This document shows positions 1 to 64,000 of a stretch of 64,000 bases of DNA, piece after piece; the stretch's first letter is position 1; every line of letters starts with the position of its first letter. Origin of the DNA: Bacteroidaceae bacterium (GTDB taxonomy: Bacteria; Bacteroidota; Bacteroidia; Bacteroidales; Bacteroidaceae); assembly GCA_017622815.1 (NCBI GenBank), contig JAGAQH010000002.1, forward strand, positions 62,001 through 126,000. The letters run 5' to 3'. The notes below the pieces were generated by a model. That model ran no database searches. It saw only the letters and a list, made by a program, of their open reading frames with translations, and was not told the DNA's origin. The translations under genes were made by a program, and so were the position numbers.

Positions 1-811
1 TTTTTCTTCTGTTATAGTGGAAGATGCCATTGTGATACTGACTCTTTTTCGCATAGAATAAATCAATGCTATTGATTCCACACATACAGAAACTTATCAG
101 CGCAACATCCTGACCAAGCTCCTGGAGTGGATGCGTGAATCTGCTGAAGTCGGGAACGACCGCAAAGAACTTACGAAGCATATTGGGGCTTATCGCTCTT
201 TTGTTTGGTGTATCTTCTTTGGGGATTGTAATCTTGGGCCAAGGGTTTGTGATTAACTGAATACCTCTTTCTTCATCGTTGTACTCCAACATGGCAGCTT
301 TGTGAATCTGTCTGACGTTGATTGGGTATTTGTTTTTAGACCTTGCCGTCTGGGAAAGAGAGTATATCCATCTAGAAAGGAATGAGTATGTCAATTGTGA
401 AAACATGACCTCATTACCACCTGCAAATTTCTCCAAGCTATAAAGTGCCCACTTATAGTCGCGTGAAGTCCTTTCCTGGCCTCTGGCTTTCATCTTCTCT
501 ATATGCTTACGAGCGTACATTGAGAACGATATTCCATCCTTACCTTTCTGAATATAGTCCACAATTTCCTTGACTGTCCAGTCTTGTGTGTCAATCCTAT
601 TCAGAGTGTTGTAGTATTGATCAATCAATTTTGAGGTTTGTTGAATAACGAAAGGATCAAGAATATCCTTTTTGTTCCGACTCAGCCCCTTATCGTTAAC
701 CATCCATGAAGTCCTTAGATAAGAAACTTTACGATTGTGGGCAAAACGTATGTACACGACATACATACCATCTTTCCTCTTTGATTTTACAGTAGCTTTT
801 AATGTTGCCAT
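1..811 (-). CDS. Tyrosine-type site-specific integrase, 3' end beyond window
   Basis: The minus-strand frame opens with ATG at 811 and runs without a stop to the window edge (270 codons). The N-terminus (MATLKATVKSKRKDGMYVVY) matches the beta-rich arm-DNA-binding domain of Bacteroidetes phage-type integrases. It is followed by a SAM-like core-binding region at about residues 100-190 and the start of the catalytic domain near residue 225. The catalytic R, HxxR and Tyr lie outside the window, so activity cannot be judged. It reads away from the rest of the element, as an end-proximal integrase does. An att site should lie nearby but was not identified. Confidence 0.85.
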   Translation of the reverse strand, partial: MATLKATVKSKRKDGMYVVYIRFAHNRKVSYLRTSWMVNDKGLSRNKKDILDPFVIQQTSKLIDQYYNTLNRIDTQDWTVKEIVDYIQKGKDGISFSMYARKHIEKMKARGQERTSRDYKWALYSLEKFAGGNEVMFSQLTYSFLSRWIYSLSQTARSKNKYPINVRQIHKAAMLEYNDEERGIQLITNPWPKITIPKEDTPNKRAISPNMLRKFFAVVPDFSRFTHPLQELGQDVALISFCMCGINSIDLFYAKKSQYHNGIFHYNRRK

Positions 812-915
812 ATCAAATGTATATTATATGATTATACGCAATAGTGCGCATTCATATAATATAATTCAGGTTTCATAAGGCTCGCTCAAATCTAGGTAAA
901 TTTTACTATAGACCG

Positions 916-1071
916 ACCTATTGACACACGGAAAAGTGTTTGCACAATGGTATGTACATTATGCATATAAAGCAAAAAAATCAGCCGCAATAACCGCACT
1001 CAAATTTTTGGTAAACAGGCTCATATTTTGGTAAACAAATTTGAAGCAGAACTACCTATTGACACACGGAA
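916..1071 (+). repeat. 18-bp direct repeats, candidate integrase arm sites
   Basis: ACCTATTGACACACGGAA occurs at 916-933 and again, identically, at 1054-1071. Between them TTTTGGTAAACA is also duplicated (1006-1017 and 1026-1037, 20 bp apart, about two helical turns). The repeats lie 100-260 bp upstream of the integrase start. Spaced direct repeats beside an integrase are typical arm-type or excisionase sites. This assignment is from position only. Confidence 0.6.
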
Positions 1072-1153
1072 TGGCATTTTCCAAAAATATAACTAATTGT
1101 ATATCAGTGATTTGTAGTTTCAGAAATGTTTCCCGAAAAAACACGTTTTAGGA

Positions 1154-1209
1154 GAGATACAAAAAACGCAAGTGCTTTGTTATCAAGCACTTGCGTTTTT
1201 ATGTATCTC
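1154..1209. terminator. Long hairpin, probable bidirectional terminator
   Basis: Stem AACGCAAGTGCTT (1165-1177) pairs perfectly with AAGCACTTGCGTT (1185-1197) around a 7-nt loop. A-rich and T-rich flanks give a run of T on either strand. The pairing continues imperfectly outward through GAGATAC/GTATCTC. It sits between the leftward integrase and the rightward module. Confidence 0.6.
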
Positions 1210-1664
1210 AAAAATCCGAAAATTATTCACATTCGAGAGCGCCCTGCGCGGCGGCTAACAGATGCTGATTATCAACAAGTTACAGAGTTTTTGTAAACTA
1301 CTGGCGACTCTTTGACGACACATTCTGCACGTTTTTACACGCTCATGGCAACAATAAACGTGTTTTTACGGCAGAATAATCTCTTTCTATGTCATATTTT
1401 CATTTTTTGGGTTTACAATAAATTGCTCGACTTAGGTCTCACAATCGTTAACTGTAAATGCTTCATGTAATCTAGAGAACTATAGCCCTCAGAAACACTC
1501 TGCAAACTTGTTTGCAAAGTTAATGATTTCTTCTGAAATTACGCTTATTTTGCACGTTTTTCTTGCAGAATGTGTTATATTTTTAACATATATAGACGAA
1601 TTGACATCTCTTCTTGCCACAATTTGTCTCAGTTAAAAGAAAAACGGATGGATTCTTGCGGTGT

Positions 1665-1797
1665 AAGTTTAGGTTTAAGTTTAGATGTTCTTATATATAT
1701 AATAAGGTAAAGTAAACCCTAACCATAATGATTGAGTTTGCCATTTTCAGTTTAGAAACTCATGTATATATACATGGGTAAACGTAAACCTAAACTT
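1665..1797. repeat. 13-bp inverted repeat enclosing a 16-bp palindrome
   Basis: AAGTTTAGGTTTA (1665-1677) is the exact reverse complement of TAAACCTAAACTT (1785-1797). Between them are further GTTTAG/CTAAAC-like copies and the perfect palindrome CATGTATATATACATG (1761-1776). That palindrome resembles the ATGTATATATGTGT segment just upstream of parA (about 3279-3292), so a common binding protein is possible. Confidence 0.5.
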
Positions 1798-2165
1798 GTT
1801 TGACATAAGCTTCCTGGTTCCATATTTCTTTTTTTACCGAGGAAGTACCTATCGCCATTGCTCCCTCCCCTCTCGCTCTCTTTTCCTTTGACTGATAAAT
1901 CTGTTTTCGATGAAAAGAAAAAGATCATACCGTCTGCCGTTCCTGCTTTCGTGAGTTGATGAAATTAGGTTGCAAAGGTAACTGTTGTTCCTTCATCTAC
2001 CCAAGGTGAACCAATGGTATGACTCAAAATCTCCACGCCATTCGGGTTGTATTTGAAGCCATAACCTTGTGCTGATGGTCACAACACCTTGTGAAGCAAC
2101 ATAATTTCTAATCACTCCCGAAAGTAGAGAAATCTACAGTAGGGAAATAAAAAAACATCGAGATT

Positions 2166-2753
2166 ATGGCAAATCAAGCAACAACCAACTACAAGGTGAC
2201 AGGCTCACGCAAAGCAGTGAACGACCTGTGGAGCACTCTCCAAAAGATGGAGGTGAACAGTAAGAACATCTGGCTTTACCAGTTGGCAGAGCACTATGGC
2301 ATCGACTATGAGACAAAGCAAATCAGTGTCCGTGGTCACATCTATTGGGCAGAGTATGAGGAAGACCCTGCCAATGACTACTATCTGCTATCCTTTGAGA
2401 CAGAAACTGCATGGGATGCTTGCAATGAGTTTTTCGAGGAGATTAACCATCTGCTGTGGGACGAACTCTCTATCTCTTACAGAGTCTGTGAATGTGGCTG
2501 TGAGGTCTATTATGTACATGATGAAGGTGACTTCTTCCCTGAAGAGGTAGCAGTCAGTTCCAGCGGTGAACCATTCGAGGATGCTTGTGATGACATCTAC
2601 ACCACCCTCAAAGATGCTATCAATGAATGGTGTGAAAAGATGAACATCGAGCAAGGTGAGCGAACCGATGAGGAAATGATGAACTTCATCAATGAGTATG
2701 AGTATGACGATGATGACACATACTTCTACATCCGTCAATTTACTTTTGAATAA
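2166..2753 (+). CDS. Acidic conserved protein, possible Api92/YubB-type ferredoxin-like fold
   Basis: A 195-residue, strongly acidic protein with many D/E residues, especially at the C-terminus (EYEYDDDDTYF). The N-terminus (TNYKVTGSRKAVNDLWSTLQ) resembles the ferredoxin-like module of Api92/YubB-type mobile-element proteins. That link rests on a short pattern only. A CxCxC cluster (CECGC) lies near residue 108. The start is preceded by GGGAAATAAAAAAA, the same leader ending found before the genes at 8617 and 10539. It is the first gene of the maintenance module. Function unknown; DNA mimicry or antirestriction is conceivable given the charge. Confidence 0.7.
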   Translation: MANQATTNYKVTGSRKAVNDLWSTLQKMEVNSKNIWLYQLAEHYGIDYETKQISVRGHIYWAEYEEDPANDYYLLSFETETAWDACNEFFEEINHLLWDELSISYRVCECGCEVYYVHDEGDFFPEEVAVSSSGEPFEDACDDIYTTLKDAINEWCEKMNIEQGERTDEEMMNFINEYEYDDDDTYFYIRQFTFE

Positions 2754-2814
2754 CTAACCAGCGGTGGTATGCGGTCGCAATCGATGGCATACCATCGCAT
2801 AAAATCCTTAACGT

Positions 2815-3165
2815 ATGACAACAATTCAATCAATCCTGTACCGACTGACTGAAGCTGTTAGCGGTACTGACAAAGAACTCTACACCGAAGATGAGCTGAA
2901 CAAGTTTGCGTCCTTCTATCTCGACAAATGGGATGAGAACACAAGCGAGAATATAATTGCAGAGTCTTTCACAGATTTCTGGTGGAACACAGACAGAACT
3001 TGCAGAAGGTGCTCTGTCTGTGGCAAGCTAATGAGTGAGGGCTATTGTGTCGATATGGGTGCAGCCTACTACTGCTCTGACGAATGCCTTCATGCTGAAT
3101 ACTCTGATGAGGAATGGACAGAAGAGTGCGAGAATAACGACCAGAGTTATTACACCGAATGGTAA
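2815..3165 (+). CDS. Small zinc-binding protein of the maintenance module
   Basis: A 116-residue acidic protein. A central four-cysteine module (CRRCSVCG, then YYCSDEC about 15 residues later) looks like a treble-clef or zinc-ribbon site. The flanks are acidic and aromatic (WTEECENNDQSYYTEW at the C-terminus). It lies 61 bp after the preceding acidic gene and probably shares its transcript. No enzymatic motif is visible. A DNA- or protein-binding role is inference. Confidence 0.65.
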   Translation: MTTIQSILYRLTEAVSGTDKELYTEDELNKFASFYLDKWDENTSENIIAESFTDFWWNTDRTCRRCSVCGKLMSEGYCVDMGAAYYCSDECLHAEYSDEEWTEECENNDQSYYTEW

Positions 3166-3261
3166 AGTGTCTCTCTTCTCTGACCGAACTTACTATATAA
3201 GTACTATATTGTTTTTCTTATATAGGTGCTATTCTTCACCTACTTCTTATTTAACTATACC

Positions 3262-3297
3262 TTTGTACACGGTTACACATGTATATATGTGTACAAG
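3262..3297. promoter_or_regulatory. Parititon-like site cluster upstream of parA
   Basis: TTTGTACAC (3262-3270) is followed by TACACAT (3274-3280) and its reverse complement ATGTGTA (3287-3293) around a 6-bp spacer, ending in GTACAAG. The same words recur downstream of the parA pair (4462-4553) and at 5174-5206. This suggests operator or centromere sites for the partition proteins. Confidence 0.5.
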
Positions 3298-3349
3298 TTG
3301 ACAAACATTCATGTGGACATATTTATAAAATAATAACAACTGGATTTCT

Positions 3350-4108
3350 ATGTTACATAAAGTCATCACTTTAGCCAACTTCAAAGGCGGCGTAGGAAAA
3401 TCGACATCTACTGCTGCTATTGGTGCTTGTTTAGCCATGAAAGGCTACAAGGTTTTGCTGGTTGACCTCGATGGTCAAAGTAATCTCACACTCTATTATG
3501 TTCCAAACGCAGATATGTTGGAAGATAGTATTTATGATACTTTGGTCTCTGGTAAAGCGATTCCAATCATTAACGTCAAGCCGAACCTTGACATTGTTCC
3601 ATCATCCCTGGAAATGTCCAGTGCCGAGATTGCAATGACTAATACGCTTGCCAGAGAGCAAGTCCTGTCACGAGCACTGTCTGATGTCAAAATCAATTAT
3701 GACTTCATTCTTATTGATTGCCCCCCATCTTTAGGCATAGTTACGACAAATGCCTTTATTGCAGCTGACGAGATCTTGGTTCCAATGACCCCAGAACTCT
3801 TACCGCTAAAAGGCATGAAGATGCTCGATTCCTTTGTAAGTTCATTGAAGGTTGTAAGACCATCTGTTAAGTTAAGTGGTGTTTTCATCACCAGATACAA
3901 CCATCGCAAACTCAATAAAGCCGTATCTGAAGCTTTGAAGAAAAGGTATGCTGACATCACTTTCAAAACCATTATCAGAGAGAATATCTCTATAGCAGAG
4001 TCTGCTGGAAGCGGTCAGAGCATCTTTGAATACGAGCCTAACTCTAACGGAGCAAAAGACTATCTTGAACTAACAGAGGAAATACTCAGACAATTCAACA
4101 TTTCATAA
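3350..4108 (+). CDS. parA: ParA-family partition ATPase
   Basis: A 252-residue Walker-type ATPase of the ParA/Soj family, usual length. The deviant Walker A KGGVGKST is at residues 12-19, the DLDGQSN loop (Walker A') near residue 40, and Walker B FILIDCPPS near residue 120. These proteins position plasmids or stabilise integrative elements using ATP-dependent DNA binding. It lacks an N-terminal HTH, so any repression needs the partner. The gene at 4111 follows after 2 bp, giving a classic parA-parB-like pair. Repeated GTACACAAG-type sites flank the pair. Confidence 0.9.
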   Translation: MLHKVITLANFKGGVGKSTSTAAIGACLAMKGYKVLLVDLDGQSNLTLYYVPNADMLEDSIYDTLVSGKAIPIINVKPNLDIVPSSLEMSSAEIAMTNTLAREQVLSRALSDVKINYDFILIDCPPSLGIVTTNAFIAADEILVPMTPELLPLKGMKMLDSFVSSLKVVRPSVKLSGVFITRYNHRKLNKAVSEALKKRYADITFKTIIRENISIAESAGSGQSIFEYEPNSNGAKDYLELTEEILRQFNIS

Positions 4109-4110
4109 CT

Positions 4111-4437
4111 ATGAGCAAGAAGAACATGGATGCTTTACTCAGCAATATCATGGGTGAAGCAATAGAAAGACCTACAGAGATTACTGTTGCAGAGACTACT
4201 CAACCGGACAAGGCTCCTCTTTCATCCAAGGAGAAAAAGAAAGATGTTCCTTCAAGACACTTCACTTTTATCTGTTCCACAGAACTTGCAAATAAGGTTC
4301 AGGCAATTGCCCGTAAGGAGGGCTTTACTATACGTGCCTTAATGGAATACATGATGCGAAAAGGTGTTGATTCCTACGAAAGCAAGCATGGTAAGATAAA
4401 GAAAATCAAAGCAAAAGGAGTGTCCGACGTAATGTAA
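4111..4437 (+). CDS. Small basic ParB-analogue / DUF3408-like DNA-binding protein
   Basis: A 108-residue protein with a disordered N-terminal half and a basic C-terminal half (RHFTFICSTELANKVQAIAR, then ALMEYMMRKGVDSYE) that reads like a ribbon-helix-helix or DUF3408-type domain. It starts 2 bp after the parA stop. Such small partners replace ParB in many Bacteroidetes elements and bind centromere sites. The repeat cluster beginning 25 bp downstream of its stop is the obvious candidate target. Binding has not been shown. Confidence 0.75.
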   Translation: MSKKNMDALLSNIMGEAIERPTEITVAETTQPDKAPLSSKEKKKDVPSRHFTFICSTELANKVQAIARKEGFTIRALMEYMMRKGVDSYESKHGKIKKIKAKGVSDVM

Positions 4438-4461
4438 ACTTATATACATGAATACAATTAT

Positions 4462-4553
4462 ACAAGTGGACAAGGCAACAAGTAAACTTGTTTTCAAGTA
4501 CACATATAAACAAGTGGTTAAGTAAACAAGTACACATGTATTCTTGTACACAA
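4462..4553 (+). repeat. Tandem composite repeats, candidate parS/centromere
   Basis: Three words recur in the same order in two units: ACAAGTGG (4462-4469, 4510-4517), AAGTAAAC (4480-4487, 4520-4527) and CAAGTACACAT (4495-4505, 4527-4537). CTTGTACACAA (4543-4553) follows. The array lies between the parAB-like pair and the lipoprotein gene, the usual place for parS. It may also act as operator for the downstream gene. Confidence 0.55.
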
Positions 4554-4579
4554 ATTTGAACTCAAAAAACATAAGTAAA

Positions 4580-5101
4580 ATGAAAAGATTAATTCCACTT
4601 GCCATCCTCTCAATCACGATGGCCCTCCCCTCGTTCCTAACATCTTGTAGCAGTGAGGATGAACTTCTCCCTGACACACCAGAAGTACTGAAGCCAACAA
4701 TCACGAATTGGATAGAGCCTTGGCATATCCAAGGTTCAGGAATTGAGGAAGTCAAGGCGTACATGTCAACTTCAATGTATGGCTACACTCTGACAAATGA
4801 ATCAAGCTCGACAGCCAACTATCAGTTGGTGTATTCTGGTTCTTATAAATCCACAGGTCTGATATATAGTTTCACTAAGCATGAAGGTGGTTTGTACTCT
4901 GTTATTGATACAGAGTTGTGTGTGAACAAGTCTGTTATCATCAAGTATCTCAATGAGCACTATTCCCTTGTGTCAGGAGCTGGCAGTGACGATGAGAACA
5001 TTCAATACCTATTTACCACTCCAGACAAGTCAACAGTCATAACTACCCTAAAGGTATCTGATGAGTGTTTTAATGTCAGTTATTCTTTTGTGACCCATTA
5101 A
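4580..5101 (+). CDS. Predicted lipoprotein, unknown function
   Basis: The ATG at 4580 gives a 173-residue protein with a textbook lipoprotein signal (MKRLIPLAILSITMALPSF, then LTSC at the lipobox). The longer reading frame to 4544 would hide this signal, so the later start is preferred. The mature part is S/T/Y-rich with alternating beta-like segments and no recognised domain. It is preceded by the partition repeat array. A surface or periplasmic role on the host cell is inferred from the signal only. Confidence 0.75.
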   Translation: MKRLIPLAILSITMALPSFLTSCSSEDELLPDTPEVLKPTITNWIEPWHIQGSGIEEVKAYMSTSMYGYTLTNESSSTANYQLVYSGSYKSTGLIYSFTKHEGGLYSVIDTELCVNKSVIIKYLNEHYSLVSGAGSDDENIQYLFTTPDKSTVITTLKVSDECFNVSYSFVTH

Positions 5102-5998
5102 GCACATTCAAGAACTTCATCTACAGTAACCATCCTCAGGACACATTTCTTGAAGATGGTTACTTGTTGTTTTGTAAACTTGTGTACCTGTTTACATGTA
5201 CACAAGAATTACCTTTTATTAGGGAATACGTTACCAAATATAAATTCGGCAACAAATACGATTTCTTACCGAATTTATAAAACCGTACAAAAGACCACAC
5301 TGCATTCTTATTGTGAACTATTTGTACAATGGTTATAGATTTGTTATTCGAAAATACAGTTCGCACTAATTTGCTCATTCCAATAATTATTCTGTCTGAC
5401 GACCCAAAGACTGTAAAGGCTCACTTGACCTTCTTCTTGCTTTTTCTCTTTTATCCCCTTTCTTTTGTCGAATCTCATGCTGCTGCCTAACAGGACAGCT
5501 TGTAGCCGAACACTCCTAATCTCTTTTCCCGCTCTTCAGTCTTGGCCTTCCACAGCATAGACTCTTTGCTTGTCGATGGGCATTCTTGTTCTACATGCTC
5601 CCATCTAATAGCGGAATGATACGCAGCACCTCGCATGTCCTTCTCCGTCCGATGGCCATGACGTGCCCAGTCTGAGCGTTGGACTGTCGGGCATCCTCCT
5701 TTTCGTATCTGTCACTGAATTGTTCTTATTCCGACTTACTCATTGATGACTTTTCCGGGCGAAGCGAGTACAATTACTTTTTCCGTCGCAAAGTTAGTGC
5801 AAGCCGTATTCTGCAAGTACCAGGTGCCTTATTCCTCGAATTATTTCAAAAACTTTTTGCCGTCTGCAGGGCATCCAATAAAAACTTTTCAGGCCCCGGG
5901 GTGAAATAATTCGGTAATTCCTTGCATTCCCATACTTCCCTTGCCAACTCTTAAAGCAACGTAAAAAATAAATGTTTCACTTCTAAAAATTCAAAACA
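5102..5998. other. 0.9-kb intergenic region with two large inverted repeats
   Basis: After the par-like site at 5174-5206 there is an inverted repeat ATAAATTCGG (5240-5249) / CCGAATTTAT (5269-5278). Close to the SSB gene is GAATTATTTCA (5838-5848), exactly complementary to TGAAATAATTC (5902-5912), which could fold as an SSB leader. A leftward TAACTTTG box at 5796-5789 precedes a weak 49-codon minus frame (5636-5487, stop TAG) with plausible composition. I do not call it as a gene. Confidence 0.5.
5174..5206. repeat. Nested inverted repeat with partition-site words
   Basis: CTTGTGTAC (5179-5187) pairs with GTACACAAG (5198-5206). Nested with it, GTAAAC (5174-5179) pairs with GTTTAC (5190-5195). 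Both words also occur in the arrays at 3262-3297 and 4462-4553. A third copy about 750 bp downstream of the partner gene suggests a distributed binding locus. Confidence 0.5.
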
Positions 5999-6379
5999 AT
6001 GAAAAAGATCGAGAACAATTTCGCAGTAACAGGTTTCGTAGGTAAGGATGCAGAAATCCGTCAGTTCACAACCGCTTCAGTAGCACGTTTCTCACTGGCT
6101 ATCGGCCGCATCGAGAAGAACGGCGAGGAAAACAACCGCGTATCGGCTTTCATCAATGTGGAAGCATGGCGCAAGAACGAGAACGCCGATTCATTCGACA
6201 AGCTCACAAAGAACACCATGCTCACCGTGGAAGGCTACTTCAAGCCTGAAGAGTGGAGCGATCAGGATGGAGTCAAGCACAACCGCGTCGTGCTGGTAGC
6301 CACCAAGTTCTATGAGACTCCCGACAAGGAGGAAGCTCCGAAGGAGGAGAAAAAGACTTCCAAGAAGAAGGCCAAGTGA
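5999..6379 (+). CDS. ssb: Single-stranded DNA-binding protein (OB fold), first of two
   Basis: A 126-residue SSB-family protein. The OB-fold pattern is clear (NNFAVTGFVGKDAEIRQF, INVEAWRKNENAD, LTVEGYFKPEEW). The C-terminus is a basic Lys-rich tail (KKTSKKKAK) instead of the acidic DDIPF tip, so it probably does not recruit host SSB-interacting proteins in the usual way. A second SSB with a proper tip follows at 6468. These proteins protect single-stranded DNA during transfer or replication. The gene is preceded by a long inverted-repeat leader (5838-5912). Confidence 0.85.
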   Translation: MKKIENNFAVTGFVGKDAEIRQFTTASVARFSLAIGRIEKNGEENNRVSAFINVEAWRKNENADSFDKLTKNTMLTVEGYFKPEEWSDQDGVKHNRVVLVATKFYETPDKEEAPKEEKKTSKKKAK

Positions 6380-6467
6380 GCCTTCTTCTTCCTCTTACGA
6401 GGAAAGATTCCCAACGAAAGGGAAAAGAAAACTCAAAGATTATTCACCATCTAACAATTTCAAGATT

Positions 6468-6890
6468 ATGATTTACACACACACTATCGGACGCATCGGC
6501 AAGGATTGCCAGGTCATCACAGGAACACACGGAACATTCATGGCGGTTGACATAGCCGTTGATGATTACTCCAAAGGTCAGAACATCACCACATGGGTAA
6601 GGGTACGCAGCAGCCGTGAGAACCATGTCCGTCTGGCTGAATACCTCACCAAGGGAAGGCTCATTCTCGTGGAGGGAACTATCTCTACATCACAGTGGAC
6701 AGACCGCCAAGGCGAGAGCCACACCCAAATCTCCATCAATGCGGACAGCATCGCTTTCGTCAACGCAGGGAAGAAAGACGAGCAGAACGCCGACCCGAAG
6801 AAGGCTGCAAAGAAAGGTGCCAAGGCAAAGAACACGCCCCAACCACCGCAGGACGCTCCAGCACCTGACGAGAAGGACATGCCGTTCTAA
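6468..6890 (+). CDS. ssb: Single-stranded DNA-binding protein with canonical MPF tip
   Basis: A 140-residue SSB. The start is set at the ATG at 6468, because the frame upstream is the shadow of the first SSB. The OB fold spans about residues 1-105 (MIYTHTIGRIGKDCQV, WVRVRSSRENHVRLAEYL, LVEGTISTSQWTDRQG). A Lys/Ala/Pro-rich linker then leads to the acidic tip DEKDMPF that contacts partner proteins in bacterial SSBs. It forms an operon with the tail-less SSB upstream, giving the element two SSBs of different interaction type. Confidence 0.88.
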   Translation: MIYTHTIGRIGKDCQVITGTHGTFMAVDIAVDDYSKGQNITTWVRVRSSRENHVRLAEYLTKGRLILVEGTISTSQWTDRQGESHTQISINADSIAFVNAGKKDEQNADPKKAAKKGAKAKNTPQPPQDAPAPDEKDMPF

Positions 6891-6908
6891 TGAAGGAAGG
6901 AGGACGCA

Positions 6909-7073
6909 ATGAGATACGCAAGGCTTTTCGTTCCCTATCGGGGATATTGGGACATTCAAGTTGATTTGAATAGCATCGAGGGTGGCTATCATGGCTATCA
7001 GTACAACTGCATCGTAGTAGGCAGCGGAGCGGAGATAACCTGCTATCGGGACGAGTTTGAGTTTGTGGACTAA
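6909..7073 (+). CDS. Small orphan protein (54 aa)
   Basis: A short frame from ATG 6909 to TAA 7071-7073, 18 bp after the SSB stop. The 54 residues are aromatic and Gly-rich (VPYRGYWDIQVDLNSIEG) and end in an acidic segment (RDEFEFVD). Its tight spacing within the ssb operon and protein-like composition support it. No domain recognised. Confidence 0.5.
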   Translation: MRYARLFVPYRGYWDIQVDLNSIEGGYHGYQYNCIVVGSGAEITCYRDEFEFVD

Positions 7074-7088
7074 TATTTTTCAAAGACT

Positions 7089-7310
7089 ATGGATTGGCAT
7101 ATCATCTACGCAAAATTCGATGGATGCAAGAGCTTCAAGGCTTTTGACATCAACGAGGGAAGACAAGTCGGTAATCTGATTTATGCTTCTCTGGTGGAGA
7201 ACACGGAGGACACCCGGCAGAAACTCCAGAAGCTGGCAGACTTGAACAAGGGGCTTCACCTTGTGCTACAACTTCGCAGGAAAGGCAGAGTGTGCTTTCA
7301 GACTAAGTAA
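7089..7310 (+). CDS. Small orphan protein of the ssb operon (73 aa)
   Basis: Seventy-three residues, 15 bp after the preceding small frame. The pattern is mixed beta then helix (MDWHIIYAKFDGCKSFKAF, then TRQKLQKLADLNKGLHLVL). It probably belongs to the same transcript as the two SSBs. I do not recognise the family. Confidence 0.55.
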   Translation: MDWHIIYAKFDGCKSFKAFDINEGRQVGNLIYASLVENTEDTRQKLQKLADLNKGLHLVLQLRRKGRVCFQTK

Positions 7311-7354
7311 AAGGTAACGGGCAGACCAACCATCTGCCCACAATTTTTCTTTTT

Positions 7355-7459
7355 ATGGAACAGCCAAAAGACATCAAGCGTGAGCAGATAAAGGCTCTGA
7401 TGGAAAAGATGAAGCAGGATGGGAAGCCCATTGATTGGGCTACCATTGTCCTTTGCTGA
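7355..7459 (+). CDS. Last small peptide of the ssb operon (34 aa)
   Basis: ATG 7355 to TGA 7459 encodes a charged helical peptide (MEQPKDIKREQIKALMEKMK) ending PIDWATIVLC. A strong intrinsic terminator starts 8 bp after the stop, which argues that this is the real 3' end of the operon. Short length limits certainty. Confidence 0.4.
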   Translation: MEQPKDIKREQIKALMEKMKQDGKPIDWATIVLC

Positions 7460-7467
7460 ACCCAGCG

Positions 7468-7497
7468 CGTCCTGCTGTAAACGGCAGGACGTTTTCT
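7468..7497 (+). terminator. Intrinsic terminator of the ssb operon
   Basis: CGTCCTGC (7468-7475) pairs with GCAGGACG (7484-7491) around an 8-nt loop, followed by TTTTCTT. An eight-pair GC-rich stem plus T-run is a standard Rho-independent terminator. Confidence 0.8.
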
Positions 7498-8440
7498 TGT
7501 TGTACCTTCATTCCATTATCCTTCAGAAAGTGTACTTCATCGGTGAAGCGATGCTGCACTGATAAAGCACACATACTTCAGGAGAGGCAAACACGGAACA
7601 ACTTGCTTCAGCTGCCAAGGATGATCGCATAGCGCACATGCTCAGCATCTGAAGCGAGTCCATCCGTCTTGTAGCTTGCCTCTCTAATTCCATTTCACTT
7701 TTCATCTTGACCTCTTATAACAGCCTTACAAAATGATCTTTTAATACTTTGTGCCTCACTTTATAGTGTCGTAATGCTTCGCCCCACACCATGAAGCCAA
7801 GCCCTGTCCCATTAACAGAGTCTTTATTTTCAGTCAGCAGAGCATGATTGAAAGAAAAGACACTGTCACAGGGAGGGGCAATCACGAAAAGGTAGCCGGT
7901 CATCTTCAAACAGGGTCGGTGAGATCGCAGGGCGAAACCTCACTGACGCTGTTCTTGCTGACAGTCCACCACTTCGTCTGTAAGATTGCCCTGGCTGGAC
8001 TCTGGCTTCATTCCCACCCATACTTATTGTAATCTGACGGCAATGATAGTTATAAACTGACGGATGGTATGCTTCTAAGCTGACGAGTAAGTCTTTCATT
8101 ATAACCTACGCCCACACCATTGTCTAAACAGCATTCTCAGTTTGTCATAGAGGGAAAACTCTTGTGGTCAAGCGAGTTGATCATAAGAGTTTCCTCACTC
8201 TGCCAAAGGTATGTCAAGGAGACTCTATCAAGCCTTGCCAGAAGGTATTTGGCAAAACTAAACACTTTGCCAGATACGTTCTGTCTTTCCGGCTGTGATG
8301 GAGACTCCTCTTATTGACATACTGGCTGAGGATGCCTGTTTGGACAAGCCCGCCCCACCTTTTATAATTGTTATACATGACATTTTCTGTCATATCCTTC
8401 AAAGCCCGTGAAAAGGAATTCTTCTGCAAAGGTAGTTTCG
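7498..8440. other. About 0.94 kb without a supported gene
   Basis: All frames are short or overlap one another with poor codon structure. Small hairpins are visible: AAAACTCTT (8157-8165) with AAGAGTTT (8186-8193), and TTGCCA/TGGCAA near 8236-8255. The region may be decayed DNA or hold an untranslated RNA. Nothing more can be supported. Confidence 0.4.
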
Positions 8441-8616
8441 CCATTCAAACCGTCAAGAATAGCAGGGCTTCGCTTTCAACAATCTTCCTTTTCGCTGAAA
8501 AGAGTATTCTTGAAACTTTTCTTGCCTTATTGCCTTGCTATCACCTTGAAAAGCAGAAAAATTCCCAATCACAGGCTGAAAGGCTTGAAAGAAAGGGAAA
8601 ATAAAAATTCAAGAGT
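8441..8616 (+). ncRNA. Structured 5' leader, copy A
   Basis: A 33-nt core at 8479-8511 is identical to copy B (10395-10427), and a 14-nt block at 8521-8534 is identical at the same spacing. The core contains hairpin CTTTTC-GCT-GAAAAG. It is enclosed by stem TTTCAA (8474-8479) / TTGAAA (8510-8515). In copy B the stem sequence differs but still pairs, so RNA folding appears conserved. It ends in GAAAGGGAAAATAAAA just before the DUF2958 start. A leader-type regulator is inferred; no known riboswitch was recognised. Confidence 0.6.
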
Positions 8617-9003
8617 ATGGCAACAACAAATTTCAACAACCGACTGATAACGCCAGAGCTGACCGAGGCACTGAGCAGTTATCCCCTGTATTCTCAGGAC
8701 GCGAAGAAGAAGGATGCACTTTGCATCGCAGTGTTTTACCTTGGCAATATCCGCTGGTACATCATGGAAGGACAGCAGGAAGGCAATGACTTCACACTCT
8801 ATGGCATCGTTACTGGACTGCAAGAGACGGAGTACGGCTACCAGTCTGCAACCGAAATGGCAGGTATCACCTATGATGCAAGTGAGTATGGACTTGGCAC
8901 ATTGAGGATTGAGCAGGACAAGGATTTCAAGCCTTGCACCCTTGCAGAGATTGAGGACGCAGAACTGCAGGCGTTTCTCTCACGGCTCTATGACAAAGAC
9001 TAA
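8617..9003 (+). CDS. DUF2958 family protein
   Basis: A 128-residue protein with the DUF2958 pattern: LxxYPLYSQD near the N-terminus, then FYLGNIRWYIMEG, then YGIVTGLQETEYGYQS, and a C-terminal LGTLRIEQDKDFKP. The family is common on plasmids and conjugative elements. No biochemical role is established. It heads an operon of small proteins to 10182 and follows structured leader copy A. Confidence 0.8.
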   Translation: MATTNFNNRLITPELTEALSSYPLYSQDAKKKDALCIAVFYLGNIRWYIMEGQQEGNDFTLYGIVTGLQETEYGYQSATEMAGITYDASEYGLGTLRIEQDKDFKPCTLAEIEDAELQAFLSRLYDKD

Positions 9004-9030
9004 TGTATAACCCTATAAACGCATCAGATT

Positions 9031-9576
9031 ATGAAGATTATCGTAATGGACAGCGCAAATGTGCGCATCGAGGTTTTGAACGTTCCCGACCACATGATTG
9101 AAGAGGACATCGAGCAGTTCTTGGCAGAGCATGACTATTCGCTCAACAACATTTCTTGGATGGCAGCACCCATCGACTTCGTGCCGGTGCAGTTCCATGA
9201 ATACGGCATCTGTCATTCGGATGGCGAAGAGTTGCACTTTGTCCGTCAAGGGAAACTCAAAGACTTTTCCATCTATGACAGTGTGCAGGAGGTCAAGCAC
9301 CGTGAGCAGGAGGAACTTGCCGCAAAGCTCAGACTTCGTGGCGAAAAGGTGGATGATGGCTATGAATGGCACTTCGAGGGTGAATGTCCTATCGTAGCAG
9401 CATACGACTATGACGAGCCTTGCGATGTGGTCATCCTTTCGGTCAGAGTGGACAAAGACGGTTATTTCACCATCATTGGCGATGAGAAGAACGACCGAGG
9501 CAACGAGCATGAGATTGAGGTGGATGATGTCTTCGCTGGACATCTTGACTACATAATCAGTGAGATAGGAAAATAA
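9031..9576 (+). CDS. Acidic orphan protein (181 aa)
   Basis: An acidic 181-residue protein with alternating beta/helix segments and no cysteine motif (MKIIVMDSANVRIEVLNVPD at the start). The N-terminal half is like small bacterial nucleic-acid mimic proteins in charge only. It lies 27 bp after the DUF2958 gene and probably shares its transcript. Family not recognised. Confidence 0.65.
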   Translation: MKIIVMDSANVRIEVLNVPDHMIEEDIEQFLAEHDYSLNNISWMAAPIDFVPVQFHEYGICHSDGEELHFVRQGKLKDFSIYDSVQEVKHREQEELAAKLRLRGEKVDDGYEWHFEGECPIVAAYDYDEPCDVVILSVRVDKDGYFTIIGDEKNDRGNEHEIEVDDVFAGHLDYIISEIGK

Positions 9577-9634
9577 TCAATAAACATGGGATAGGTGGCA
9601 ACTCCGCTGCCTATCCCTACAACTCCAGAGTATT

Positions 9635-9937
9635 ATGAGACAGATATTTGTCGTGTACGAAACTGACGCATGGCACAGCACAAACCATCGGGATTGTGCC
9701 GGAGTATTCACCAGCAAATGGGCTGCCGTGAATGCCATTGTGAAGAACCACCGCATAGAGCTGGACGAGTTCTTCAGCGAGGAAGAGATTGAAAAGACAT
9801 CTAAGCGTGTGTTGGAAGCCGATGCAAGGCGCAGGTTACGCAAGGAACTGGAGTTTGCCTACCAGACGCAAGGCTATGAGACCAACTATGACATCGAGGT
9901 CTGGAATATCAATGAATGGTATCTAACTAAATATTAA
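9635..9937 (+). CDS. Orphan protein with helical acidic core (100 aa)
   Basis: One hundred residues: an N-terminal strand-like stretch (MRQIFVVYETDAWHSTNHRD) and a charged helix rich in E and R (FFSEEEIEKTSKRVLEADAR). Same orientation and close spacing as its neighbours in the early operon. No domain recognised. Confidence 0.6.
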   Translation: MRQIFVVYETDAWHSTNHRDCAGVFTSKWAAVNAIVKNHRIELDEFFSEEEIEKTSKRVLEADARRRLRKELEFAYQTQGYETNYDIEVWNINEWYLTKY

Positions 9938-9942
9938 GCGAT

Positions 9943-10182
9943 ATGACCAACAAGCAGAGAAAAACCATGATTGAGCAATGGGTCACTCAGATGAACCCTA
10001 AAGCCATCCTCCGTGCTGCCGATGCCCGTTGTGGGGCAAGGTATGCTGTCTATGTAGTTCCGTCTCCTGGAGAGTTCGGGACAAGATGCACCGACTATCT
10101 GCCTTTGAAGCAGCTGGAACAATACCTTTTGGGAGTGTTCTATGCCAATGAGTTCAACGAGCGGATAGGAAGAAAGGCATGA
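9943..10182 (+). CDS. Small basic orphan protein (79 aa)
   Basis: Seventy-nine residues starting 5 bp after the preceding stop, with a basic amphipathic start (MTNKQRKTMIEQWVTQM) and two cysteines (ARCGARY, TRCTDY). A strong terminator begins 17 bp after its stop, making it the last gene of the operon. Function unknown. Confidence 0.6.
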   Translation: MTNKQRKTMIEQWVTQMNPKAILRAADARCGARYAVYVVPSPGEFGTRCTDYLPLKQLEQYLLGVFYANEFNERIGRKA

Positions 10183-10198
10183 TGCCTTCTCTGGCGGC

Positions 10199-10246
10199 TT
10201 CGCCCTTCGGGTTCACGGATCCGAAGGGCGAAACGGCTTCTTTTAA
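10199..10246 (+). terminator. Strong intrinsic terminator
   Basis: TTCGCCCTTCGG (10199-10210) pairs perfectly with CCGAAGGGCGAA (10221-10232) around a 10-nt loop. TTCTTTTAATTT follows a few bases later. It closes the DUF2958 operon. Confidence 0.8.
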
Positions 10247-10340
10247 TTTCCTTGACAGGTCAATACCCTTATACTATACATGAACCGAAGTTCATCAGAT
10301 GGTTTCACCTATCTCCATGTCGGACAAGTGACAGCGGAAA

Positions 10341-10538
10341 GTTTTTTCTGCGAAGTTAATGCGTCCACGTCAAATAGCAAGTCGTGCTTCGTGGACAATC
10401 TTCCTTTTCGCTGAAAAGAGTATTCTTCACGGCAGACTTGCCTTATTGCCGCTCCCGCACTTCTGGGTGCAGAAAAAATCTTCCCTGGTCACAGTCCGAA
10501 AGGATTTAATGAAAGGGAAATAAAAAAATTCGAGCGCA
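10341..10538 (+). ncRNA. Structured 5' leader, copy B
   Basis: The second copy of the leader seen at 8441-8616. The identical core is at 10395-10427 and the second block at 10437-10450, with unchanged 9-nt spacing. The enclosing stem here is CGTGGA (10390-10395) with TTCACG (10426-10431). At least three pairs differ from copy A and remain complementary, including one G-T wobble. An outer stem GTCCACG / CGTGGAC could compete with it, which would allow two alternative folds. It ends in GAAAGGGAAATAAAAAAA before the PRTase start. Confidence 0.6.
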
Positions 10539-11123
10539 ATGAATATGGTCAAGGTTTTCATCAAGGGTCAAGAGGACAAGGAACTCAGTAGTTTCCTCCG
10601 TTACTATCCAACTCGCATAAAGAATGTGGGCATAGATGCTTTGTTCGACAGGCAGACCATCTTTGATTTCAAGGACGGATGCAACCAGCCGCAAGTGGCT
10701 CAGTTCGTGGCAAAGGAACTTGTAAGGAAGTTCGGGCGCAAGATTGGAAAGGTGGTTTTCTCATGCGTCCCTGCCAGCAGCCAGGAGCGCAACGAGGAAC
10801 GGAACAAGGCTTTCTCTGCTCTTGTATGTCAGTTGTCGGGTGCCATCGATGGCTTTTCCCATGTCAAGGTCAATGGAGAGCGGTCAGCCGTTCATGGAAC
10901 CAAAATGAAGAAAGAGGCCAGAGCCAAGCGACTTGAGGAGAGCAACACCATAGAGGTTGATGCAAGTTTCTTTCGCAACAAGATAGTGTGTGTATGGGAT
11001 GATGTGGTGACTACAGGAACATCTTTCTGTGCCTATGCAGCGCAGTTGGAGAGAGTCGGAGCACATGTGACCAATGGCATCTTCCTCGGAAAGACTTCAT
11101 ATAGATATGTACCAACTTATTGA
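10539..11123 (+). CDS. Phosphoribosyltransferase-like protein
   Basis: A 194-residue type I PRTase-like protein. The PRPP-binding loop CVWDDVVTTGTSF (about residues 151-163) has the hydrophobic strand, DD pair and TTGTS turn of the fold, closest to ComF-like members. The N-terminal part (VVFSCVPASSQERNEERNKA) is consistent with the ComF pattern. The substrate cannot be told. It overlaps the downstream SLOG-family gene by 17 bp, so the two are translationally coupled. Known ComF proteins act in DNA uptake; here a role in the element's nucleotide signalling or DNA processing is inferred. Confidence 0.8.
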   Translation: MNMVKVFIKGQEDKELSSFLRYYPTRIKNVGIDALFDRQTIFDFKDGCNQPQVAQFVAKELVRKFGRKIGKVVFSCVPASSQERNEERNKAFSALVCQLSGAIDGFSHVKVNGERSAVHGTKMKKEARAKRLEESNTIEVDASFFRNKIVCVWDDVVTTGTSFCAYAAQLERVGAHVTNGIFLGKTSYRYVPTY

Positions 11124-11619
11124 TGATTATATGGAACAGAGAAAATTTAGCCGGGCGGCAACAGCCGCCTTCACGGGGCATCGTTTCGTCGATGCTTCAT
11201 TGAGAGAGCACGTCAAGAAGAGGTTGACAAGAGCTGTTCTTGATGCTTATGGGAATGGCATCCGAAACTTCATATCCGGCTTTGCCATTGGATTTGACAT
11301 GATGGCGGCTGAGGTGGTAGTGTCATTGAAGCAGATCTATCCAGACATCATATTGACTGCTGCTGTCCCCTTCAAGGAACAAGCCGCTCGTTTCGGCTTC
11401 TATGACCGAAAACGATATGACAGGTTGCTGGAGGTGGCTGATGAAGTGATTGTGCTCAGTGAGAGTTATTATCCAAGGTGTTTCCTGGACAGGGATGAGT
11501 TCATGGTGAACAATTCCTCACTGCTCATAGGCTATTATGATGGCCGCGAGAAAGGAGGAACATTCTACACCATCCGTAAGGCAATGGCGCAGAACATCCC
11601 TATAGTGAATGTGTTTTGA
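11107..11619 (+). CDS. SLOG-family nucleotide-binding protein (DUF1273/YpsA-like)
   Basis: The ATG at 11107 gives 170 residues; an in-frame start at 11074 is possible. Signature elements of the YpsA/DUF1273 branch of the SLOG superfamily are visible: FTGHRF near the N-terminus, the Gly-rich turn ISGFAIGFDMMAAE, then AAVPFKEQAARF, and the late strand SSLLIGYYDGREKGGTFYT. SLOG proteins bind or hydrolyse nucleotide-like ligands and often act as sensors. It overlaps the PRTase gene and is followed by a membrane peptide, suggesting one functional unit. Confidence 0.82.
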   Translation: MYQLIDDYMEQRKFSRAATAAFTGHRFVDASLREHVKKRLTRAVLDAYGNGIRNFISGFAIGFDMMAAEVVVSLKQIYPDIILTAAVPFKEQAARFGFYDRKRYDRLLEVADEVIVLSESYYPRCFLDRDEFMVNNSSLLIGYYDGREKGGTFYTIRKAMAQNIPIVNVF

Positions 11620-11637
11620 TAACTAAATGTATGATTT

Positions 11638-11751
11638 ATGAGTGATATTGGAAGTATTATCATCATCGTCATAGTCTTCCGCATCATCTTCCTCGTGCTT
11701 GGCGCATGGTGGAGAGGTGATAGCCGGAATGACTTTAGACGAGATAGGTAG
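11638..11751 (+). CDS. Single-span membrane micropeptide (37 aa)
   Basis: ATG 11638 to TAG 11751. Residues 5-24 form an uninterrupted hydrophobic segment (GSIIIIVIVFRIIFLVLGAW), followed by a basic tail (RDRR type). It lies 18 bp after the SLOG gene in the same orientation. Such peptides sometimes act as effectors or anchors for a cytosolic sensor. That is inference. Confidence 0.5.
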   Translation: MSDIGSIIIIVIVFRIIFLVLGAWWRGDSRNDFRRDR

Positions 11752-11768
11752 CGTCAGCAGGAGATACG

Positions 11769-12311
11769 CTATTCTTCATTGATGTCGTCAGGCCACCAGA
11801 ACTGTTGCAGTTCGTGGATGATGTCATCCCAATCTTGCATGGTGAACGTACCTTCGCCCATCATCATAATAGTCATGATGATGTCGTTGTAGGTGCGATA
11901 GACATTCGTGTCCCTAAACCCGTTACGCAGGTAGAAAGCATGGCGACGATGGCGTTGCTCGATGTTCTCACTGACTTGCGTAGGACTTTCCATGTCCAGG
12001 ACACAAGTCTGACCTTTATACTTTTCAATCAACAGAGTCAATATCTGCTGGCCATAGCCCTTTCCGCGCAGTTCCTCTTGCACAGCAAAGTACCAGAACC
12101 AGTTAAAAGACTTACGTGGATAGACGATAGTGAAGCCGATGAACTCTTCTCCATCGTAGTATGCCGTGAAATCCAACGGCATTTCCTCAATCAGGCGCAT
12201 CAGGTCATCCCAGGGAATTTGTTCGTCTTTAGGGAATGCCGTTTCATACAGATGCTTTATCTTTTCATCAGCATTAGCTGCTGTTTTCTGTATTTCAGTC
12301 AAAATACTCAT
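11769..12311 (-). CDS. GNAT-family N-acetyltransferase
   Basis: A 180-residue GNAT protein. The acetyl-CoA-binding motif A is clear (VQEELRGKGYGQQIL). A TAYYDGEEFIGF strand lies before it, and a late motif with YLRNGF after it. The substrate is unknown. It is the last gene of the leftward cargo operon, 3 bp after its neighbour. The 40-residue C-terminal extension beyond the GNAT core (QDWDDIIHELQQFWWPDD) is unusual and may be an interaction tail. Confidence 0.85.
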   Translation of the reverse strand: MSILTEIQKTAANADEKIKHLYETAFPKDEQIPWDDLMRLIEEMPLDFTAYYDGEEFIGFTIVYPRKSFNWFWYFAVQEELRGKGYGQQILTLLIEKYKGQTCVLDMESPTQVSENIEQRHRRHAFYLRNGFRDTNVYRTYNDIIMTIMMMGEGTFTMQDWDDIIHELQQFWWPDDINEE

Positions 12312-12314
12312 TTT

Positions 12315-12935
12315 TCAATTCCTCGCTACATTGTTATTCTTTGGTACGGGTTTTGCGAGTTTCATTGCATCTTTGGTGCCGAAAGTTCTTCTGATGATCG
12401 TCTCTACATATTTAGTGACGAGTGTTTCATCATTAATATGGGTGAAGAGTCTCAGCACTCTTGTCTGGTTATACCACACGATTTTCACATAGTCGTTCAA
12501 TGTGTGGCTATGTCCGGCTATACTCAGTATACCATGTTCTTCTACTAACCTTTCGAAGTTTTTCAGACCGACTTTATTCAGATTGTACACATGAGCGAGT
12601 TCTATGCCTGTATCATCATTCAAATCTGCCACTGCGATACTATCTATCTTGTCAATGTCTGCCGACTCCATGTAGGCTGCCCAATCAACCATTGTTTCCC
12701 AGCCGTAGTGTTGTGCAGCTAACAAGACATCGTATTGCTTCCAAAACGCAATTCCAACAGCTCCATGCAGATGTTTTATCTCCTGTATGTAGCTAACATC
12801 ATCAAGCAATGTTTCTGCATTTTGGACAGGCATTGTTTTTGTTCTCGCTTTGCGTTTACTTTCTATGAAAACATAGACTAAGATACCTACAACAGGTGGG
12901 ATGATAGATACAAAAACTTTATAAAGTGTTTCCAT
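12315..12935 (-). CDS. Membrane-anchored orphan protein
   Basis: A 206-residue protein with one N-terminal membrane segment (VFVSIIPPVVGILVYVFIES) followed by a basic stop-transfer (KRKARTK) and a mostly helical soluble domain. No enzymatic motif stands out. It lies between umuC and the GNAT gene with gaps of 10 and 3 bp, so it is co-transcribed with the SOS-type genes. Family not recognised. Confidence 0.65.
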   Translation of the reverse strand: METLYKVFVSIIPPVVGILVYVFIESKRKARTKTMPVQNAETLLDDVSYIQEIKHLHGAVGIAFWKQYDVLLAAQHYGWETMVDWAAYMESADIDKIDSIAVADLNDDTGIELAHVYNLNKVGLKNFERLVEEHGILSIAGHSHTLNDYVKIVWYNQTRVLRLFTHINDETLVTKYVETIIRRTFGTKDAMKLAKPVPKNNNVARN

Positions 12936-12945
12936 TGATTGACTA

Positions 12946-14241
12946 TTATTTCAATATGATAATATCACTCCAACGAGTAGTTGGGTTCTTGCTCTTGAAA
13001 TCATGCTTGATGGCATTGGCAAAGACATTCGCCTTTCCCTTGCCGTCTTTTTGAGTATATTGCTGACTGCCGAGCACGATGGTCTCTGTGCCATTGACCT
13101 TGTTGATGCGGTCAATAACGGCATCCAGACGCTTCATCTTCTCGAACTGTTCAGCATTTATGTCGAATAGATCCTGCTGGATGGGACTGTTCGGCCCAAT
13201 TCCCATAACGATAACACCGGCTTTCTTATAATGATAGCCCTGACGGTAGAGCTTCTGAAGCACTTCATTGGCAGCCTTGACAATAGTGATGGTCGAGCTG
13301 GAAGGAGTGACGAGTCGCAATTCCTGAAAGTTCCAGTACTGAGGCAGGTCTTCTCGGAAAGCATTGGTGTTAAGGAAGACACCCACAATGGAAGCAACCG
13401 TACCCTGCTGGCGCAGTTTCTCAGCACATCGGGCAGCATAGTTCGACACATGGGTACGGAGTCCGTCGAGGTCTGTAATCATGCCGTTAAACGAACGGCT
13501 GGTACAGATGCTCTTCTTCTTAGCCATTTCCTCATTGGGCACACAGTCTTCGCCGTTGAGTTCTCGCCAAGTACGCTCGATGACGATATTATTGAAAGTC
13601 GCTTTTACCCAAGTCTGGTTATGCTCGGCAAAGTCGTAGGCTGTCTTCACGCCAAGGGATTCAAGACGTGCTGCATAGCGTCGGCCAATGCCCCAGACTT
13701 CATCAATCGGATATAGTTTCAGGGCCTTGATACGCTTCTCGTCCGTATCGATCATGCAGCAATGGCGGTAGCCCTGGTATTTCTTGGCGAAGTGACTGGC
13801 CATCTTCGCAAGGGTCTTGTTGGGAGCAAGTCCGATACTGACAGGCATTCCTACGTTTCGCTTGATCTTCTTGTGCAGCTCTTCACCCCAGGCTTTCAAG
13901 TCTATCTTCTCCATGCCGTCAAGATAGACGAAGCACTCGTCGATGCTGTAACGGAAGTATGCCGGAGCCTCCTTCTTGATGATTTCTACCACACGACCAG
14001 TCAATTCTCCATACAGCTCGTAGTTGGATGAGAAAACAGCAATCTTTTGATTAGGAAACTGTTCTGCCAGTTGGAAATAAGGCGTTCCTGCTTTGATTCC
14101 CATCTTCTTGGCTTCATTTGACCGTGCCACAACGCAGCCGTCATTGTTCGATAGAACAACGACAGGCTTGTCTTTCAGGTCTGGCCGAAAGACACGCTCG
14201 CATGATACATAGCAGTTGTCACAATCTATGATGCCGTACAT
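12946..14241 (-). CDS. umuC: Y-family DNA polymerase V catalytic subunit, UmuC-like
   Basis: A 431-residue Y-family translesion polymerase, close to UmuC length. MYGIIDCDNCYVSCERVF carries the first catalytic Asp (residue 6). YSIDECFVYL carries D101-E102. PVSIGLAPNKTLAKMAS is the conserved palm/thumb motif. It starts 2 bp after the umuD stop, the standard umuDC arrangement. Mobile-element umuDC pairs raise damage tolerance and mutation rate in the host. No LexA box was recognised upstream. Confidence 0.93.
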   Translation of the reverse strand: MYGIIDCDNCYVSCERVFRPDLKDKPVVVLSNNDGCVVARSNEAKKMGIKAGTPYFQLAEQFPNQKIAVFSSNYELYGELTGRVVEIIKKEAPAYFRYSIDECFVYLDGMEKIDLKAWGEELHKKIKRNVGMPVSIGLAPNKTLAKMASHFAKKYQGYRHCCMIDTDEKRIKALKLYPIDEVWGIGRRYAARLESLGVKTAYDFAEHNQTWVKATFNNIVIERTWRELNGEDCVPNEEMAKKKSICTSRSFNGMITDLDGLRTHVSNYAARCAEKLRQQGTVASIVGVFLNTNAFREDLPQYWNFQELRLVTPSSSTITIVKAANEVLQKLYRQGYHYKKAGVIVMGIGPNSPIQQDLFDINAEQFEKMKRLDAVIDRINKVNGTETIVLGSQQYTQKDGKGKANVFANAIKHDFKSKNPTTRWSDIIILK

Positions 14242-14243
14242 GG

Positions 14244-14684
14244 TCAGTATTTTCTCCAGTTCTTAATCGTCCAGATAACAACACCCCACACCTCAAAATC
14301 ATCATCCTCATCGATACGGATGGGCTTGAAGTCCTTGTTGGCAGGGCGCAATTCTATATAACCGTCATTGCGGTGGCTCAAATCAAGGTATTTGATGGTG
14401 AACTCTTCATTGATATAGCCCACGACAATGTCTCCATCCCTTGGTTCAAGGGAACGGTCGATGACGGCTATGTCACCATCATTGATACCCGCTTCAATCA
14501 TTGAGTCACCTTCCACTTTCCCGTAGAACGTCGCTTCAGGATTGCGGATAAGGTCACGATTGAAGTCCAGCGTCTCGTGATTATAGTCTTCAGCTGGCGA
14601 GGGGAAACCAGCCCTGATGCCTGGAGCAAACTGAAGCTTCAGCTTCTTCTCAAAGTCACCTTGTATGATTTGAATGTTCGCCAT
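14244..14684 (-). CDS. umuD: UmuD-like self-cleaving S24 peptidase
   Basis: A 146-residue S24/LexA-type protein without the LexA HTH. The expected self-cleavage site is A25-G26 (GIRAGFPSPAED). The catalytic Ser61 is in VEGDSMIEAG and Lys98 in EEFTIKYL, spaced as in E. coli UmuD. Damage-induced cleavage activates it as the partner of UmuC. It directly precedes umuC. Its leader carries one copy of the cargo repeat element (14704-14717). Confidence 0.92.
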   Translation of the reverse strand: MANIQIIQGDFEKKLKLQFAPGIRAGFPSPAEDYNHETLDFNRDLIRNPEATFYGKVEGDSMIEAGINDGDIAVIDRSLEPRDGDIVVGYINEEFTIKYLDLSHRNDGYIELRPANKDFKPIRIDEDDDFEVWGVVIWTIKNWRKY

Positions 14685-14714
14685 TATCTAACAGCCTGTT
14701 TGATAAATTGGAAT

Positions 14715-15638
14715 TTACATACCTTCACGTTTTACGTCCCGCCATCCTTCGTTTGTGAGTATCTCAGCGTCATTCCCGATAAAGCATTTGGCAGCGACGG
14801 TGTCGCCAAAAAGCCAGTAGCGCATCCATGCAGTCATATAGGCATCACCGCATTTTAGCACGTCGCCATGATCAATATTCTTGATTCTGCCAAGTATCTT
14901 TTGCTTCGAGCCGATGCCTTCGTATGACTTCTTCATATCGTCAAGTTTACAGAGTGCTTTGGCATCAAAATCTCCACAGCCACCCATCATCAGCATAGGT
15001 GCTTTCACTTCCTTCAGAAAATCCCAGCCCAAACTGTCAGCCAGCATAATGGCTGTTCCGCTTTGTGTGCATAGCGCCTTGTAGCGATGGCTGTTGCTAA
15101 AGCGTGACGCTCCTGTGTAGACCGCCATCCCCCCTTGTGAATGTCCGACAAGGCCGATGTTCATTGTATCAACCTTATGATAGAGCGGACTCTGAGGGTT
15201 ATCGTTTTCCCGAAGCACAATGTCTTGTGACTTGCTTGACGATTTCCCCTCCCAAGCCCATTCCTCCTGATTGCCCACGACAATAAAACCCCACGAGGCA
15301 AGATGACGGAAGATGGCCCTATATTTCCGTGCCGGTATGCCAGTGCCGTTGGCGATGACGACGAGTGGCCATTGCCGAGCCGTGGCCTTTATGTCTGAAG
15401 GATAATAGATGTCGTGGTATTTTATTTTCTCATCTTCGTCCTCTATGGAATACTCTTCCACTTGATACTGCCCGTTCATGGCATACTTCTTTTCAAGTGT
15501 ACCCTGATAATCAAAAGCTTTCTGATAATCATCAGACACTGCCGGTATCTTGTCGAAAAGCTTTCCGCAGCCCCATAATAACAGCCATACGGAAACCAAC
15601 GTTATTACTATACGTTTAATCCATTTTTTGAGTTTCAT
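14715..15638 (-). CDS. Secreted or membrane-anchored alpha/beta hydrolase
   Basis: A 307-residue protein with an N-terminal hydrophobic segment (VITLVSVWLLLWGCGKLF; possible anchor or lipobox-like LLWGC). The hydrolase core has the nucleophile elbow GHSQGG, an acid candidate in GGCGDFDA and a His in IDHGD. The layout resembles dienelactone-hydrolase, chlorophyllase and PET-hydrolase-like esterases. Substrate unknown. It lies between UmuD and a DUF1349 lipoprotein in the cargo operon; its gene neighbours give no pathway. Confidence 0.82.
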   Translation of the reverse strand: MKLKKWIKRIVITLVSVWLLLWGCGKLFDKIPAVSDDYQKAFDYQGTLEKKYAMNGQYQVEEYSIEDEDEKIKYHDIYYPSDIKATARQWPLVVIANGTGIPARKYRAIFRHLASWGFIVVGNQEEWAWEGKSSSKSQDIVLRENDNPQSPLYHKVDTMNIGLVGHSQGGMAVYTGASRFSNSHRYKALCTQSGTAIMLADSLGWDFLKEVKAPMLMMGGCGDFDAKALCKLDDMKKSYEGIGSKQKILGRIKNIDHGDVLKCGDAYMTAWMRYWLFGDTVAAKCFIGNDAEILTNEGWRDVKREGM

Positions 15639-15658
15639 AAATTCTGATTTATCTGTTA

Positions 15659-16393
15659 CTATTTCTTATCTGGCTGCTGGCCGTCGTGGGCCTTCCAGGC
15701 GCACTCGGTAATCTTCATGTCGGAGAATACAGCCGTGAAGGATGATTCCTCGGGCGAACAGGCATAGATGCCAAAACTGATCTCGTCAGCACCGGCATAC
15801 ATGTGGCAGATGCGCATCTGGCTGAACTTCTCGCCGTCGGCGGAGCACTCGATGCAGTAGTCATCTTCGCGGCGCGAGAAGCGGTACCACATGGCCTTCA
15901 CATCGGCAGGAATGGCCGTCGTGGCCCAGTCGGAGTAGCCATTGTTGGTGGCTACGCTGCCCAGATGCTGAAACTCCTCGTTCTCGTATTCCACCGAGCC
16001 CTTCAGCCAGTTCTCGCTATCGAGATACATCACGATACCACATTGGTCGAAGCGGTGATGACTCTCCGTGAAGTCAGTCTTAACCACGAAGCTGAAAAAC
16101 TTCTCGCGCGTCTTCATCTGAAGCACGGGGGCATTGTCGTTCTGGAAGTGATAGTAGGTGCGCTGCCAGAGGTCGGTCTTCGGAGCGGTGGTGATGCGAA
16201 TGGTATCATTCTTGATTTCACATGCGGCAGGCTCCCGCGTCCACTGGAGGCTGTCCAGATTGATGTGGCCGCTGTCAGAGAGTGCCACCTTTACGTTGTC
16301 TACGAAATCCATAGTCGTTACTTGTTTGTTCTGCTGTCCGCATGCCGTGAGCATGAGACCAGCGCAGAGAAATGAGAATAGTTGCTTTTTCAT
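15659..16393 (-). CDS. DUF1349-family lipoprotein
   Basis: A 244-residue protein with lipoprotein signal MKKQLFSFLCAGLMLTAC. The mature part follows the DUF1349 concanavalin-like pattern (DLWQRTYYHFQNDNAP, RFDQCGIVMYLDSENWLKGS, then EYENEEFQHLGSVATN). DUF1349 proteins are thought to bind carbohydrate, but activity is unproven. The mature part ends KAHDGQQPDKK. Its leader carries the cargo repeat at 16413-16426. Confidence 0.82.
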   Translation of the reverse strand: MKKQLFSFLCAGLMLTACGQQNKQVTTMDFVDNVKVALSDSGHINLDSLQWTREPAACEIKNDTIRITTAPKTDLWQRTYYHFQNDNAPVLQMKTREKFFSFVVKTDFTESHHRFDQCGIVMYLDSENWLKGSVEYENEEFQHLGSVATNNGYSDWATTAIPADVKAMWYRFSRREDDYCIECSADGEKFSQMRICHMYAGADEISFGIYACSPEESSFTAVFSDMKITECAWKAHDGQQPDKK

Positions 16394-16462
16394 ATTTGTT
16401 TTTATTGTCCGCTAAATTGGAATTTAACTTAATACTTAAAACGTTCCCTCGTCGTATAAGTG

Positions 16463-17563
16463 TTATAGCGATTTCTCTATTCTTTTCATTTCTTCTTTCA
16501 GATACTTCTCCAGGCATTTGGCTATTTCGGGGTAATAGTCGTCCAAAGTTTTGTAACGATTTCGGTGCTTGGAGTAATGACGTAGGGTGGTGACTAGTTC
16601 TGGCATCCAGAGGAAGTCTCTACCTACCTGAGCGCACATTTCTTTTTTTACCTGGTCATAAGTGAAGCCGTTCTCCTGCATATATATGATGACAGCTGCA
16701 CGGACGACGCTCTCGTTGATAACCGTAGCGGGGTCTCCGTAGGCTTGGCTGCTCATACCGCGATAATGACGTCCTAACAGAGTTTTTCCAATGTCATCGA
16801 GAAGATCGGAATTTGCATCGTACAAGGAGTTGACAAATGAATGGTTGAATTCATGAATAAGTGTCGAGGCATAGTCCATTCCATTTTCAAAAGGACTGCT
16901 CATAGTCTCGTCAGTGTAGTAACCGCAGATGGCAAAAATTTCTTTGGGTTGGCCTATCATTTGCCTGTTCGTACCATAATTTCCACCCCCATTGGTAAAA
17001 CCAATGATGACACGGAACTGCTCTGTCGGTTCCGTTCCATAGAACTTGGGGTACCAATCTTGGTGAAAATACTTCATCACGTTCTCCTCGTATGCCTGAA
17101 GTACGGACTCGTAGAAAGTCTGGTGTTGCTTGTAGAATTCGTGGAAGCGGGTATCGGAATAGAACTTATTGAGCCGGACGAGGAATGTATCAATTTCTAC
17201 CTTCTGCCAACGCTTTTCGAGGTCACTCTTTTCTCCTGTGAATGACACTTTCTGCCCGTCAGTGTCGAGATGGACGGCCATCGACATGACGGCATCGTAG
17301 GATATGCCATAATTTTTCCGCAGTTCTTTGATATATGTGACGGTCGGGTGCTGTCCATAGGCGGAAAACCATATCTCCGTGTCGCTTGTGTATTGCCCGC
17401 CATTATCCATACAATACTCACGAAAACCGGCCGTGCGTGAAATAATGGACATCAATTCTACTGTCTCTGATGTTTCAACTTTAATCTGTGCATTTGCAAA
17501 ACCCTCTGCTGACAGCATTGCCAGTAGGAACAGGAAACGTTTTGTATGTTTATAAAATCTCAT
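16463..17563 (-). CDS. Secreted zinc metallopeptidase, DUF4932-like
   Basis: A 366-residue protein with signal peptide (FLFLLAMLSAEGFANA before QIKVE). The zincin motif LIHEFNHSFV sits near residue 240, and a downstream Glu candidate in VINESVVRAAV. This matches the DUF4932 family of Bacteroidetes metallopeptidase-like proteins. It is probably periplasmic; substrate unknown. The gene lies in the cargo operon with repeat copies on both sides (16413 and 17567). Confidence 0.8.
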   Translation of the reverse strand: MRFYKHTKRFLFLLAMLSAEGFANAQIKVETSETVELMSIISRTAGFREYCMDNGGQYTSDTEIWFSAYGQHPTVTYIKELRKNYGISYDAVMSMAVHLDTDGQKVSFTGEKSDLEKRWQKVEIDTFLVRLNKFYSDTRFHEFYKQHQTFYESVLQAYEENVMKYFHQDWYPKFYGTEPTEQFRVIIGFTNGGGNYGTNRQMIGQPKEIFAICGYYTDETMSSPFENGMDYASTLIHEFNHSFVNSLYDANSDLLDDIGKTLLGRHYRGMSSQAYGDPATVINESVVRAAVIIYMQENGFTYDQVKKEMCAQVGRDFLWMPELVTTLRHYSKHRNRYKTLDDYYPEIAKCLEKYLKEEMKRIEKSL

Positions 17564-17577
17564 AACTAAATTGGAAT

Positions 17578-18078
17578 TTACTTCAATAAACCATATAAGA
17601 ATATATCGTAAATAATGCCTCCTTTAATCACCGCTTTGCGCATGACTCCTTCTTGTATAAAACCATTCTTTAGTAAAATGTGCTGAGATGCGAAATTGGG
17701 ATGAAAGACATTTGCTGTAATTCGATTGAGGCCAAGTTCCTTTATTGCAATCTCACACACTTGTCCCACAGCCTGGCTCATCAGGCCACGATTCCAATAG
17801 TCTTTCAATAACATGTAACCTAATTCGCCGTCAAGCCTGTATATATCTGCTTTTCGTTCAACGGAAACACTACCAACAATCTTCCCATCTACGACCATTG
17901 CGCGAAAAGTTCCGTCAATGCCTTCGCTTTTGGCAACTATATTCAGCCACCAATTAGCATCATCTTCTGTATAAGGATTCGGCAATCTGTCTGACAAGTA
18001 TGTTCTATCAACGGCATTGCATAATTCCTTCAGTTCTTTTTTGTCAGCCAAACACCATTTCCGCAATTCTACTTTCAT
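17578..18078 (-). CDS. GNAT acetyltransferase, RimJ/RimL-like
   Basis: A 166-residue GNAT of the RimJ/RimL group: MKVELRKWCLADKKELKELC at the N-terminus, GELGYMLLKDYWNRGLMSQA for the acetyl-CoA loop, LNRITANVFHPNFASQHIL and LLKNGFIQEG for the C-terminal motif. Length is typical. The substrate may be a protein N-terminus or small amine. The stop codon is part of the cargo repeat at 17567-17580. Confidence 0.87.
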   Translation of the reverse strand: MKVELRKWCLADKKELKELCNAVDRTYLSDRLPNPYTEDDANWWLNIVAKSEGIDGTFRAMVVDGKIVGSVSVERKADIYRLDGELGYMLLKDYWNRGLMSQAVGQVCEIAIKELGLNRITANVFHPNFASQHILLKNGFIQEGVMRKAVIKGGIIYDIFLYGLLK

Positions 18079-18123
18079 ACCGCTAAATTCCGATTTAACT
18101 GTTTGTTATTAGATGTGTTTTTA

Positions 18124-18834
18124 TTACTCTTCCAGTCTCGCTTTAACTTTCTTCCACGCATGGGAGTCGAAGAGGAAACACTCTTTCATGGTTTCCGTCA
18201 TTCTCTTGAACCGGCTCATGGGAATAGTGAAGCTCAGTTCATTTGTCCCTACGTATGGGCGAACCGACGGGTCGAACAGTCCGATAAAGCAGCGATACCC
18301 CTGCCGGTCATTCTCAACCACCGTCATAGAAACTACGCTGCTACAGCCTGAGCCAAACTGAGACACCACCGCATCGGTCTCATTATTGTCGAAGAAAGCC
18401 CATCCGCAAAGTCCAGAGAGCATGTCGGGTGTGGCATAGAACAGCACGCCTTCCGTTCCCTCGAAGGATTCAGCCTTGTCTATACGGATGAAGTTCAGAT
18501 ATGGTTTCTCGGCCCTTTTCATCCCCAGTCCGTTTACGTAATCTACAACCATTTCGGGAGTTTTCTTGTACTTCTCCTTCAGCGAGACAAAGCCGGGTAC
18601 ACGTTCCGGCATATCTGAAAACCCTGTGTACAGTTTTCCTCCACCGCAGCCAATGACATCCGCGCTCAGACTGACGGGCTGTCCATCTCTGGCCTGTTGC
18701 AACCTTTTAAAGAAACAGCCGCCAATCTTCTCTGTATCAGCAATCGGCTGGTCGCTATAGCCGAAAAGCAATGGCAATGGAACATTGCTACCAAAAGCCT
18801 CTCTGTAGTTCTGAATGAATTCTTTAATGTCCAT
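18124..18834 (-). CDS. DUF169-family protein
   Basis: A 236-residue protein matching DUF169: IGGCFFKRLQQARDG, then VIGCGGGKLYTGFSDMPERV, and late YVGTNELSFTIPMSRFKRM. Conserved cysteines are visible (GCFF, GCGGG, GCSS). The family occurs widely in anaerobes with unknown role. It sits next to a nitroreductase, so a redox connection is possible but not shown. Confidence 0.8.
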   Translation of the reverse strand: MDIKEFIQNYREAFGSNVPLPLLFGYSDQPIADTEKIGGCFFKRLQQARDGQPVSLSADVIGCGGGKLYTGFSDMPERVPGFVSLKEKYKKTPEMVVDYVNGLGMKRAEKPYLNFIRIDKAESFEGTEGVLFYATPDMLSGLCGWAFFDNNETDAVVSQFGSGCSSVVSMTVVENDRQGYRCFIGLFDPSVRPYVGTNELSFTIPMSRFKRMTETMKECFLFDSHAWKKVKARLEE

Positions 18835-18883
18835 AACACTTTTCCTTAATTGCTAAATTGATTTATCTGTTAGGTATGCATTT

Positions 18884-19567
18884 TTATATCCACTCAAAGT
18901 TGTCCTTTCCTGCACCAATCTCAAAATGATATTTGGCTATGCCTAAGTCCATCTGGGTATAGCCAATCATAGATAAACCTTTCTTGGCCCGTACCAGATG
19001 GTGATTGTTGCTCATACCCGTGTACTCAAATGAAAACTTCTGCTGATTAACTGCTGTAGGGGCAAGCAATGCTGCTTCGACACCCTTCCTGAACCATGAA
19101 GGCGTAATGTCACTGGCATTACTGACATCCTCCACGCTCTTGATCTTGTGAGGGACACCCTGTGTCTCTCCATAGCCAAGCGCAATCATGCAGACGAGCT
19201 TTTCATGCGGGCCGACATTGTACGCCTCTGGAACCTTACGGTACGAGAGTCCTACCCAACAGGTGTTGAGTCCCAATGTCTGGGCAAAAAGGACGATTTG
19301 CTCTCCATAATAGCCCACTCGCTCATCAAGGTCTTTGGCCTTCTTACCAACCATCACAAGATAGTTCTTGACTCCGCTGAAAGAACCATACGACAGCATT
19401 CCTGTGAATGCTTTCGTCTCGTTCTGTACCAGCTGAATGTTTAGATTGCCAATCTTGTTGCACTCCGTGATTTTATCCTGGAGAGCAGCAATGATGTCGG
19501 CAGGGATTTCCTTGTCAAGGTACTTCCGTACACTATGACGGGCAGATATAGCTTCAAGTAGGGTCAT
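18884..19567 (-). CDS. Nitroreductase-family flavoprotein
   Basis: A 227-residue nitroreductase. MTLLEAISARHSVRKYLDKE contains the typical FMN-binding RHSVRKY, and GYYGEQIVLFAQTLGLNTCWVG (split here by class pattern) includes the dimer and FMN site. PTAVNQQKFSFE is the second FMN motif. The family reduces nitro compounds or quinones with NAD(P)H. It follows the recombinase-like gene by 8 bp and is the second gene of the long operon. Confidence 0.87.
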   Translation of the reverse strand: MTLLEAISARHSVRKYLDKEIPADIIAALQDKITECNKIGNLNIQLVQNETKAFTGMLSYGSFSGVKNYLVMVGKKAKDLDERVGYYGEQIVLFAQTLGLNTCWVGLSYRKVPEAYNVGPHEKLVCMIALGYGETQGVPHKIKSVEDVSNASDITPSWFRKGVEAALLAPTAVNQQKFSFEYTGMSNNHHLVRAKKGLSMIGYTQMDLGIAKYHFEIGAGKDNFEWI

Positions 19568-19575
19568 TTCTTCTT

Positions 19576-20241
19576 TTACTGATTGTCTTCAACTTTTTTG
19601 TCTTGGCTATTCTTTCTTTCACCTTTCTTTTTGATCGGGCCGGAATGTTTGCCACGGTTCAACTTGATACCATATTTGTTCAATATACGGAATACCGAGC
19701 TTCGGCTATGGAAACCGCTGGCTTTCCAGATGTCATCAATAGGATGCCCGGCTGCATAAAGATTGATAACCGTCTTTTCCCTGTCCATGCGCCTCTCCTT
19801 GGCCGTAGAGACAGGAGGTAGCTGAACAATCATACGTTCCTGAAGTTTGGAAACGTGTTCGGATGCCTTGCGAAGGACAAGTGCTTCGTCTGGCAGAGAG
19901 CCTATCATCAGCAGCACATCCGACGGCTTTGTTTCAGGAAACAGTTCATTATTGGAATCTATACGGTCATGTACGCTGATAACCCTTATGACCTTCACTC
20001 GGCAAAATTCCAGGAACATTGCCAGTTCTCGTGCGCCACGAAGGGCATTGCTGAATTTGCTGATGACAAGTTCATCGCCGCGTTCCAGAGCAATCATCAG
20101 CTGTTTCCACAGCGGGCGGCTCTTCTCATCAGCATCGTTCTCTTCGATGATTCTCACACAGCCATACTCATGCATCCACTGCCGGTCTTCCTCCAGTTTG
20201 TCATAATGGGCGGCTGCCATGATGTAACCTATCTTTGCCAT
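19576..20241 (-). CDS. Serine-recombinase-like DNA-binding protein, apparently catalytically dead
   Basis: The ATG at 20241 gives 221 residues. The resolvase fold pattern is complete (PLWKQLMIALERGDELVISK, VKVIRVISVHDRID), and a Hin-like HTH is near the C-terminus (IDDIWKASGFHSRSSVFRIL). The active-site YxRxS is replaced by YIMAA, so nucleophile Ser and its Arg are lost, and the D-R-L-G-R-S motif reads SNALRGA. Binding without cutting is expected. It heads the long leftward operon. The divergent region holds ATCATACT repeats that could be its operators. Confidence 0.8.
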   Translation of the reverse strand: MAKIGYIMAAAHYDKLEEDRQWMHEYGCVRIIEENDADEKSRPLWKQLMIALERGDELVISKFSNALRGARELAMFLEFCRVKVIRVISVHDRIDSNNELFPETKPSDVLLMIGSLPDEALVLRKASEHVSKLQERMIVQLPPVSTAKERRMDREKTVINLYAAGHPIDDIWKASGFHSRSSVFRILNKYGIKLNRGKHSGPIKKKGERKNSQDKKVEDNQ

Positions 20242-20303
20242 AATCAATATGTTGTTGGTTGTTGCAATTATGGTCGGATGACCTTATTCTGTTATTTCAA
20301 CTG

Positions 20304-20311
20304 CAAAGGTA
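20304..20311 (-). promoter_or_regulatory. Leftward promoter -7 box TACCTTTG
   Basis: Read on the minus strand, TACCTTTG fits the Bacteroidetes -7 consensus TAnnTTTG. It lies about 63 bp upstream of the recombinase-like start. No clear TTTG -33 element was found at the usual distance. It probably drives the whole 20241-11769 operon. Confidence 0.6.
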
Positions 20312-20332
20312 TGAAAATTTCTTGGATTGTAA

Positions 20333-20427
20333 ATCATACTATACATACTATTATACTTTTTTATAAAACCCATTGTTAGAGGCAAAACCATATAATCAAT
20401 AAATAATCATACTTTTTTGAGTATGAT
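20333..20427. promoter_or_regulatory. ATCATACT operator-like repeats in the divergent region
   Basis: ATCATACT occurs at 20333-20340 and 20406-20413. The latter forms a perfect inverted repeat with AGTATGAT (20420-20427, 6-nt loop). CATACTA lies between them (20344-20350). The repeats sit between divergent promoters of the recombinase-like gene and the lipoprotein gene. A dimeric HTH protein could bind here and control both. Confidence 0.5.
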
Positions 20428-20482
20428 GTATAAAATACCATAAAGTTTAAATCAGACTGGCACAACTTATGATTTTTATTCG

Positions 20483-20490
20483 TATCTTTG
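20483..20490 (+). promoter_or_regulatory. Rightward promoter -7 box TATCTTTG
   Basis: TATCTTTG matches TAnnTTTG exactly. Transcription would begin near 20496, giving an RNA whose first 160 nt contain the hairpin at 20611-20664. No good -33 box was seen. Confidence 0.6.
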
Positions 20491-20610
20491 CACCGCAATT
20501 TAATCATATACGCCCATGAAAGAAAGACCGCAAACGGGGTTTACCCTACATTCCACATCAATTTCTGCACAGCACAAGAACGGCTCGAAAATGCAGATGA
20601 AAAAAAGTCA

Positions 20611-20664
20611 AACAAGTGAAAGAAAAAATACTCAAATGAGTTTAATCTTTCACTTGTTTTTTTT
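20611..20664 (+). terminator. Terminator-like hairpin spanning the start codon (candidate attenuator)
   Basis: AACAAGTGAAAGA (20611-20623) is exactly complementary to TCTTTCACTTGTT (20646-20658) and is followed by six more T. The loop holds an inner ACTC-AAAT-GAGT hairpin around the ATG at 20636. A 13-pair stem followed by a U-run inside a gene start is not expected by chance. It could terminate transcription early or hide the start from ribosomes. Confidence 0.6.
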
Positions 20665-21646
20665 GTGTCTTATTCTAAGCATGACCTCATGCGCTGGAAA
20701 GTCTGATTATCATTTCAAGGATTCTGCAGATGCCCTGAAGCAATACAGAGATTTTCATCACAGTATTGCTGAAGAACATCAGGCTAATGCCGAGAAGCTT
20801 TCTGATTTCATCTGCCGTTGGCAGGAACTTTCAGACACCGTTTACAACTACATCAAGAAAGATCCTGCCTTCAACGCTCATGCTTCTCTGTCCATGTCCT
20901 TCTTTGGCACATCGGACTCTGTCCGTATAGAACTGCTTCGCCTGGCTTCAGACTGTAGCCTGTCGGATGTGGCCTATATCAAGATGCACACATCCCCCTA
21001 CAGAGGCGACACTGAGCTTGACCCCACCAAGAAGAAAGCCGTCACTTTCTTTGCCGCCTTAGACAAGCAGCCTCTTTTTAATAAAGGTAATGCGCGTGAG
21101 AAGACTGCCCTTTATCGTGACTTCCTCGCCACAACCAAGGAACACGGCATCACCAATCAAAAGGAACTCCTTTCTTTCCTTGAAACAGAAGACCGTCATT
21201 TCCGCACCTTCCTCTCCAATATCGGTGACTACACTGATGTTGGACTGCAAGATGTCACGAAAATGACAGAGCAGATATGCACAGACATTTTCCGTAATGC
21301 CTCGGAGAAGCGGTTGACAAGTGAAGATGCTATGGTATTCATGGGGATGCGCACTTGCCGCCGACTGCTTCTCAACGCAAAAGTATGTGAGGATCTGATA
21401 AAGGCAGGGATAATAAAATCCGAGAGCCAAGCCAATGCTTACCTCTGGATGACCTTGCAGCCCTTCCTCTCGATGGATGCCTTTGCCATCAGTATGCTGA
21501 CAGATGCACAGCAAAAGCAAATGACGGAGCTTGCCGCTGCATATCCAGTGATTTCAGAACGGCTTGCTGCCAAGGGGTATGCCGCTCAGGAGCAGCTTGC
21601 ACTCATACCAACACAACTCATGCGGCTCTACATAGCCACACTCTGA
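20636..21646 (+). CDS. Predicted lipoprotein of the mobilisation block
   Basis: With the ATG at 20636 the protein has 336 residues and begins MSLIFHLFFLCLILSMTSCA, an ideal lipoprotein signal with Cys at the lipobox. In-frame starts at 20516 and 20591 would add 40 or 15 polar residues ahead of the signal. The mature protein is helical with no recognised domain. It opens the rightward block containing the small membrane proteins and relaxase. The chosen start is inside a terminator-like hairpin. Confidence 0.75.
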   Translation: MSLIFHLFFLCLILSMTSCAGKSDYHFKDSADALKQYRDFHHSIAEEHQANAEKLSDFICRWQELSDTVYNYIKKDPAFNAHASLSMSFFGTSDSVRIELLRLASDCSLSDVAYIKMHTSPYRGDTELDPTKKKAVTFFAALDKQPLFNKGNAREKTALYRDFLATTKEHGITNQKELLSFLETEDRHFRTFLSNIGDYTDVGLQDVTKMTEQICTDIFRNASEKRLTSEDAMVFMGMRTCRRLLLNAKVCEDLIKAGIIKSESQANAYLWMTLQPFLSMDAFAISMLTDAQQKQMTELAAAYPVISERLAAKGYAAQEQLALIPTQLMRLYIATL

Positions 21647-21679
21647 TAATGAAATCTAAACAATCAAACTTTACAAACG

Positions 21680-22159
21680 ATGCAAGATACTATGTTAGAA
21701 GAAGCAATCTACAAGTTTAAGGTCAGTGGGCCGACCATCATGCCGTCGTTGTTCGACAACTTCTACCTGAAGGAAACCGAAGCGTATAACGGCTACGCCA
21801 TACTGACCTACGAGGTTCACCAACCTTTGCCCATCGACGAGGTGCTGAACATCATGGACAGCGATGCTTACATGCGCATCCTGTACTACACCCACCCCAA
21901 CCCGAAGGCTATCAAGACAAAATTCGGTCAGCGGGCATGTACCTACTTCATGCCGGAAGAGCAGCGTAATATCAAGATGAACTTCTCTACCGACGAGAAG
22001 GGCTTGGTGAACACGATACTCGTCACGGTCTATGGCTCCATCGACATCATGTACCCAGACCTGCTGAATGACCTGCGCCTCAATACCAACGGCTCCATGC
22101 TGGTGAAGGAACGCCGTAGCGAAGCTGAGGTGATGAACGATTTCAACAACAACCCATAG
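21680..22159 (+). CDS. Orphan protein (159 aa)
   Basis: A soluble mixed alpha/beta protein (YNGYAILTYEVHQPLPIDEV, then FGQRACTYFMPEEQRNIKM) without signal or zinc motif. It starts 33 bp after the lipoprotein gene and is followed at 16 bp by another orphan, so all are probably in one transcript. I do not recognise the family. Confidence 0.65.
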   Translation: MQDTMLEEAIYKFKVSGPTIMPSLFDNFYLKETEAYNGYAILTYEVHQPLPIDEVLNIMDSDAYMRILYYTHPNPKAIKTKFGQRACTYFMPEEQRNIKMNFSTDEKGLVNTILVTVYGSIDIMYPDLLNDLRLNTNGSMLVKERRSEAEVMNDFNNNP

Positions 22160-22175
22160 ACTCGTATTCCTATGC

Positions 22176-22538
22176 ATGGACAAGGCTTTATTCTACCACA
22201 TTGCTGATGTAATCCAGGAGAACCGCAGTTGGATTGAGGTCATTGACACCCACGACACCATCCAGTGGAACTACTATCTCGATGGGGAGTTCCACCACAT
22301 CGACTACCAGGTGATAACGCTACGCAATTACAGAAGCCGATACTGCTGGCAGAAGCCGCACATCTGGAAAGTAAACGAGCATGACCTGGCTGATGGTGTG
22401 AGAAGGCTCATAGAGCGAGACCCGACTGCGAAGACCCGTGCCGACACGCTCTCGCTGACAACCAGAGACGTGGACTATATCATCCAAAAAGCAACATTTG
22501 ACATCTTAAAACTCGAACTATATGATTTTGAATACTGA
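22176..22538 (+). CDS. Orphan protein (120 aa)
   Basis: A 120-residue charged and aromatic-rich protein (DTIQWNYYLDGEFHHIDYQV). Its 3' end overlaps the next gene by 17 bp, suggesting translational coupling to a membrane protein. Domain not recognised. A cytoplasmic accessory role in the transfer block is inferred from position. Confidence 0.65.
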   Translation: MDKALFYHIADVIQENRSWIEVIDTHDTIQWNYYLDGEFHHIDYQVITLRNYRSRYCWQKPHIWKVNEHDLADGVRRLIERDPTAKTRADTLSLTTRDVDYIIQKATFDILKLELYDFEY

Positions 22539-22959
22539 CAAACAAAAGACCTCCCTGAAGGGTGTGTACGCATTCTACAGCGTCATCATCGCGCTCAGCA
22601 TCCTTGCGCTGTTCGTGTTTAACCTCAATATCTACGCCAAGGCGGTGCTTTGCACGTTGGTATTGCTCTGCGTATTGGTCATGCGCAGTCTCAAACATGC
22701 GGTGCCGATGCCTCCCGACATCGACACTGAAACGAAGATAGAAACCGAGGAAACTGCCTCGGAGGAAACCGTCTCTACCGTAGAACACGGTGGAGCCATT
22801 GACACATATCTTACACTTCTCATTGAGACGGATGAGGAACTGAAAAACGACCCAAGCGTTGACACGTCCTCACCCAGCTACACTAATCTGCTCAACGAGC
22901 GCATCGGCATGAAGCTCGATGCCATGTCGAAGCGCAATAACCATTCAGATAACGACTAA
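22522..22959 (+). CDS. Two-span membrane protein with acidic cytosolic tail
   Basis: 145 residues. Two hydrophobic segments near residues 16-35 (AFYSVIIALSILALFVF) and 38-55 (AKAVLCTLVLLCVLVM) are followed by a long E/T/D-rich tail. The coupled start inside the preceding gene and 3-bp gap to the next membrane protein support an operon. It may be part of a membrane complex for DNA transfer. Family not recognised. Confidence 0.65.
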   Translation: MILNTDKQKTSLKGVYAFYSVIIALSILALFVFNLNIYAKAVLCTLVLLCVLVMRSLKHAVPMPPDIDTETKIETEETASEETVSTVEHGGAIDTYLTLLIETDEELKNDPSVDTSSPSYTNLLNERIGMKLDAMSKRNNHSDND

Positions 22960-22962
22960 CGT

Positions 22963-23460
22963 ATGATACACACCATCCAACTGATCAAGTTTTTCTATCC
23001 CTTCATTATTCTGGCAGTTTTCTTCTGCCTGTACAAGAAGGAATACAGCTTCAACCAAAGGTTCTACTGGTGCATGACGATGTACTTCAATGCACGAAGG
23101 CTGTTCGCATTCCTGACAGTCGGACTGCTCATCTTCATGAACTGGTGCTGCTACGTGACAAATCCCAACTATGCGGTCTTTTTTTCCGCTGTTATCACCT
23201 GCTGCCTTTTCTCTTACCGAGTGGCAGATGCCGCGCTTCACCGGCTGCATGAGAGAACGCGCCTCTGGGCTATTACACTCATACTTGCCCTGGCATGCTA
23301 CTCCATACCTTACATGTATAGCATATTCCTTGTGCTGTACACGCTCGGTGTGGCATCGGTGTTCTATCCGTCTGAACGTGTACTTCGCATCAGGAACGAG
23401 GCAAACAGTATCTGCAATCCGCCCGGACTGCTTCAGCGAATCATCCGCAACTACTATTAA
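22963..23460 (+). CDS. Polytopic membrane protein (165 aa)
   Basis: Four to five membrane segments are visible (FYPFIILAVFFCLY; LFAFLTVGLLIFMNWCCYV; YAVFFSAVITCCLFSY; WAITLILALACYSIPYMYSIF). A basic C-terminal tail follows. No transporter motif. It lies 3 bp after the two-span protein and ahead of an HTH gene. Confidence 0.65.
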   Translation: MIHTIQLIKFFYPFIILAVFFCLYKKEYSFNQRFYWCMTMYFNARRLFAFLTVGLLIFMNWCCYVTNPNYAVFFSAVITCCLFSYRVADAALHRLHERTRLWAITLILALACYSIPYMYSIFLVLYTLGVASVFYPSERVLRIRNEANSICNPPGLLQRIIRNYY

Positions 23461-23537
23461 GCTGCCACTTGTTTGTGGCATACTGTCTGAACACACTTGC
23501 TCGAAAAATTCAGAACGTTAAACTTAAAAACATTCAA

Positions 23538-24542
23538 ATGACTCAGGAATTAAACAACCAGATTACAGGCAGCACGGACACCCAGTCTGCTGACCGCTCC
23601 TTGCTGGAGTATCTTAAACCGAAATCGGAAGACCGTTTCAGTAAGCTGGAGGCCTACTGCGACCTGCTCAGCCGTGCGTCATCGGGTGCCTTCGTCGCAG
23701 CCAACGGCGAACGTCGTGAGGAACTTGTTCCCGGACAGTTCGTTGCCAGTATCTCTGAACTGGCTCGCAAGTGGAAATGGCAGCGTGCCACGGTACGCTC
23801 GTTTGTGGAGGGTCTTGTGGCACTCGGACAACTCTCGTACAAGCCTTTCGTGAAGAGCTACATCTTCACTGTCAACCTTCAGCAGCGTCTGTCTCTCTAT
23901 GTCGATTCGGCAGACGACGTACTTGACTTCTGCTGTATGCAGTTTGCCAGATTCGTCCGTGGACGCAGCTCTGCCCGCGAAGTGGCAGATTCCTACACAC
24001 GCTATTACACCATGCGAATGGAGGTAGCACGACAGCAGGAACAAGGCGGTGCCCCTGTCCGTCATGTACTGTCTCATCAGGCGTATATGTTCAACGAACT
24101 GGCAGCATCCGTCTATCCTCTCCTTAACAGAGAAGATAACGTACCCGAAGAACTATCCGATTCTGTGACTCTGCTCTTTGGCAAAGACCACCTCTGGAAC
24201 TGGCAGCGAGTCATCGATGTACTTGGCATTCTCACCATGGCACTACGTGACAACGTAAAGCCAAGCTACATGAACGCTGTCAACAAGGATTTCTCCAAGG
24301 CAGAGGTCACTCTCCTTGACTGCATCTACGAGCACTATGCGCCCTCCGATGGATCCAACTACTTCGTCAATCCTCCTAAGCCTTCCAGGTACGCTCCTAA
24401 GAGCCTTAGAAGCACTGCACCTGATACAGGTGCCGAGAAAGCCCCAGAAACGCCACAGGACGCTTCTGAAACGTCTGAAGGTGCTCTCGCATTCTCCGAA
24501 GGTGAAACGCTCCGTGAGGACTCCGCTGAAGGGAACGAGTAA
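23538..24542 (+). CDS. DnaD-like winged-HTH protein, possible replication or transfer initiator
   Basis: The ATG at 23538 gives 334 residues; a longer frame to 23469 exists but its first 23 residues look non-coding. The segment FVASISELARKWKWQRATVR, then SFVEGLVALGQL is a winged-HTH of the DnaD/replication-accessory kind. The C-terminus is a disordered E/T/S/P tail. It lies directly before the probable oriT and the relaxase, so it may bind that region. This link is by position only. Confidence 0.7.
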   Translation: MTQELNNQITGSTDTQSADRSLLEYLKPKSEDRFSKLEAYCDLLSRASSGAFVAANGERREELVPGQFVASISELARKWKWQRATVRSFVEGLVALGQLSYKPFVKSYIFTVNLQQRLSLYVDSADDVLDFCCMQFARFVRGRSSAREVADSYTRYYTMRMEVARQQEQGGAPVRHVLSHQAYMFNELAASVYPLLNREDNVPEELSDSVTLLFGKDHLWNWQRVIDVLGILTMALRDNVKPSYMNAVNKDFSKAEVTLLDCIYEHYAPSDGSNYFVNPPKPSRYAPKSLRSTAPDTGAEKAPETPQDASETSEGALAFSEGETLREDSAEGNE

Positions 24543-24552
24543 ACTGTAGGCG

Positions 24553-24706
24553 ACGTGCTTGCACGTGCCACATTTTTCAAGTATCGGGAAGCTCACTACC
24601 CGTTCCGATTTTCATCGGACGGTGAGCTGACCAGATAAACTGCAAGCAGGGTCAGGTTTTCCTTAGACAGAAAGAGGTGTTCTGCCTTGCTTCCGATACT
24701 TGAAAA
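24553..24706 (+). other. Candidate oriT: nested inverted repeats before the relaxase
   Basis: TTTTCAAGTATCGGGAAGC (24574-24592) is complementary, apart from one extra G, to GCTTCCGATACTTGAAAA (24689-24706). Nested inside is GCTCAC (24591-24596) / GTGAGC (24622-24627), enclosing TCCGAT-tttc-ATCGGA (24604-24619). ACGTGC-TT-GCACGT (24553-24566) lies just upstream. The relaxase begins 28 bp after the structure. MobV-family oriT sites are typically in this position with inverted repeats. The nick site was not identified. Confidence 0.65.
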
Positions 24707-24734
24707 TGGATGTATAACCGTAAAACGAAAACGT

Positions 24735-26195
24735 ATGGCGAATACAAACATGAACCGACAGGTCATCGACATCAGGACCAGTGCCGGTGTCGGGGACATC
24801 AGCAATGAGATTCTTCGGCGATGGTCGGACAAAGGCTACGACCAAGCCGTGAAGGAAGGGAACTACGACCGAAGCCGTGAACGACTCAATTTTGAGATTG
24901 CGAAAGGTGGCAAGGTTGTTCCCGTCGATAAGAATAGACCGCTCGACAAACGTATGGCAGAAATGCTTGCCTCACGTGGCATCAAAGACCCGAATGTCGG
25001 ACGTGTGAACCCGAACATCCGTACTGCCGTGCAGTTCATCTTCAGCGGTTCCCATGACCGCATGACTGAGCTGGCATTTGGCAATCAGAAGGTGGATTTT
25101 GAAGCCAAATGTGGCAATGAGAATGTCCAGCGGATGCCAGAGATTGAGCAGTGGGCAAAGGACATCTATGACTTTGTAGCCCGTAAGTTTGGTGAGGAGA
25201 ACATCATCAGCTTTGTGGTGCATCTGGATGAGACAACAGCCCACGCACACTGCGACATCGTGCCAGTCAACGAGCAAGGCAGAATCAGCTATAAGGACGT
25301 GTTCCACGGTCATAACAAGGCTGAGTACAAGCAGTTCATCTTGCAACTCCACAACGATCTTGCGGAAGTGAACCGTAAGTGGGGCTTGGCCCGAGGAACA
25401 AGTAAGGTGCTGACTGGCGCGAAAGGTCATACAACGGAGTCGTATCGTCGATGGCTGAACCAGGAATGTGACTCACTTGAAGAGCGTAGAAGCAATCTCC
25501 AAAATGCCATCAGTGAACTGAAAAAGGAACTGGCTACAGCAATGACCAAGCAGAAGAGTTTCACAACCATGATCGAGAACCTGACCGCCAAGAAGGAGGA
25601 GCTTGAAAGGGAACTTCAACCGCTTCGGGAACTCCAGAAGAATGGCGATGCCATCAGTCAGGAGATTGCCCAGAAGATACAGGATCTGGAGAACCGCAAG
25701 GCTTTCGTGGAAGAGAAACTGGCAGAGAAAGAGGCCAAGCTGTCTTCCACTGTCCAGGAGATTGACAGCCTTCGTCAGGACAAAGAGGCTCTGGAACAGG
25801 AGGCTTCAGAACTGGCTGCAAAGGCATCGGCATCTGAACAAGACTGGGCGCACAGCAAGGGAGCTGTCATGAACGAGCTGCTTGCCGGTACAATGATGCA
25901 TGAGTTCACATCGCGCTATCAGCGTCTGCCAGATGAAGTGAAGGAAGTCTTCAGTGACACGCTGCTTGAACAACTGGCAACGGATGGCAACCATGTGGCG
26001 ACCGTAGCCCTTGCGCTGATGTGCGAGTATGTGGAACAGGCGACCTCAATTGCGCAGACGCATGGAGGCGGTGGCGGTGGCCCCGGCGGTGGCTGGCGCA
26101 AGAAGGATGACGAGGACGAGCGTATGTTTGCCCGTCGCTCTCTCGCCATGGCCAGACGCATGTGCAAGTCGCCTGGCAGACGCAAGAAAATGTAA
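24735..26195 (+). CDS. MobV-family relaxase
   Basis: The ATG at 24735 gives 486 residues. The N-terminal relaxase domain ends with the metal-binding motif HLDETTAHAH (residues 163-172), the HxDExxPHxH pattern of MobV with Ala for Pro. A long coiled coil (about residues 240-370) and a Gly-rich tail (HGGGGGGPGGGWRKK) follow. Relaxases nick oriT and lead the strand during transfer. The candidate oriT is immediately upstream. Confidence 0.92.
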   Translation: MANTNMNRQVIDIRTSAGVGDISNEILRRWSDKGYDQAVKEGNYDRSRERLNFEIAKGGKVVPVDKNRPLDKRMAEMLASRGIKDPNVGRVNPNIRTAVQFIFSGSHDRMTELAFGNQKVDFEAKCGNENVQRMPEIEQWAKDIYDFVARKFGEENIISFVVHLDETTAHAHCDIVPVNEQGRISYKDVFHGHNKAEYKQFILQLHNDLAEVNRKWGLARGTSKVLTGAKGHTTESYRRWLNQECDSLEERRSNLQNAISELKKELATAMTKQKSFTTMIENLTAKKEELERELQPLRELQKNGDAISQEIAQKIQDLENRKAFVEEKLAEKEAKLSSTVQEIDSLRQDKEALEQEASELAAKASASEQDWAHSKGAVMNELLAGTMMHEFTSRYQRLPDEVKEVFSDTLLEQLATDGNHVATVALALMCEYVEQATSIAQTHGGGGGGPGGGWRKKDDEDERMFARRSLAMARRMCKSPGRRKKM

Positions 26196-26244
26196 TTTAG
26201 TAATCAGGAAACATTCATATCATTAAATCAAATTCATCAAAACT

Positions 26245-27723
26245 ATGACAGGAAAAATTCTATTTCTTTCCGTATTGTGCCTTTCTGCCATGACAGTTAA
26301 GGCAAACGATGTCAATACGACATCTGACAGTATCTCGAAGCAGGTAGGTGTCACTTCAGAGTATTATCTCCAGACACTGAAACCCACATATCTCACGAAT
26401 GTAAGCGAAGCAGCCAACTGGGGTAAAAATTGGTTCATTGAAGTAAAGGGCGGGGCTTCTGCTTTTCTGGGATCGCCTATCGGCTGCGGTGATGTGTTCG
26501 ACCGTCTGACTCCAGCTCTTCAGGTTGGGTTAGGCAAGTGGTTCACACCCGCAGTCGGTGGACGTGTGGCTTATCAGGGAATGTCCTTCAAGAATGGCGA
26601 ATTCAAGAAGATGGACTATCACTTCGTTCATGCGGACTTTCTCTACGACCTGACCTCCGGCATCAACTGCAATGACCTCGGCCTGTCCCGATGGGACGTA
26701 ATACCTTACATCGGTGTGGGCATGATCTACACCCCTGACTGGTATTCTGCTTGTACGTGTCCCGGACATGCAAGTGGCAGCCATCCTTTTGCCTTTTCCT
26801 ATGGCTTGGAATGCCGCTACCGCCTTACTGGCCGTATGCACGTCGTGGCAGAACTCAGTGGAATGACCACTGCCAAGAACTTCGACTGCGTGGGTTCATC
26901 CTCAAAGTTCGGGGATAACATGGTGACACTTTCTGCCGGTCTCTCGTTCACATTAGGCAAGGTGGGCTACAAGCGTATCGTTGATGCCAATCCTTACATG
27001 GCTCAGAACGAATGGCTGATGGCGTATGCCGACCGCCTTGCTGACCGAAACAGCCGCCTTGTCCAAAAACATAAGGAGGACGAACGCATCAAAGTTGAGT
27101 ACCGCAAGATCCTGGAGATAGAAGGTCTGCTTGACCTCTATAAGGACAGGATTGGTGATAAAGGTGATGACAAGGAACACTCACTCTATCCTCGTAATGA
27201 CTATTCTGGTCTGAACTCGCTTCGTGCTCGACTGAACAACAAGGGATGGGACGGTAATCCTGAAACGATGCCTAAAGCGATGAAAAAGCGTATGGACACG
27301 GTGGCTGACAATGACGCCAACGAGTCTGGGGTTATCGACCCTCTCTTTACTGGTGACTCTTACGACGGTTATCTTTCGGCTATGACGAATGGTTCGGAAT
27401 ATATCGGCGCACCCATCTACTTCTTTTTCCGACTCGGAACGGATGAACTTACAGAGGTCTCTCAGCTGCTCAACATTGATGAGATTGCGCGTGTCGCCAA
27501 GACCCATCATCTGAAGGTACGGATTTCTGGTGCTGCCGATTCGGCCACCGGCAATGAGCACATCAACAATAGCCTGTCACGAAAACGTGCCGACTACATC
27601 AAGACGCTCATGGTGCAGCGTGGCATCGACGAGGCGTTTGTCACGACCTCCTATGAAGGTGGCATCAATGAGTATTCTCCAGTCCAGGCTAACCGCCAGA
27701 CTTGTGTGACACTTTCATTCTGA
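26245..27723 (+). CDS. OmpA-family outer-membrane protein
   Basis: A 492-residue protein with signal peptide (MTGKILFLSVLCLSAMTVKA). An N-terminal beta-barrel-like region with repeated aromatic strands (WFIEVKGGASAFLGS, PYIGVGMIYTPDWYSA, FTLGKVGYKRIV) is followed by a C-terminal OmpA-like peptidoglycan-binding domain (LKVRISGAADSATGNEHINN, LSRKRADYIKTLMVQRG). It closes the rightward block, with a terminator after it. On a mobile element it may anchor the transfer apparatus or stabilise mating contact; inference. Confidence 0.82.
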   Translation: MTGKILFLSVLCLSAMTVKANDVNTTSDSISKQVGVTSEYYLQTLKPTYLTNVSEAANWGKNWFIEVKGGASAFLGSPIGCGDVFDRLTPALQVGLGKWFTPAVGGRVAYQGMSFKNGEFKKMDYHFVHADFLYDLTSGINCNDLGLSRWDVIPYIGVGMIYTPDWYSACTCPGHASGSHPFAFSYGLECRYRLTGRMHVVAELSGMTTAKNFDCVGSSSKFGDNMVTLSAGLSFTLGKVGYKRIVDANPYMAQNEWLMAYADRLADRNSRLVQKHKEDERIKVEYRKILEIEGLLDLYKDRIGDKGDDKEHSLYPRNDYSGLNSLRARLNNKGWDGNPETMPKAMKKRMDTVADNDANESGVIDPLFTGDSYDGYLSAMTNGSEYIGAPIYFFFRLGTDELTEVSQLLNIDEIARVAKTHHLKVRISGAADSATGNEHINNSLSRKRADYIKTLMVQRGIDEAFVTTSYEGGINEYSPVQANRQTCVTLSF

Positions 27724-27778
27724 ATGAAGTAGAAACGCTATAGTTTATATTCTTTTCTTTGTTTGGCATATTATTAAA

Positions 27779-27811
27779 GAGGGAACCCGCTCGTGATGAG
27801 TAGGTTCCCTC
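27779..27811. terminator. Bidirectional terminator between convergent operons
   Basis: GAGGGAACC (27779-27787) pairs with GGTTCCCTC (27803-27811) around a 15-nt loop. An A-rich flank lies on the left and AATCTTTT on the right. It lies between the OmpA-like gene and the end of the ArdC gene, which converge. Confidence 0.7.
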
Positions 27812-27837
27812 AATCTTTTGATGTAGCATTAGGGTCG

Positions 27838-29367
27838 TTAACGTCCCCGATGGAAGTGGACTTCTTCCAGCTCCTCCTCTTTTGGAGGTGTCTTGGCGGC
27901 AATCTGTTCCTTGGTGTTGTCAACGACCGTTTCATAGGAATAGCCATCATCCTTTTTATCAGATACGTTTTCCATATAGCCAGGTTCACTGAACTTGACG
28001 GAAACGGTATCGACGGCAAGGTAAGGTGACTCGCCTCGATCAGTCAGGGCATTCTCGTTTCTTTCACCGAAAGCCGGATAGCGGTTGAGTTCCTTGTCTT
28101 CTCCTTCCTCAACTTCCGGGATGAACCCGTCAGGGAAGTTCTTTTCAAGGAACTTGTCAACCAGTTCCTGCTCATGGTCGCTGATACCGCTGGCATCACC
28201 ATTGATGATGTAAGGCAATGCCCACTTGGGAATATCATAGCTGCCATAGTTGGCAGTCACCTGATTGGCTGTTTCCTGCTTCACATCCTGGGCTTTGTCC
28301 AACTCCAACTGAACCTTGTCGATGTGCTGGTTGATCATTCCTGAAGCCTTCTTCACGTCCTGAAGAACGGTCTTGATGAAAGCCGGCTCTTCTTTGAGGG
28401 AGTCGAGCCAGTTCTTCAGATAAGGCAAGCTGTCTTCCTTCAAGGTCTTGCTCATGCCGTAGCGTTGTGAGACAAGAGCTGCTGACATTTCAGCTACCAA
28501 TTCTTCCTGTGCATATTCCTTTGAGCCAAAGGAACTTGGCTTCAGACGATTCAACTGATTCTCTGCACCAGTTGAATGAGCCATCTCATGGGCAAGGTTG
28601 CTGTAGAAGGACTCGCCATTCTTGAACTGACGCTTCTCAGGAACGACAATCTCATTCTTGCTGATAGAGTAGTAAGCGTTGTCACCGTACTTCGGCTTGA
28701 TAGGACAAATCCACTTGTTTTCAGCAATCATGTGGTCAACGGCAGGGAAAGAGAACATTTCGCCCTCCTGCTGGATGGGACGAGAGACCTCATTCTGCTC
28801 CTGGAGCTTCTTGAAGAGTTCGGGACGGGCTTCCTTCAGGTTGGTCTGAGCTTCCACATTGAAGACGTTGTAGGTCTGCAGCTTGGGATAAACATTGTAC
28901 TTGGCTCTATCTTCCTCCGTCATCTGCTTATAGTCATCGTACTTGATTTTCTCCTTCGTCTCTTTGTCGATGACGGTGAAAGTCGTGATGAACACAGGAA
29001 AACTCTTGGCTCCCTTATTCACGGAAACAAGGGGCAGCTTGTTTCCTTCGCTGTCCTTAGCTTCCTGCTTCGCACCCTGCTTGTCCTTCACATAGTTCAG
29101 GTTCGTGATACGGTCGAAGGTCGCCCAGACCGGCAGTTTGTAGCCTTCCTTCTCGGCATGGAGCATCAACATCATGCTGTTCATTCCGTTGTACTCCCTT
29201 CCGCTGAGGTTCTTGGGAAGGGATGTTGACACCCCTTCCGTGAACCACGGCTTCTTCCAGTCAGCCTGTATCGTTTCAAGTTTCTCGATGAGCAGTTCTG
29301 CAAACTTGTCTAACGTGCGGTCTTCGGCTGACTTGCCGTCACTGTTGTAGTTCTTTCTGTACGCCAT
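27838..29367 (-). CDS. ardC: ArdC-type antirestriction protein with intact zincin
   Basis: A 509-residue protein. An N-terminal ArdC-like ssDNA-binding domain (AELLIEKLETIQADWKKPW, LSGREYNGMNSMMLML) is followed by a zincin whose motif is HEMAHSTG (His260, Glu261, His264), with a downstream EELVAEM Glu candidate near 292. A long acidic extension fills the last 170 residues. ArdC proteins protect incoming single strands and inhibit restriction. It is the last gene of the leftward transfer operon. The element also encodes its own type I system. Confidence 0.88.
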   Translation of the reverse strand: MAYRKNYNSDGKSAEDRTLDKFAELLIEKLETIQADWKKPWFTEGVSTSLPKNLSGREYNGMNSMMLMLHAEKEGYKLPVWATFDRITNLNYVKDKQGAKQEAKDSEGNKLPLVSVNKGAKSFPVFITTFTVIDKETKEKIKYDDYKQMTEEDRAKYNVYPKLQTYNVFNVEAQTNLKEARPELFKKLQEQNEVSRPIQQEGEMFSFPAVDHMIAENKWICPIKPKYGDNAYYSISKNEIVVPEKRQFKNGESFYSNLAHEMAHSTGAENQLNRLKPSSFGSKEYAQEELVAEMSAALVSQRYGMSKTLKEDSLPYLKNWLDSLKEEPAFIKTVLQDVKKASGMINQHIDKVQLELDKAQDVKQETANQVTANYGSYDIPKWALPYIINGDASGISDHEQELVDKFLEKNFPDGFIPEVEEGEDKELNRYPAFGERNENALTDRGESPYLAVDTVSVKFSEPGYMENVSDKKDDGYSYETVVDNTKEQIAAKTPPKEEELEEVHFHRGR

Positions 29368-29369
29368 AG

Positions 29370-29993
29370 CTACTGAGGATTAGTCCCGCCACCTTGGTAT
29401 GGCTGCTTCTCCCATTGGGTCAGCTCGGCCACACGGCAGGTGATGTCGAGACGGTCATTGTAGATAGACAACTGGAGCTCTCCCTTGGCATCGATGCCAC
29501 ATTTGCCCTCCATCCATTCAGGTTTGCCCTGGCCGAAGTGCATGAAGCGTACCCATGTGAAGGAATACCCTTCACCGACCTTCTCGCTGCTGAAAGCGGA
29601 GAACACAAGATAAGGCTTGTCCTTCTTGTCTTTCTTCTCCTCAATCTTGTTGCCGACGGTTCCACGGAACTCAATGGTTCCCTTGACGGAATCCTCGGCA
29701 GGAGCATTGAAGGTATTGACACCAGTGGCCGACATGTTGAGGAAGATGGTATCGTCCTTCTTATGGAAGGTCAGGACACCGACGAGTTCAACACGGGTGC
29801 CGGAAGAGAGGCCGTTAAGCTCATCCATGCCGCCATCCTTGGCAACGCTGATCTCGAAGGTCTTGTTGATGCCTGACTTGGCAGGGATGACAACACTCAC
29901 ACCGAAGGCAAGGAATGCCTTACCCTCCTTGTTGGTACGCATCTGCGCTGAGCGTGTGATGGTACCGCATACTGTTACATTACACTTAATCAT
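29370..29993 (-). CDS. Tandem OB-fold single-strand-binding protein
   Basis: A 207-residue protein with two SSB-like OB units: VTVCGTITRSAQMRTNKEGK for the first, GTIEFRGTVGNKIEEKKDKK for the second. No acidic SSB tip is present. It lies 2 bp upstream of the ArdC gene, so the two may coat transferred ssDNA together. It is the third SSB-type protein in the window. Confidence 0.75.
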   Translation of the reverse strand: MIKCNVTVCGTITRSAQMRTNKEGKAFLAFGVSVVIPAKSGINKTFEISVAKDGGMDELNGLSSGTRVELVGVLTFHKKDDTIFLNMSATGVNTFNAPAEDSVKGTIEFRGTVGNKIEEKKDKKDKPYLVFSAFSSEKVGEGYSFTWVRFMHFGQGKPEWMEGKCGIDAKGELQLSIYNDRLDITCRVAELTQWEKQPYQGGGTNPQ

Positions 29994-30035
29994 AATTTTA
30001 CGAATTGATTGTTAAACATGTTTTTTGAGCAAGAA

Positions 30036-31634
30036 TTATCTACGTTGCAGGGAATCCTGCTGGTTTTGCTGAGCCTCCAGTCCTTGCTGGTAGTTCTGCG
30101 ACATCTGCTGAGAGACGACGATGCCATTGATGACAGAGGCAATGGTGCGCTGTTTCTCCGCATCAGAGAGGTTCGTGTTCCCCAAAGCCTGTTGGATTCT
30201 GGTGAGTTCGGCATTGCTCAGTTCGTGGGTGAAACTGACCGTGCCATTGTTGACCTGGAGAAGCGGCTTGCCCTCATTAAGCAGGACACGGCATTCCTTC
30301 AGGTTGGGGAGCATGGATGAGAGGTCAACGGATTTACTGAGAGCTGCATCGGTGGCCGCTTGCATCTTCTGTTCCTCCGTCTTGTTATCAATCTGGACAG
30401 CCAGAGCCATGAGACTGGTGAACATGGTCATGGCCATCTCCATGATGGGGTCTGCGCTGTTGCCTATCCCCACTCCGCTGTCTTCACTGGAAAGCAGTTT
30501 CTTCATCCAGTCATCAGGTGACATGTTGGTGTCAATCTGTTGCTGGGCTGCAACAGTTTCCTGAGCCACAGGATTGGCAGCCTTATAACTCGCCAGCAAA
30601 TCCTTACCGTTGTGAAGCAACTGTTGTGACAGACCTCCTTTCTGGCTTATCTCAGCGATATAGGCAGCAGGGTCGATATTGCGTTTTGTGCCATCAGCAG
30701 CTACCGTCTTGACCTCGAAATGCAGATGAGGGCCTGTTGTCCTGGTTCCTGTGTTTCCCGACACACCAATCTTCTGCCCGGCATTGACGGTATCGCCCAC
30801 CTTCACATCGATGCTCGACATGTGCATATAGGTGGTCTGATACTTGCTGCCATCCCCACGGTTGTACTCAATCGTCACGGACTTGCCGCCGCCAGTGTTG
30901 GCATTGTGGTTCACGCCAACAACCTTCCCATTGTTCTCCGTGGCAAGAAGGGTCTCGTTCCTGCAACTGATGTCGATACCCTTATGAAACTGCGTCCTGC
31001 TATGATCCATCGGGTCACGACGGTTGCCGTAAGGCGAGGTCACAAGCATGAACTCGTCTCGTTTCAGAGGCAGGGAATAAAGGCCGTTGGGAGTGGGTTT
31101 CGCCGTGACGGCTGTTGCAGGAGTGGCAGACACATCCCCCTTGCGGTAGTCTGTGGTGCCAATCTTCTTTCCCTCTCTCTTGGCCTGTTCAATCACCATC
31201 TGGTCGTACTTCTGCAGATTGGCTCCCTCGATGACACCGACGATGGTACCGACATAGTTCTTGGCCGTGGCATAGCCACCAGCCTTGATACCAGCAGCCC
31301 ATCCTTTGTAGTCATCAGGCGAAAGGTTCCGGGTATATTTCTGATAGCGGTCAGCCATGAGGACTTTGCTGTGGTCCTCATAGCTCTGGCCGACATTATC
31401 ATACTTCTTGAACTTCTCGTTGGGCTTGTCATCATCGGCACGGACAAACTGGCCGTTGAACTCGCCCTTCACGCCGAAATGGTTATTGGCGGTTCTGGAG
31501 AGCATACTCTTTCCCTCAGCAGACTCGATGATGCCCTGGGCAAGAGTCACAGAGGCAGGTATGCCATATCGCCGCATCTGCTCCATGGCATACTCTGCAT
31601 ACTTGTCGATATAAGCTTGTCTGGATGCTGTCAC
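30036..31634 (-). CDS. Glucosaminidase-M23 peptidase peptidoglycan hydrolase
   Basis: 532 residues. Residues 10-165 are a GH73/FlgJ-type glucosaminidase (GIPASVTLAQGIIESAEGKS, NNHFGVKG, YTRNLSPDDYKGWAAGIKAG). A middle M23 domain has HKGIDISC, and late GPHLHFEV, the HxH zinc motif. The C-terminal part is Q/M-rich without a motif. There is no signal peptide, so export must use the transfer machinery or another route. Such two-domain hydrolases open the wall for type IV secretion. Confidence 0.9.
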   Translation of the reverse strand: MTASRQAYIDKYAEYAMEQMRRYGIPASVTLAQGIIESAEGKSMLSRTANNHFGVKGEFNGQFVRADDDKPNEKFKKYDNVGQSYEDHSKVLMADRYQKYTRNLSPDDYKGWAAGIKAGGYATAKNYVGTIVGVIEGANLQKYDQMVIEQAKREGKKIGTTDYRKGDVSATPATAVTAKPTPNGLYSLPLKRDEFMLVTSPYGNRRDPMDHSRTQFHKGIDISCRNETLLATENNGKVVGVNHNANTGGGKSVTIEYNRGDGSKYQTTYMHMSSIDVKVGDTVNAGQKIGVSGNTGTRTTGPHLHFEVKTVAADGTKRNIDPAAYIAEISQKGGLSQQLLHNGKDLLASYKAANPVAQETVAAQQQIDTNMSPDDWMKKLLSSEDSGVGIGNSADPIMEMAMTMFTSLMALAVQIDNKTEEQKMQAATDAALSKSVDLSSMLPNLKECRVLLNEGKPLLQVNNGTVSFTHELSNAELTRIQQALGNTNLSDAEKQRTIASVINGIVVSQQMSQNYQQGLEAQQNQQDSLQRR

Positions 31635-31652
31635 GTTCTGTCCTCCTATAGG

Positions 31653-34166
31653 TTATCGGTGAAAGGATTGTTGTTTCTCAGGCTCTGCCTTCTGCTCCTT
31701 CTCGGCAGCTGCACCAGGTGATACCAGTTCCGAGATGCCACGCTTTGCCGTCTGCTTGGGTGCTTCCAGCTGGTCACAGATGGCGACACGCTGACCGGCA
31801 CGGATGAGTTTGGGCAGGTAGGTGTCAAGGGCATGATACGGGAACCCGGCCATGACGAGAGGCTTGCCCTGCTCATCCTTGGTCTTGGAGCTTTTGGTGA
31901 GCGTGATGCCGAGGATCTTGGATGCTTTCTCTGCATCCTGCTTGTAGGTCTCGTAGAAGTCACCTGTACGGAACAGAAGGAGCGCGTCGGGGTGCTTCTG
32001 CTTCAGGTCGAGGAACTGTTTGAGCATCGGAGAGAGTGCAACGGCGGCCACGGCCTTGGTCTCAGCCTTGGTGGTTTCCTCCTTGGCTTTCTCTTCCTTC
32101 TTCTCCTTTTCCTTCTGCTCCGGGGAGTTACGACGTTTCTCTTCCTCCTGTTTCTTCTCAGATTGCGTCTGCTCTTCCTTCTGTTCCTCCTTCTTGTCTT
32201 CCTCTTCATGGGTTTCGACATTCTTTGTCTGCTCCTTGGTCTCAGATTGAGCCTCCTGCTCGGTCTTGTCTGTGCCAACGGCAACGGAATTGCTCTGCTC
32301 CTTACGGAGGACATCGGCAAAGAGCGAAGCTGCGAGATGGGTCTTGTAGTCCTGCTTGTCATCGGCCAGCCACATACGCTGCCATTGCTGTGGGCTAACC
32401 TCACGGGCTTGTACTCTCTTGCCGTCAATGGTCGGCACACACAGGATGACACTGGGCTTGTTCTCGGTGGCCTTGGTCTTGAAGATGTTCACACGCTCGA
32501 TTTTAGCCAGTTCCTCTGCCGTAGCCTGGCTCTTAAAGAGATCGACTTTCAGTTCCGGCTTTTCATTGGCCATGACATAGTATTTGGTGGCCATGTCCTG
32601 GCGCATACGTTCACTGGCTTCGTCGTTACCTTGCTGGACGGTAATGAAGAACTTGTTCACATCATCCTTACTGGGATAGACGGAGAAAGCCTTCTCGTTC
32701 TCAGGCTTGATGTACATGGCCCACTTGCCTTCGTCATCCTTCAGCATGAGCACCTTGTCAAAGTCAACGGCACCAGAGCGTTTCACGGCATCGGTGACAT
32801 CGAGCTTCGTGATGTCCTCCAACTCCCATTTGTTGAGCTTGGAAACGCTGACCTCCTTGCCGTCGAAGTAGCTGTCATCGGGTCTGAATCCCAACGAGCC
32901 ATCAGTGTTGTAGAATTTGACGGTCTCAAAGCCTTCCTTCTGAAGGGCATGGTCGATACGTTTCTTGTTCATGCCGGGAATCTCGTTATCGACGGCTAAT
33001 GAAGCACCTGCTGGCAGCACGACATCGGCCCTCTTGTTCTCTGCATCACGGACGATGACCATTTCCTTGGTGTCCTTGTTCGGCAGGGTCTTGATTTCAT
33101 CGGCGACATAGTAATGCTTGGGAAGAAGGCTCTTGGCATTGCCGTTGTCCTGGGCATTGAACTGGCGTTTCTCTACCTTCTCACCTCGCTCTGCCTTATG
33201 GATCATGTCGAGGGAGTTGTTCACGTCCCTCTCGATAGCATCAATGAGACAAGGGTCTTCCTTGAACTCACGCTTCCAGTATTCGATGTTCTTCATGCCT
33301 TCCTCAGAGAGCTTGGCAGGAAGTCCCAGTTCCTGCATCTTGGCTGCAGTGGCTATCTCACGGACAAGTAGCTCGTGCTTTTGGGCATCATCTGTGGGAG
33401 CTTTGCCACCACGGTTGTTCATGCCCTCACGGTTGAGACGCTGCTGATGACCTGTGGCAGCCACGACCTGTGCCACCAAAGCATGGACGTAATCGTTATA
33501 ATGCTCGTAGTTGTCCTGCTTAGGCACATAGACAGTGTCCCTCTTAGGGTCATAATGTGCCACGCCGGTAGTGTCCATACGAATATCCACGAGGTTGTCA
33601 CGCATCTTCAGGATGAGGTCATTGACGGGTATCTGGGTGGAGGTAGCCTTGATTTCCCCACGGTCTGACAGTCGGCCATTCGCCTTGACCTCCTTGTCAA
33701 AGGCTTCCTTATCGACCATCGGAAGGGTCGTCTGCTCGATGTTGAAAAGGATGCGCACCTCTCGGTTGCGGATGACCTTGTAGTCCGACTGCTGTTCAGG
33801 CGACAGTGCCTTGTAGTCTTCTCGGCTAATCTTCACGTCAGGATCCTTCTGGCTCTGGTACTCGTTCCAGTTGTACCAATAGAAAGGAACACCTTTCTGA
33901 CCTGACTGTACGCTTTCACCACGTTTCTTGGCCTCACTGAACAGGGTGTATTCGTTGGTCTTGTAGTTGTCCTGGTCACTGTGCAGTCCGAGGATGATGG
34001 CATTGAACGGCGAGATAGACACACCTTTCTGATAAAAACTTGGGGCTTTCTTGCCGTCCTTGTTCAACCAGACACCACCGTTTTCCTGTGCTTTGTCGAA
34101 AGCATTCACGAGAAGAGCCACCTGTCTTTCGGCTGCATTCTTCTCTTGCTGATTCTTTTCTGTCAT
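31653..34166 (-). CDS. Dead ArdC-like protein fused to a MutS domain I
   Basis: 837 residues. The N-terminus has the ArdC ssDNA-binding pattern ([17 protein letters not shown]). The zincin site has decayed: the expected HELAH reads AQVVA (about 232-236) before [14 protein letters not shown]3945-like and E/K-rich linker region follows. Residues 711-815 match the MutS mismatch-recognition domain, with the diagnostic GDFYETY (residues 735-741; Phe-x-Glu), [17 protein letters not shown] and [11 protein letters not shown]. No MutS ATPase is attached. It may sense mismatches or ssDNA during transfer. Confidence 0.85.
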
Positions 34167-34201
34167 ATTGTCTGCGATTTAGAAGGGTTAATAGTTAGGG
34201 C

Positions 34202-34639
34202 TTACTTGTATTCCAGCACTCCCAGCACCTTGGTCTCTGCAATGGACTTGATTTCCCAATCCACCTGATAGTCATCCATGTGGTCACGAAGCAGTTCATC
34301 GGCCTCCTTGGTGTCCTCGGCATTGACGTACATGACCTGGGGCGAGAACTTCTTCTGCCCCGTCTCTTCATCCACTGTGACAAGGGCAACGACGGCCTTG
34401 TACCAATGGTTATCGTCCTGCTCCGTGCCCTTGATGATGTCGGTCACAGGTTCACGGGAAATGGCGGTAATGTCGAAATCGCGTGTGCCGATAAGGTCTG
34501 TAGCAGCCTTGTTGGCACGTTTCTCGGTCTCGGTGAAACTCTCTGCATCAACCAGGTATTCCTCACTGACCTTTTTCTTCTTTCCGTCGTCCATCTCTTT
34601 GGAGTATTTAACGCGGAACTTATACCAGTTTCTTTTCAT
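34202..34639 (-). CDS. DUF4494 family protein
   Basis: A 145-residue protein starting MKRNWYKFRVKYSKEMDDGK, with KVSEEYLVDAESFTETEKRA, the pattern of DUF4494 found in Bacteroidetes phages and elements. No enzymatic motif. It lies between the dead ArdC/MutS fusion and a transfer-associated membrane protein. Role unknown. Confidence 0.8.
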   Translation of the reverse strand: MKRNWYKFRVKYSKEMDDGKKKKVSEEYLVDAESFTETEKRANKAATDLIGTRDFDITAISREPVTDIIKGTEQDDNHWYKAVVALVTVDEETGQKKFSPQVMYVNAEDTKEADELLRDHMDDYQVDWEIKSIAETKVLGVLEYK

Positions 34640-34668
34640 AATTTACAATAGATTAAATCATTACACTA

Positions 34669-36180
34669 TTATCTTTGAGCAAGTGTGCGGGTCTCGGTTC
34701 TCTGCTGTGCCTCATAGTTCTCTGAAGCCAGTTGACGCATCTGGTCGTTCTTGGCAAGCACTGCATTGGCAAGGGTGTTCAAGGGCAATGCACCCTGATT
34801 GTAGGCATCAACTACCTTATCGGGAAGGGCTATGGTGCATGGCACCTTGTCGATGGTGGCAATCAGGCAATTGCCGCGTATCTGCGGCTGACTGATGCGT
34901 TGGTTCAGCGATTCATCAGCATAAACCTTGTAGTTGGAGCGGACAATGGGACTCGCGCCTTGTGCCTGGTTCTGACCAGCATGGTTCCCGATGGCCTCGT
35001 GACCTGCCTTGTTCAGGAGATTGAGTCCTCCCATACCTACAAGCACCATCTTCAGGATGGGATTCCTGACAAACATTCCGGCGACGATGCTGGCAAGAGG
35101 CATCAGGTTTTCCTTCAGCCCCAATGATTTGGTCTTGCCTGTAAATGCACCAACAAGCATGTCCGGCAACATGGCAAGGACATAACCGAGGTTGTTTCCA
35201 ATATCAGAGATTCCATTCAGGCCAAAGGAACTGAGCAGTCCACTCCAACCATTCTGGTTCGTCTGCTGTGGCAATTCTTGAACTGAGGCTTGTGAGGATT
35301 GTATGTCTGGAGTTTGGGTAGCGACTTCATTGTGCGGTTCCTGTCGGACTTCATCCTCCTTTGTTTGCTGAGTGGTCGCCTTGGGAGTTGCTTTGGTTTC
35401 CCGTCTCTGTGCTTCCTCAGCTTTTCTCTTGGCTTGCTCGGCTTTATATTGCTCCCTGTATTCAGGAGCGATAATCATGGGAACGTCATCATCGCCTGTT
35501 GCGGCATTGGTCTTTGCGGTCGGCTTCGAGGGTTTGGCTCCAGGACTGGCTGGCGTATAAGAAGTGTCGATGTTCGCCGTCATCTTGTCCATTGCCGCAT
35601 TCAGGGCAAGGTCAACGCCTACGAATTTGGCTCCACCAGTCAGTGTGCCACCTATACCTCCGAAGGATAGGTAATCGGCTGTGGCTCCCAACATAAGACC
35701 TGCTGCTTTTTCCGCATGGTTGGGATTGTACCGCTTTTCGGCCTGTTCGGAGATATGATTCTCCAAAGGCGATTTGTTCAATGCCAGTGGCAAGTAGAAG
35801 ATGGTGTTGGTGGCCGCCTTTCTGATGATATAATCGATGGATGACTTCGGAACTTCGTCCTTAATCATCTTGTCAATCATCATTTTCTCTATCTCTGGGG
35901 TGACGGTAATCTTCTGCCTCTTTAGCTCGGCCTTCACCATATTGATGTAGTCCTCCGTATGCTTGGAGTTCCACTCTCCAGTATAGCGAAGGGAAGCAAT
36001 GCTTGCAGCCTGGGCTGACATGCCTCCGTCTGGGCCAGCTGCCCCTGCAAAGATATAAGGCAGACTGCTGGTATGTCTGCCAATCTCCTCCAGCTGCTTA
36101 TTTCGAAGGTCTGCCATCACCTTATCCATGATAGGCCGCACCTTGGTACGGAAGAGTCTTTCGTTTGCTGATTCTGCCAT
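34669..36180 (-). CDS. Large transfer-operon protein with hydrophobic central region
   Basis: 503 residues. An N-terminal helical domain (NERLFRTKVRPIMDKVMADL, DYINMVKAELKRQKITVTPE) is followed by a hydrophobic Gly-rich segment (GLMLGATADYLSFGGIGGT), a charged linker of K/E/A/T, a second hydrophobic region (LPDMLVGAFTGKTKSL, IVAGMFVRNPILKMVLVGMG) and a soluble C-terminus. No family recognised. Its place next to the TraE-like pilin suggests a part of the mating apparatus. Confidence 0.65.
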   Translation of the reverse strand: MAESANERLFRTKVRPIMDKVMADLRNKQLEEIGRHTSSLPYIFAGAAGPDGGMSAQAASIASLRYTGEWNSKHTEDYINMVKAELKRQKITVTPEIEKMMIDKMIKDEVPKSSIDYIIRKAATNTIFYLPLALNKSPLENHISEQAEKRYNPNHAEKAAGLMLGATADYLSFGGIGGTLTGGAKFVGVDLALNAAMDKMTANIDTSYTPASPGAKPSKPTAKTNAATGDDDVPMIIAPEYREQYKAEQAKRKAEEAQRRETKATPKATTQQTKEDEVRQEPHNEVATQTPDIQSSQASVQELPQQTNQNGWSGLLSSFGLNGISDIGNNLGYVLAMLPDMLVGAFTGKTKSLGLKENLMPLASIVAGMFVRNPILKMVLVGMGGLNLLNKAGHEAIGNHAGQNQAQGASPIVRSNYKVYADESLNQRISQPQIRGNCLIATIDKVPCTIALPDKVVDAYNQGALPLNTLANAVLAKNDQMRQLASENYEAQQRTETRTLAQR

Positions 36181-36192
36181 AGTAATCGGTTT

Positions 36193-36861
36193 TTATGGGT
36201 GAATGACAGTCTTAACTCGGTTTTGCTCCAGAATGATCATACATGCCATGAAATCGCTATAGGTCTTGCCGGAGGCATACCAATCACGGGCATTCTGATA
36301 GTCCCTCGTCAACTGACGGCTCATGTCATCCATGTTGCCGCCCGTCCGACTGTAGTAGTCTATGAAGGTGTTGACATAGCCTTTACTGCTTTCACCTGAA
36401 AACTCCGTAGGGATCTTTATCCATGCGCCGTCATTGAGTTCGGGTATGGAAACCTGTATGCCGGACTTGCTGATGCCTCCTTCGTCAGATACCAGAAAGC
36501 TTGTACCGTTGGAGGTGAATTGCGTCGTTCCCTTGGAAGTGGAACTGCCACCACCTGAAACGCTTCCGTCGATACCAAAGAACTGCGGTAAAGCAAGGGA
36601 AAGAGAAACGAAAGTGAGCGCACCTCCTGCGGTCATGAAGATGCGCTTGGCGGTATTCTGCGGATTGGTGTGCATGGAGTAATACACGGCAAACGCACCG
36701 ACAACGGCTATAACGGCAGCTATGACATAGCACAGCGCACGGACATAGGGCATGTAGGTAACAACACCGTCTGCTGCATCGCCAATACCAGAGACTCCAG
36801 TATCAGCGAATGCTACAGAGGTGGTCAAACAAATTATGGACAACAAACAAATCTTCTTCAT
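36193..36861 (-). CDS. TraE/DUF4134-like membrane protein with C-terminal extension
   Basis: 222 residues. After a signal peptide (MKKICLLSIICLTTSVAFA), two hydrophobic segments flank a short loop (YVIAAVIAVVGAFAVYYS; FMTAGGALTFVSLSLALPQF), matching small TraE/VirB2-like pilin proteins of Bacteroidetes conjugation systems. Unlike them it carries about 120 extra polar residues. The extension could be a surface or assembly domain. No VirB4 or VirD4 ATPase accompanies it in the window. Confidence 0.7.
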   Translation of the reverse strand: MKKICLLSIICLTTSVAFADTGVSGIGDAADGVVTYMPYVRALCYVIAAVIAVVGAFAVYYSMHTNPQNTAKRIFMTAGGALTFVSLSLALPQFFGIDGSVSGGGSSTSKGTTQFTSNGTSFLVSDEGGISKSGIQVSIPELNDGAWIKIPTEFSGESSKGYVNTFIDYYSRTGGNMDDMSRQLTRDYQNARDWYASGKTYSDFMACMIILEQNRVKTVIHP

Positions 36862-36873
36862 TCTGTTTCTGTT

Positions 36874-37196
36874 TTAGAGGTTTAGTTGGTTGAGTATCTG
36901 CTCCTTGGTCTGCTCGATGGCATTGTGATAGACTTCCATCTGCTTGGGGAAGTATTGCTCCAACCATTCGTCTTTTTCTATATTTTCATTGATGAACTTA
37001 ATCGCTAACTGACGGTCGATTTCGATGGCGGCTTCACCAGACTCGCTGTTGTTGAACCATGCCTTCGTCCACCATCTGATACCGCTTCGGTCGGGATAGA
37101 CACTCACCAGTCTTGGTATGTCGAAACTCTGGATGTCTATCTCCAGTTCGGCAAGAGGGTCTATCAGGCCGCTGCTGGCTACGGCTTCGTCATAGG
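36874..37196 (-). CDS. -1 frame extension of the M23-like protein (frameshift product)
   Basis: A frame open from GCC at 37197 to the stop at 36874 encodes 107 residues. Its first 30 codons lie before any ATG or GTG (AYDEAVASSGLIDPLAELEI and onward). The codons look protein-like to the end (IEKDEWLEQYFPKQMEVYHN). The only internal start is a GTG at 37107, for a 77-residue product. The frame joins the preceding M23-like gene precisely at the A AAA AAG sequence, so a 378-residue fusion is likely made by -1 slippage. A sequencing indel is the alternative. Confidence 0.6.
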
Positions 37197-38009
37197 CTTT
37201 TTTTTTACGGCCTCACTCATTGTGCTCAGAAATATCTGATGACGGAGTGCCATGTAATTGAGGAAGTCCGCAATCAGGAGGTTCTGCACCTTCTCAGCCA
37301 AGGGGATGCTGCGTGTGCCCATGCCCAGGGGATTTGCCATGCTCGGAAGGGTCTCGAAGAAGTAGTTCTTCATCGCCGACATGGTGAAGATGTTGCGAAG
37401 GGCAAGCTCCGTATGCTCCGGCAAGGCATAGATACCAGAAGACAAGTCCTGCATGTAGTCCGGGAACCAACGCATCATCAGGTCTTCAATCTCCTTCTGG
37501 TCTTTGTCGTACTTGGTATGCACGTCCATGTCGATGGTCACGAACTGCGGAACAGCTCCAGGAGTGCCGTTCTGCTCCAAGGCTTTCATGTTGCCATATA
37601 CCATCGTCAGGAACTCCAGAGGGTTCAGCTCTTCGCCATTGTACTTTACTTCCATGTGGAGCAAGTCGGCTGAAACGGCCACCACCTGACCCGCCTTGAC
37701 TTCCGTTCCGTAGTTGGCAAAGACATTACTGAGGTGTGAATAAGTCACCTCATAAAGGCCATATCGGATGACCTGGTAGATACCATGGACGGCATCGTTG
37801 CCGAGTCCCGTCACCTTGCCAGTGGCTAAGGCTGAAAGCAGATAATGCTTGACTGGAAAATCGACTCCGTGATGGAAGAACATTTCCCCTGTCTTGGGAT
37901 GCTTCTGCTTACCATAGCCCAAAGACATCTCTACGTCTTTTCCTTTCTCCTCGAACGGCATACAGTAGCCGCTGTCCGACTGGAGCATCATATCCTGCGT
38001 AAATTTCAT
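37179..38009 (-). CDS. Degenerate M23-like protein, zero-frame product
   Basis: The ATG at 38009 gives 276 residues; the frame upstream to 38099 overlaps the next gene and is rejected. The M23 pattern appears as HHGVDFPVKHYLLSALATGK, TYSHLSNVFANYGTEVKAGQ and LLHMEVKYNGEELNP. The first zinc His-Asp pair remains, but the final HxH is reduced to one His. The 3' half is helical. The frame stops 15 nt after the A AAA AAG slippery site, and translation probably continues in -1 frame. Confidence 0.75.
   Translation of the reverse strand: MKFTQDMMLQSDSGYCMPFEEKGKDVEMSLGYGKQKHPKTGEMFFHHGVDFPVKHYLLSALATGKVTGLGNDAVHGIYQVIRYGLYEVTYSHLSNVFANYGTEVKAGQVVAVSADLLHMEVKYNGEELNPLEFLTMVYGNMKALEQNGTPGAVPQFVTIDMDVHTKYDKDQKEIEDLMMRWFPDYMQDLSSGIYALPEHTELALRNIFTMSAMKNYFFETLPSMANPLGMGTRSIPLAEKVQNLLIADFLNYMALRHQIFLSTMSEAVKKKPMTKP
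37197..37203 (-). promoter_or_regulatory. Slippery heptamer A AAA AAG
   Basis: On the minus strand, nine A then G place A AAA AAG in the zero frame of the M23-like gene, the same heptamer and phase as in dnaX. GAGTGAGG lies just upstream as a possible stimulator. GCCG and CGGC downstream (within about 15 nt of each other) can form a small hairpin. The zero-frame TAG is at 37179. Confidence 0.6.
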
Positions 38010-38049
38010 GCTTTTTCTATGTTTTATAAAAGGTTGATTTTTGTTCTGG

Positions 38050-38781
38050 TTATCGTGAGCGATGGACAACACTCCGTTCTTCCTCTGGCGCATAGACAAC
38101 TACTGGCTGGGTATTCAGTGGTGTCTGAGCCTGTGCCAAAGCCCTCTGTGGGTCAGGAGCTGGAGTCTGTGGCTTTTGCTGTGCCATACCGCCTCCCATT
38201 GCCTGTTGAAGAGTGGCATTGTTGCCAATCATCATCATGCCAAGCAAGGCTCCGGCAATCTTTCCCATCCAGCCGAAACGACCGAAGATAAGGAAGGCAG
38301 ATGCAACGAGGCCGAGCATACTCATACCCGAGACATTGCCGCTGAAGAGGTTGCTGAAGAAGTTGCTGAACATGTTGCCGCCGTTGCCATTGGTCATGCT
38401 GCCAAGGAAATTACTGATGCCATTCAGGTTATTGCTGGCTCCACCCACGGCTTCACTGACGCTGTTCATGGCATTACTGGCAGTCTCGCCGAGGTTGCTG
38501 ACGGCATTGCCGACTCCTTCCACCTTCTCGCCAACGCTGTCGATGGTGTCAGAACCGACGACGGCATCACCGACGATTCTGGCGACGCTCTTGTCTGTGG
38601 TCAGCTTCTCCCATGCGACATAGCCGGTGGCTGCTCCGACGGCTGCCGTCTTGGTGGCTGTACCCATTCCCTTGATGGTCTGCTGAGGATGGAGGACGGT
38701 GTGACCGACGGTCTTTGCCGTTGCCTTTGCGCCGCTACCCATGAATTTCAGTCCGGCTTTCAATACTGTTGCCCAACTCAT
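38050..38781 (-). CDS. Membrane-associated transfer-operon protein
   Basis: 243 residues: an A/G/T-rich amphipathic N-terminus, Ser/Asn-rich repeats (SNAMNSVSEAVGGASNNLNG), a hydrophobic stretch (MLGLVASAFLIFGRFGWMGK, then IAGALLGMMMIG) and a Pro/Gln-rich tail. The tail extends beyond ATG 38009 of the neighbour by 40 bp, with no overlap. Family not recognised. Its context is the transfer operon. Confidence 0.65.
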   Translation of the reverse strand: MSWATVLKAGLKFMGSGAKATAKTVGHTVLHPQQTIKGMGTATKTAAVGAATGYVAWEKLTTDKSVARIVGDAVVGSDTIDSVGEKVEGVGNAVSNLGETASNAMNSVSEAVGGASNNLNGISNFLGSMTNGNGGNMFSNFFSNLFSGNVSGMSMLGLVASAFLIFGRFGWMGKIAGALLGMMMIGNNATLQQAMGGGMAQQKPQTPAPDPQRALAQAQTPLNTQPVVVYAPEEERSVVHRSR

Positions 38782-38820
38782 ATTGCTTTTGTTTTGATTG
38801 AGGTTTCACTTATTCGTTCT

Positions 38821-39528
38821 TCACTGTTTTGCTGCCCGTTTCCAACGTAGCATACTCTGCTCGACGATATTCTTCTTGTCGGCTCCCGTCCTGGCATTGT
38901 AGTCTATCTCTGCCCAGACATCACCCAAAGAGGTGTATTTCACGGCTTTGGTGAGCCGTTGCAGTTTCTTGTTCATCAGCTTCAGCTTGGGTCTGATGCC
39001 GAAGATGACCTCCATGCGTTCCTTCTCGGTCATCTTAATATCAGCAAGACAGACTTGCCTCACATCATTGACAATATCGACGCTGTTCAGGATGATTTCA
39101 CGGTAGATCTTGTTGCGGTTGGAGGAAAGGGCCACGGCCAAGGCATTGCTCGGATGGGCACTCAGCTGGTCGCTGAAAGCTCCAAGATTGCCGATAAGAT
39201 GGTCTATCTCGTGATAGAAGCCATATATCTGTGCCGCATACATGATGATGCCGTGAAAGCTGTCGAGGTAGTTGTTGAACTCTTTCTGAAGGTCGGTCGT
39301 GGCATTCACCTCTTCCGTTATCCAGATATGTCCCGTGGATTCCAGAAGCATCATCTCTTCCTGCTGCTTCAGCTCTTTCTTGGCTTTATCGGTATAAAGG
39401 AGTATCATGGCCGCCAAGGTCGGGTCTTGACCCTGCGCCATGACAGTGCTCCCACCGACTCCCCAGAAAGGGAGGATGAGAGTCACTGTCAGCAACAGAA
39501 CATATTTATGGCAAAGGTATTTCATCAT
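38821..39528 (-). CDS. Periplasmic helical protein, paralogue of 39544-40293
   Basis: 235 residues with signal peptide (VLLLTVTLILPFWGVGGSTVMA). The mature protein is mostly helical and ends in QSMLRWKRAAKQ. The motif KLKLMNKKLQRLTKAVKYTS, then LGDVWAEI matches the same place in the neighbouring gene (KKLNQLYLSIRYYNMMDVW, then RWKRTS). Both may be VirB5-like or scaffold proteins of the mating apparatus; this is inference from position and size. Confidence 0.65.
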   Translation of the reverse strand: MMKYLCHKYVLLLTVTLILPFWGVGGSTVMAQGQDPTLAAMILLYTDKAKKELKQQEEMMLLESTGHIWITEEVNATTDLQKEFNNYLDSFHGIIMYAAQIYGFYHEIDHLIGNLGAFSDQLSAHPSNALAVALSSNRNKIYREIILNSVDIVNDVRQVCLADIKMTEKERMEVIFGIRPKLKLMNKKLQRLTKAVKYTSLGDVWAEIDYNARTGADKKNIVEQSMLRWKRAAKQ

Positions 39529-39543
39529 ATCGCGTTCCTGTGT

Positions 39544-40293
39544 TTAGGGTCTTACTATTCTTGAAGTCCGCTTCCATCTTCCGAGAGCTGCCTCTGCAAT
39601 TTCTCCGTTGCTCCTGTCGAGCATTCCGGCAGTGGCATTCTCCCAGACATCCATCATATTGTAATAGCGGATGGATAGATAGAGCTGGTTCAGTTTCTTA
39701 TTGAAGGCATCCAGTCGGTCGTTGAGTGCCCAGAGGGTCTTGCTGCGTTCGGCACCTGTGAGCATGTTTTCCTTGCCACCTTTCGCTATGGCATCCCTCA
39801 GAGTGGTATAGACGCTGACCAATTCGGTGGCTGTCTCGATATAGAGGTTGTTCATCGACATGGTGGCCACAATTCCCTGTGGATTGCCAGTGATGGCTTT
39901 CTTCAGGTTACAGAGGTTGATAAATACTCTCACGCCATCGTCATAGAGCGAGGTGCAGGCTTTCAGGGTACTGGCATAGCCTTCTGCTGTTTTGAGATAC
40001 TTGTTGTACTTCTTCTCCCAGGAGTGGATCATCGTAAACTCAGCAGCGATGGTGTTCTGAAGGAGTGCGGTCTTCTGCTCATCCTCAATCTGCGCCTTGA
40101 TCTGGGCATTGATAAGCTCGTTACCCTCGGCAAGGGCGACATACTCCAAGGGATTGCTGGATGCTATCTGGGCATTGGCCGTTCCATGTCCCAACCACAA
40201 AAGGGCGTAGGCAAGCAGAGCCGCCATCAGCCACCTGTTGCCGTTTCCAATGTCATTAAGACTATACATCTGATTATCTGTTTGTGATTTCAT
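39544..40293 (-). CDS. Periplasmic helical protein, paralogue of 38821-39528
   Basis: 249 residues. A hydrophobic signal segment (LMAALLAYALLWLGHGTANA) leads a helical mature domain with DDGVRVFINLCNLKKAITG and the shared C-terminal pattern (YYNMMDVW, RWKRTS). Its 5' end overlaps the PH-domain gene by 20 bp. The pair is presumed to have arisen by duplication. Confidence 0.65.
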   Translation of the reverse strand: MKSQTDNQMYSLNDIGNGNRWLMAALLAYALLWLGHGTANAQIASSNPLEYVALAEGNELINAQIKAQIEDEQKTALLQNTIAAEFTMIHSWEKKYNKYLKTAEGYASTLKACTSLYDDGVRVFINLCNLKKAITGNPQGIVATMSMNNLYIETATELVSVYTTLRDAIAKGGKENMLTGAERSKTLWALNDRLDAFNKKLNQLYLSIRYYNMMDVWENATAGMLDRSNGEIAEAALGRWKRTSRIVRP

Positions 40294-40765
40294 ATACTCC
40301 TCTGCGTTGTTTGTTGTATTCTACCCGTTCTCTGATAATGCCGACCACATCGGTTTTCTCCTTCACACCGTAGATGTCGAGCTTGGGATTGGTTCTGTCA
40401 CCACTGTAGATGCTGACGGTCTTCAACCCAAAGAGCTGTTCCATGATGTCACGCTGCTCACAGAAGTCCACGATGCGGTACAGTTCGATGTAGTCACTGG
40501 TACGCTGGAACACGCCGTGCTGGATAATGAGCTGTTCTGAGGAAATGATGAACTGGAGCTTGCTGAGATACAGACAGCCATAGAGCATCATCAGCATGGT
40601 CACACTGCCTAATAGCAGGAAAGGCATCTTGAACGTGATGGCATCATGTCCGGCAACGAGGAACAGCACAAGACTCACGAGGAACATGAAGCCCTGCGAG
40701 ATGATGTACTGTCCCCAATGCGGACGTAGCGTGATGATGTTGAAGCGTCTGACTGTCTGTTGCAT
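40274..40765 (-). CDS. Two-span membrane protein with bacterial PH domain
   Basis: 163 residues. Two membrane segments (GFMFLVSLVLFLVAGHDAI; MPFLLLGSVTMLMMLYGCLY) precede a bPH_2-type domain (FIISSEQLIIQHGVFQRTSD, YIELYRIVDFCEQRDIMEQL). Bacterial PH-domain proteins of this design occur in membrane complexes of unknown role. It overlaps its downstream neighbour by 20 bp and follows the primase by 5 bp. Confidence 0.8.
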   Translation of the reverse strand: MQQTVRRFNIITLRPHWGQYIISQGFMFLVSLVLFLVAGHDAITFKMPFLLLGSVTMLMMLYGCLYLSKLQFIISSEQLIIQHGVFQRTSDYIELYRIVDFCEQRDIMEQLFGLKTVSIYSGDRTNPKLDIYGVKEKTDVVGIIRERVEYNKQRRGVYEITNR

Positions 40766-40770
40766 ACCGT

Positions 40771-42258
40771 TTATCTGCGCATACCATGATGCTTTGTTTC
40801 TTCACTCTCGTTGATTTCTACATTGCCGTCGGCATCCAGATCGACACCTGCAGAGACTTTCTTTTCGTCATCCTCAGCCTCGGTCTCTTCCTTGACACCA
40901 AGGGCATTGGCAAGCTCAGACCTGAATGCCTTGCCAGCCTCCAGAGCCTTTTCCTTGATTTCCTCTTTGTCCTCAGGTGCCACGAGCCGCGAGTGCTGCA
41001 TGGTGTAGGCATCTTCATAGAGGGTTTCATAATGTGCGTAGAGCTGCCACAGGGATTTAGGAAGCAAGTCTATCTGGCTGTCATTGGGATGAAGCACCTC
41101 CTTGACACTGGGAATGTCGCCAGGATGCTTGCGGAAGGAATCCACATAGTCTTTAAGTTCATCCTTCACGTTATCCTTGGCAAGGGGATTGCTTTGTCTT
41201 TCAATAATAGCCAGCAGTTCCTCGTTGAAATCCTTGTAGCCTGGTGTTGTTTCCTCACGCACGATGCGACCAGTCGGTACATTCTCCTTTTCTGCCAACG
41301 TCTTGAACTGTTCGGCGAACTTCTGTCCGGCTTCGTCCATATCGAAACCTATATGAAAGGTAGCTTCCTTGGCAGTACGAACCAGTCCTTCAAGTTGTCG
41401 TGTAGAGGGATTGCCACCAGTAGATGCAAAGACACCATGAGAGAGTTCCGTCTTGGCTTCAGCATCGAGATTGCTGCCTTTGCCCATCAGGATCTGATAG
41501 AAGGCCATTGCATCATAGGCACTTTCAAAGACGAACACTCGTCTGGCATCCTGTAGCTTGGTGGCTTCAGGACTGGCTACCCACAGCCCTTCACTGGCGT
41601 TTGAGCCTCGTGCTATACCTTTGTAGGATGTGCCGTCCAGTTTCTTGCGGCCCCGTTCCTCCAGACCGACAATCTTATCATCCTTGCCGGGAACAGTCAT
41701 GGGGAAGGCAAGATTCCTGTAAACTTTACCATCAGTTCCCTGTCGCTCAGCAATGAAAAAGTCCTTTCTGAAAGCATATTGGGTGCTGAGGTTCAGTCCC
41801 CTTGGCTTAAAGTAAGGATAGAAAGGCTTTTGGGTTTCCCGATTGCTACCCTCGAACTTGTGTAAGGTGTAGTCATCGATACTGAAGTCTGGCAGCTGCT
41901 GACGTTCGGTTACAATTTTTGCTTCCCTGTCTTCAATAGGATTATTGAGGAGTCGGTTGCAAACAAGGTTGACGAGTCGGTCTTTGTCCATGCCAGGAGT
42001 ATAGTCGGAAAACATTTCGGGATGGGACTTGATGAATCCGATGACATTGTAGTTCTTCTGTGTAGGCGGCTGGAAACAGCACTGGCCGTTGGCGGTAACG
42101 ATGAACTTGTCACCGTGGATGCGTCTGCCGTCACTGCCCAGACGTACATACGACGGGTAGCGCAAGCCATCACGCCTGTTGAGCGTATAGCCTGCATCTA
42201 CCAACACGTCCTGAATGCTCAGACGTTGCTTGAAATCGTCGTAAGTTAGCTTTGCCAT
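40771..42258 (-). CDS. Toprim-domain DNA primase
   Basis: 495 residues. A DUF3991-like N-terminus (DVLVDAGYTLNRRDGLRYPS, FKPRGLNLSTQYAFRKDFFI) precedes a toprim fold: VFVFESAYDAMAFYQI holds the catalytic Glu, and FHIGFDMDEAGQ the DxD metal pair. No DnaG zinc finger with full cysteine set is seen. Such primases start complementary-strand synthesis after transfer. The C-terminus is acidic and disordered. Confidence 0.87.
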   Translation of the reverse strand: MAKLTYDDFKQRLSIQDVLVDAGYTLNRRDGLRYPSYVRLGSDGRRIHGDKFIVTANGQCCFQPPTQKNYNVIGFIKSHPEMFSDYTPGMDKDRLVNLVCNRLLNNPIEDREAKIVTERQQLPDFSIDDYTLHKFEGSNRETQKPFYPYFKPRGLNLSTQYAFRKDFFIAERQGTDGKVYRNLAFPMTVPGKDDKIVGLEERGRKKLDGTSYKGIARGSNASEGLWVASPEATKLQDARRVFVFESAYDAMAFYQILMGKGSNLDAEAKTELSHGVFASTGGNPSTRQLEGLVRTAKEATFHIGFDMDEAGQKFAEQFKTLAEKENVPTGRIVREETTPGYKDFNEELLAIIERQSNPLAKDNVKDELKDYVDSFRKHPGDIPSVKEVLHPNDSQIDLLPKSLWQLYAHYETLYEDAYTMQHSRLVAPEDKEEIKEKALEAGKAFRSELANALGVKEETEAEDDEKKVSAGVDLDADGNVEINESEETKHHGMRR

Positions 42259-42284
42259 GTTATCCTGAATCTTTTTACCTTAAA

Positions 42285-43928
42285 CTATCGTCCTAAGCCC
42301 ACACCGTGCATTCCTGCATTGACACCAGCATCAAAAGCCCTTGATGCGATGTCCTGTGGGGAATCGACACCAGGTTTGAAATAGATGTGGGGACGTGGGT
42401 CATGGTCATGATGATGTTCCATGAAGACGGAAGGCCCGCTATGGTTCATGCGTCCAAGTTCTCCCATCACGGCGAGACCGGCAAGCAAGGCTCCACCAAT
42501 CTTCGCACCAATTCCTGTGTGTTCACCAGGAATGTTCTTCATATCCACTTCCTTGAAGATGTGGCTGAAGAGCTTCATGCGATGGTAGTCATCGATGGCC
42601 ATGAACTTGTCATACTGCTTCTGGTTGATTTCATGGGAAATGGATTCTCCATTGATGACAGCGGTCATACGGTAGAGTGCATTGCCCTTTGTGTCCTTCT
42701 GTTGTTCGCCCTGTTCATTGCGGACTGGCTCCACCTTAATGTCATCCACCATGACTTCACGGCCATGCTTGCCTTCACGGAACCAACCCTTACCCTCGTT
42801 CATCTCATAGAGGCTCTGACCATCGACATGGGCAACGGCTCTGTCTTCCGGCTCTCGCTGAACCGAGAGTGAAGGGTCAAGCGACTGTTGCATATTCGTC
42901 TGTTCAAGCAGAATGCTTTGTCTCTGGTCGAGTTCAGCGGCCACTTCGGGCTTCAGCGCAATGGCAATATGCTCCTTGCTGTTGAGCATATCCATCGTCA
43001 CCTTATCCGCAAAGTCGTTCTTGACCACATCATTGATGATGTCAAGACGTGCCTGAACGGGGACTTCCTTGACGCTGTTGCTGTTGAGCTTCTTCAGCTC
43101 TTCATCCGTGAGGTCATAGACAAAGTCCTGCTTGGCTCCAGTAGATTGGATGGTGAGGGTCTTCTTCTCAGGGTCAATGATAATGCCGTGACTGTCGAGA
43201 CATTCACGGAACTTCTCATTTGTGAAATACACCTTACTCGTAATAAGTTCATTGTAAGGCTTGGCTGGCTCGATTGGTCTGGGCTTGACCTCTACGGGTT
43301 TGATGACCGTCTGGAGGTCTGCCAACACGTCCTGCGACGGCTGCTGAACCTGAGTCTGCTGACCTTTGTAATAGAAGCCATAGGCTCCGTTCTGGAGTTC
43401 GCCAGGCTTCATGCGGCCATCAGGACGGTCGGGAACCATCGGTGCACCTTGCATGAACAAGGCTCCACCGACTCTGCGCATGTGCCAGCCTTCCTGCTGA
43501 CGTGGTGTCCAGCCAAGGAAACGGCCATGATAAGGATCCATCATCGGATGAAGTCCTCGTCTGTCCCAAGGCAAGCGTCCATATTCACCGACTCCTATAC
43601 GGTAGCCGTGCAATCCCATGGCAACACGGCCATTTGCATTGCGGGCATGAACGAAGCTTCGGGGCAAATAGAAGTCATTGGAGAGGATTGCGGCGAAGGT
43701 ATTGTAGGCTTTCTTGTTGGCTGAATTGGTGCCCCAATCTACCATCGCCCGCATCTGCTGCTGATTGATGGGGTACGTCAGTAAAGGACTGTCATGCCCC
43801 TGCACGGCAAGGGCAAAGCCATCCCCCTGACGAATAATATGCCCCTGCATACCGTTACGCCGGAGAATGTCCTGTAGCTCTGGTGCCAAGTCGCGCCCCA
43901 TTGGTAATGTGTTTGATCTGATAGACAT
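42285..43928 (-). CDS. Transfer-operon protein of unknown family (547 aa)
   Basis: The ATG at 43928 is preferred because the frame to 43979 runs into the neighbouring gene. The N-terminal region is Arg/Gly/aromatic-rich (FAAILSNDFYLPRSFVHARN, YGRLPWDRRGLHPMMDPYHG). A central charged part and a Gly/Ala hydrophobic stretch (IGAKIGGALLAGLAVMGELG) near the C-terminus follow, then a His-rich EHHHDHDPRPH. DUF3945-like repeats may be in the middle (VYFTNEKFRECLDSHGIIID). Function unknown. Confidence 0.6.
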   Translation of the reverse strand: MSIRSNTLPMGRDLAPELQDILRRNGMQGHIIRQGDGFALAVQGHDSPLLTYPINQQQMRAMVDWGTNSANKKAYNTFAAILSNDFYLPRSFVHARNANGRVAMGLHGYRIGVGEYGRLPWDRRGLHPMMDPYHGRFLGWTPRQQEGWHMRRVGGALFMQGAPMVPDRPDGRMKPGELQNGAYGFYYKGQQTQVQQPSQDVLADLQTVIKPVEVKPRPIEPAKPYNELITSKVYFTNEKFRECLDSHGIIIDPEKKTLTIQSTGAKQDFVYDLTDEELKKLNSNSVKEVPVQARLDIINDVVKNDFADKVTMDMLNSKEHIAIALKPEVAAELDQRQSILLEQTNMQQSLDPSLSVQREPEDRAVAHVDGQSLYEMNEGKGWFREGKHGREVMVDDIKVEPVRNEQGEQQKDTKGNALYRMTAVINGESISHEINQKQYDKFMAIDDYHRMKLFSHIFKEVDMKNIPGEHTGIGAKIGGALLAGLAVMGELGRMNHSGPSVFMEHHHDHDPRPHIYFKPGVDSPQDIASRAFDAGVNAGMHGVGLGR

Positions 43929-43939
43929 ACTGATTCGGT

Positions 43940-44155
43940 TTAGTTGTCCTGTGCATTCTCTAACTGGTCTCCCTTCCACTCGACAAACTGCTCTGCGCTT
44001 TCCTCATTGATGGTGAGGTCACGCTCCTTGCAGAATGCGGTGAATTCCTCCTGCCATTCAGGAGAATGATGATTGACGTAATCAAGCCAACCATATTCGT
44101 TACTCTGGAATTTCTCCACGAGTACGTCTTCAGGGTAATACTTTGTTGCTGCCAT
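43940..44155 (-). CDS. Small acidic orphan (71 aa)
   Basis: A 71-residue acidic protein (WQEEFTAFCKERDLTINEES) lying between two transfer-operon genes. It is helical by composition and has no motif. Close spacing on both sides supports it as a real gene. Confidence 0.55.
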   Translation of the reverse strand: MAATKYYPEDVLVEKFQSNEYGWLDYVNHHSPEWQEEFTAFCKERDLTINEESAEQFVEWKGDQLENAQDN

Positions 44156-44191
44156 TGTTCTCTGATTTTGGGTTTTACTTCATTCCTGGGA

Positions 44192-44947
44192 TTAGCGTTG
44201 CATCATACGCATACCCAACTTCTTCTGTTCCTGCCACAGTTCTTCGGAGTAGTCTTCCTCGTGGACATAGTTCAGGTCACCGTTGTCATCGGCAACCCAG
44301 CAACCGAAAGCTCCGAAGTTGTACTTGTCCCACTCACGCTTGGCTTCGCGCTTCCAGGTCTGTTCGTCACCGGCAGCGAAACGGATGCCTGTCTTGCTGT
44401 TGAGGTCGATGCCGATGGCAATTTCCTCATCTTCATCATTGAGGATGGAGAGAACATCACCATTCTGTAACTTCTGCATCTCTGCAGCAGTGAGGTGATA
44501 GCGGTCGGCCACATATTGCATATTGCGACCGATGACCGGCATGGGGACACAGAGAACCTGTTTGCTTTCGGGGTCAATCTGGAAGAAACGCTTGCCTCCA
44601 GCTTCCTTATTCTCCTCGTTGTTCTCCAGATGTCCGATGATGGCCTTACCCTCCAAGAGACGCTGCTTCTGCTGGTCATTGAAGAGGTTGAGGTCATACT
44701 CATCAAGCTTAGGATAGAAAAGGACATCGACACCTCCTTCGGGAGTGCGTACAAGGCTGATCCTTGTGCGGGCTTTCTCTGTCTCACCATCCTCAGTGAT
44801 AATGGTAATAGGTAACACGGGCGAGCGACGACCGTTGCAGATGTTCTGAAGGACATCGACAGGGAGGTCTTCTATCATCTCCTGTGTGAGTCCGAAACGT
44901 TCGAGCGTACCGTATGGTATCTCGCTTTCTTGAAAATGATTAATCAT
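44192..44947 (-). CDS. DUF4099/DUF3945-like protein, first gene of the leftward transfer operon
   Basis: The ATG at 44947 gives 251 residues; the frame further up begins at TTG and lacks support. IPYGTLERFGLTQEMIEDLP and CNGRRSPVLPITI resemble DUF4099. A later unit (RFFQIDPESKQVLCVPMPVI, LTAAEMQKLQNGDVLSI) resembles DUF3945. Both are common on Bacteroidetes conjugative elements, without known biochemistry. A TAAATTTG box lies about 55 bp upstream. Confidence 0.7.
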   Translation of the reverse strand: MINHFQESEIPYGTLERFGLTQEMIEDLPVDVLQNICNGRRSPVLPITIITEDGETEKARTRISLVRTPEGGVDVLFYPKLDEYDLNLFNDQQKQRLLEGKAIIGHLENNEENKEAGGKRFFQIDPESKQVLCVPMPVIGRNMQYVADRYHLTAAEMQKLQNGDVLSILNDEDEEIAIGIDLNSKTGIRFAAGDEQTWKREAKREWDKYNFGAFGCWVADDNGDLNYVHEEDYSEELWQEQKKLGMRMMQR

Positions 44948-45001
44948 ACTTTTCAGATTACATAATTTATACTTTTGCCCAACATGGACAGTTTTACGAT
45001 G

Positions 45002-45009
45002 CAAATTTA
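45002..45009 (-). promoter_or_regulatory. Leftward promoter -7 box TAAATTTG
   Basis: On the minus strand TAAATTTG fits the TAnnTTTG consensus, about 55 bp upstream of the ATG at 44947. It is the only good candidate promoter for the 17-kb transfer operon. The -33 element is weak. Confidence 0.55.
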
Positions 45010-45177
45010 GGACTTGTTTCTATATTAGGTTGTAAAAGCGATATTTGCAAGCATCTGATTTAAGAAGGTTTAATTTAATAGTATGGAAATTCCGCAAAAA
45101 TCAGACTATAAACAAAAAGAAAGTTAGAGTTTAATTATTTGAAGAATCGTTTATCCGTTAGTATGAGATTATATCCT

Positions 45178-45185
45178 TACCTTTG
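45178..45185 (+). promoter_or_regulatory. Rightward promoter -7 box touching the M23 start
   Basis: TACCTTTG ends 4 nt before the ATG at 45190. With a normal -7 spacing, transcription would begin at or next to the start codon, giving a leaderless message. A TTG frame start at 45139 is the alternative. Confidence 0.5.
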
Positions 45186-45189
45186 CGGC

Positions 45190-45840
45190 ATGAAAACAAT
45201 CAAGCTCATCACCTTAACGGCCTTTCTCTTTTGTCTGAACAAGCCCTTATTTGCTCAGTTCAACACAATCGGCTCGATAAACAACAAGCGTATATACACA
45301 ATAAATCCGCCAAAGCCCAAAGAGGCTCTGACGGATAGTATCGTAGTTGCAGACTCTGTTCCTGTTTCAACAACTACAGGTAATGATGGGGACGGACAAA
45401 CCATTGTTACATCGTCGGATAATCACAATCTGATGTCGCTTGTAGCCCTGCCATTGGAGAAGATTCACATCAATTCGGGGTTTGGTATGCGACGGCATCC
45501 CATCTATCACAAACGGATTATGCACAATGGCATCGACCTTTCCGCTCGATACGAAAAGGTATATTCGATGTTTCCTGGTACTGTCATCAAAGTGGGACAG
45601 GATAGCAGGTCTGGGAAGTTCGTGACGGTAAGGACAGGTAACTACACCATCAGTTACTGTCACCTCTCCCAGCAGCTTGTCAAAGAGAAGGAGTTTGTGA
45701 GTGCCGGAACAATTATTGCCATTTCGGGCAACACTGGAGCATCAACAGGGCCACATCTGCATCTGACGACAAAAAAAGATGGCCAGGCATTCAATGCGGC
45801 CATCCTTTTGGAGTATATCAAAAATCTTGTTTACAACTAA
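45190..45840 (+). CDS. Secreted M23-family peptidase
   Basis: The ATG at 45190 gives 216 residues with a good signal peptide (MKTIKLITLTAFLFCLNK, cleavage after FAQ). The M23 core is intact: RHPIYHKRIMHNGIDLSARY holds the HxxxD, YSMFPGTVIKVGQDSRSGKF the strand, and GPHLHLT the late HxH. It cleaves peptidoglycan cross-links in the periplasm. It is transcribed divergently from the transfer operon, as though to prepare the wall for it. Confidence 0.88.
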   Translation: MKTIKLITLTAFLFCLNKPLFAQFNTIGSINNKRIYTINPPKPKEALTDSIVVADSVPVSTTTGNDGDGQTIVTSSDNHNLMSLVALPLEKIHINSGFGMRRHPIYHKRIMHNGIDLSARYEKVYSMFPGTVIKVGQDSRSGKFVTVRTGNYTISYCHLSQQLVKEKEFVSAGTIIAISGNTGASTGPHLHLTTKKDGQAFNAAILLEYIKNLVYN

Positions 45841-45848
45841 ACGTGTAT

Positions 45849-46556
45849 TCATGGTCTGCCATCCCAAGGCTCATCATCTAAGTCAATGATTAAAGGACGA
45901 TGGTCACTTATCTCTCGTTCCCATTCTCCTACAGCGAATGAACTTGGCTTAATGCAACTAAAAGCATAGTCAAGGAAGAATGGTTTCTCTGGATTGAAAT
46001 GCCAGTAGAAAGTGGCTGTCGTTTCTTTTCCGAAAGATTCTCCAGTCTGTTCGTGATATATGCTTCGTAGCCCATGCTTTTCCATCTCTGCTATACAATC
46101 TTCAAAAGTACCTGTAGTTTTACTCACACCACTTTGCCCGACAAAACAGTTGAAATCACCGACAACCATAGACGGGAAGCGGTCAAGATAGAACGAATAC
46201 TCTTTAAGGGCTTCAAGAAGCAACTGAGGATATGTCTTCTTCTCCATCCAAACCGTCGGCCATGAAGCAAGAACAAATTTAGGAAAGCCAGCACTATCCA
46301 CCATCAATGGCAGGATATGCTTAATCTTCTTATATTCTGGTATGATCCGAACTGAAAGATGTTTTTTCAAAACTACTCCAAGACCTTTCTCTTTTAGGTC
46401 ATCATCACCACACCACAACATATCATATCCGGCTGGAATGGAGACATGTTCTCTACTTGAACATTCTGGTAGAATGAACAAATCGGCCCCCATAGCAAGA
46501 ATATGGTCAATTTTTGCTTGGGTGCATGTGTGAGTATTGTAACTGATGACTTTCAT
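45849..46556 (-). CDS. Endonuclease/exonuclease/phosphatase-family protein
   Basis: 235 residues of the EEP fold. MKVISYNTHT has the N-terminal Asn, LFILPECSS the metal Glu, VVGDFNCF the DxN motif, and EISDHRPLIIDL the C-terminal His pair. Substrate may be nucleic acid, phosphoinositide or nucleotide; not determinable. It sits next to a Nudix hydrolase in the same orientation, 50 bp upstream of it in genome order. Confidence 0.85.
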   Translation of the reverse strand: MKVISYNTHTCTQAKIDHILAMGADLFILPECSSREHVSIPAGYDMLWCGDDDLKEKGLGVVLKKHLSVRIIPEYKKIKHILPLMVDSAGFPKFVLASWPTVWMEKKTYPQLLLEALKEYSFYLDRFPSMVVGDFNCFVGQSGVSKTTGTFEDCIAEMEKHGLRSIYHEQTGESFGKETTATFYWHFNPEKPFFLDYAFSCIKPSSFAVGEWEREISDHRPLIIDLDDEPWDGRP

Positions 46557-46605
46557 TATCTATATGATTTCGTTAATGGCATTCTATATACTTCAGATAA
46601 TAATC

Positions 46606-47049
46606 TTATTGTCTTTTGCTATGCCGTTTATATAGTTCGACAGCATCCTTCATAATCTCATCATGGTCAAAAGCAAGTTGAGGTAAGGCAGAGAGCGGCC
46701 ACCATTCTGCTTTTGCCGCATCGTCGAGACCAACCACAGGCATAGGCTTATCGATAACGGCGAGATATGCCACAGTAACAGTTCTGCCTCTTGGGTCACG
46801 GTCAACTTTTGAATAGGCTCCAATCTGGCGAATCTCATTGACCTTTAAGTCCGTTTCCTCTTCAAGCTCTCGGATGGCGCATTCTTCTGTTGTCTCATCC
46901 ATATTCATGAAACCTCCGGGGAAAGCCCAGCATCCTTTGTATGGTTCATCGCCACGCTGAATCAATAGCACTTTGGCTTCAGCTTCTGTGGTAATGACAA
47001 TACAATCGGCAGTCACAGCTGGACGTGGATACTTATAAGTGTATGCCAT
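46606..47049 (-). CDS. Nudix hydrolase, ADP-ribose/NADH pyrophosphatase-like
   Basis: 147 residues. The Nudix box is complete (GGFMNMDETTEECAIRELEE, followed by ETDL). The upstream strand (CIVITTEAEAKVLLIQRGDE) and late KAEWWPLSALPQL fit the ADP-ribose pyrophosphatase/NrtR type. Substrate by sequence alone is uncertain. An ADP-ribose link to the operon at 60.5-64 kb is possible. Confidence 0.88.
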   Translation of the reverse strand: MAYTYKYPRPAVTADCIVITTEAEAKVLLIQRGDEPYKGCWAFPGGFMNMDETTEECAIRELEEETDLKVNEIRQIGAYSKVDRDPRGRTVTVAYLAVIDKPMPVVGLDDAAKAEWWPLSALPQLAFDHDEIMKDAVELYKRHSKRQ

Positions 47050-47065
47050 AATGTCTTTTGTTGTA

Positions 47066-47887
47066 TTATTTGATTATTGAATGAATTTTACCTAAATATC
47101 TCATCATCAAATCATCACCTTCTTTTCTTGCTTTGTCGCTGATGTATTTATCTGTCAGGTGAAGAATTCGTTCGCAGGCTCCTACATTAAAAATCCCTTC
47201 AACAATCCGTTCAAGATTTTCAGTAGTTTGTATAGATAAATCTCCGTCCAAATCGTCCCCAATGAACTCCCACCAATAATCTACAGAATGTACCTTCGTT
47301 ACCTCTAACATCGGTGCGACATCAAAGTATGTGTGTCGTATATTGCCATCTTTATCTTCATGAATCTCTGTTATATAGGGTGCATGGCATAAAAAATATG
47401 GTGTTGCCCCTTCTTGTAATAGTCTGACCACTTCGTCCTCCATATGCTGTATGCCGTAGTTGGTTAATCGAATGTTGTCTTCAGACACACCGTCATTCAG
47501 AAGAAATTCATAATCTTCATCATCAATATAGGGATTATCCCCAGGCTCTTCCCACCAATTCCATATGATGAATCCCAATTGGTCATAGGGGGTACGCTTC
47601 ATGTCGGGAAACAATGCTTTATGAAGATTCCACATCTCCAGAACATGTAACGTCTTACAATAGTCATTGTTTTTCAGCGCATCGTACATGGCATAAGAAA
47701 GCTGGAAGCTGTCAATATCTCCTTCGTCAGATACACCTCTTCGATCTCCTGACCAGCGAGCCAGTTTTATGGGAGAGTTTCTGGCAGCCTCTATCAGCGA
47801 CCGTATTTTGTTAGTGTCGCCAGTCAATACGGCAATAACAGCCTCTTTTTCATCCTTACTCTCAATACTAATGCAACTGTTTCCCAT
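47066..47887 (-). CDS. Ankyrin-like orphan protein (273 aa)
   Basis: 273 acidic residues. Short ankyrin-like segments are visible (VIAVLTGDTNKIRSLIEAAR; VVRLLQEGATPYFLCHAPYI), but they do not form a regular array. No signal. It is adjacent to a similar orphan at 48113-48820. These may be immunity-type or SMI1-like proteins, which often form such clusters, though the key motif was not identified. Confidence 0.6.
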   Translation of the reverse strand: MGNSCISIESKDEKEAVIAVLTGDTNKIRSLIEAARNSPIKLARWSGDRRGVSDEGDIDSFQLSYAMYDALKNNDYCKTLHVLEMWNLHKALFPDMKRTPYDQLGFIIWNWWEEPGDNPYIDDEDYEFLLNDGVSEDNIRLTNYGIQHMEDEVVRLLQEGATPYFLCHAPYITEIHEDKDGNIRHTYFDVAPMLEVTKVHSVDYWWEFIGDDLDGDLSIQTTENLERIVEGIFNVGACERILHLTDKYISDKARKEGDDLMMRYLGKIHSIIK

Positions 47888-47892
47888 TCTGT

Positions 47893-48123
47893 TTATTTTT
47901 TGTTATGAAGTGATTTCCAGTACGACTTCCAGCGGATGCACGTCCCGTATTGAACACCATATTCTTTTGCCCATTGTTCCACTTTCTCCTTAGGGGCATC
48001 AAAGCCAGCAACACCCCAAACGCAACCAGCACGGTGCTTTTGGTCAGTTTCCTCGCTGACGGTAAACTCTGAAAGCATCTTTTCGGTCAATTCGTCCTTC
48101 ATGTTAAACGATTTATTCTTCAT
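47893..48123 (-). CDS. Small orphan protein (76 aa)
   Basis: ATG 48123 gives a 76-residue protein (KDELTEKMLSEFTVSEETDQ) ending in a basic W/K-rich tail (RWKSYWKSLHNKK). It overlaps the end of the upstream ankyrin-like gene by 11 bp. No domain recognised; the cluster context suggests an accessory partner. Confidence 0.5.
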   Translation of the reverse strand: MKNKSFNMKDELTEKMLSEFTVSEETDQKHRAGCVWGVAGFDAPKEKVEQWAKEYGVQYGTCIRWKSYWKSLHNKK

Positions 48124-48820
48124 CATAGTCATATTCTATTTGATTTGCTCCGTACCTTTCAAACAGATTTATGAGTTTTTTTAAGCCACATGCTTCCATA
48201 AGGTTGAGGATATCCATTGGTATATCCATTTTGCTGTTTTTCGTTAATGGGAGCACAATGTCCAAATTCCACAAATCGAAGTATCTTGTACACATTCCCA
48301 TGTCTGTCATGTCAAACTTGTCTTCATCCATATTGTATAAGCCTTGCCCGTCAGCACCTGCTTTCAAAAGTCTTTCTACTTCCGAATAATTGAAGAACAC
48401 AGTGGCTCGGTAAAGGTCTATATCTATCTGCGGAATCCCCGCTTCCTGTAGATCTAAAACTGAATCCTTTGCAATCAGAATATTTCCGCCGTCATTAAAA
48501 CTACAAGCGTAGTTTCCATATTCAATCTCAAAAGAGTCAATATCAAATCCGAAGGTGTTTAGCCAAATATATGCGATATGGCGGTTTTTTTTATAAGCAT
48601 CTGCTATTTGAGGCTTTATCTTATCTGACCATGATTTCTCTGTCAGTGCTAAGTCCCAAAGTTTCGTGATGTAATAGATAGGTATTGGGCACCTTATACC
48701 TCCTATGTCTTCGAGTAAAGAGTTATCGAAAGAACCTTCCTCAATCATGCCAGTCAAAATATCTGGCCGCATGAAATAACAGGCTTCTATTGCTTTTCTA
48801 TTATTGGTGGTCATGTCCAT
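48113..48820 (-). CDS. Ankyrin-like orphan protein (235 aa)
   Basis: A 235-residue acidic protein. One ankyrin-type helix pair is visible (LYRATVFFNYSEVERLLKAG). The remainder does not match a known family. It has no signal peptide and lies in the same orientation as 47066-47887. It overlaps its upstream neighbour by 10 bp. Confidence 0.6.
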   Translation of the reverse strand: MDMTTNNRKAIEACYFMRPDILTGMIEEGSFDNSLLEDIGGIRCPIPIYYITKLWDLALTEKSWSDKIKPQIADAYKKNRHIAYIWLNTFGFDIDSFEIEYGNYACSFNDGGNILIAKDSVLDLQEAGIPQIDIDLYRATVFFNYSEVERLLKAGADGQGLYNMDEDKFDMTDMGMCTRYFDLWNLDIVLPLTKNSKMDIPMDILNLMEACGLKKLINLFERYGANQIEYDYDEE

Positions 48821-48996
48821 AGCTTGAGTTTTTTCTTTTCATCAATATCGTTCCATAAACTTGTTATAGCTTCACGCATAGCGATCTCAGCATTGTGTGT
48901 ATCATCCGCAGCTCTTTGCGTATGCCAAATGCGGTAAGTTTTATCGGGTAACTTCTGTAGCTGGAAACGAGCCGACACAAAACCACTGCGGCACAC
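48811..48996 (-). CDS. Small orphan or gene remnant (61 aa)
   Basis: The GTG at 48996 starts a 61-residue frame (RFQLQKLPDKTYRIWHTQRA) that overlaps the next gene by 10 bp. The frame stays open about 20 codons further upstream with no ATG, and those codons look protein-like. It could be the 3' end of a longer gene cut by a deletion. I keep it as uncertain. Confidence 0.4.
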   Translation of the reverse strand: MCRSGFVSARFQLQKLPDKTYRIWHTQRAADDTHNAEIAMREAITSLWNDIDEKKKLKLWT

Positions 48997-49064
48997 ATAT
49001 ATCCACCCATTCTCTAAATATAGCTGATGCCTTCTAATATTTGTATAAATTTTGTTTCTTACTT

Positions 49065-49307
49065 CTATTCATATTGGTTTTTCCTACGATACTTATTGGC
49101 TACTTCAATGAGTTTGGCAAACTTTTCAAGTCGCTCAGGCGAATAGCCTCCTTTGGCTATTTGCTTTTTTGTGTGCTTGAACCAGTTGAGCAAATCATGT
49201 TCTTCAATTCTATGCTTAGAAGGTCGCCTGTGATGGGTTTCCATGAAGTCCATCATCTGATCATACTGCATTTGCCATTTCTCATCTTGTGTCATAGCCG
49301 CATACAT
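49065..49307 (-). CDS. Helicase-associated-domain protein coupled to hsdR
   Basis: 80 residues. WQMQYDQMMDFMETHHRRPS and LLNWFKHTKKQIAKGGYSPE form one helicase-associated (HA) repeat, usually found at the C-terminus of restriction helicases. Here it is a separate gene whose ATG overlaps the hsdR stop (TAATG). Coupled translation suggests it binds HsdR or DNA as a subunit. Confidence 0.75.
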   Translation of the reverse strand: MYAAMTQDEKWQMQYDQMMDFMETHHRRPSKHRIEEHDLLNWFKHTKKQIAKGGYSPERLEKFAKLIEVANKYRRKNQYE

Positions 49308-52300
49308 TAATTGTAATCTACAGGAGGTTCTGCAGCCATACTATAAGAAGTATTTGTGTCTTCCTCAATATAGTGGCCGTTCATTTCTAATTCAGTGATA
49401 CAGGAGCCTGTTGCGTAACAGTACATGGTAACAATAATGCTTATTGCTGCATTAAGTTCCTGTTCTGAAGCCGTTGGCGATATATGGGACTCGCTATTGC
49501 GCCACTCTTTAACCATAAGTAACCACTGGTAAAGCTGTTGTTTAGCTTCATCGGTGCTATACTTTAACTGCCAAAGTGGTTTTACATCATGTATTACATT
49601 GGCCCACGTTACGGATTCTCCCTCGTTTTGTGGTTTCACCTCTTCATTCTTCATCAAGTAGTAGAGTTTCTTCAGATAGGCTTCGAACTTTGTAACCAGC
49701 AGATTGAAGGAAACGAACTTGTCAACGATAGTGCTGCCGTCTTTATATAGGTTGATGAAAGCACGATGGAGGAATAGGCCAACACCGTCAAGAGACTCGA
49801 TCGAGTCTTTGTCCATTACGTAGAACAATGCTTCGACAATTTCTTTGGTGGAACGCATACTCTTCTTTACACCAGCAAGGGTGAAACTGATTATCTTTTC
49901 TATTTCTGCCTTAGACTTGTTGATATGAGGCATGAACTGAATGGTCATTCCAGACTCTGGATCTTGTTCACCAGCTAAAGCAGGATTCTCCAACACAGCA
50001 AATCCCTCATCAACAGAAGGCTGTTCGATAACGACATCCTGTATTGTAACATCGTCATTCAAGTATGCAGCCAAAATCTTTTCACGCTGCTCTGGGTCAA
50101 GGATGAAGTCTTTCAACAACTTTGCCCCTTTTGCACTCACCATACGAGCCTTTGGTTCAGTACCTTCAACCTTGGTGATAAATGCGCGAGTCTTGATAGG
50201 GTCAAGTGTCAAGCGCAATTCTGCAAAGCGGTTAAAGTCATCCAGATTTTCCTCAGTTGGATTAGAGACGATGATTTGCTGAAGCATACTGATGTTTACT
50301 CCTGTTGCTTCAGACAGTATGAGGATTTGCTTGTATAGTTCCTTCAACTGATATTCATTGATATAGTCCTGAATGGTTTTTCCTGCTTCTGGGCGCAAAT
50401 CTCCACGCTGTATGTCATGTAATATTAGGATTGCTGTACGTTGATCCTTCTGTGGAAGGGATGCAAATGTCTTGTGCAATTCCTGTAATGCTTCTTTTGT
50501 CGGTTCACTACCAGGGCCATCAGTATAGAGTCGTTTAATGAAGCGTACAAACTTTGAATTGATATATTCTGCATCGATGGCTCCTGTTCCTGTTTCTGTG
50601 ATGTAGGTGTCAACGGGATAGTCAAACTCATGGCCTTCGCCACCGCCAGTTCCACCTTCAAACAGTTCACGATAGCGTTGTAGAAGAATCAGATAAGTTT
50701 GTTCATCCAACTCCATAGAAATGCGTGTATAGGTGTCCCCATGCTTAAACTCATATTCACTCTTTTCCCATACAAATCCCTGGAGCTTTGCGGCCTCCAG
50801 AAGTCTAGTCATGCTGCTGAAGTCCTGTGCAAACATCCGGCGGTCTTCACGGGTGTCTGGCAGACGCTCGAAGTTGAAAATCTCATGTGAGTGGAAAATG
50901 TCGCGTATATGCAGGAACTTTCTGTTGATGTTCATGAGGTTGTCTTCCAACTTATCGACGAACACGCCAAGAGGACGGTCAACATATACCTCCAGAGCAT
51001 CTTCAATGTTACGCTCCATTGTATAGGGGAACGTGTAGTAGTAAATGGTTCCGAAGGGCTTGTCTGGTCCAAAGAGTCTGTTTGTACGAGAAAATGCCTG
51101 AATGATGTCCACATACTTCATCACCTTATCCACATAAAGGGTATTGACCCATTTGGAGTCATAACCAGTCAGCATCTGAGTAACCACAATCAGAAGGTCT
51201 ATCTGTTGTGAATGGTCATGTTCTATGCCGACGTATGGCTTTTTGTGTGCAAGTCGCTTCGCTACATCCTTTTTGTATTTACCGTATGTTGAGAGTTGGA
51301 AGCTGGTCTGGTATTTTGCATTATAATCAGTCAGCATTTCCAAGAGCGCATCTTCACGAGCAATGCCTTCATCACTGTTGTCTATATTGTTATCAAATAC
51401 AGCAACAACATTCATTGATGAGTATTGCGTCTTGAATAATTTGTAGTAAGCAATAGCTTCTGGTATATTCTGAGTAGCAAGGATAGCATGAAACTTACGG
51501 TTCTTGCTTACACGGTCGAATTTCCCCATGATGTCAGCTGCTACCGCCTGATGATGTATGTCTTGCTGATAAAGATCTTTTGGAAGGTAATGTTCAACTC
51601 CATGACGAGTTTCGCCATTCTCTGTATAAGTGTCAGGCATCTCTAGCTCGTGCATAAAGCGGTTATATACCTTCATTGCTTCCGGGTCATCTTTGATTTC
51701 CTCTACACTCTTAGCATCAAGTTGACAGAGAGCTGCCTTCTCGCGAAGTTCATCATCGCTATATGTATTGATGCGATAAGGATCAAAACCAAGAACATTG
51801 CCATCTGGAATACCATTGGCAATGGTGTACTTATGGAGCATATCGCCAAACAGTGTTTCTGTCATGATTTCGTTGTGAGCATTCTCCTCGAAAACAGGTG
51901 TACCAGTAAAACCAAAGAGTAATGCACGTGGGAATGTACGCTTAATGCTCTGAAGCATTTCGCCGAATACGGAACGGTGACACTCGTCGATTATAAACAC
52001 CAGTCGTTTTTTGCCAATACGCTCAATCATGGCAGCATCAATACTTGGGCCTGGCTTGATATTCGACATCTTCTGAATGGATGTAACAATTAAGCGGTCA
52101 TCATTACTGGTGCTATCAAGCTTAGACGCAAGTATGACAGTATTCTGAGTGTCCTGAACACTTTCATCCTCACCTGCAAAACCACGGTATTCATCGAGTG
52201 ATTGAATGCTCAGTTCTATTCTATCCATCAAGAAAACCACTTTGTCTGCATCACCACTGTTGGCAATAAGCTGTGCCGACTTGAATGAAGTCATGGTCTT

Positions 52301-53224
52301 ACCAGAGCCAGTCGTGTGCCATATATAGCCGCCTCGGTGCTCATGCTCATCCCAATTGACGGCATGTGTTACGTCGCATATTTTGCTGGCAGCAAAATAC
52401 TGATAAGAGCGCAGAACTTTTAATGTCTGGTCTTTGTCATCAGCTATTGTATAGTAACCAATCAGCTGATGTGCCATAGGTATATTCAGGAGTTCGGTGG
52501 CTACACGGTGCCAGTCGAAAATCTCCTGATTGTTAAAGTCTGCCCAATGGAACTGAAATTCTTTCTGGAAACGGTTTTCAGTACCAGGATTAGCAAAGTA
52601 GAGTGTTTTCTCTGGGGTCATAGCAACGAAAATCTGAACCATCGAGAAAATACCACTACTGAAAATACCTTCGTGCATATAGCGTTTCAGTTGGAACACG
52701 GCCTGAGACACATCCACACGACTACGTTTCAGTTCTACGTGGATAACGGGCATACCGTTTATGAGCAACATTACATCACCACGACGGTCACCCGCCAATG
52801 GGTGAGTTGCACGGAAACGAGGCTGACGCACTATCTGGTAACGGCTTTGACCTGCACTGATTTCAGTAGGGTCAAATATCTTTAGATAGACTTCCTTACC
52901 ATTGTTAAAAGTGTCATCCGGGTTGTCGCGTTTGATGCTGACGAACTTGCCATTGATAAACTTGTTCACCTTGTATGGGTTACCACACATATTCACCTTG
53001 TCGATGATTTGCTGTATCTCCGTTGGTGTAAGTGGGTAGTTACCCAAACGTTCACGGTCTCGGTTCATGTCGAAGATGATATCAGCCCAATTCTGGACTA
53101 GCTCTTCTTCTGTAGGCTGTACCAATACCTCACTGCTCCAGCCGTGTTCTGAAAGCAGGTGACAGAGAGCCAACTCAAATGCCGACTCCTTTTCAAATGG
53201 GTGAATGTTAACCTCGTTGCTCAT
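49307..53224 (-). CDS. hsdR: Type I restriction endonuclease subunit R
   Basis: The ATG at 53224 gives 1305 residues. The N-terminal nuclease has D150, E164 and K166 (HVELKR). The motor has HTTGSGKTMTS (TGSGKT 305-310), IIDECHRSVFG (DECH 413-416) and FGFTGTPVF. It cuts and translocates DNA when HsdS finds an unmethylated site. The C-terminal 300 residues are helical and bind the methylase. The hsdS gene ends 17 bp upstream of this start. Confidence 0.95.
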   Translation of the reverse strand: MSNEVNIHPFEKESAFELALCHLLSEHGWSSEVLVQPTEEELVQNWADIIFDMNRDRERLGNYPLTPTEIQQIIDKVNMCGNPYKVNKFINGKFVSIKRDNPDDTFNNGKEVYLKIFDPTEISAGQSRYQIVRQPRFRATHPLAGDRRGDVMLLINGMPVIHVELKRSRVDVSQAVFQLKRYMHEGIFSSGIFSMVQIFVAMTPEKTLYFANPGTENRFQKEFQFHWADFNNQEIFDWHRVATELLNIPMAHQLIGYYTIADDKDQTLKVLRSYQYFAASKICDVTHAVNWDEHEHRGGYIWHTTGSGKTMTSFKSAQLIANSGDADKVVFLMDRIELSIQSLDEYRGFAGEDESVQDTQNTVILASKLDSTSNDDRLIVTSIQKMSNIKPGPSIDAAMIERIGKKRLVFIIDECHRSVFGEMLQSIKRTFPRALLFGFTGTPVFEENAHNEIMTETLFGDMLHKYTIANGIPDGNVLGFDPYRINTYSDDELREKAALCQLDAKSVEEIKDDPEAMKVYNRFMHELEMPDTYTENGETRHGVEHYLPKDLYQQDIHHQAVAADIMGKFDRVSKNRKFHAILATQNIPEAIAYYKLFKTQYSSMNVVAVFDNNIDNSDEGIAREDALLEMLTDYNAKYQTSFQLSTYGKYKKDVAKRLAHKKPYVGIEHDHSQQIDLLIVVTQMLTGYDSKWVNTLYVDKVMKYVDIIQAFSRTNRLFGPDKPFGTIYYYTFPYTMERNIEDALEVYVDRPLGVFVDKLEDNLMNINRKFLHIRDIFHSHEIFNFERLPDTREDRRMFAQDFSSMTRLLEAAKLQGFVWEKSEYEFKHGDTYTRISMELDEQTYLILLQRYRELFEGGTGGGEGHEFDYPVDTYITETGTGAIDAEYINSKFVRFIKRLYTDGPGSEPTKEALQELHKTFASLPQKDQRTAILILHDIQRGDLRPEAGKTIQDYINEYQLKELYKQILILSEATGVNISMLQQIIVSNPTEENLDDFNRFAELRLTLDPIKTRAFITKVEGTEPKARMVSAKGAKLLKDFILDPEQREKILAAYLNDDVTIQDVVIEQPSVDEGFAVLENPALAGEQDPESGMTIQFMPHINKSKAEIEKIISFTLAGVKKSMRSTKEIVEALFYVMDKDSIESLDGVGLFLHRAFINLYKDGSTIVDKFVSFNLLVTKFEAYLKKLYYLMKNEEVKPQNEGESVTWANVIHDVKPLWQLKYSTDEAKQQLYQWLLMVKEWRNSESHISPTASEQELNAAISIIVTMYCYATGSCITELEMNGHYIEEDTNTSYSMAAEPPVDYN

Positions 53225-53241
53225 ATTTTTATTTTGTTTTG

Positions 53242-55176
53242 TTATGCAATCATCTTCTTTAAACAAGCTTTTTTCAATTGCTCCAGTTTCTCTAATTGTA
53301 GAGTCTGCAATGAGATCTGCTTATCAAAGCTTTGGAAAAAAGTGACAATACGCTGCTGTTCTTCCATTGAAGGGACGAAAACATCCATATCTTTTATGTC
53401 TGAATATGAAAGAGTTTGGCGCATACCATCCCCCATAGAATAGAACACTTTTCGTAAATCAAATGTGTGAAGTTGGAGATATAGAAACTCCGGCAATACA
53501 TTTTCACACTGAACACAAACATAAGCAGGAGATATTATTCCTTCCTCTTTAACCAAACCTACACGAAGACTTTTATGGTCATTCTGTAAGTCGGTAAAGC
53601 GGAATACAATTATTCCATCTTTCACCATCTGATAAGTATCAAATGATGCTGGCAATAATCCTTTCTTTGTCTGTATATCTTTTTTCACGATCTTTCCGTA
53701 ACTTAATGATAACAAATTCTGATGATGAATATTCTTGTTTGACATGAAGTAAGGCTTGGCAAGTATTGAAAACTTTGCTATAGCCCAATCTCCATTATAG
53801 CCTTTGAATCTTATTGATGAGAAGTACCCCCCATTTTGTGGGAACATACCGTCCAAACAGGCTGACTTCATCTGTTTCAGACGTTCCAAACGCTGTTGTT
53901 GAACTGCAATGTTTGAGTCTATTCTTTTAAAAAAGGATGCTATGCTTTTTTGTTCTTCAAATTCAGGAAAGTTTAATGCCATCTCTCCGAATTCTGAAAA
54001 ACTTATTGATCTTCCATCTCGAATACCATATGTAATTGTCTTCAGACGATCCACAAATGCTTTCGACATAAAAACAGTTTTCCAAAAATAGTCATCATGC
54101 TTGTCTGTTTCCTTAAAGCCAAATACTGTATATGCTGGAGAGGTTATACCTTCTACAGCTGAATGTGCAAAGCCACCTTGAAATGAGCGCAAATGAATGA
54201 CAAACTGACCTGGCATTACTACCTTATATGTCACTTCATTCGCTCTATCATGACTTATATCATATCCGCTCTCACTTCTAACAGCCATACCTCTGATATC
54301 CTGGCAAGCTGAAAGAACTGGTAATTCTGGATGATTCCTATTGTTGTATGTTATAAATAATTCAGAAGCCATAGCTCTATTCCATTTGTTATTGAAGTTT
54401 TTAAAGCGTATGGGGGGGGTGTTTTCTGATTGCTGTGGGAACATTGAATCAAGACAAGCAGATTTCAGTTGCTTTAGTCTCTCAAACTGATGCTGATGCA
54501 ACTTCATTTGATCATCAAGTCTTTGCAAAAAAGATGCAATTCTTTTTTGTTCCTCTATGTCCTTTGGAATCATTATATACCCCGTGAGTGCTGTTTCGTC
54601 ACTTATATTCATAGTGTTTTTAGCACCTTTGTTTACAAGCGGACGCATATACGCATTCAACCTCCACGCAGGATCAAAATAATAATGAATGTACTCAGGT
54701 GCAACACCTTCTTTAGGATTATATACAGCATAGAGCACAGACACTATTCCTGCTTTGCCCGTGTTATGTTTTACAATTCCATATGGTTTAGCACGAAGAG
54801 GGGATTTCGTATATACAATCTGCCCAGGACGTAATATTTTATATCCACTAACAGACTTTCCTGCATAGCTTCTACCAAGATGCTCAATCTGATTGACAAC
54901 GCCATTCTCATCAGAAACAGACAAGACATCTTCAATACCAAAAATATTATCAGTGTTCTTTTCATCTGATATTTCGAGACAATCGCTCAACAGTTTCTTC
55001 TGCCATTCACCTTCAAAGCCTTTGAAGCGGAGTCTAGGTGTTGTCTCTCCCTCCTGTGGAAACAGCATACGGGCACAATCCTCCAACTTTCCGTTGGCGG
55101 TTTCATCGTTGGTGGTCAGAATCAGTTCGTCCAACTGCCCATCTAAGCCTTGCAAAGTTATTTCTTGTTTCGCCAT
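53242..55176 (-). CDS. hsdS: Type I specificity subunit with three target-recognition domains
   Basis: The ATG at 55176 gives 644 residues, about 1.5 times a usual HsdS. Three TRDs (about 48-205, 255-405, 452-602) are each followed by a conserved coiled coil (EEQKRIASFLQRLDDQMKL; EEQKSIASFFKRIDSNIAVQ; EEQQRIVTFFQSFDKQISLQ). The joins repeat the pattern MFPQ...RFK.F...W. Residues 30-58 resemble another such join. Standard HsdS has two TRDs. A C8 tract crosses the first junction. Confidence 0.9.
   Translation of the reverse strand: MAKQEITLQGLDGQLDELILTTNDETANGKLEDCARMLFPQEGETTPRLRFKGFEGEWQKKLLSDCLEISDEKNTDNIFGIEDVLSVSDENGVVNQIEHLGRSYAGKSVSGYKILRPGQIVYTKSPLRAKPYGIVKHNTGKAGIVSVLYAVYNPKEGVAPEYIHYYFDPAWRLNAYMRPLVNKGAKNTMNISDETALTGYIMIPKDIEEQKRIASFLQRLDDQMKLHQHQFERLKQLKSACLDSMFPQQSENTPPIRFKNFNNKWNRAMASELFITYNNRNHPELPVLSACQDIRGMAVRSESGYDISHDRANEVTYKVVMPGQFVIHLRSFQGGFAHSAVEGITSPAYTVFGFKETDKHDDYFWKTVFMSKAFVDRLKTITYGIRDGRSISFSEFGEMALNFPEFEEQKSIASFFKRIDSNIAVQQQRLERLKQMKSACLDGMFPQNGGYFSSIRFKGYNGDWAIAKFSILAKPYFMSNKNIHHQNLLSLSYGKIVKKDIQTKKGLLPASFDTYQMVKDGIIVFRFTDLQNDHKSLRVGLVKEEGIISPAYVCVQCENVLPEFLYLQLHTFDLRKVFYSMGDGMRQTLSYSDIKDMDVFVPSMEEQQRIVTFFQSFDKQISLQTLQLEKLEQLKKACLKKMIA
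54412..54419 (-). repeat. C8 homopolymer in hsdS (candidate phase-variation tract)
   Basis: Eight C on the coding strand encode part of Thr253-Pro254-Pro255, right at the join between TRD1 and TRD2. The loss or gain of one base would end the protein after TRD1 and its coiled coil. A G6 run marks the second join (53827-53832). Confidence 0.6.
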
Positions 55177-55181
55177 AATCA

Positions 55182-56309
55182 CTATTCGTTTTCTGTTTCT
55201 GGGTTAGCCTCGTTATATTCCTCAATCCATTCCTTCACCTTCGACTGAAGCAGAGCCTTGTCGGGAAGATAGAGTTGGTATTGAGTAGCGTAGATATTTG
55301 CATCCTTTGGCAAAGTCAATTCTACAAGTGCATCGCTTTTCTCCTTGCAAAGCAGGATGCCAATGGTGGGATGCTCAAAATCTTCTTTGACATAGCGATC
55401 GTAATAGTTCACATACATTTGCATCTGTCCGAGATCCTGATGGGTGAGGTCATCAATCTTCAGATCAACGAGTACGTAGCATTGAAGCAGTCGGTTGTAT
55501 AGTACCAAATCCACATAGAAGTTTCGTTCCTCAAAGGTAAACCTCTTCTGACGTGCCTCAAACAAAAAACCTTTGCCCATCTCCAGCAAGAAATTCTGTA
55601 ACTTGCTTATGATGGCGTTTTCCAGTTTGCTCTCGCTATACGCTGTGTCGGGCTTCAGCCCCAAAAATTCCAGTGTAACAGGATCTTTGATGATGTCCTG
55701 CGGCTTCTCTATAGTCTGACCTTCGCGCGAAAGACGCATCACCTCATCTTTATCACGGCTTAAAGCCAACCGCTCATATAGGCTGCTGGCATGTTGACGT
55801 TTTAGCTGGCGTACGCTCCACTGCTCACGAGCGCACTCAATTTCATAGAAACTGCGCTCGTCGGGATTCTCTATGCGCATCAAAACCAGATAGTGTGACC
55901 AAGTAAGGACAAACTTCGGCTGTTGAATTTTGGCAACACTGTTGCTAAATTTCGTTTCGCCTTGACCTTCAATAGATTGTAATTTTGGCAACGGTGTTGC
56001 CGAAATTGCTGGGTTGTTATAAGCAACGAAAAACTTTCTACACCTTGTAAGCGTATCAATAGTCCAATCATTACCATATTTTGCCATCAGACGCTGTGAA
56101 AGATTCTGCATGATGCGGGCTCCGTATGCAGCACGTCCTCCTTGTTGTTCATCTTCAAAAATGTAACGACCAACCTCAAATCGTGTCTTAACCTCAGTCA
56201 CGTTTACGGTTCGGTAAACATGTTGACGAGCTTGTTCGATGAGATTTGCAATGCGCTCAAAGAGTGCGTCAATGCGTTCCGTTACTTGTATTTCGTTCTT
56301 CTGTGTCAT
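55182..56309 (-). CDS. DUF1016/YhcG-family PD-(D/E)XK nuclease within the type I locus
   Basis: 375 residues. The N-terminal DUF1016 helix region (YGARIMQNLSQRLMAKYGND, WTIDTLTRCRKFF) precedes a PD-(D/E)XK fold: FYVDLVLYNRLLQCYVLVDL, followed by KIDD, where the usual ELK reads DLK. Length is typical. It lies between hsdM and hsdS and its stop overlaps the possible GTG start of hsdS. This family often accompanies type I systems. Role proposed: extra nuclease or regulator. Confidence 0.85.
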   Translation of the reverse strand: MTQKNEIQVTERIDALFERIANLIEQARQHVYRTVNVTEVKTRFEVGRYIFEDEQQGGRAAYGARIMQNLSQRLMAKYGNDWTIDTLTRCRKFFVAYNNPAISATPLPKLQSIEGQGETKFSNSVAKIQQPKFVLTWSHYLVLMRIENPDERSFYEIECAREQWSVRQLKRQHASSLYERLALSRDKDEVMRLSREGQTIEKPQDIIKDPVTLEFLGLKPDTAYSESKLENAIISKLQNFLLEMGKGFLFEARQKRFTFEERNFYVDLVLYNRLLQCYVLVDLKIDDLTHQDLGQMQMYVNYYDRYVKEDFEHPTIGILLCKEKSDALVELTLPKDANIYATQYQLYLPDKALLQSKVKEWIEEYNEANPETENE

Positions 56310-56351
56310 AAATCTTACGTTTTTGAATTTCGTACTGATTCGTGTAGGTTC

Positions 56352-58922
56352 TTATTTGTTTAACTCCTGTAAGCCTTTCAATGCGAACTCATCGCCTGTA
56401 AGGTCGGCTACTAATGCCGATAATTCCGTCTGGGCTGTAGCAAGTTGTTCTGTTAGGTCACTGTATGATGTTGCGTACTTTCGAGCCAGAGTTGTGATTT
56501 GCTTTTCAAGTTCGGAAAGAACAGCTGTAAGCGTTCCATTGATTCCATCTAACATAGGATCAATCCACTTCATGTGAAGGAATTGCTCTACTTCTTGGTC
56601 TGTCAGATTCTCAATGGCCTCTTTAGTCTTATCAATCAAAGTCAGTTTTTCTTCTTTGATTGCTTTGTTCAACTTTGACTGCTCGTCCCACAGCTTAACA
56701 AACTGCTTCAGCTTTTCTTTGGTGTCAGGGTCGATGTCATCTCCCTTGGCTTTCGCATCTTTCTTGATTTTTGCCTTGTCGAGCTTAGGATTGTCATCAC
56801 CCTCCATGTATTCCTGCGACTCCTCGTCTGTGAAGCCGTCAACTAGTTCATTAATCTCAGATTCTATTTCTTCACCACGTGCTTCTTTGTCATTGATGGC
56901 TTGCAATTCAGCTTGGAATTTCACTTGTTGAACAAGAGAGAAAGGTATGATACGCCCCTTCAAACCATCGGGAACTTCAATGTCTTCATCACCTTTCTTT
57001 ACTAGCTTGTATGCTGTTTCAACTACACGGGCTGCATCAATTCCATCAGTTTGAAGGGTCTCAATATCATTGGCGATAGTTTGCCACCCATTACTCATTG
57101 CTTGATAAGCTGCATAGCGATCTATTAAAGGAATATCTTCCAACCTCTGGAAAATGTCATCGGCAATCTCGTAACGTTCCTTCAACTCTTTCACATTAGC
57201 CACGTTTATAATCAATCGGCGGTGTAACTCTTCGGCAAAACCATCAAATGCCTTGGCAAATCCCTCTCGTAGCTTTGCCGTGTCTTCATCGTTAGCAATA
57301 GCCGTAGAAACATCGTCTGTTGTTATGACCGAGTATGGCTTGTCGTTTGCAGGTTGGAACAAATCCCTACGCAGAGAGGGAAGAGCCTCCCAATACTTGT
57401 TCAACAGTTCGATTTCACTATTAGGAATACCTCCGAACATGGTGGCGTAAATGTCGTATTGCTCTGGAGCTTCAGAAGAATCAACATAACGGGGAATGTT
57501 CAGATTATAATTATTCTCACGGATGGTCTCACGGCTCACCTTGCGTGAAAAGCCTGGTTCGTCAGAACGTAAACGTACTGTATCGGCAATACGTTTGATG
57601 TCACAATCGCGTAGTTTGTTGTTCTTACCATCCTTCACAAATCCTTTTGAGGCATCAATGATAAGGACATCGTCATTTTGCCGGTGTTGCTTCAGCACCA
57701 TGATTAGAGTAGGAATGCCTGTACCGAAGAAGATATTGGCAGGTAAGCCGATAATACAGTCTATCTGGTTTTTCTCAATCAGCTTCTTACGAATTTTGCC
57801 TTCACCATCATCTTCAGGGTCGCCACGGAACAGTACACCATGAGGTAACACTATAGTAAGAATGCCATCTGGTTTTAGATGGTGAAGTTCATGCAGCAAG
57901 AACGCATAATCGGCCTTACTCTTTGGAGCAACGCCGTAGTCCTTGAAACGAGCATCCATTTCTGCATCAGAAGGATCCCAATGCTGTGAATAAGGTGGAT
58001 TTGATACCACGGCATCTACATAAAGTGGTCGCCCTGCATTTGGACCTGTTTTCTCAATAGGCCAGTCTTCACCAAGAGAGTCTGCACAACGGGTATCAAT
58101 GTTGCCAGGACGAATACCACGCATCACCAGATTCATACGAGTTAAGTTGTAAGTGTTCTCTTTCAACTCCTGAGCATAATACTTCACTCGGTTACGGTCT
58201 TCGATGTGACGGCCAACGCTCTTACCAATGGTAATAAGCAGAGAACCCGAACCACTTGTTGGGTCGTATATCTCTATTTGCTGCTTATTCTTATGATGTT
58301 CAGCAACAATTTCAGACATTAACATGGCCACCTCGTGAGGAGTATAGAACTCACCAGCTTTCTTTCCGGCATTAGCGGCAAAGTTACTAATCAAGTATTC
58401 ATAGACATATCCTAATACGTCATAGTCCTGAGAGCCATCTGTGGGAATATCTTTGATAAGCTTAATAAGTTCTTTGAGGGCTTTCGTCTGAGAAGCTGGA
58501 TTCTCACCAAGTTTGCTCAATCCGGCTTGCAAGGTGATGAAAATGCTTTCATAAACGTGCTTATATGTCGGACTAACAAGTGAGTCAAAACGATTTAAGG
58601 CTACACTCAGGTCTGCTACGCTAAACGTGGTCTCAGGAAGGAGCCAAGTAGAAAACAGGTTTTTGTATTCAATGAAGTAACCTATACTACGCTTACAGTC
58701 CTCAATAGTAAGTGCCATATCCTCGTCTTCGTAATCTTCAACGAGGTCAGGCAAGTCTTCTTCCGTCCAACCGCTACGCTTTAGATGCGCAACTTCGTTG
58801 TCCGACAGAAACTTGTAAAAGATAAGACCCAGAATATAGTCCTTATATTCATTGGCATCAATCTTAGACCTCATTTTGTTTGCGGAAGCCCAGATCTTAT
58901 TTGCTAGCTGTTGTTTATTCAT
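56352..58922 (-). CDS. hsdM: Type I methyltransferase subunit with long C-terminal extension
   Basis: The ATG at 58922 gives 856 residues. The AdoMet site YDPTSGSGSLL is at 219-229, and the catalytic NPPY at 308-311 (N6-adenine class). The HsdM N-terminal helical domain is intact. Usual HsdM has about 500 residues; the extra 340 residues are charged and helical, rich in E, D and K. The extension may hold the HsdS or replace a missing subunit contact. It heads the RM operon. Confidence 0.93.
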   Translation of the reverse strand: MNKQQLANKIWASANKMRSKIDANEYKDYILGLIFYKFLSDNEVAHLKRSGWTEEDLPDLVEDYEDEDMALTIEDCKRSIGYFIEYKNLFSTWLLPETTFSVADLSVALNRFDSLVSPTYKHVYESIFITLQAGLSKLGENPASQTKALKELIKLIKDIPTDGSQDYDVLGYVYEYLISNFAANAGKKAGEFYTPHEVAMLMSEIVAEHHKNKQQIEIYDPTSGSGSLLITIGKSVGRHIEDRNRVKYYAQELKENTYNLTRMNLVMRGIRPGNIDTRCADSLGEDWPIEKTGPNAGRPLYVDAVVSNPPYSQHWDPSDAEMDARFKDYGVAPKSKADYAFLLHELHHLKPDGILTIVLPHGVLFRGDPEDDGEGKIRKKLIEKNQIDCIIGLPANIFFGTGIPTLIMVLKQHRQNDDVLIIDASKGFVKDGKNNKLRDCDIKRIADTVRLRSDEPGFSRKVSRETIRENNYNLNIPRYVDSSEAPEQYDIYATMFGGIPNSEIELLNKYWEALPSLRRDLFQPANDKPYSVITTDDVSTAIANDEDTAKLREGFAKAFDGFAEELHRRLIINVANVKELKERYEIADDIFQRLEDIPLIDRYAAYQAMSNGWQTIANDIETLQTDGIDAARVVETAYKLVKKGDEDIEVPDGLKGRIIPFSLVQQVKFQAELQAINDKEARGEEIESEINELVDGFTDEESQEYMEGDDNPKLDKAKIKKDAKAKGDDIDPDTKEKLKQFVKLWDEQSKLNKAIKEEKLTLIDKTKEAIENLTDQEVEQFLHMKWIDPMLDGINGTLTAVLSELEKQITTLARKYATSYSDLTEQLATAQTELSALVADLTGDEFALKGLQELNK

Positions 58923-58984
58923 ATTGAAATTATACAATTTATCAATTTATGAGTGCAAAGATAGATTCCTATTGTGAAGTCTAT

Positions 58985-60001
58985 CTACACAGTTAAATAT
59001 TTTTTTAGGTTCTCTTCAATTTTTTCCTTGATTTCCTGTCTTAACCATTCCGGAGAAAGCACTTCGACCTGTGGGCAGAATGAGAAGATGATTGATATCA
59101 ATTCTTTATTAGGACGAACATCAATCTGGATTATATGTTCCTCATCACTTACAATCGTCTGGCTATGATGTATTGGCTTGGAAACGATGTATGGGTATCT
59201 GTCTTCATCGAACTTTAACTTCACATGTTCAATGTTTCCAGGTGCATCTGGTGTCGAAACGCCAACGATGTCATCAAATCTCGTAGAAAAATCCTCTATC
59301 GTGTTGGGGATAAACTCCACATCAGACAAGGATAGTTTTACTATTCTGTCCAATGGCCTATTTGCAATACGAGGAGATCCTGTGCTGGATTCCTCTAAGC
59401 CGAACAAGAACCATCTGTTGTTATATTCTCTAACGTGATAAGGATGGATGACAGAAGAGGTTTCTTTTCCTCTATAGGTTCTATACTGTAGAAGTAGAGT
59501 CTTCTTGTTTATTGCAGCATCGATGATTGCTGACAGAAATTCAAGTCCCTTCAGCTTTTCATTCTGTTCAAAAACAACGATATTCTCACGATTTGCCTTA
59601 ACTCCAAATCGGAATTCAAGTTTCGAGATAACTTCTTCAAGCCAGACATTACCAGGAATACCCCGGTAGCGACTAAGCATATCAATAGTAGAACGTAGTT
59701 CTGCAAGTTCCTGAACGCTCAATTCGTTGTTGAATATAGAATAACTAGGGTCATCATAGGTGTAATAGCATCTTCTTCCCTCAATAGGACGTGCCACAAT
59801 CGGAGCATCATAAGATACACGGTCACGCATATACGTAATATCAGCACGTATTTGTCGAAGGCTGACTGTTTTGCCATACATGTCAAGCAAGGCTTCATTT
59901 ACCTTATCGACGAGATCTTCAATCTCATAGCGGCGATGACGATCACTGAAACAGCGGTCTAGTATTTGGTATCGCAGTAGCGCATTCTTATTGATAGGCA
60001 T
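58985..60001 (-). CDS. WYL-domain transcriptional regulator
   Basis: 338 residues. An N-terminal winged HTH (YEIEDLVDKVNEALLDMYGK, TVSLRQIRADITYMRDR) precedes the WYL domain (LLLQYRTYRGKETSSVIHPY, REYNNRWFLFGLEES). A WCX-like C-terminus follows. WYL regulators commonly sit beside defence loci and sense nucleic acid ligands. The gene is 62 bp upstream of hsdM and probably controls the RM genes. Confidence 0.9.
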   Translation of the reverse strand: MPINKNALLRYQILDRCFSDRHRRYEIEDLVDKVNEALLDMYGKTVSLRQIRADITYMRDRVSYDAPIVARPIEGRRCYYTYDDPSYSIFNNELSVQELAELRSTIDMLSRYRGIPGNVWLEEVISKLEFRFGVKANRENIVVFEQNEKLKGLEFLSAIIDAAINKKTLLLQYRTYRGKETSSVIHPYHVREYNNRWFLFGLEESSTGSPRIANRPLDRIVKLSLSDVEFIPNTIEDFSTRFDDIVGVSTPDAPGNIEHVKLKFDEDRYPYIVSKPIHHSQTIVSDEEHIIQIDVRPNKELISIIFSFCPQVEVLSPEWLRQEIKEKIEENLKKYLTV

Positions 60002-60022
60002 AATCGAGGATGCTTAGAAGGG

Positions 60023-60253
60023 TTAATCTTGATTTTTAAGAATCGTAGAATCGTCCATGCGAACAAGGTCGCCGATATCACATTTCAGTGCCTTAGCAAT
60101 CTCTATCAAGCTTTCCAAAGTGGGCTGTGAGGTGTTAGTTACCCATCTGGATATTGTGGCAGTGTCCTTGTTAAGCATTTCGCTCAGGTCTTTATTTGAT
60201 ACCATTCGCTCTGCCATCACTACCTTAATTCGATTCAACGGTTTACTGTCCAT
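60023..60253 (-). CDS. XRE-family HTH regulator
   Basis: 76 residues with one Cro/CI-type HTH (VVMAERMVSNKDLSEMLNKD, ISRWVTNTSQPTLESLIEIA). It starts downstream of a TATTTTTG box and lies 21 bp before the WYL gene, so the two are transcribed together. A control protein of the RM operon is the likely role. Confidence 0.9.
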   Translation of the reverse strand: MDSKPLNRIKVVMAERMVSNKDLSEMLNKDTATISRWVTNTSQPTLESLIEIAKALKCDIGDLVRMDDSTILKNQD

Positions 60254-60281
60254 ATACGTAAATTTATATTGTTACTGGTTG

Positions 60282-60289
60282 CAAAAATA
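60282..60289 (-). promoter_or_regulatory. Leftward promoter -7 box TATTTTTG
   Basis: On the minus strand TATTTTTG fits TAnnTTTG, 29 bp before the XRE start. It is the best promoter candidate for the XRE-WYL-RM set. Confidence 0.55.
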
Positions 60290-60486
60290 CGATTATTTCC
60301 TGAGAAAACCGCTGATTTCTTCACGAATTTCTCATTTTTCGTGCAAAATAATTGATTTTGGAGTCAATTTTCATTATTTCTTAGTAAATTTGCATGATGA
60401 AATGACGAAAACCGCTTTGCTAAAATAAAATGTGGCGATTGTTGTTTTTTCTTCAAACGATGAAGATAGGCTGCACAATAAGTCTC

Positions 60487-60494
60487 TAATTTTG
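60487..60494 (+). promoter_or_regulatory. Rightward promoter -7 box TAATTTTG
   Basis: TAATTTTG lies 41 bp before the zinc-ribbon start. A further TAAATTTG box is at 60385-60392. Either may drive the ADP-ribose operon. Confidence 0.55.
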
Positions 60495-60534
60495 CGCCTA
60501 TGATTTTGATTATACACAATAAAATAAATGAAGT

Positions 60535-60825
60535 ATGGCAACATTAAGAACTTACAGATGTGAATGTGGGTACGAAGTTAAAACAGAACCCACAGGCCAT
60601 TATGGACTTATGTCAGGAGAGTACTACAACTTTCGATGCTCAAAATGCAAGCAAGTAATCTCTATCTCGGCAGATGACCTCGCCAGTCAAAGGTATTTCC
60701 CCACATGTCCAGAATGTGGTGCAAAGAACGAAAAGATACACAACTGGAATCCCATCGAGGGACGCTGCCCCAAATGTGGCAAGGAAATGAAAGAAGTTCC
60801 AGGAATGATTATAATGGCAGATTAA
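60535..60825 (+). CDS. Multi-zinc-ribbon protein
   Basis: 96 residues with four cysteine pairs (CECG, CSKC, CPECG, CPKCG), giving two zinc ribbons. KTEPTGHYGLMSGEYYNF lies between the first two. No catalytic domain. It opens the rightward operon and is followed after 13 bp by a secreted protein. It may act as an RNA- or protein-binding adaptor. Confidence 0.75.
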   Translation: MATLRTYRCECGYEVKTEPTGHYGLMSGEYYNFRCSKCKQVISISADDLASQRYFPTCPECGAKNEKIHNWNPIEGRCPKCGKEMKEVPGMIIMAD

Positions 60826-60838
60826 AACCTTTACGAAT

Positions 60839-61321
60839 ATGAAAAAAGCGATATTTTTTCTTTTGTTGATTACGACAATTGGTGTCAACGCTCAAACCGC
60901 AAAGACAACCACCAGTGTAAAGTCTGTAAAGCATGAGCAAAAAGTAGATTCTCTTTTATCTCAAATCGATACACTCCTGATGATAAACAATCAGTTGTTA
61001 GAACATTTGGAGATAAACTCGTCTCTGAAGGAACGCTATAAACTGTATCAGACAGAGAACATATATACTTTTCTTCAGTTGGACACAAAGACTGGCATGA
61101 TAGAACAAGTTCAGTGGTCTTTGGATTCCGATAATGAGGGAAGCGTTACTATCAACTCTGATGACTTGACCTATGGCTACGGCTATGGCTCAGGGTCTTT
61201 TGAGTTATATCCAACAAAAAACATGTACCAGTTCCTGCTCATCGATAAAACGAGCGGTAAGAAATGGCATGTGCAGTGGGGTATGGAAAGTAGCAAACGT
61301 TGGATAAGAAGAATCTACTAA
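60839..61321 (+). CDS. Secreted protein with two internal repeats
   Basis: 160 residues with signal peptide (MKKAIFFLLLITTIGVNAQT). Two copies of an aromatic beta motif occur: ENIYTFLQLDTKTGMIEQVQ and KNMYQFLLIDKTSGKKWHVQ. Between them is a Gly/Tyr-rich loop (LTYGYGYGSGSFELYP). No recognised domain. It is surprising among the cytosolic ADP-ribose genes, so co-function is uncertain. It lies 3 bp before the 2H gene. Confidence 0.65.
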   Translation: MKKAIFFLLLITTIGVNAQTAKTTTSVKSVKHEQKVDSLLSQIDTLLMINNQLLEHLEINSSLKERYKLYQTENIYTFLQLDTKTGMIEQVQWSLDSDNEGSVTINSDDLTYGYGYGSGSFELYPTKNMYQFLLIDKTSGKKWHVQWGMESSKRWIRRIY

Positions 61322-61324
61322 TCA

Positions 61325-61846
61325 ATGAAAACCTATCTTGAAATAAAAGTTCCCATATCCTACGATGCATCATGGTTTGCTGAACTTAGAAAGGCATTAA
61401 AAGATATACCTGTGCATTGGCAAAATGGTTACTACCATATCACTATGGCTTTCTTGGACGAGACGAGAAATCTGCCAGAGGTAGAAGCCATCATGCACAA
61501 GTATTTGGATAATGCCAATGCTGTTTCTATCACTTTCGATAAGCTGGATGTGTTCTCTACCTGGAGCAGTTTGTTGATTGTTCACTTGAAAGCGACTCGC
61601 ATACCAGAGGCATTTCAATCTTTGGTGAAAGATATTCGGAACGAGATTGTTTTAACTAACTCCATTATCCAGTCTGACTTTCGGCTACATGTTACGTTGG
61701 GACGCATATCCAATCCAGTAGCTGATATAAAAGACATAGGATTTCTTATTGACGAAATAGATTTCTCTCCTTTGACACTTACACTTAATGAGGTAGAGTA
61801 TCGAGAGTTCAGAGGAAAAAGCATATACAGTAATACGCTCAAATAG
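61325..61846 (+). CDS. 2H phosphoesterase (LigT/CPDase-like)
   Basis: 173 residues. The two HxT motifs of the 2H superfamily are present: YYHITMAFL (His38, Thr40) and FRLHVTLGRI (His122, Thr124). These enzymes open cyclic phosphates, including 2',5'-linked RNA and ADP-ribose 1'',2''-cyclic phosphate. The next gene is a macro-like/ADP-ribosylglycohydrolase fusion, which supports the second substrate. Gap 26 bp. Confidence 0.85.
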   Translation: MKTYLEIKVPISYDASWFAELRKALKDIPVHWQNGYYHITMAFLDETRNLPEVEAIMHKYLDNANAVSITFDKLDVFSTWSSLLIVHLKATRIPEAFQSLVKDIRNEIVLTNSIIQSDFRLHVTLGRISNPVADIKDIGFLIDEIDFSPLTLTLNEVEYREFRGKSIYSNTLK

Positions 61847-61872
61847 TAGGATGCAATATAGCGATTAAAAGC

Positions 61873-63495
61873 ATGAGTAAGAATAGAACATTAAATCCAA
61901 ACATAGCATCTGGCAGAATAGATGTTCTTGACAAAGATGAAATCTTCGTCTTTGGCAGTAACCTTGCAGGACAGCATAAGGGAGGCGCAGCAAGAGCTGC
62001 AAACATGAAGTTTGGAGCCGAATGGGGCGTTGGCGTTGGATTGACAGGTCAAGCTTATGCCATACCAACCATGCAAGGAGGCGTTGACACCATAAGACCA
62101 TACGTTGACGAGTTCATTGAGTTTGCAAAAGCTCACACCGACTTAAAATTCCTGGTTACGCGGATCGGTTGCGGCATAGCAGGATTTAAGGACGAAGAAA
62201 TTGCCCCTCTTTTCACAAAGGCCATGTCTGTCAATAACATATTCCTCCCGAAGGAGTTTTATGACATCATCGCTGCACCATACTTGGCTCATTGCTTCTA
62301 TTATGGAAAGAATGTGCCAGAAGATTGTGGCGCACACGTTGGACATATGTATGAAGAGTATTGGGTTAGATTCCATTTCGATGAATCAGACTATCTCATG
62401 ACAGAGACCATTAACTTCATTAAAGAGGGACTGGGCAATTTCTGTGCGGATGATGGTGTACCTGTATCCATGAAAGCCCTTCTATATAATCGCTTTTGTC
62501 ATTGGGGATGGTATGAAACGCCGGACACATTCAGAAGTTGGTACGAAAGTATCGGCTATACAAATGTGACAAAGAAACAGGACACATTACTGAAAAATCC
62601 CAAAAACAAATTCAATCCTTTGCTAATGGGAGCTGTCCTTGGAGATATTGTCGGCAGCATCTATGAGTTCAATCCACGCAAGTCAACAGACATAGATCTT
62701 CAGGACAAAAGAATGGACTATACCGATGATACCATCATGACTATTGCTGTTGCTGACTGGATTCTTAACGATAAGAAACACACAAAGAAAGGACTGGTCA
62801 CTCGAATGCAAGAATGGGGACGAAAATATCCCAACCCAATGGGAGCCTATGGTGGAATGTTCTCGCAATGGCTGACTTCTAAGAACCCAAAGCCATATAA
62901 CTCTTGGGGAAATGGAGCTGCCATGAGGGTGGCCGCTGTTGGCTTTGCCTTCTCCACTTTGGAGGAAACATTAGAGGTTGCTAAGAAAAGTGCGGAAGTT
63001 ACGCATAACCATCCTGAAGGTATCAAGGGGGCGCAAGCTACAGCTGCAGCTATCTTTATGGCAAGAACAGGTTGCTCCAAAGAGGATATTCGCCGCTACA
63101 TAAGTGAAAACTTCGGCTATGACCTAAACAGGACTTGTGATGACATTCGCCCGAATTATAGTTTCGACGGCAGCTGTCAGGGTACTGTGCCGGAATCCAT
63201 CATTGCTTTCCTTGACAGCAAGGATTACGAGGATGCTTTGCGACTTTGTATCTCACTGGGGGGTGATGCTGATACTATGGGGGCCATAACAGGTGCAATA
63301 GCAGGAGCATATTACGGCACAATGCCTTATGCCTTGCATGTATTTGGCATGGCCAAATTACCTGACGACATTAAAGATGTGATTAGCAAATTCGACTATA
63401 ATCATGGCCGGATGGTATCGTGTTACTGGCGGCCACCAGAATACAATGCCGAAGAACATATTCGGAAAGTTCAATCAGGTGAAATTTTCATATAA
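61873..63495 (+). CDS. Macro-like domain fused to ADP-ribosylglycohydrolase
   Basis: 540 residues. The N-terminal part (residues 15-130) has FVFGSNLAGQHKGGAARAAN and FLVTRIGCGIAGFKDEEIAP, the pattern of a macro-like family. A charged linker (140-245) follows. The C-terminal ADP-ribosylglycohydrolase has GAVLGDIVGSIYEFN, the metal site TDDT (284-287), NGAAMRVAAVGFAF and GGDADT (463-468). It would cleave ADP-ribose from protein, nucleic acid or small molecules. Two ADP-ribose modules in one chain suggest coordinated processing. Confidence 0.87.
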   Translation: MSKNRTLNPNIASGRIDVLDKDEIFVFGSNLAGQHKGGAARAANMKFGAEWGVGVGLTGQAYAIPTMQGGVDTIRPYVDEFIEFAKAHTDLKFLVTRIGCGIAGFKDEEIAPLFTKAMSVNNIFLPKEFYDIIAAPYLAHCFYYGKNVPEDCGAHVGHMYEEYWVRFHFDESDYLMTETINFIKEGLGNFCADDGVPVSMKALLYNRFCHWGWYETPDTFRSWYESIGYTNVTKKQDTLLKNPKNKFNPLLMGAVLGDIVGSIYEFNPRKSTDIDLQDKRMDYTDDTIMTIAVADWILNDKKHTKKGLVTRMQEWGRKYPNPMGAYGGMFSQWLTSKNPKPYNSWGNGAAMRVAAVGFAFSTLEETLEVAKKSAEVTHNHPEGIKGAQATAAAIFMARTGCSKEDIRRYISENFGYDLNRTCDDIRPNYSFDGSCQGTVPESIIAFLDSKDYEDALRLCISLGGDADTMGAITGAIAGAYYGTMPYALHVFGMAKLPDDIKDVISKFDYNHGRMVSCYWRPPEYNAEEHIRKVQSGEIFI

Positions 63496-63542
63496 GGTCG
63501 CTTAAACTGACCTGTAGGAACATATAAATCTGAAATCGATAA

Positions 63543-64000
63543 ATGAAGACAGCGGTACTCATAGGACTAAGCAGACATCGGATAGGTGTGGATGGCTCAG
63601 GAGTAACGACTCTTGTTGCTTTCCACGGTTGTCCGCTTAACTGCAAGTACTGTCTTAATCCACAAGCACTGTCACCAGAAGGTGTATGGAAACGTTTTAC
63701 TCCAGAAGAACTGTTTAGAGCTGTGAGCAAGGACGATCTCTATTTCAGAGCTACAGGAGGCGGAATTACCTTTGGTGGTGGCGAACCTCTATTGTCAGGC
63801 ATAGAGATTCTACAATTTCATTCTATCTGCTTGCACAAAGACAAAAAGTGGAAGATCAATATCGAAACTTCACTGAATATGCCACAATTATATGTTGAGA
63901 TGCTGAAAGATGTAGTTGACCACTGGATAATTGACATTAAGGATATGAATCCACATATCTACAAGGCATATACAGGGAAGGACAACAAACAAGTCATCAG
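63543..64000 (+). CDS. Radical SAM protein, activase-like, 3' end beyond window
   Basis: The first 152 codons. FHGCPLNCKYCLNP holds the cluster motif CxxxCxxC (Cys30, 34, 37), and GGGITFGGGEPLLSG the GGE motif. The layout is that of a glycyl-radical-enzyme activase or related radical SAM oxidoreductase. The partner enzyme is not seen. It follows the macro/ARH gene by 47 bp, in the same orientation. Confidence 0.85.
   Translation, partial: MKTAVLIGLSRHRIGVDGSGVTTLVAFHGCPLNCKYCLNPQALSPEGVWKRFTPEELFRAVSKDDLYFRATGGGITFGGGEPLLSGIEILQFHSICLHKDKKWKINIETSLNMPQLYVEMLKDVVDHWIIDIKDMNPHIYKAYTGKDNKQVI

Follow-up and report, generated by a model that had tools for sequence, protein, structure and literature searches.

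A candidate phase-variable HsdS with three target-recognition domains and homopolymer tracts at the domain joints in a Bacteroidaceae type I restriction-modification operon

Introduction

What can a type I restriction-modification (R-M) enzyme do with a third target-recognition domain (TRD)? A specificity subunit (HsdS) is expected to carry two TRDs, or one that dimerizes, but the hsdS gene analyzed here encodes three, an exception that was already described for the Hpy99XV system of Helicobacter pylori. The gene lies in a 64-kb stretch of Bacteroidaceae DNA, hereafter called the window, which belongs to a draft genome (G000) of 42 contigs that is 88% complete. Loci used for comparison carry L-numbers and genomes G-numbers, and these loci are in part metagenome-derived. 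An earlier reading of the sequence alone had recognized the three TRDs and considered that one of them might be silent, that different pairs might be used, or that the complex might read a tripartite site.

The type I R-M operon

The window contains a complete type I R-M operon, which comprises a WYL regulator, hsdM, a DUF1016/YhcG nuclease gene, hsdS, and hsdR, all on the minus strand (Table 1). The PADLOC model MTase_I, which has 857 positions, matches the window HsdM at residues 6–860, and the length of 856 aa that the sequence-only reading gave for this protein is correct if counted from the ATG (861 aa from the TTG). An in-frame ATG at position 53224, if used as the start of hsdR, would remove the overlap of this gene with hsdS. 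Directly 3' of hsdR, an 80-aa ORF (49065–49307) matches the Helicase-associated (HA) domain just below the Pfam cut-off, and a 540-aa protein encoded at 61873–63495 combines an A1S_2505-family N-terminal domain with an ADP-ribosylglycohydrolase-like domain.

An inverting shufflon would depend on multiple hsdS genes with inverted repeats. Only one other HsdS was found in the 88% complete genome, on another contig, and no inverted repeat over 32 nt, the longest at the locus, occurs between positions 49000 and 60100 of the window; a shufflon was ruled out on these grounds.

Table 1. Features of the R-M operon and of its hsdS gene in the window.
Feature	Position	Strand	Remarks
hsdR	49307..53266	-	Pfam; TIGR00348 hsdR; start uncertain
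hsdS, three-TRD specificity subunit	53242..55182	-	GTG start, alternative ATG 55176; Pfam; PADLOC Specificity_I
Coiled-coil region CR3, C-terminus	53245..53373	-	CR profile
TRD3	53374..53796	-	64% to a TRD of two-TRD L040, 72% to L132; unit profile matches 1YF2
G6 (coding strand), CR2/TRD3 joint; weaker candidate slippage site	53827..53832	-	G8 in L088
Coiled-coil region CR2	53818..53967	-	CR profile
TRD2	53968..54396	-	77% to a TRD of L040 (two-TRD HsdS); profile matches 1YF2
C8 (coding strand), CR1/TRD2 joint; candidate slippage site	54412..54419	-	codons Thr-Pro-Pro
Coiled-coil region CR1	54418..54564	-	CR profile
TRD1	54565..55041	-	93–94% aa identity in L006 and L088; 51–76% to TRDs of two-TRD HsdS L007, L008, L042, L047
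N-terminal extension, residues 1–45 from ATG	55042..55176	-	end resembles coiled-coil tail
DUF1016/YhcG-family PDDEXK nuclease, between hsdM and hsdS; accessory	55182..56309	-	Pfam
hsdM, long type I methyltransferase	56352..58937	-	861 aa from TTG, 856 from ATG; Pfam N6_Mtase + HsdM_N
WYL-domain regulator, upstream of hsdM	58985..60001	-	Pfam

Architecture of the HsdS

The hsdS ORF encodes 646 aa from its GTG or 644 aa from the ATG, and its product combines Methylase_S TRDs with conserved coiled coils, with hsdM and hsdR alongside. Methylase_S (Pfam) matches the protein at three stretches, a 41-nt repeat recurs in the gene with its copies spaced 594 and 597 nt apart, and a profile of the coiled-coil region (CR) yields a layout in which a TRD followed by its own coiled coil is present three times. 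At the joints, the repeat copies are 63 and 80% identical in DNA to the copy taken as reference. Each of the three units also matches the solved S subunit 1YF2 in sequence or profile searches (E-values of 1.3e-5, 2.7e-14, and 4.6e-16, respectively), and the three-unit resemblance is hence not due to chance. The best stretches lie mostly in the distal TRD portions and the coiled coils, in the TRD3 unit at residues 107–202 of 206; further solved structures matched by the HsdS are 5YBB and 3OKG. These matches bear out the sequence-only reading, which had described three TRDs with one coiled coil each and had placed the TRDs at residues 48–205, 255–405, and 452–602, in agreement with the approximate ranges found here (46–204, 261–403, and 461–601 from the ATG). 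For TRD3, the fold is deduced from sequence comparison.

Among the ORFs in hand, the 45-aa N-terminal extension has matches with E < 1e-10, besides the window, in L006, L088, and L130 only. A fourth partial join that had been proposed at the N-terminus is real insofar as the end of this extension, near residues 36–55, resembles the CR1 tail (50%, E ~1e-4), but it is short and comprises about 20 residues. Two PADLOC S models match the window HsdS, one at residues 251–643 (model positions 3–406 of 408) and the other at 45–446 (7–410 of 411). Since each of these models spans a full two-TRD subunit, and since relatives with TRD1-TRD2 and TRD2-TRD3 pairs exist (see below), the most fitting view of the protein is that of two specificity modules of two TRDs each, which overlap in a shared TRD2.

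Relatives and the long HsdM

End-to-end matches to the window HsdS were found in L006, whose HsdS has 660 aa, by the genome-contig search, and in L088 by the viral-contig search; the latter locus was recovered again by an HsdM search, which is independent of the TRDs. A further locus, L130 in G968, was found by its HsdM (84%); it shares the N-terminal extension and likewise encodes three TRD units, but its frame is broken between units 2 and 3. In the HsdM tree, these three loci and the window form one clade (100/100), within which HsdM identity to the window is 84–88% and which is separate from the 12 other rows, 11 of them with a two-TRD HsdS and one with an HsdS cut by the contig end. A contig end also truncates the nearest HsdM relative, in G354 (95%), where no HsdS was found. 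Plasmid matches in tblastn searches were all under 60% identity, and scans of viral contigs for relatives of TRD2 and TRD3 gave no loci beyond those already known; the viral pattern matches L133–L206 were excluded from the final counts.

The sequence-only reading had suggested that the extended HsdM is fitted to the three-TRD HsdS, a proposal contradicted by the relatives. An HsdS was readable in 26 of the 34 long-HsdM loci and has three TRDs in four of them, which are the clade with the window included, and two in the other 22. The HsdM genes of the two-TRD loci have open frames of 860–945 codons, and their products are 45–72% identical to the window HsdM; the exception is L008, where HsdM is split over two frames and HsdR over three and HsdS is whole. 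The long HsdM is thus no adaptation to the third TRD, and its extension was ruled out as a partner of this domain. L093 was merged with L040 in the counts, being 99.8% identical to it in both HsdS and HsdM. The eight loci without readable HsdS are L044, L048, L049, L050, L098, L099, L116, and L123. The more distant loci L051–L057 lie outside the 34, but L052, L054, L055, and L056 contribute their HsdS ORFs to the 37 two-coiled-coil genes considered below.

Some variation in gene content was observed around hsdS. The DUF1016/YhcG PDDEXK nuclease gene is present also in L088 and L055, has no match in L006 or L130, and is an optional accessory. In L098 (6816–7850) and L131 (7077–8675), the gap between hsdM and hsdS is filled by other genes, whose products, judged by eye, we take to be a Fic-like protein and an ATP-binding regulator-like protein, respectively. 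L048 contains a 1072-codon ORF (5754–8969, in G338) in which HsdM is joined to an apparent single TRD with a coiled coil; this ORF, at the place of which one search marked an in-frame stop, represents a natural HsdM/half-S fusion.

Conservation and exchange of the TRDs

TRD1 of the window has 93–94% protein identity to TRD1 of L006 and L088, a conservation that is partly ascertained because both loci were retrieved with patterns including TRD1, whereas TRD2 and TRD3 share just 21–34% with those of the same loci. Among the window, L006, and L088, dN (NG86) amounts to 0.047–0.049 for TRD1, as compared to 0.08–0.11 for HsdM and 0.10–0.16 for HsdR; this comparison is made on dN alone, since synonymous sites are for the most part saturated and dS is mostly inestimable. 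TRD1 is therefore under strong constraint, and purifying selection acts on it. The idea that it might be the invariant module of the clade was ruled out by L130, a locus found via HsdM and not via TRD1, in which position 1 is occupied by a different TRD and a TRD1-like domain (63%) sits at position 2. In two-TRD HsdS, TRD1-like domains were found at either position (L007, L008, L042, and L047).

TRD2 and TRD3 are intact, have homologs in ordinary HsdS, and are swapped for other intact TRDs in relatives. The pairs known from the window recur in two-TRD HsdS, TRD1-TRD2 in L117 and TRD2-TRD3 in L132, and L040 has the order TRD3-TRD2. All three TRDs thus look live, and the clade possibly exchanges TRDs among its three positions without giving up the three-slot frame.

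Homopolymer tracts at the TRD joints

Both joint homopolymers of the window hsdS, C8 and G6 (Table 1), were absent from the sequence-only reading. C8 is the sole C/G run of 7 or more nucleotides in the window. By chance, a C8 in 64 kb would be unremarkable (0.73 expected, and present in 43 of 100 shuffles), and only the position and recurrence of the tracts are unusual. At the first joint, C8 is present in the window and in L088; at the second joint, the tract is G6 in the window, G8 in L088, C9 in L006, and C8 in L130. Long tracts at both joints are found in L088 only, L006 and L130 having one each and the second tract of the window being short. Joint tracts of at least 7 nucleotides occur in all four three-TRD loci, in two of the 37 other two-coiled-coil genes, and in none of 21 one-coiled-coil ORFs, and seven C/G runs of at least 8 nucleotides fall in the 6,603 nt of joint sequence from 62 distinct HsdS ORFs, versus one in the 71,889 nt elsewhere (P 2.2e-7); because these ORFs were gathered by kinship, with the three-TRD loci forming one clade and the two two-coiled-coil genes with tracts (L045 and L047) coming from sister lineages, the counts are not independent and P values serve as guides only. 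The single run outside the joints is the L130 tract, counted again from the split-off ORF.

As in the NgoAV system of Neisseria, the homopolymers lie at a TRD joint where a frame change ends the protein. In the genes of the window, L006, and L088, a stop follows each tract within 20 codons in either of the two other frames, which means that a slipped product would consist of whole units. L006 and L130 constitute a natural pair of fused and split genes, with 95% identity between their HsdM and, for the TRD3 units, 88% identity at the protein level and about 80% at the DNA level. In L006, the C9 at the joint is in frame and is read through to the 660-aa protein, and in L130 the frame is broken at a C8, leaving two TRDs in an ORF of 471 codons and TRD3 in a separate one of 205 codons. 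This correspondence of tract length and fused or split state is seen in one pair from two genomes, and the break in L130 might reflect an assembly error or a dead gene.

Two further sets of tracts were observed. The two-TRD hsdS genes of L045 (8578–9810) and L047 (8581–9846) have G8 and G9, respectively, at the CR1/TRD2 joint and are candidates for NgoAV-like switches between one and two TRDs. The genome G000 has 23 C/G runs of 8 or more (counted from the listing), and the 22 besides the window C8 are other possible contingency tracts.

A proposed switch of TRD number

Taking together the three TRDs, as in Hpy99XV, and the joint tract, as in NgoAV, we infer from sequence that the window hsdS is, with reasonable though modest probability, a phase-variable three-TRD gene in which slipped-strand events at the C/G joints switch the number of TRDs. 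The homopolymers would then act as slippage points. With both tracts in frame, the complete 644-aa protein would be made, in which any two neighboring units could build the core of the M2S methyltransferase, the third one being displaced. Slippage out of frame at the first joint is predicted to leave the N-terminal extension, TRD1, and CR1 (~257–274 aa), a product that could dimerize and recognize a palindromic site; at the second joint, it would result in an ordinary-looking TRD1-TRD2 protein (~454–459 aa). Tract slippage in living populations, activity of the short products, and the choice of TRD pairs are all inferred. The use of different pairs, as considered in the sequence-only reading, is plausible given the tested precedent of Hpy99XV (PMC3936762), and the same may apply here.

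More tentatively, the two joints might slip independently and turn this single hsdS into a multi-state specificity register. Its states would be set by frame alone and would comprise a TRD1/TRD1 dimer, a TRD1-TRD2 enzyme, and the full protein with TRD2-TRD3 and perhaps further pairs in use, and if this were true, at least three methylomes would be possible from one locus without recombination.

Alternative explanations

A three-TRD HsdS may also be fixed, as in Hpy99XV, with varying pairs engaging HsdM so that two or more bipartite motifs are methylated at once and the tracts merely encode Thr-Pro-Pro or Gly-Gly. That a three-TRD S subunit yields two motifs in Hpy99XV (PMC3936762), that the architecture persists in a clade with such similar HsdM, and that every TRD looks live all agree with this explanation, which we nevertheless regard as rather unlikely: it leaves unexplained why joint tracts, differing in base and position, are present in each of the four three-TRD loci and why the frame is broken in L130, and CCC accounts for 13 of the 108 proline codons in the other genes of the operon. 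A silent TRD, left over from unequal recombination next to a single working pair (probably TRD2-TRD3), is improbable, even though the two-TRD relatives L132 and L040 carry TRD2/TRD3 pairs and TRD1-TRD2-TRD2 genes arise by recombination in H. pylori (PMC3077401). The dN of TRD1, being below that of HsdM and HsdR, as well as the intact state of TRD2 and TRD3 and their homologs in ordinary HsdS, speak against it, and the joint repeats are diverged and not those of a recent duplicate.

Simultaneous binding of all three TRDs to one DNA, which would give the tripartite site envisaged earlier, has nothing in its favor apart from the three intact TRDs and is very improbable. In the known type I S subunits, two helical regions pair with two M subunits and thereby set the places of two TRDs (PMC3874165), which leaves the third TRD without a partner, and no tripartite site was met in the literature covered. 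Finally, the draft state of the source genome could raise suspicion of an assembly chimera or sequencing artifact, but L006, L088, and the frame-split L130 share the architecture and the N-terminal extension with different TRD2 and TRD3, and the rest of the operon is intact; an artifact is hence scarcely credible. Phase-variable switching of TRD number is the explanation that we consider most probable.

If this switching is real, the number of TRDs, beyond their identity, can be phase-variable in a type I enzyme, and the case would come from Bacteroidota, as opposed to Neisseria and Helicobacter in the tested precedents. With its three different TRDs and its fused and split relatives, the locus would also offer a natural system for studying how an M2S methyltransferase copes with a third TRD, for which two-TRD enzymes that carry relatives of the TRD1-TRD2 and TRD2-TRD3 pairs represent controls.

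Comparison with known systems

Three-TRD HsdS and homopolymer-switched HsdS are each already known, and in the part of the literature covered, no paper describing both features in one hsdS gene was recognized among the matches listed. A close counterpart in architecture is Hpy99XV (JHP1422/JHP1423) of H. pylori J99. As in the window system, one HsdS combines three TRDs, each of them with helical connectors, and for Hpy99XV methylation of two different sites was measured (PMC3936762). There, TRD2 and TRD3 are identical, whereas the window gene has three different TRDs and diverged joints with homopolymers; a homopolymer in JHP1422 is not mentioned in the consulted part of that paper, according to which REBASE contains several more S subunits predicted to have three TRDs. 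Movement of TRDs between positions (DOMO) includes some three-TRD genes, in H. pylori and as MAGa6310 in Mycoplasma agalactiae, for which the consulted part of the report mentions no homopolymer joints (PMC3077401), in contrast to the window gene. Inverting hsdS loci also change type I specificity at random (PMC7394358), but by means of several hsdS genes and inverted repeats.

With regard to switching, a close counterpart is NgoAV of Neisseria gonorrhoeae, in which a poly-G tract lies behind the first TRD unit and the loss of one G fuses hsdS1 to hsdS2 and changes specificity, from a one-TRD HsdS with a palindromic site to a two-TRD HsdS with another site (PMC9577141; PMC6789123). The one-TRD form has been interpreted as a homodimer (PMC3874165). 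In N. lactamica, hsdS tracts of 9 G changed during passage and human carriage (PMC6232127). Two type IIG enzymes follow related principles. HpyUM032XIII has a G12 between S1 and S2 and an altered motif upon fusion (PMC4450513), but differs from the window system in being a type IIG RM subunit with two TRDs. JHP1272 (HP1353-HP1354) of H. pylori has two homopolymers, the first of which switches activity and the second specificity (PMC3936762); the first is a C run encoding prolines, like the C8 of the window, but the enzyme is a single chain without HsdS. While NgoAV toggles between one and two TRDs, the gene described here would command up to three, with two candidate joints, both of them long only in L088.
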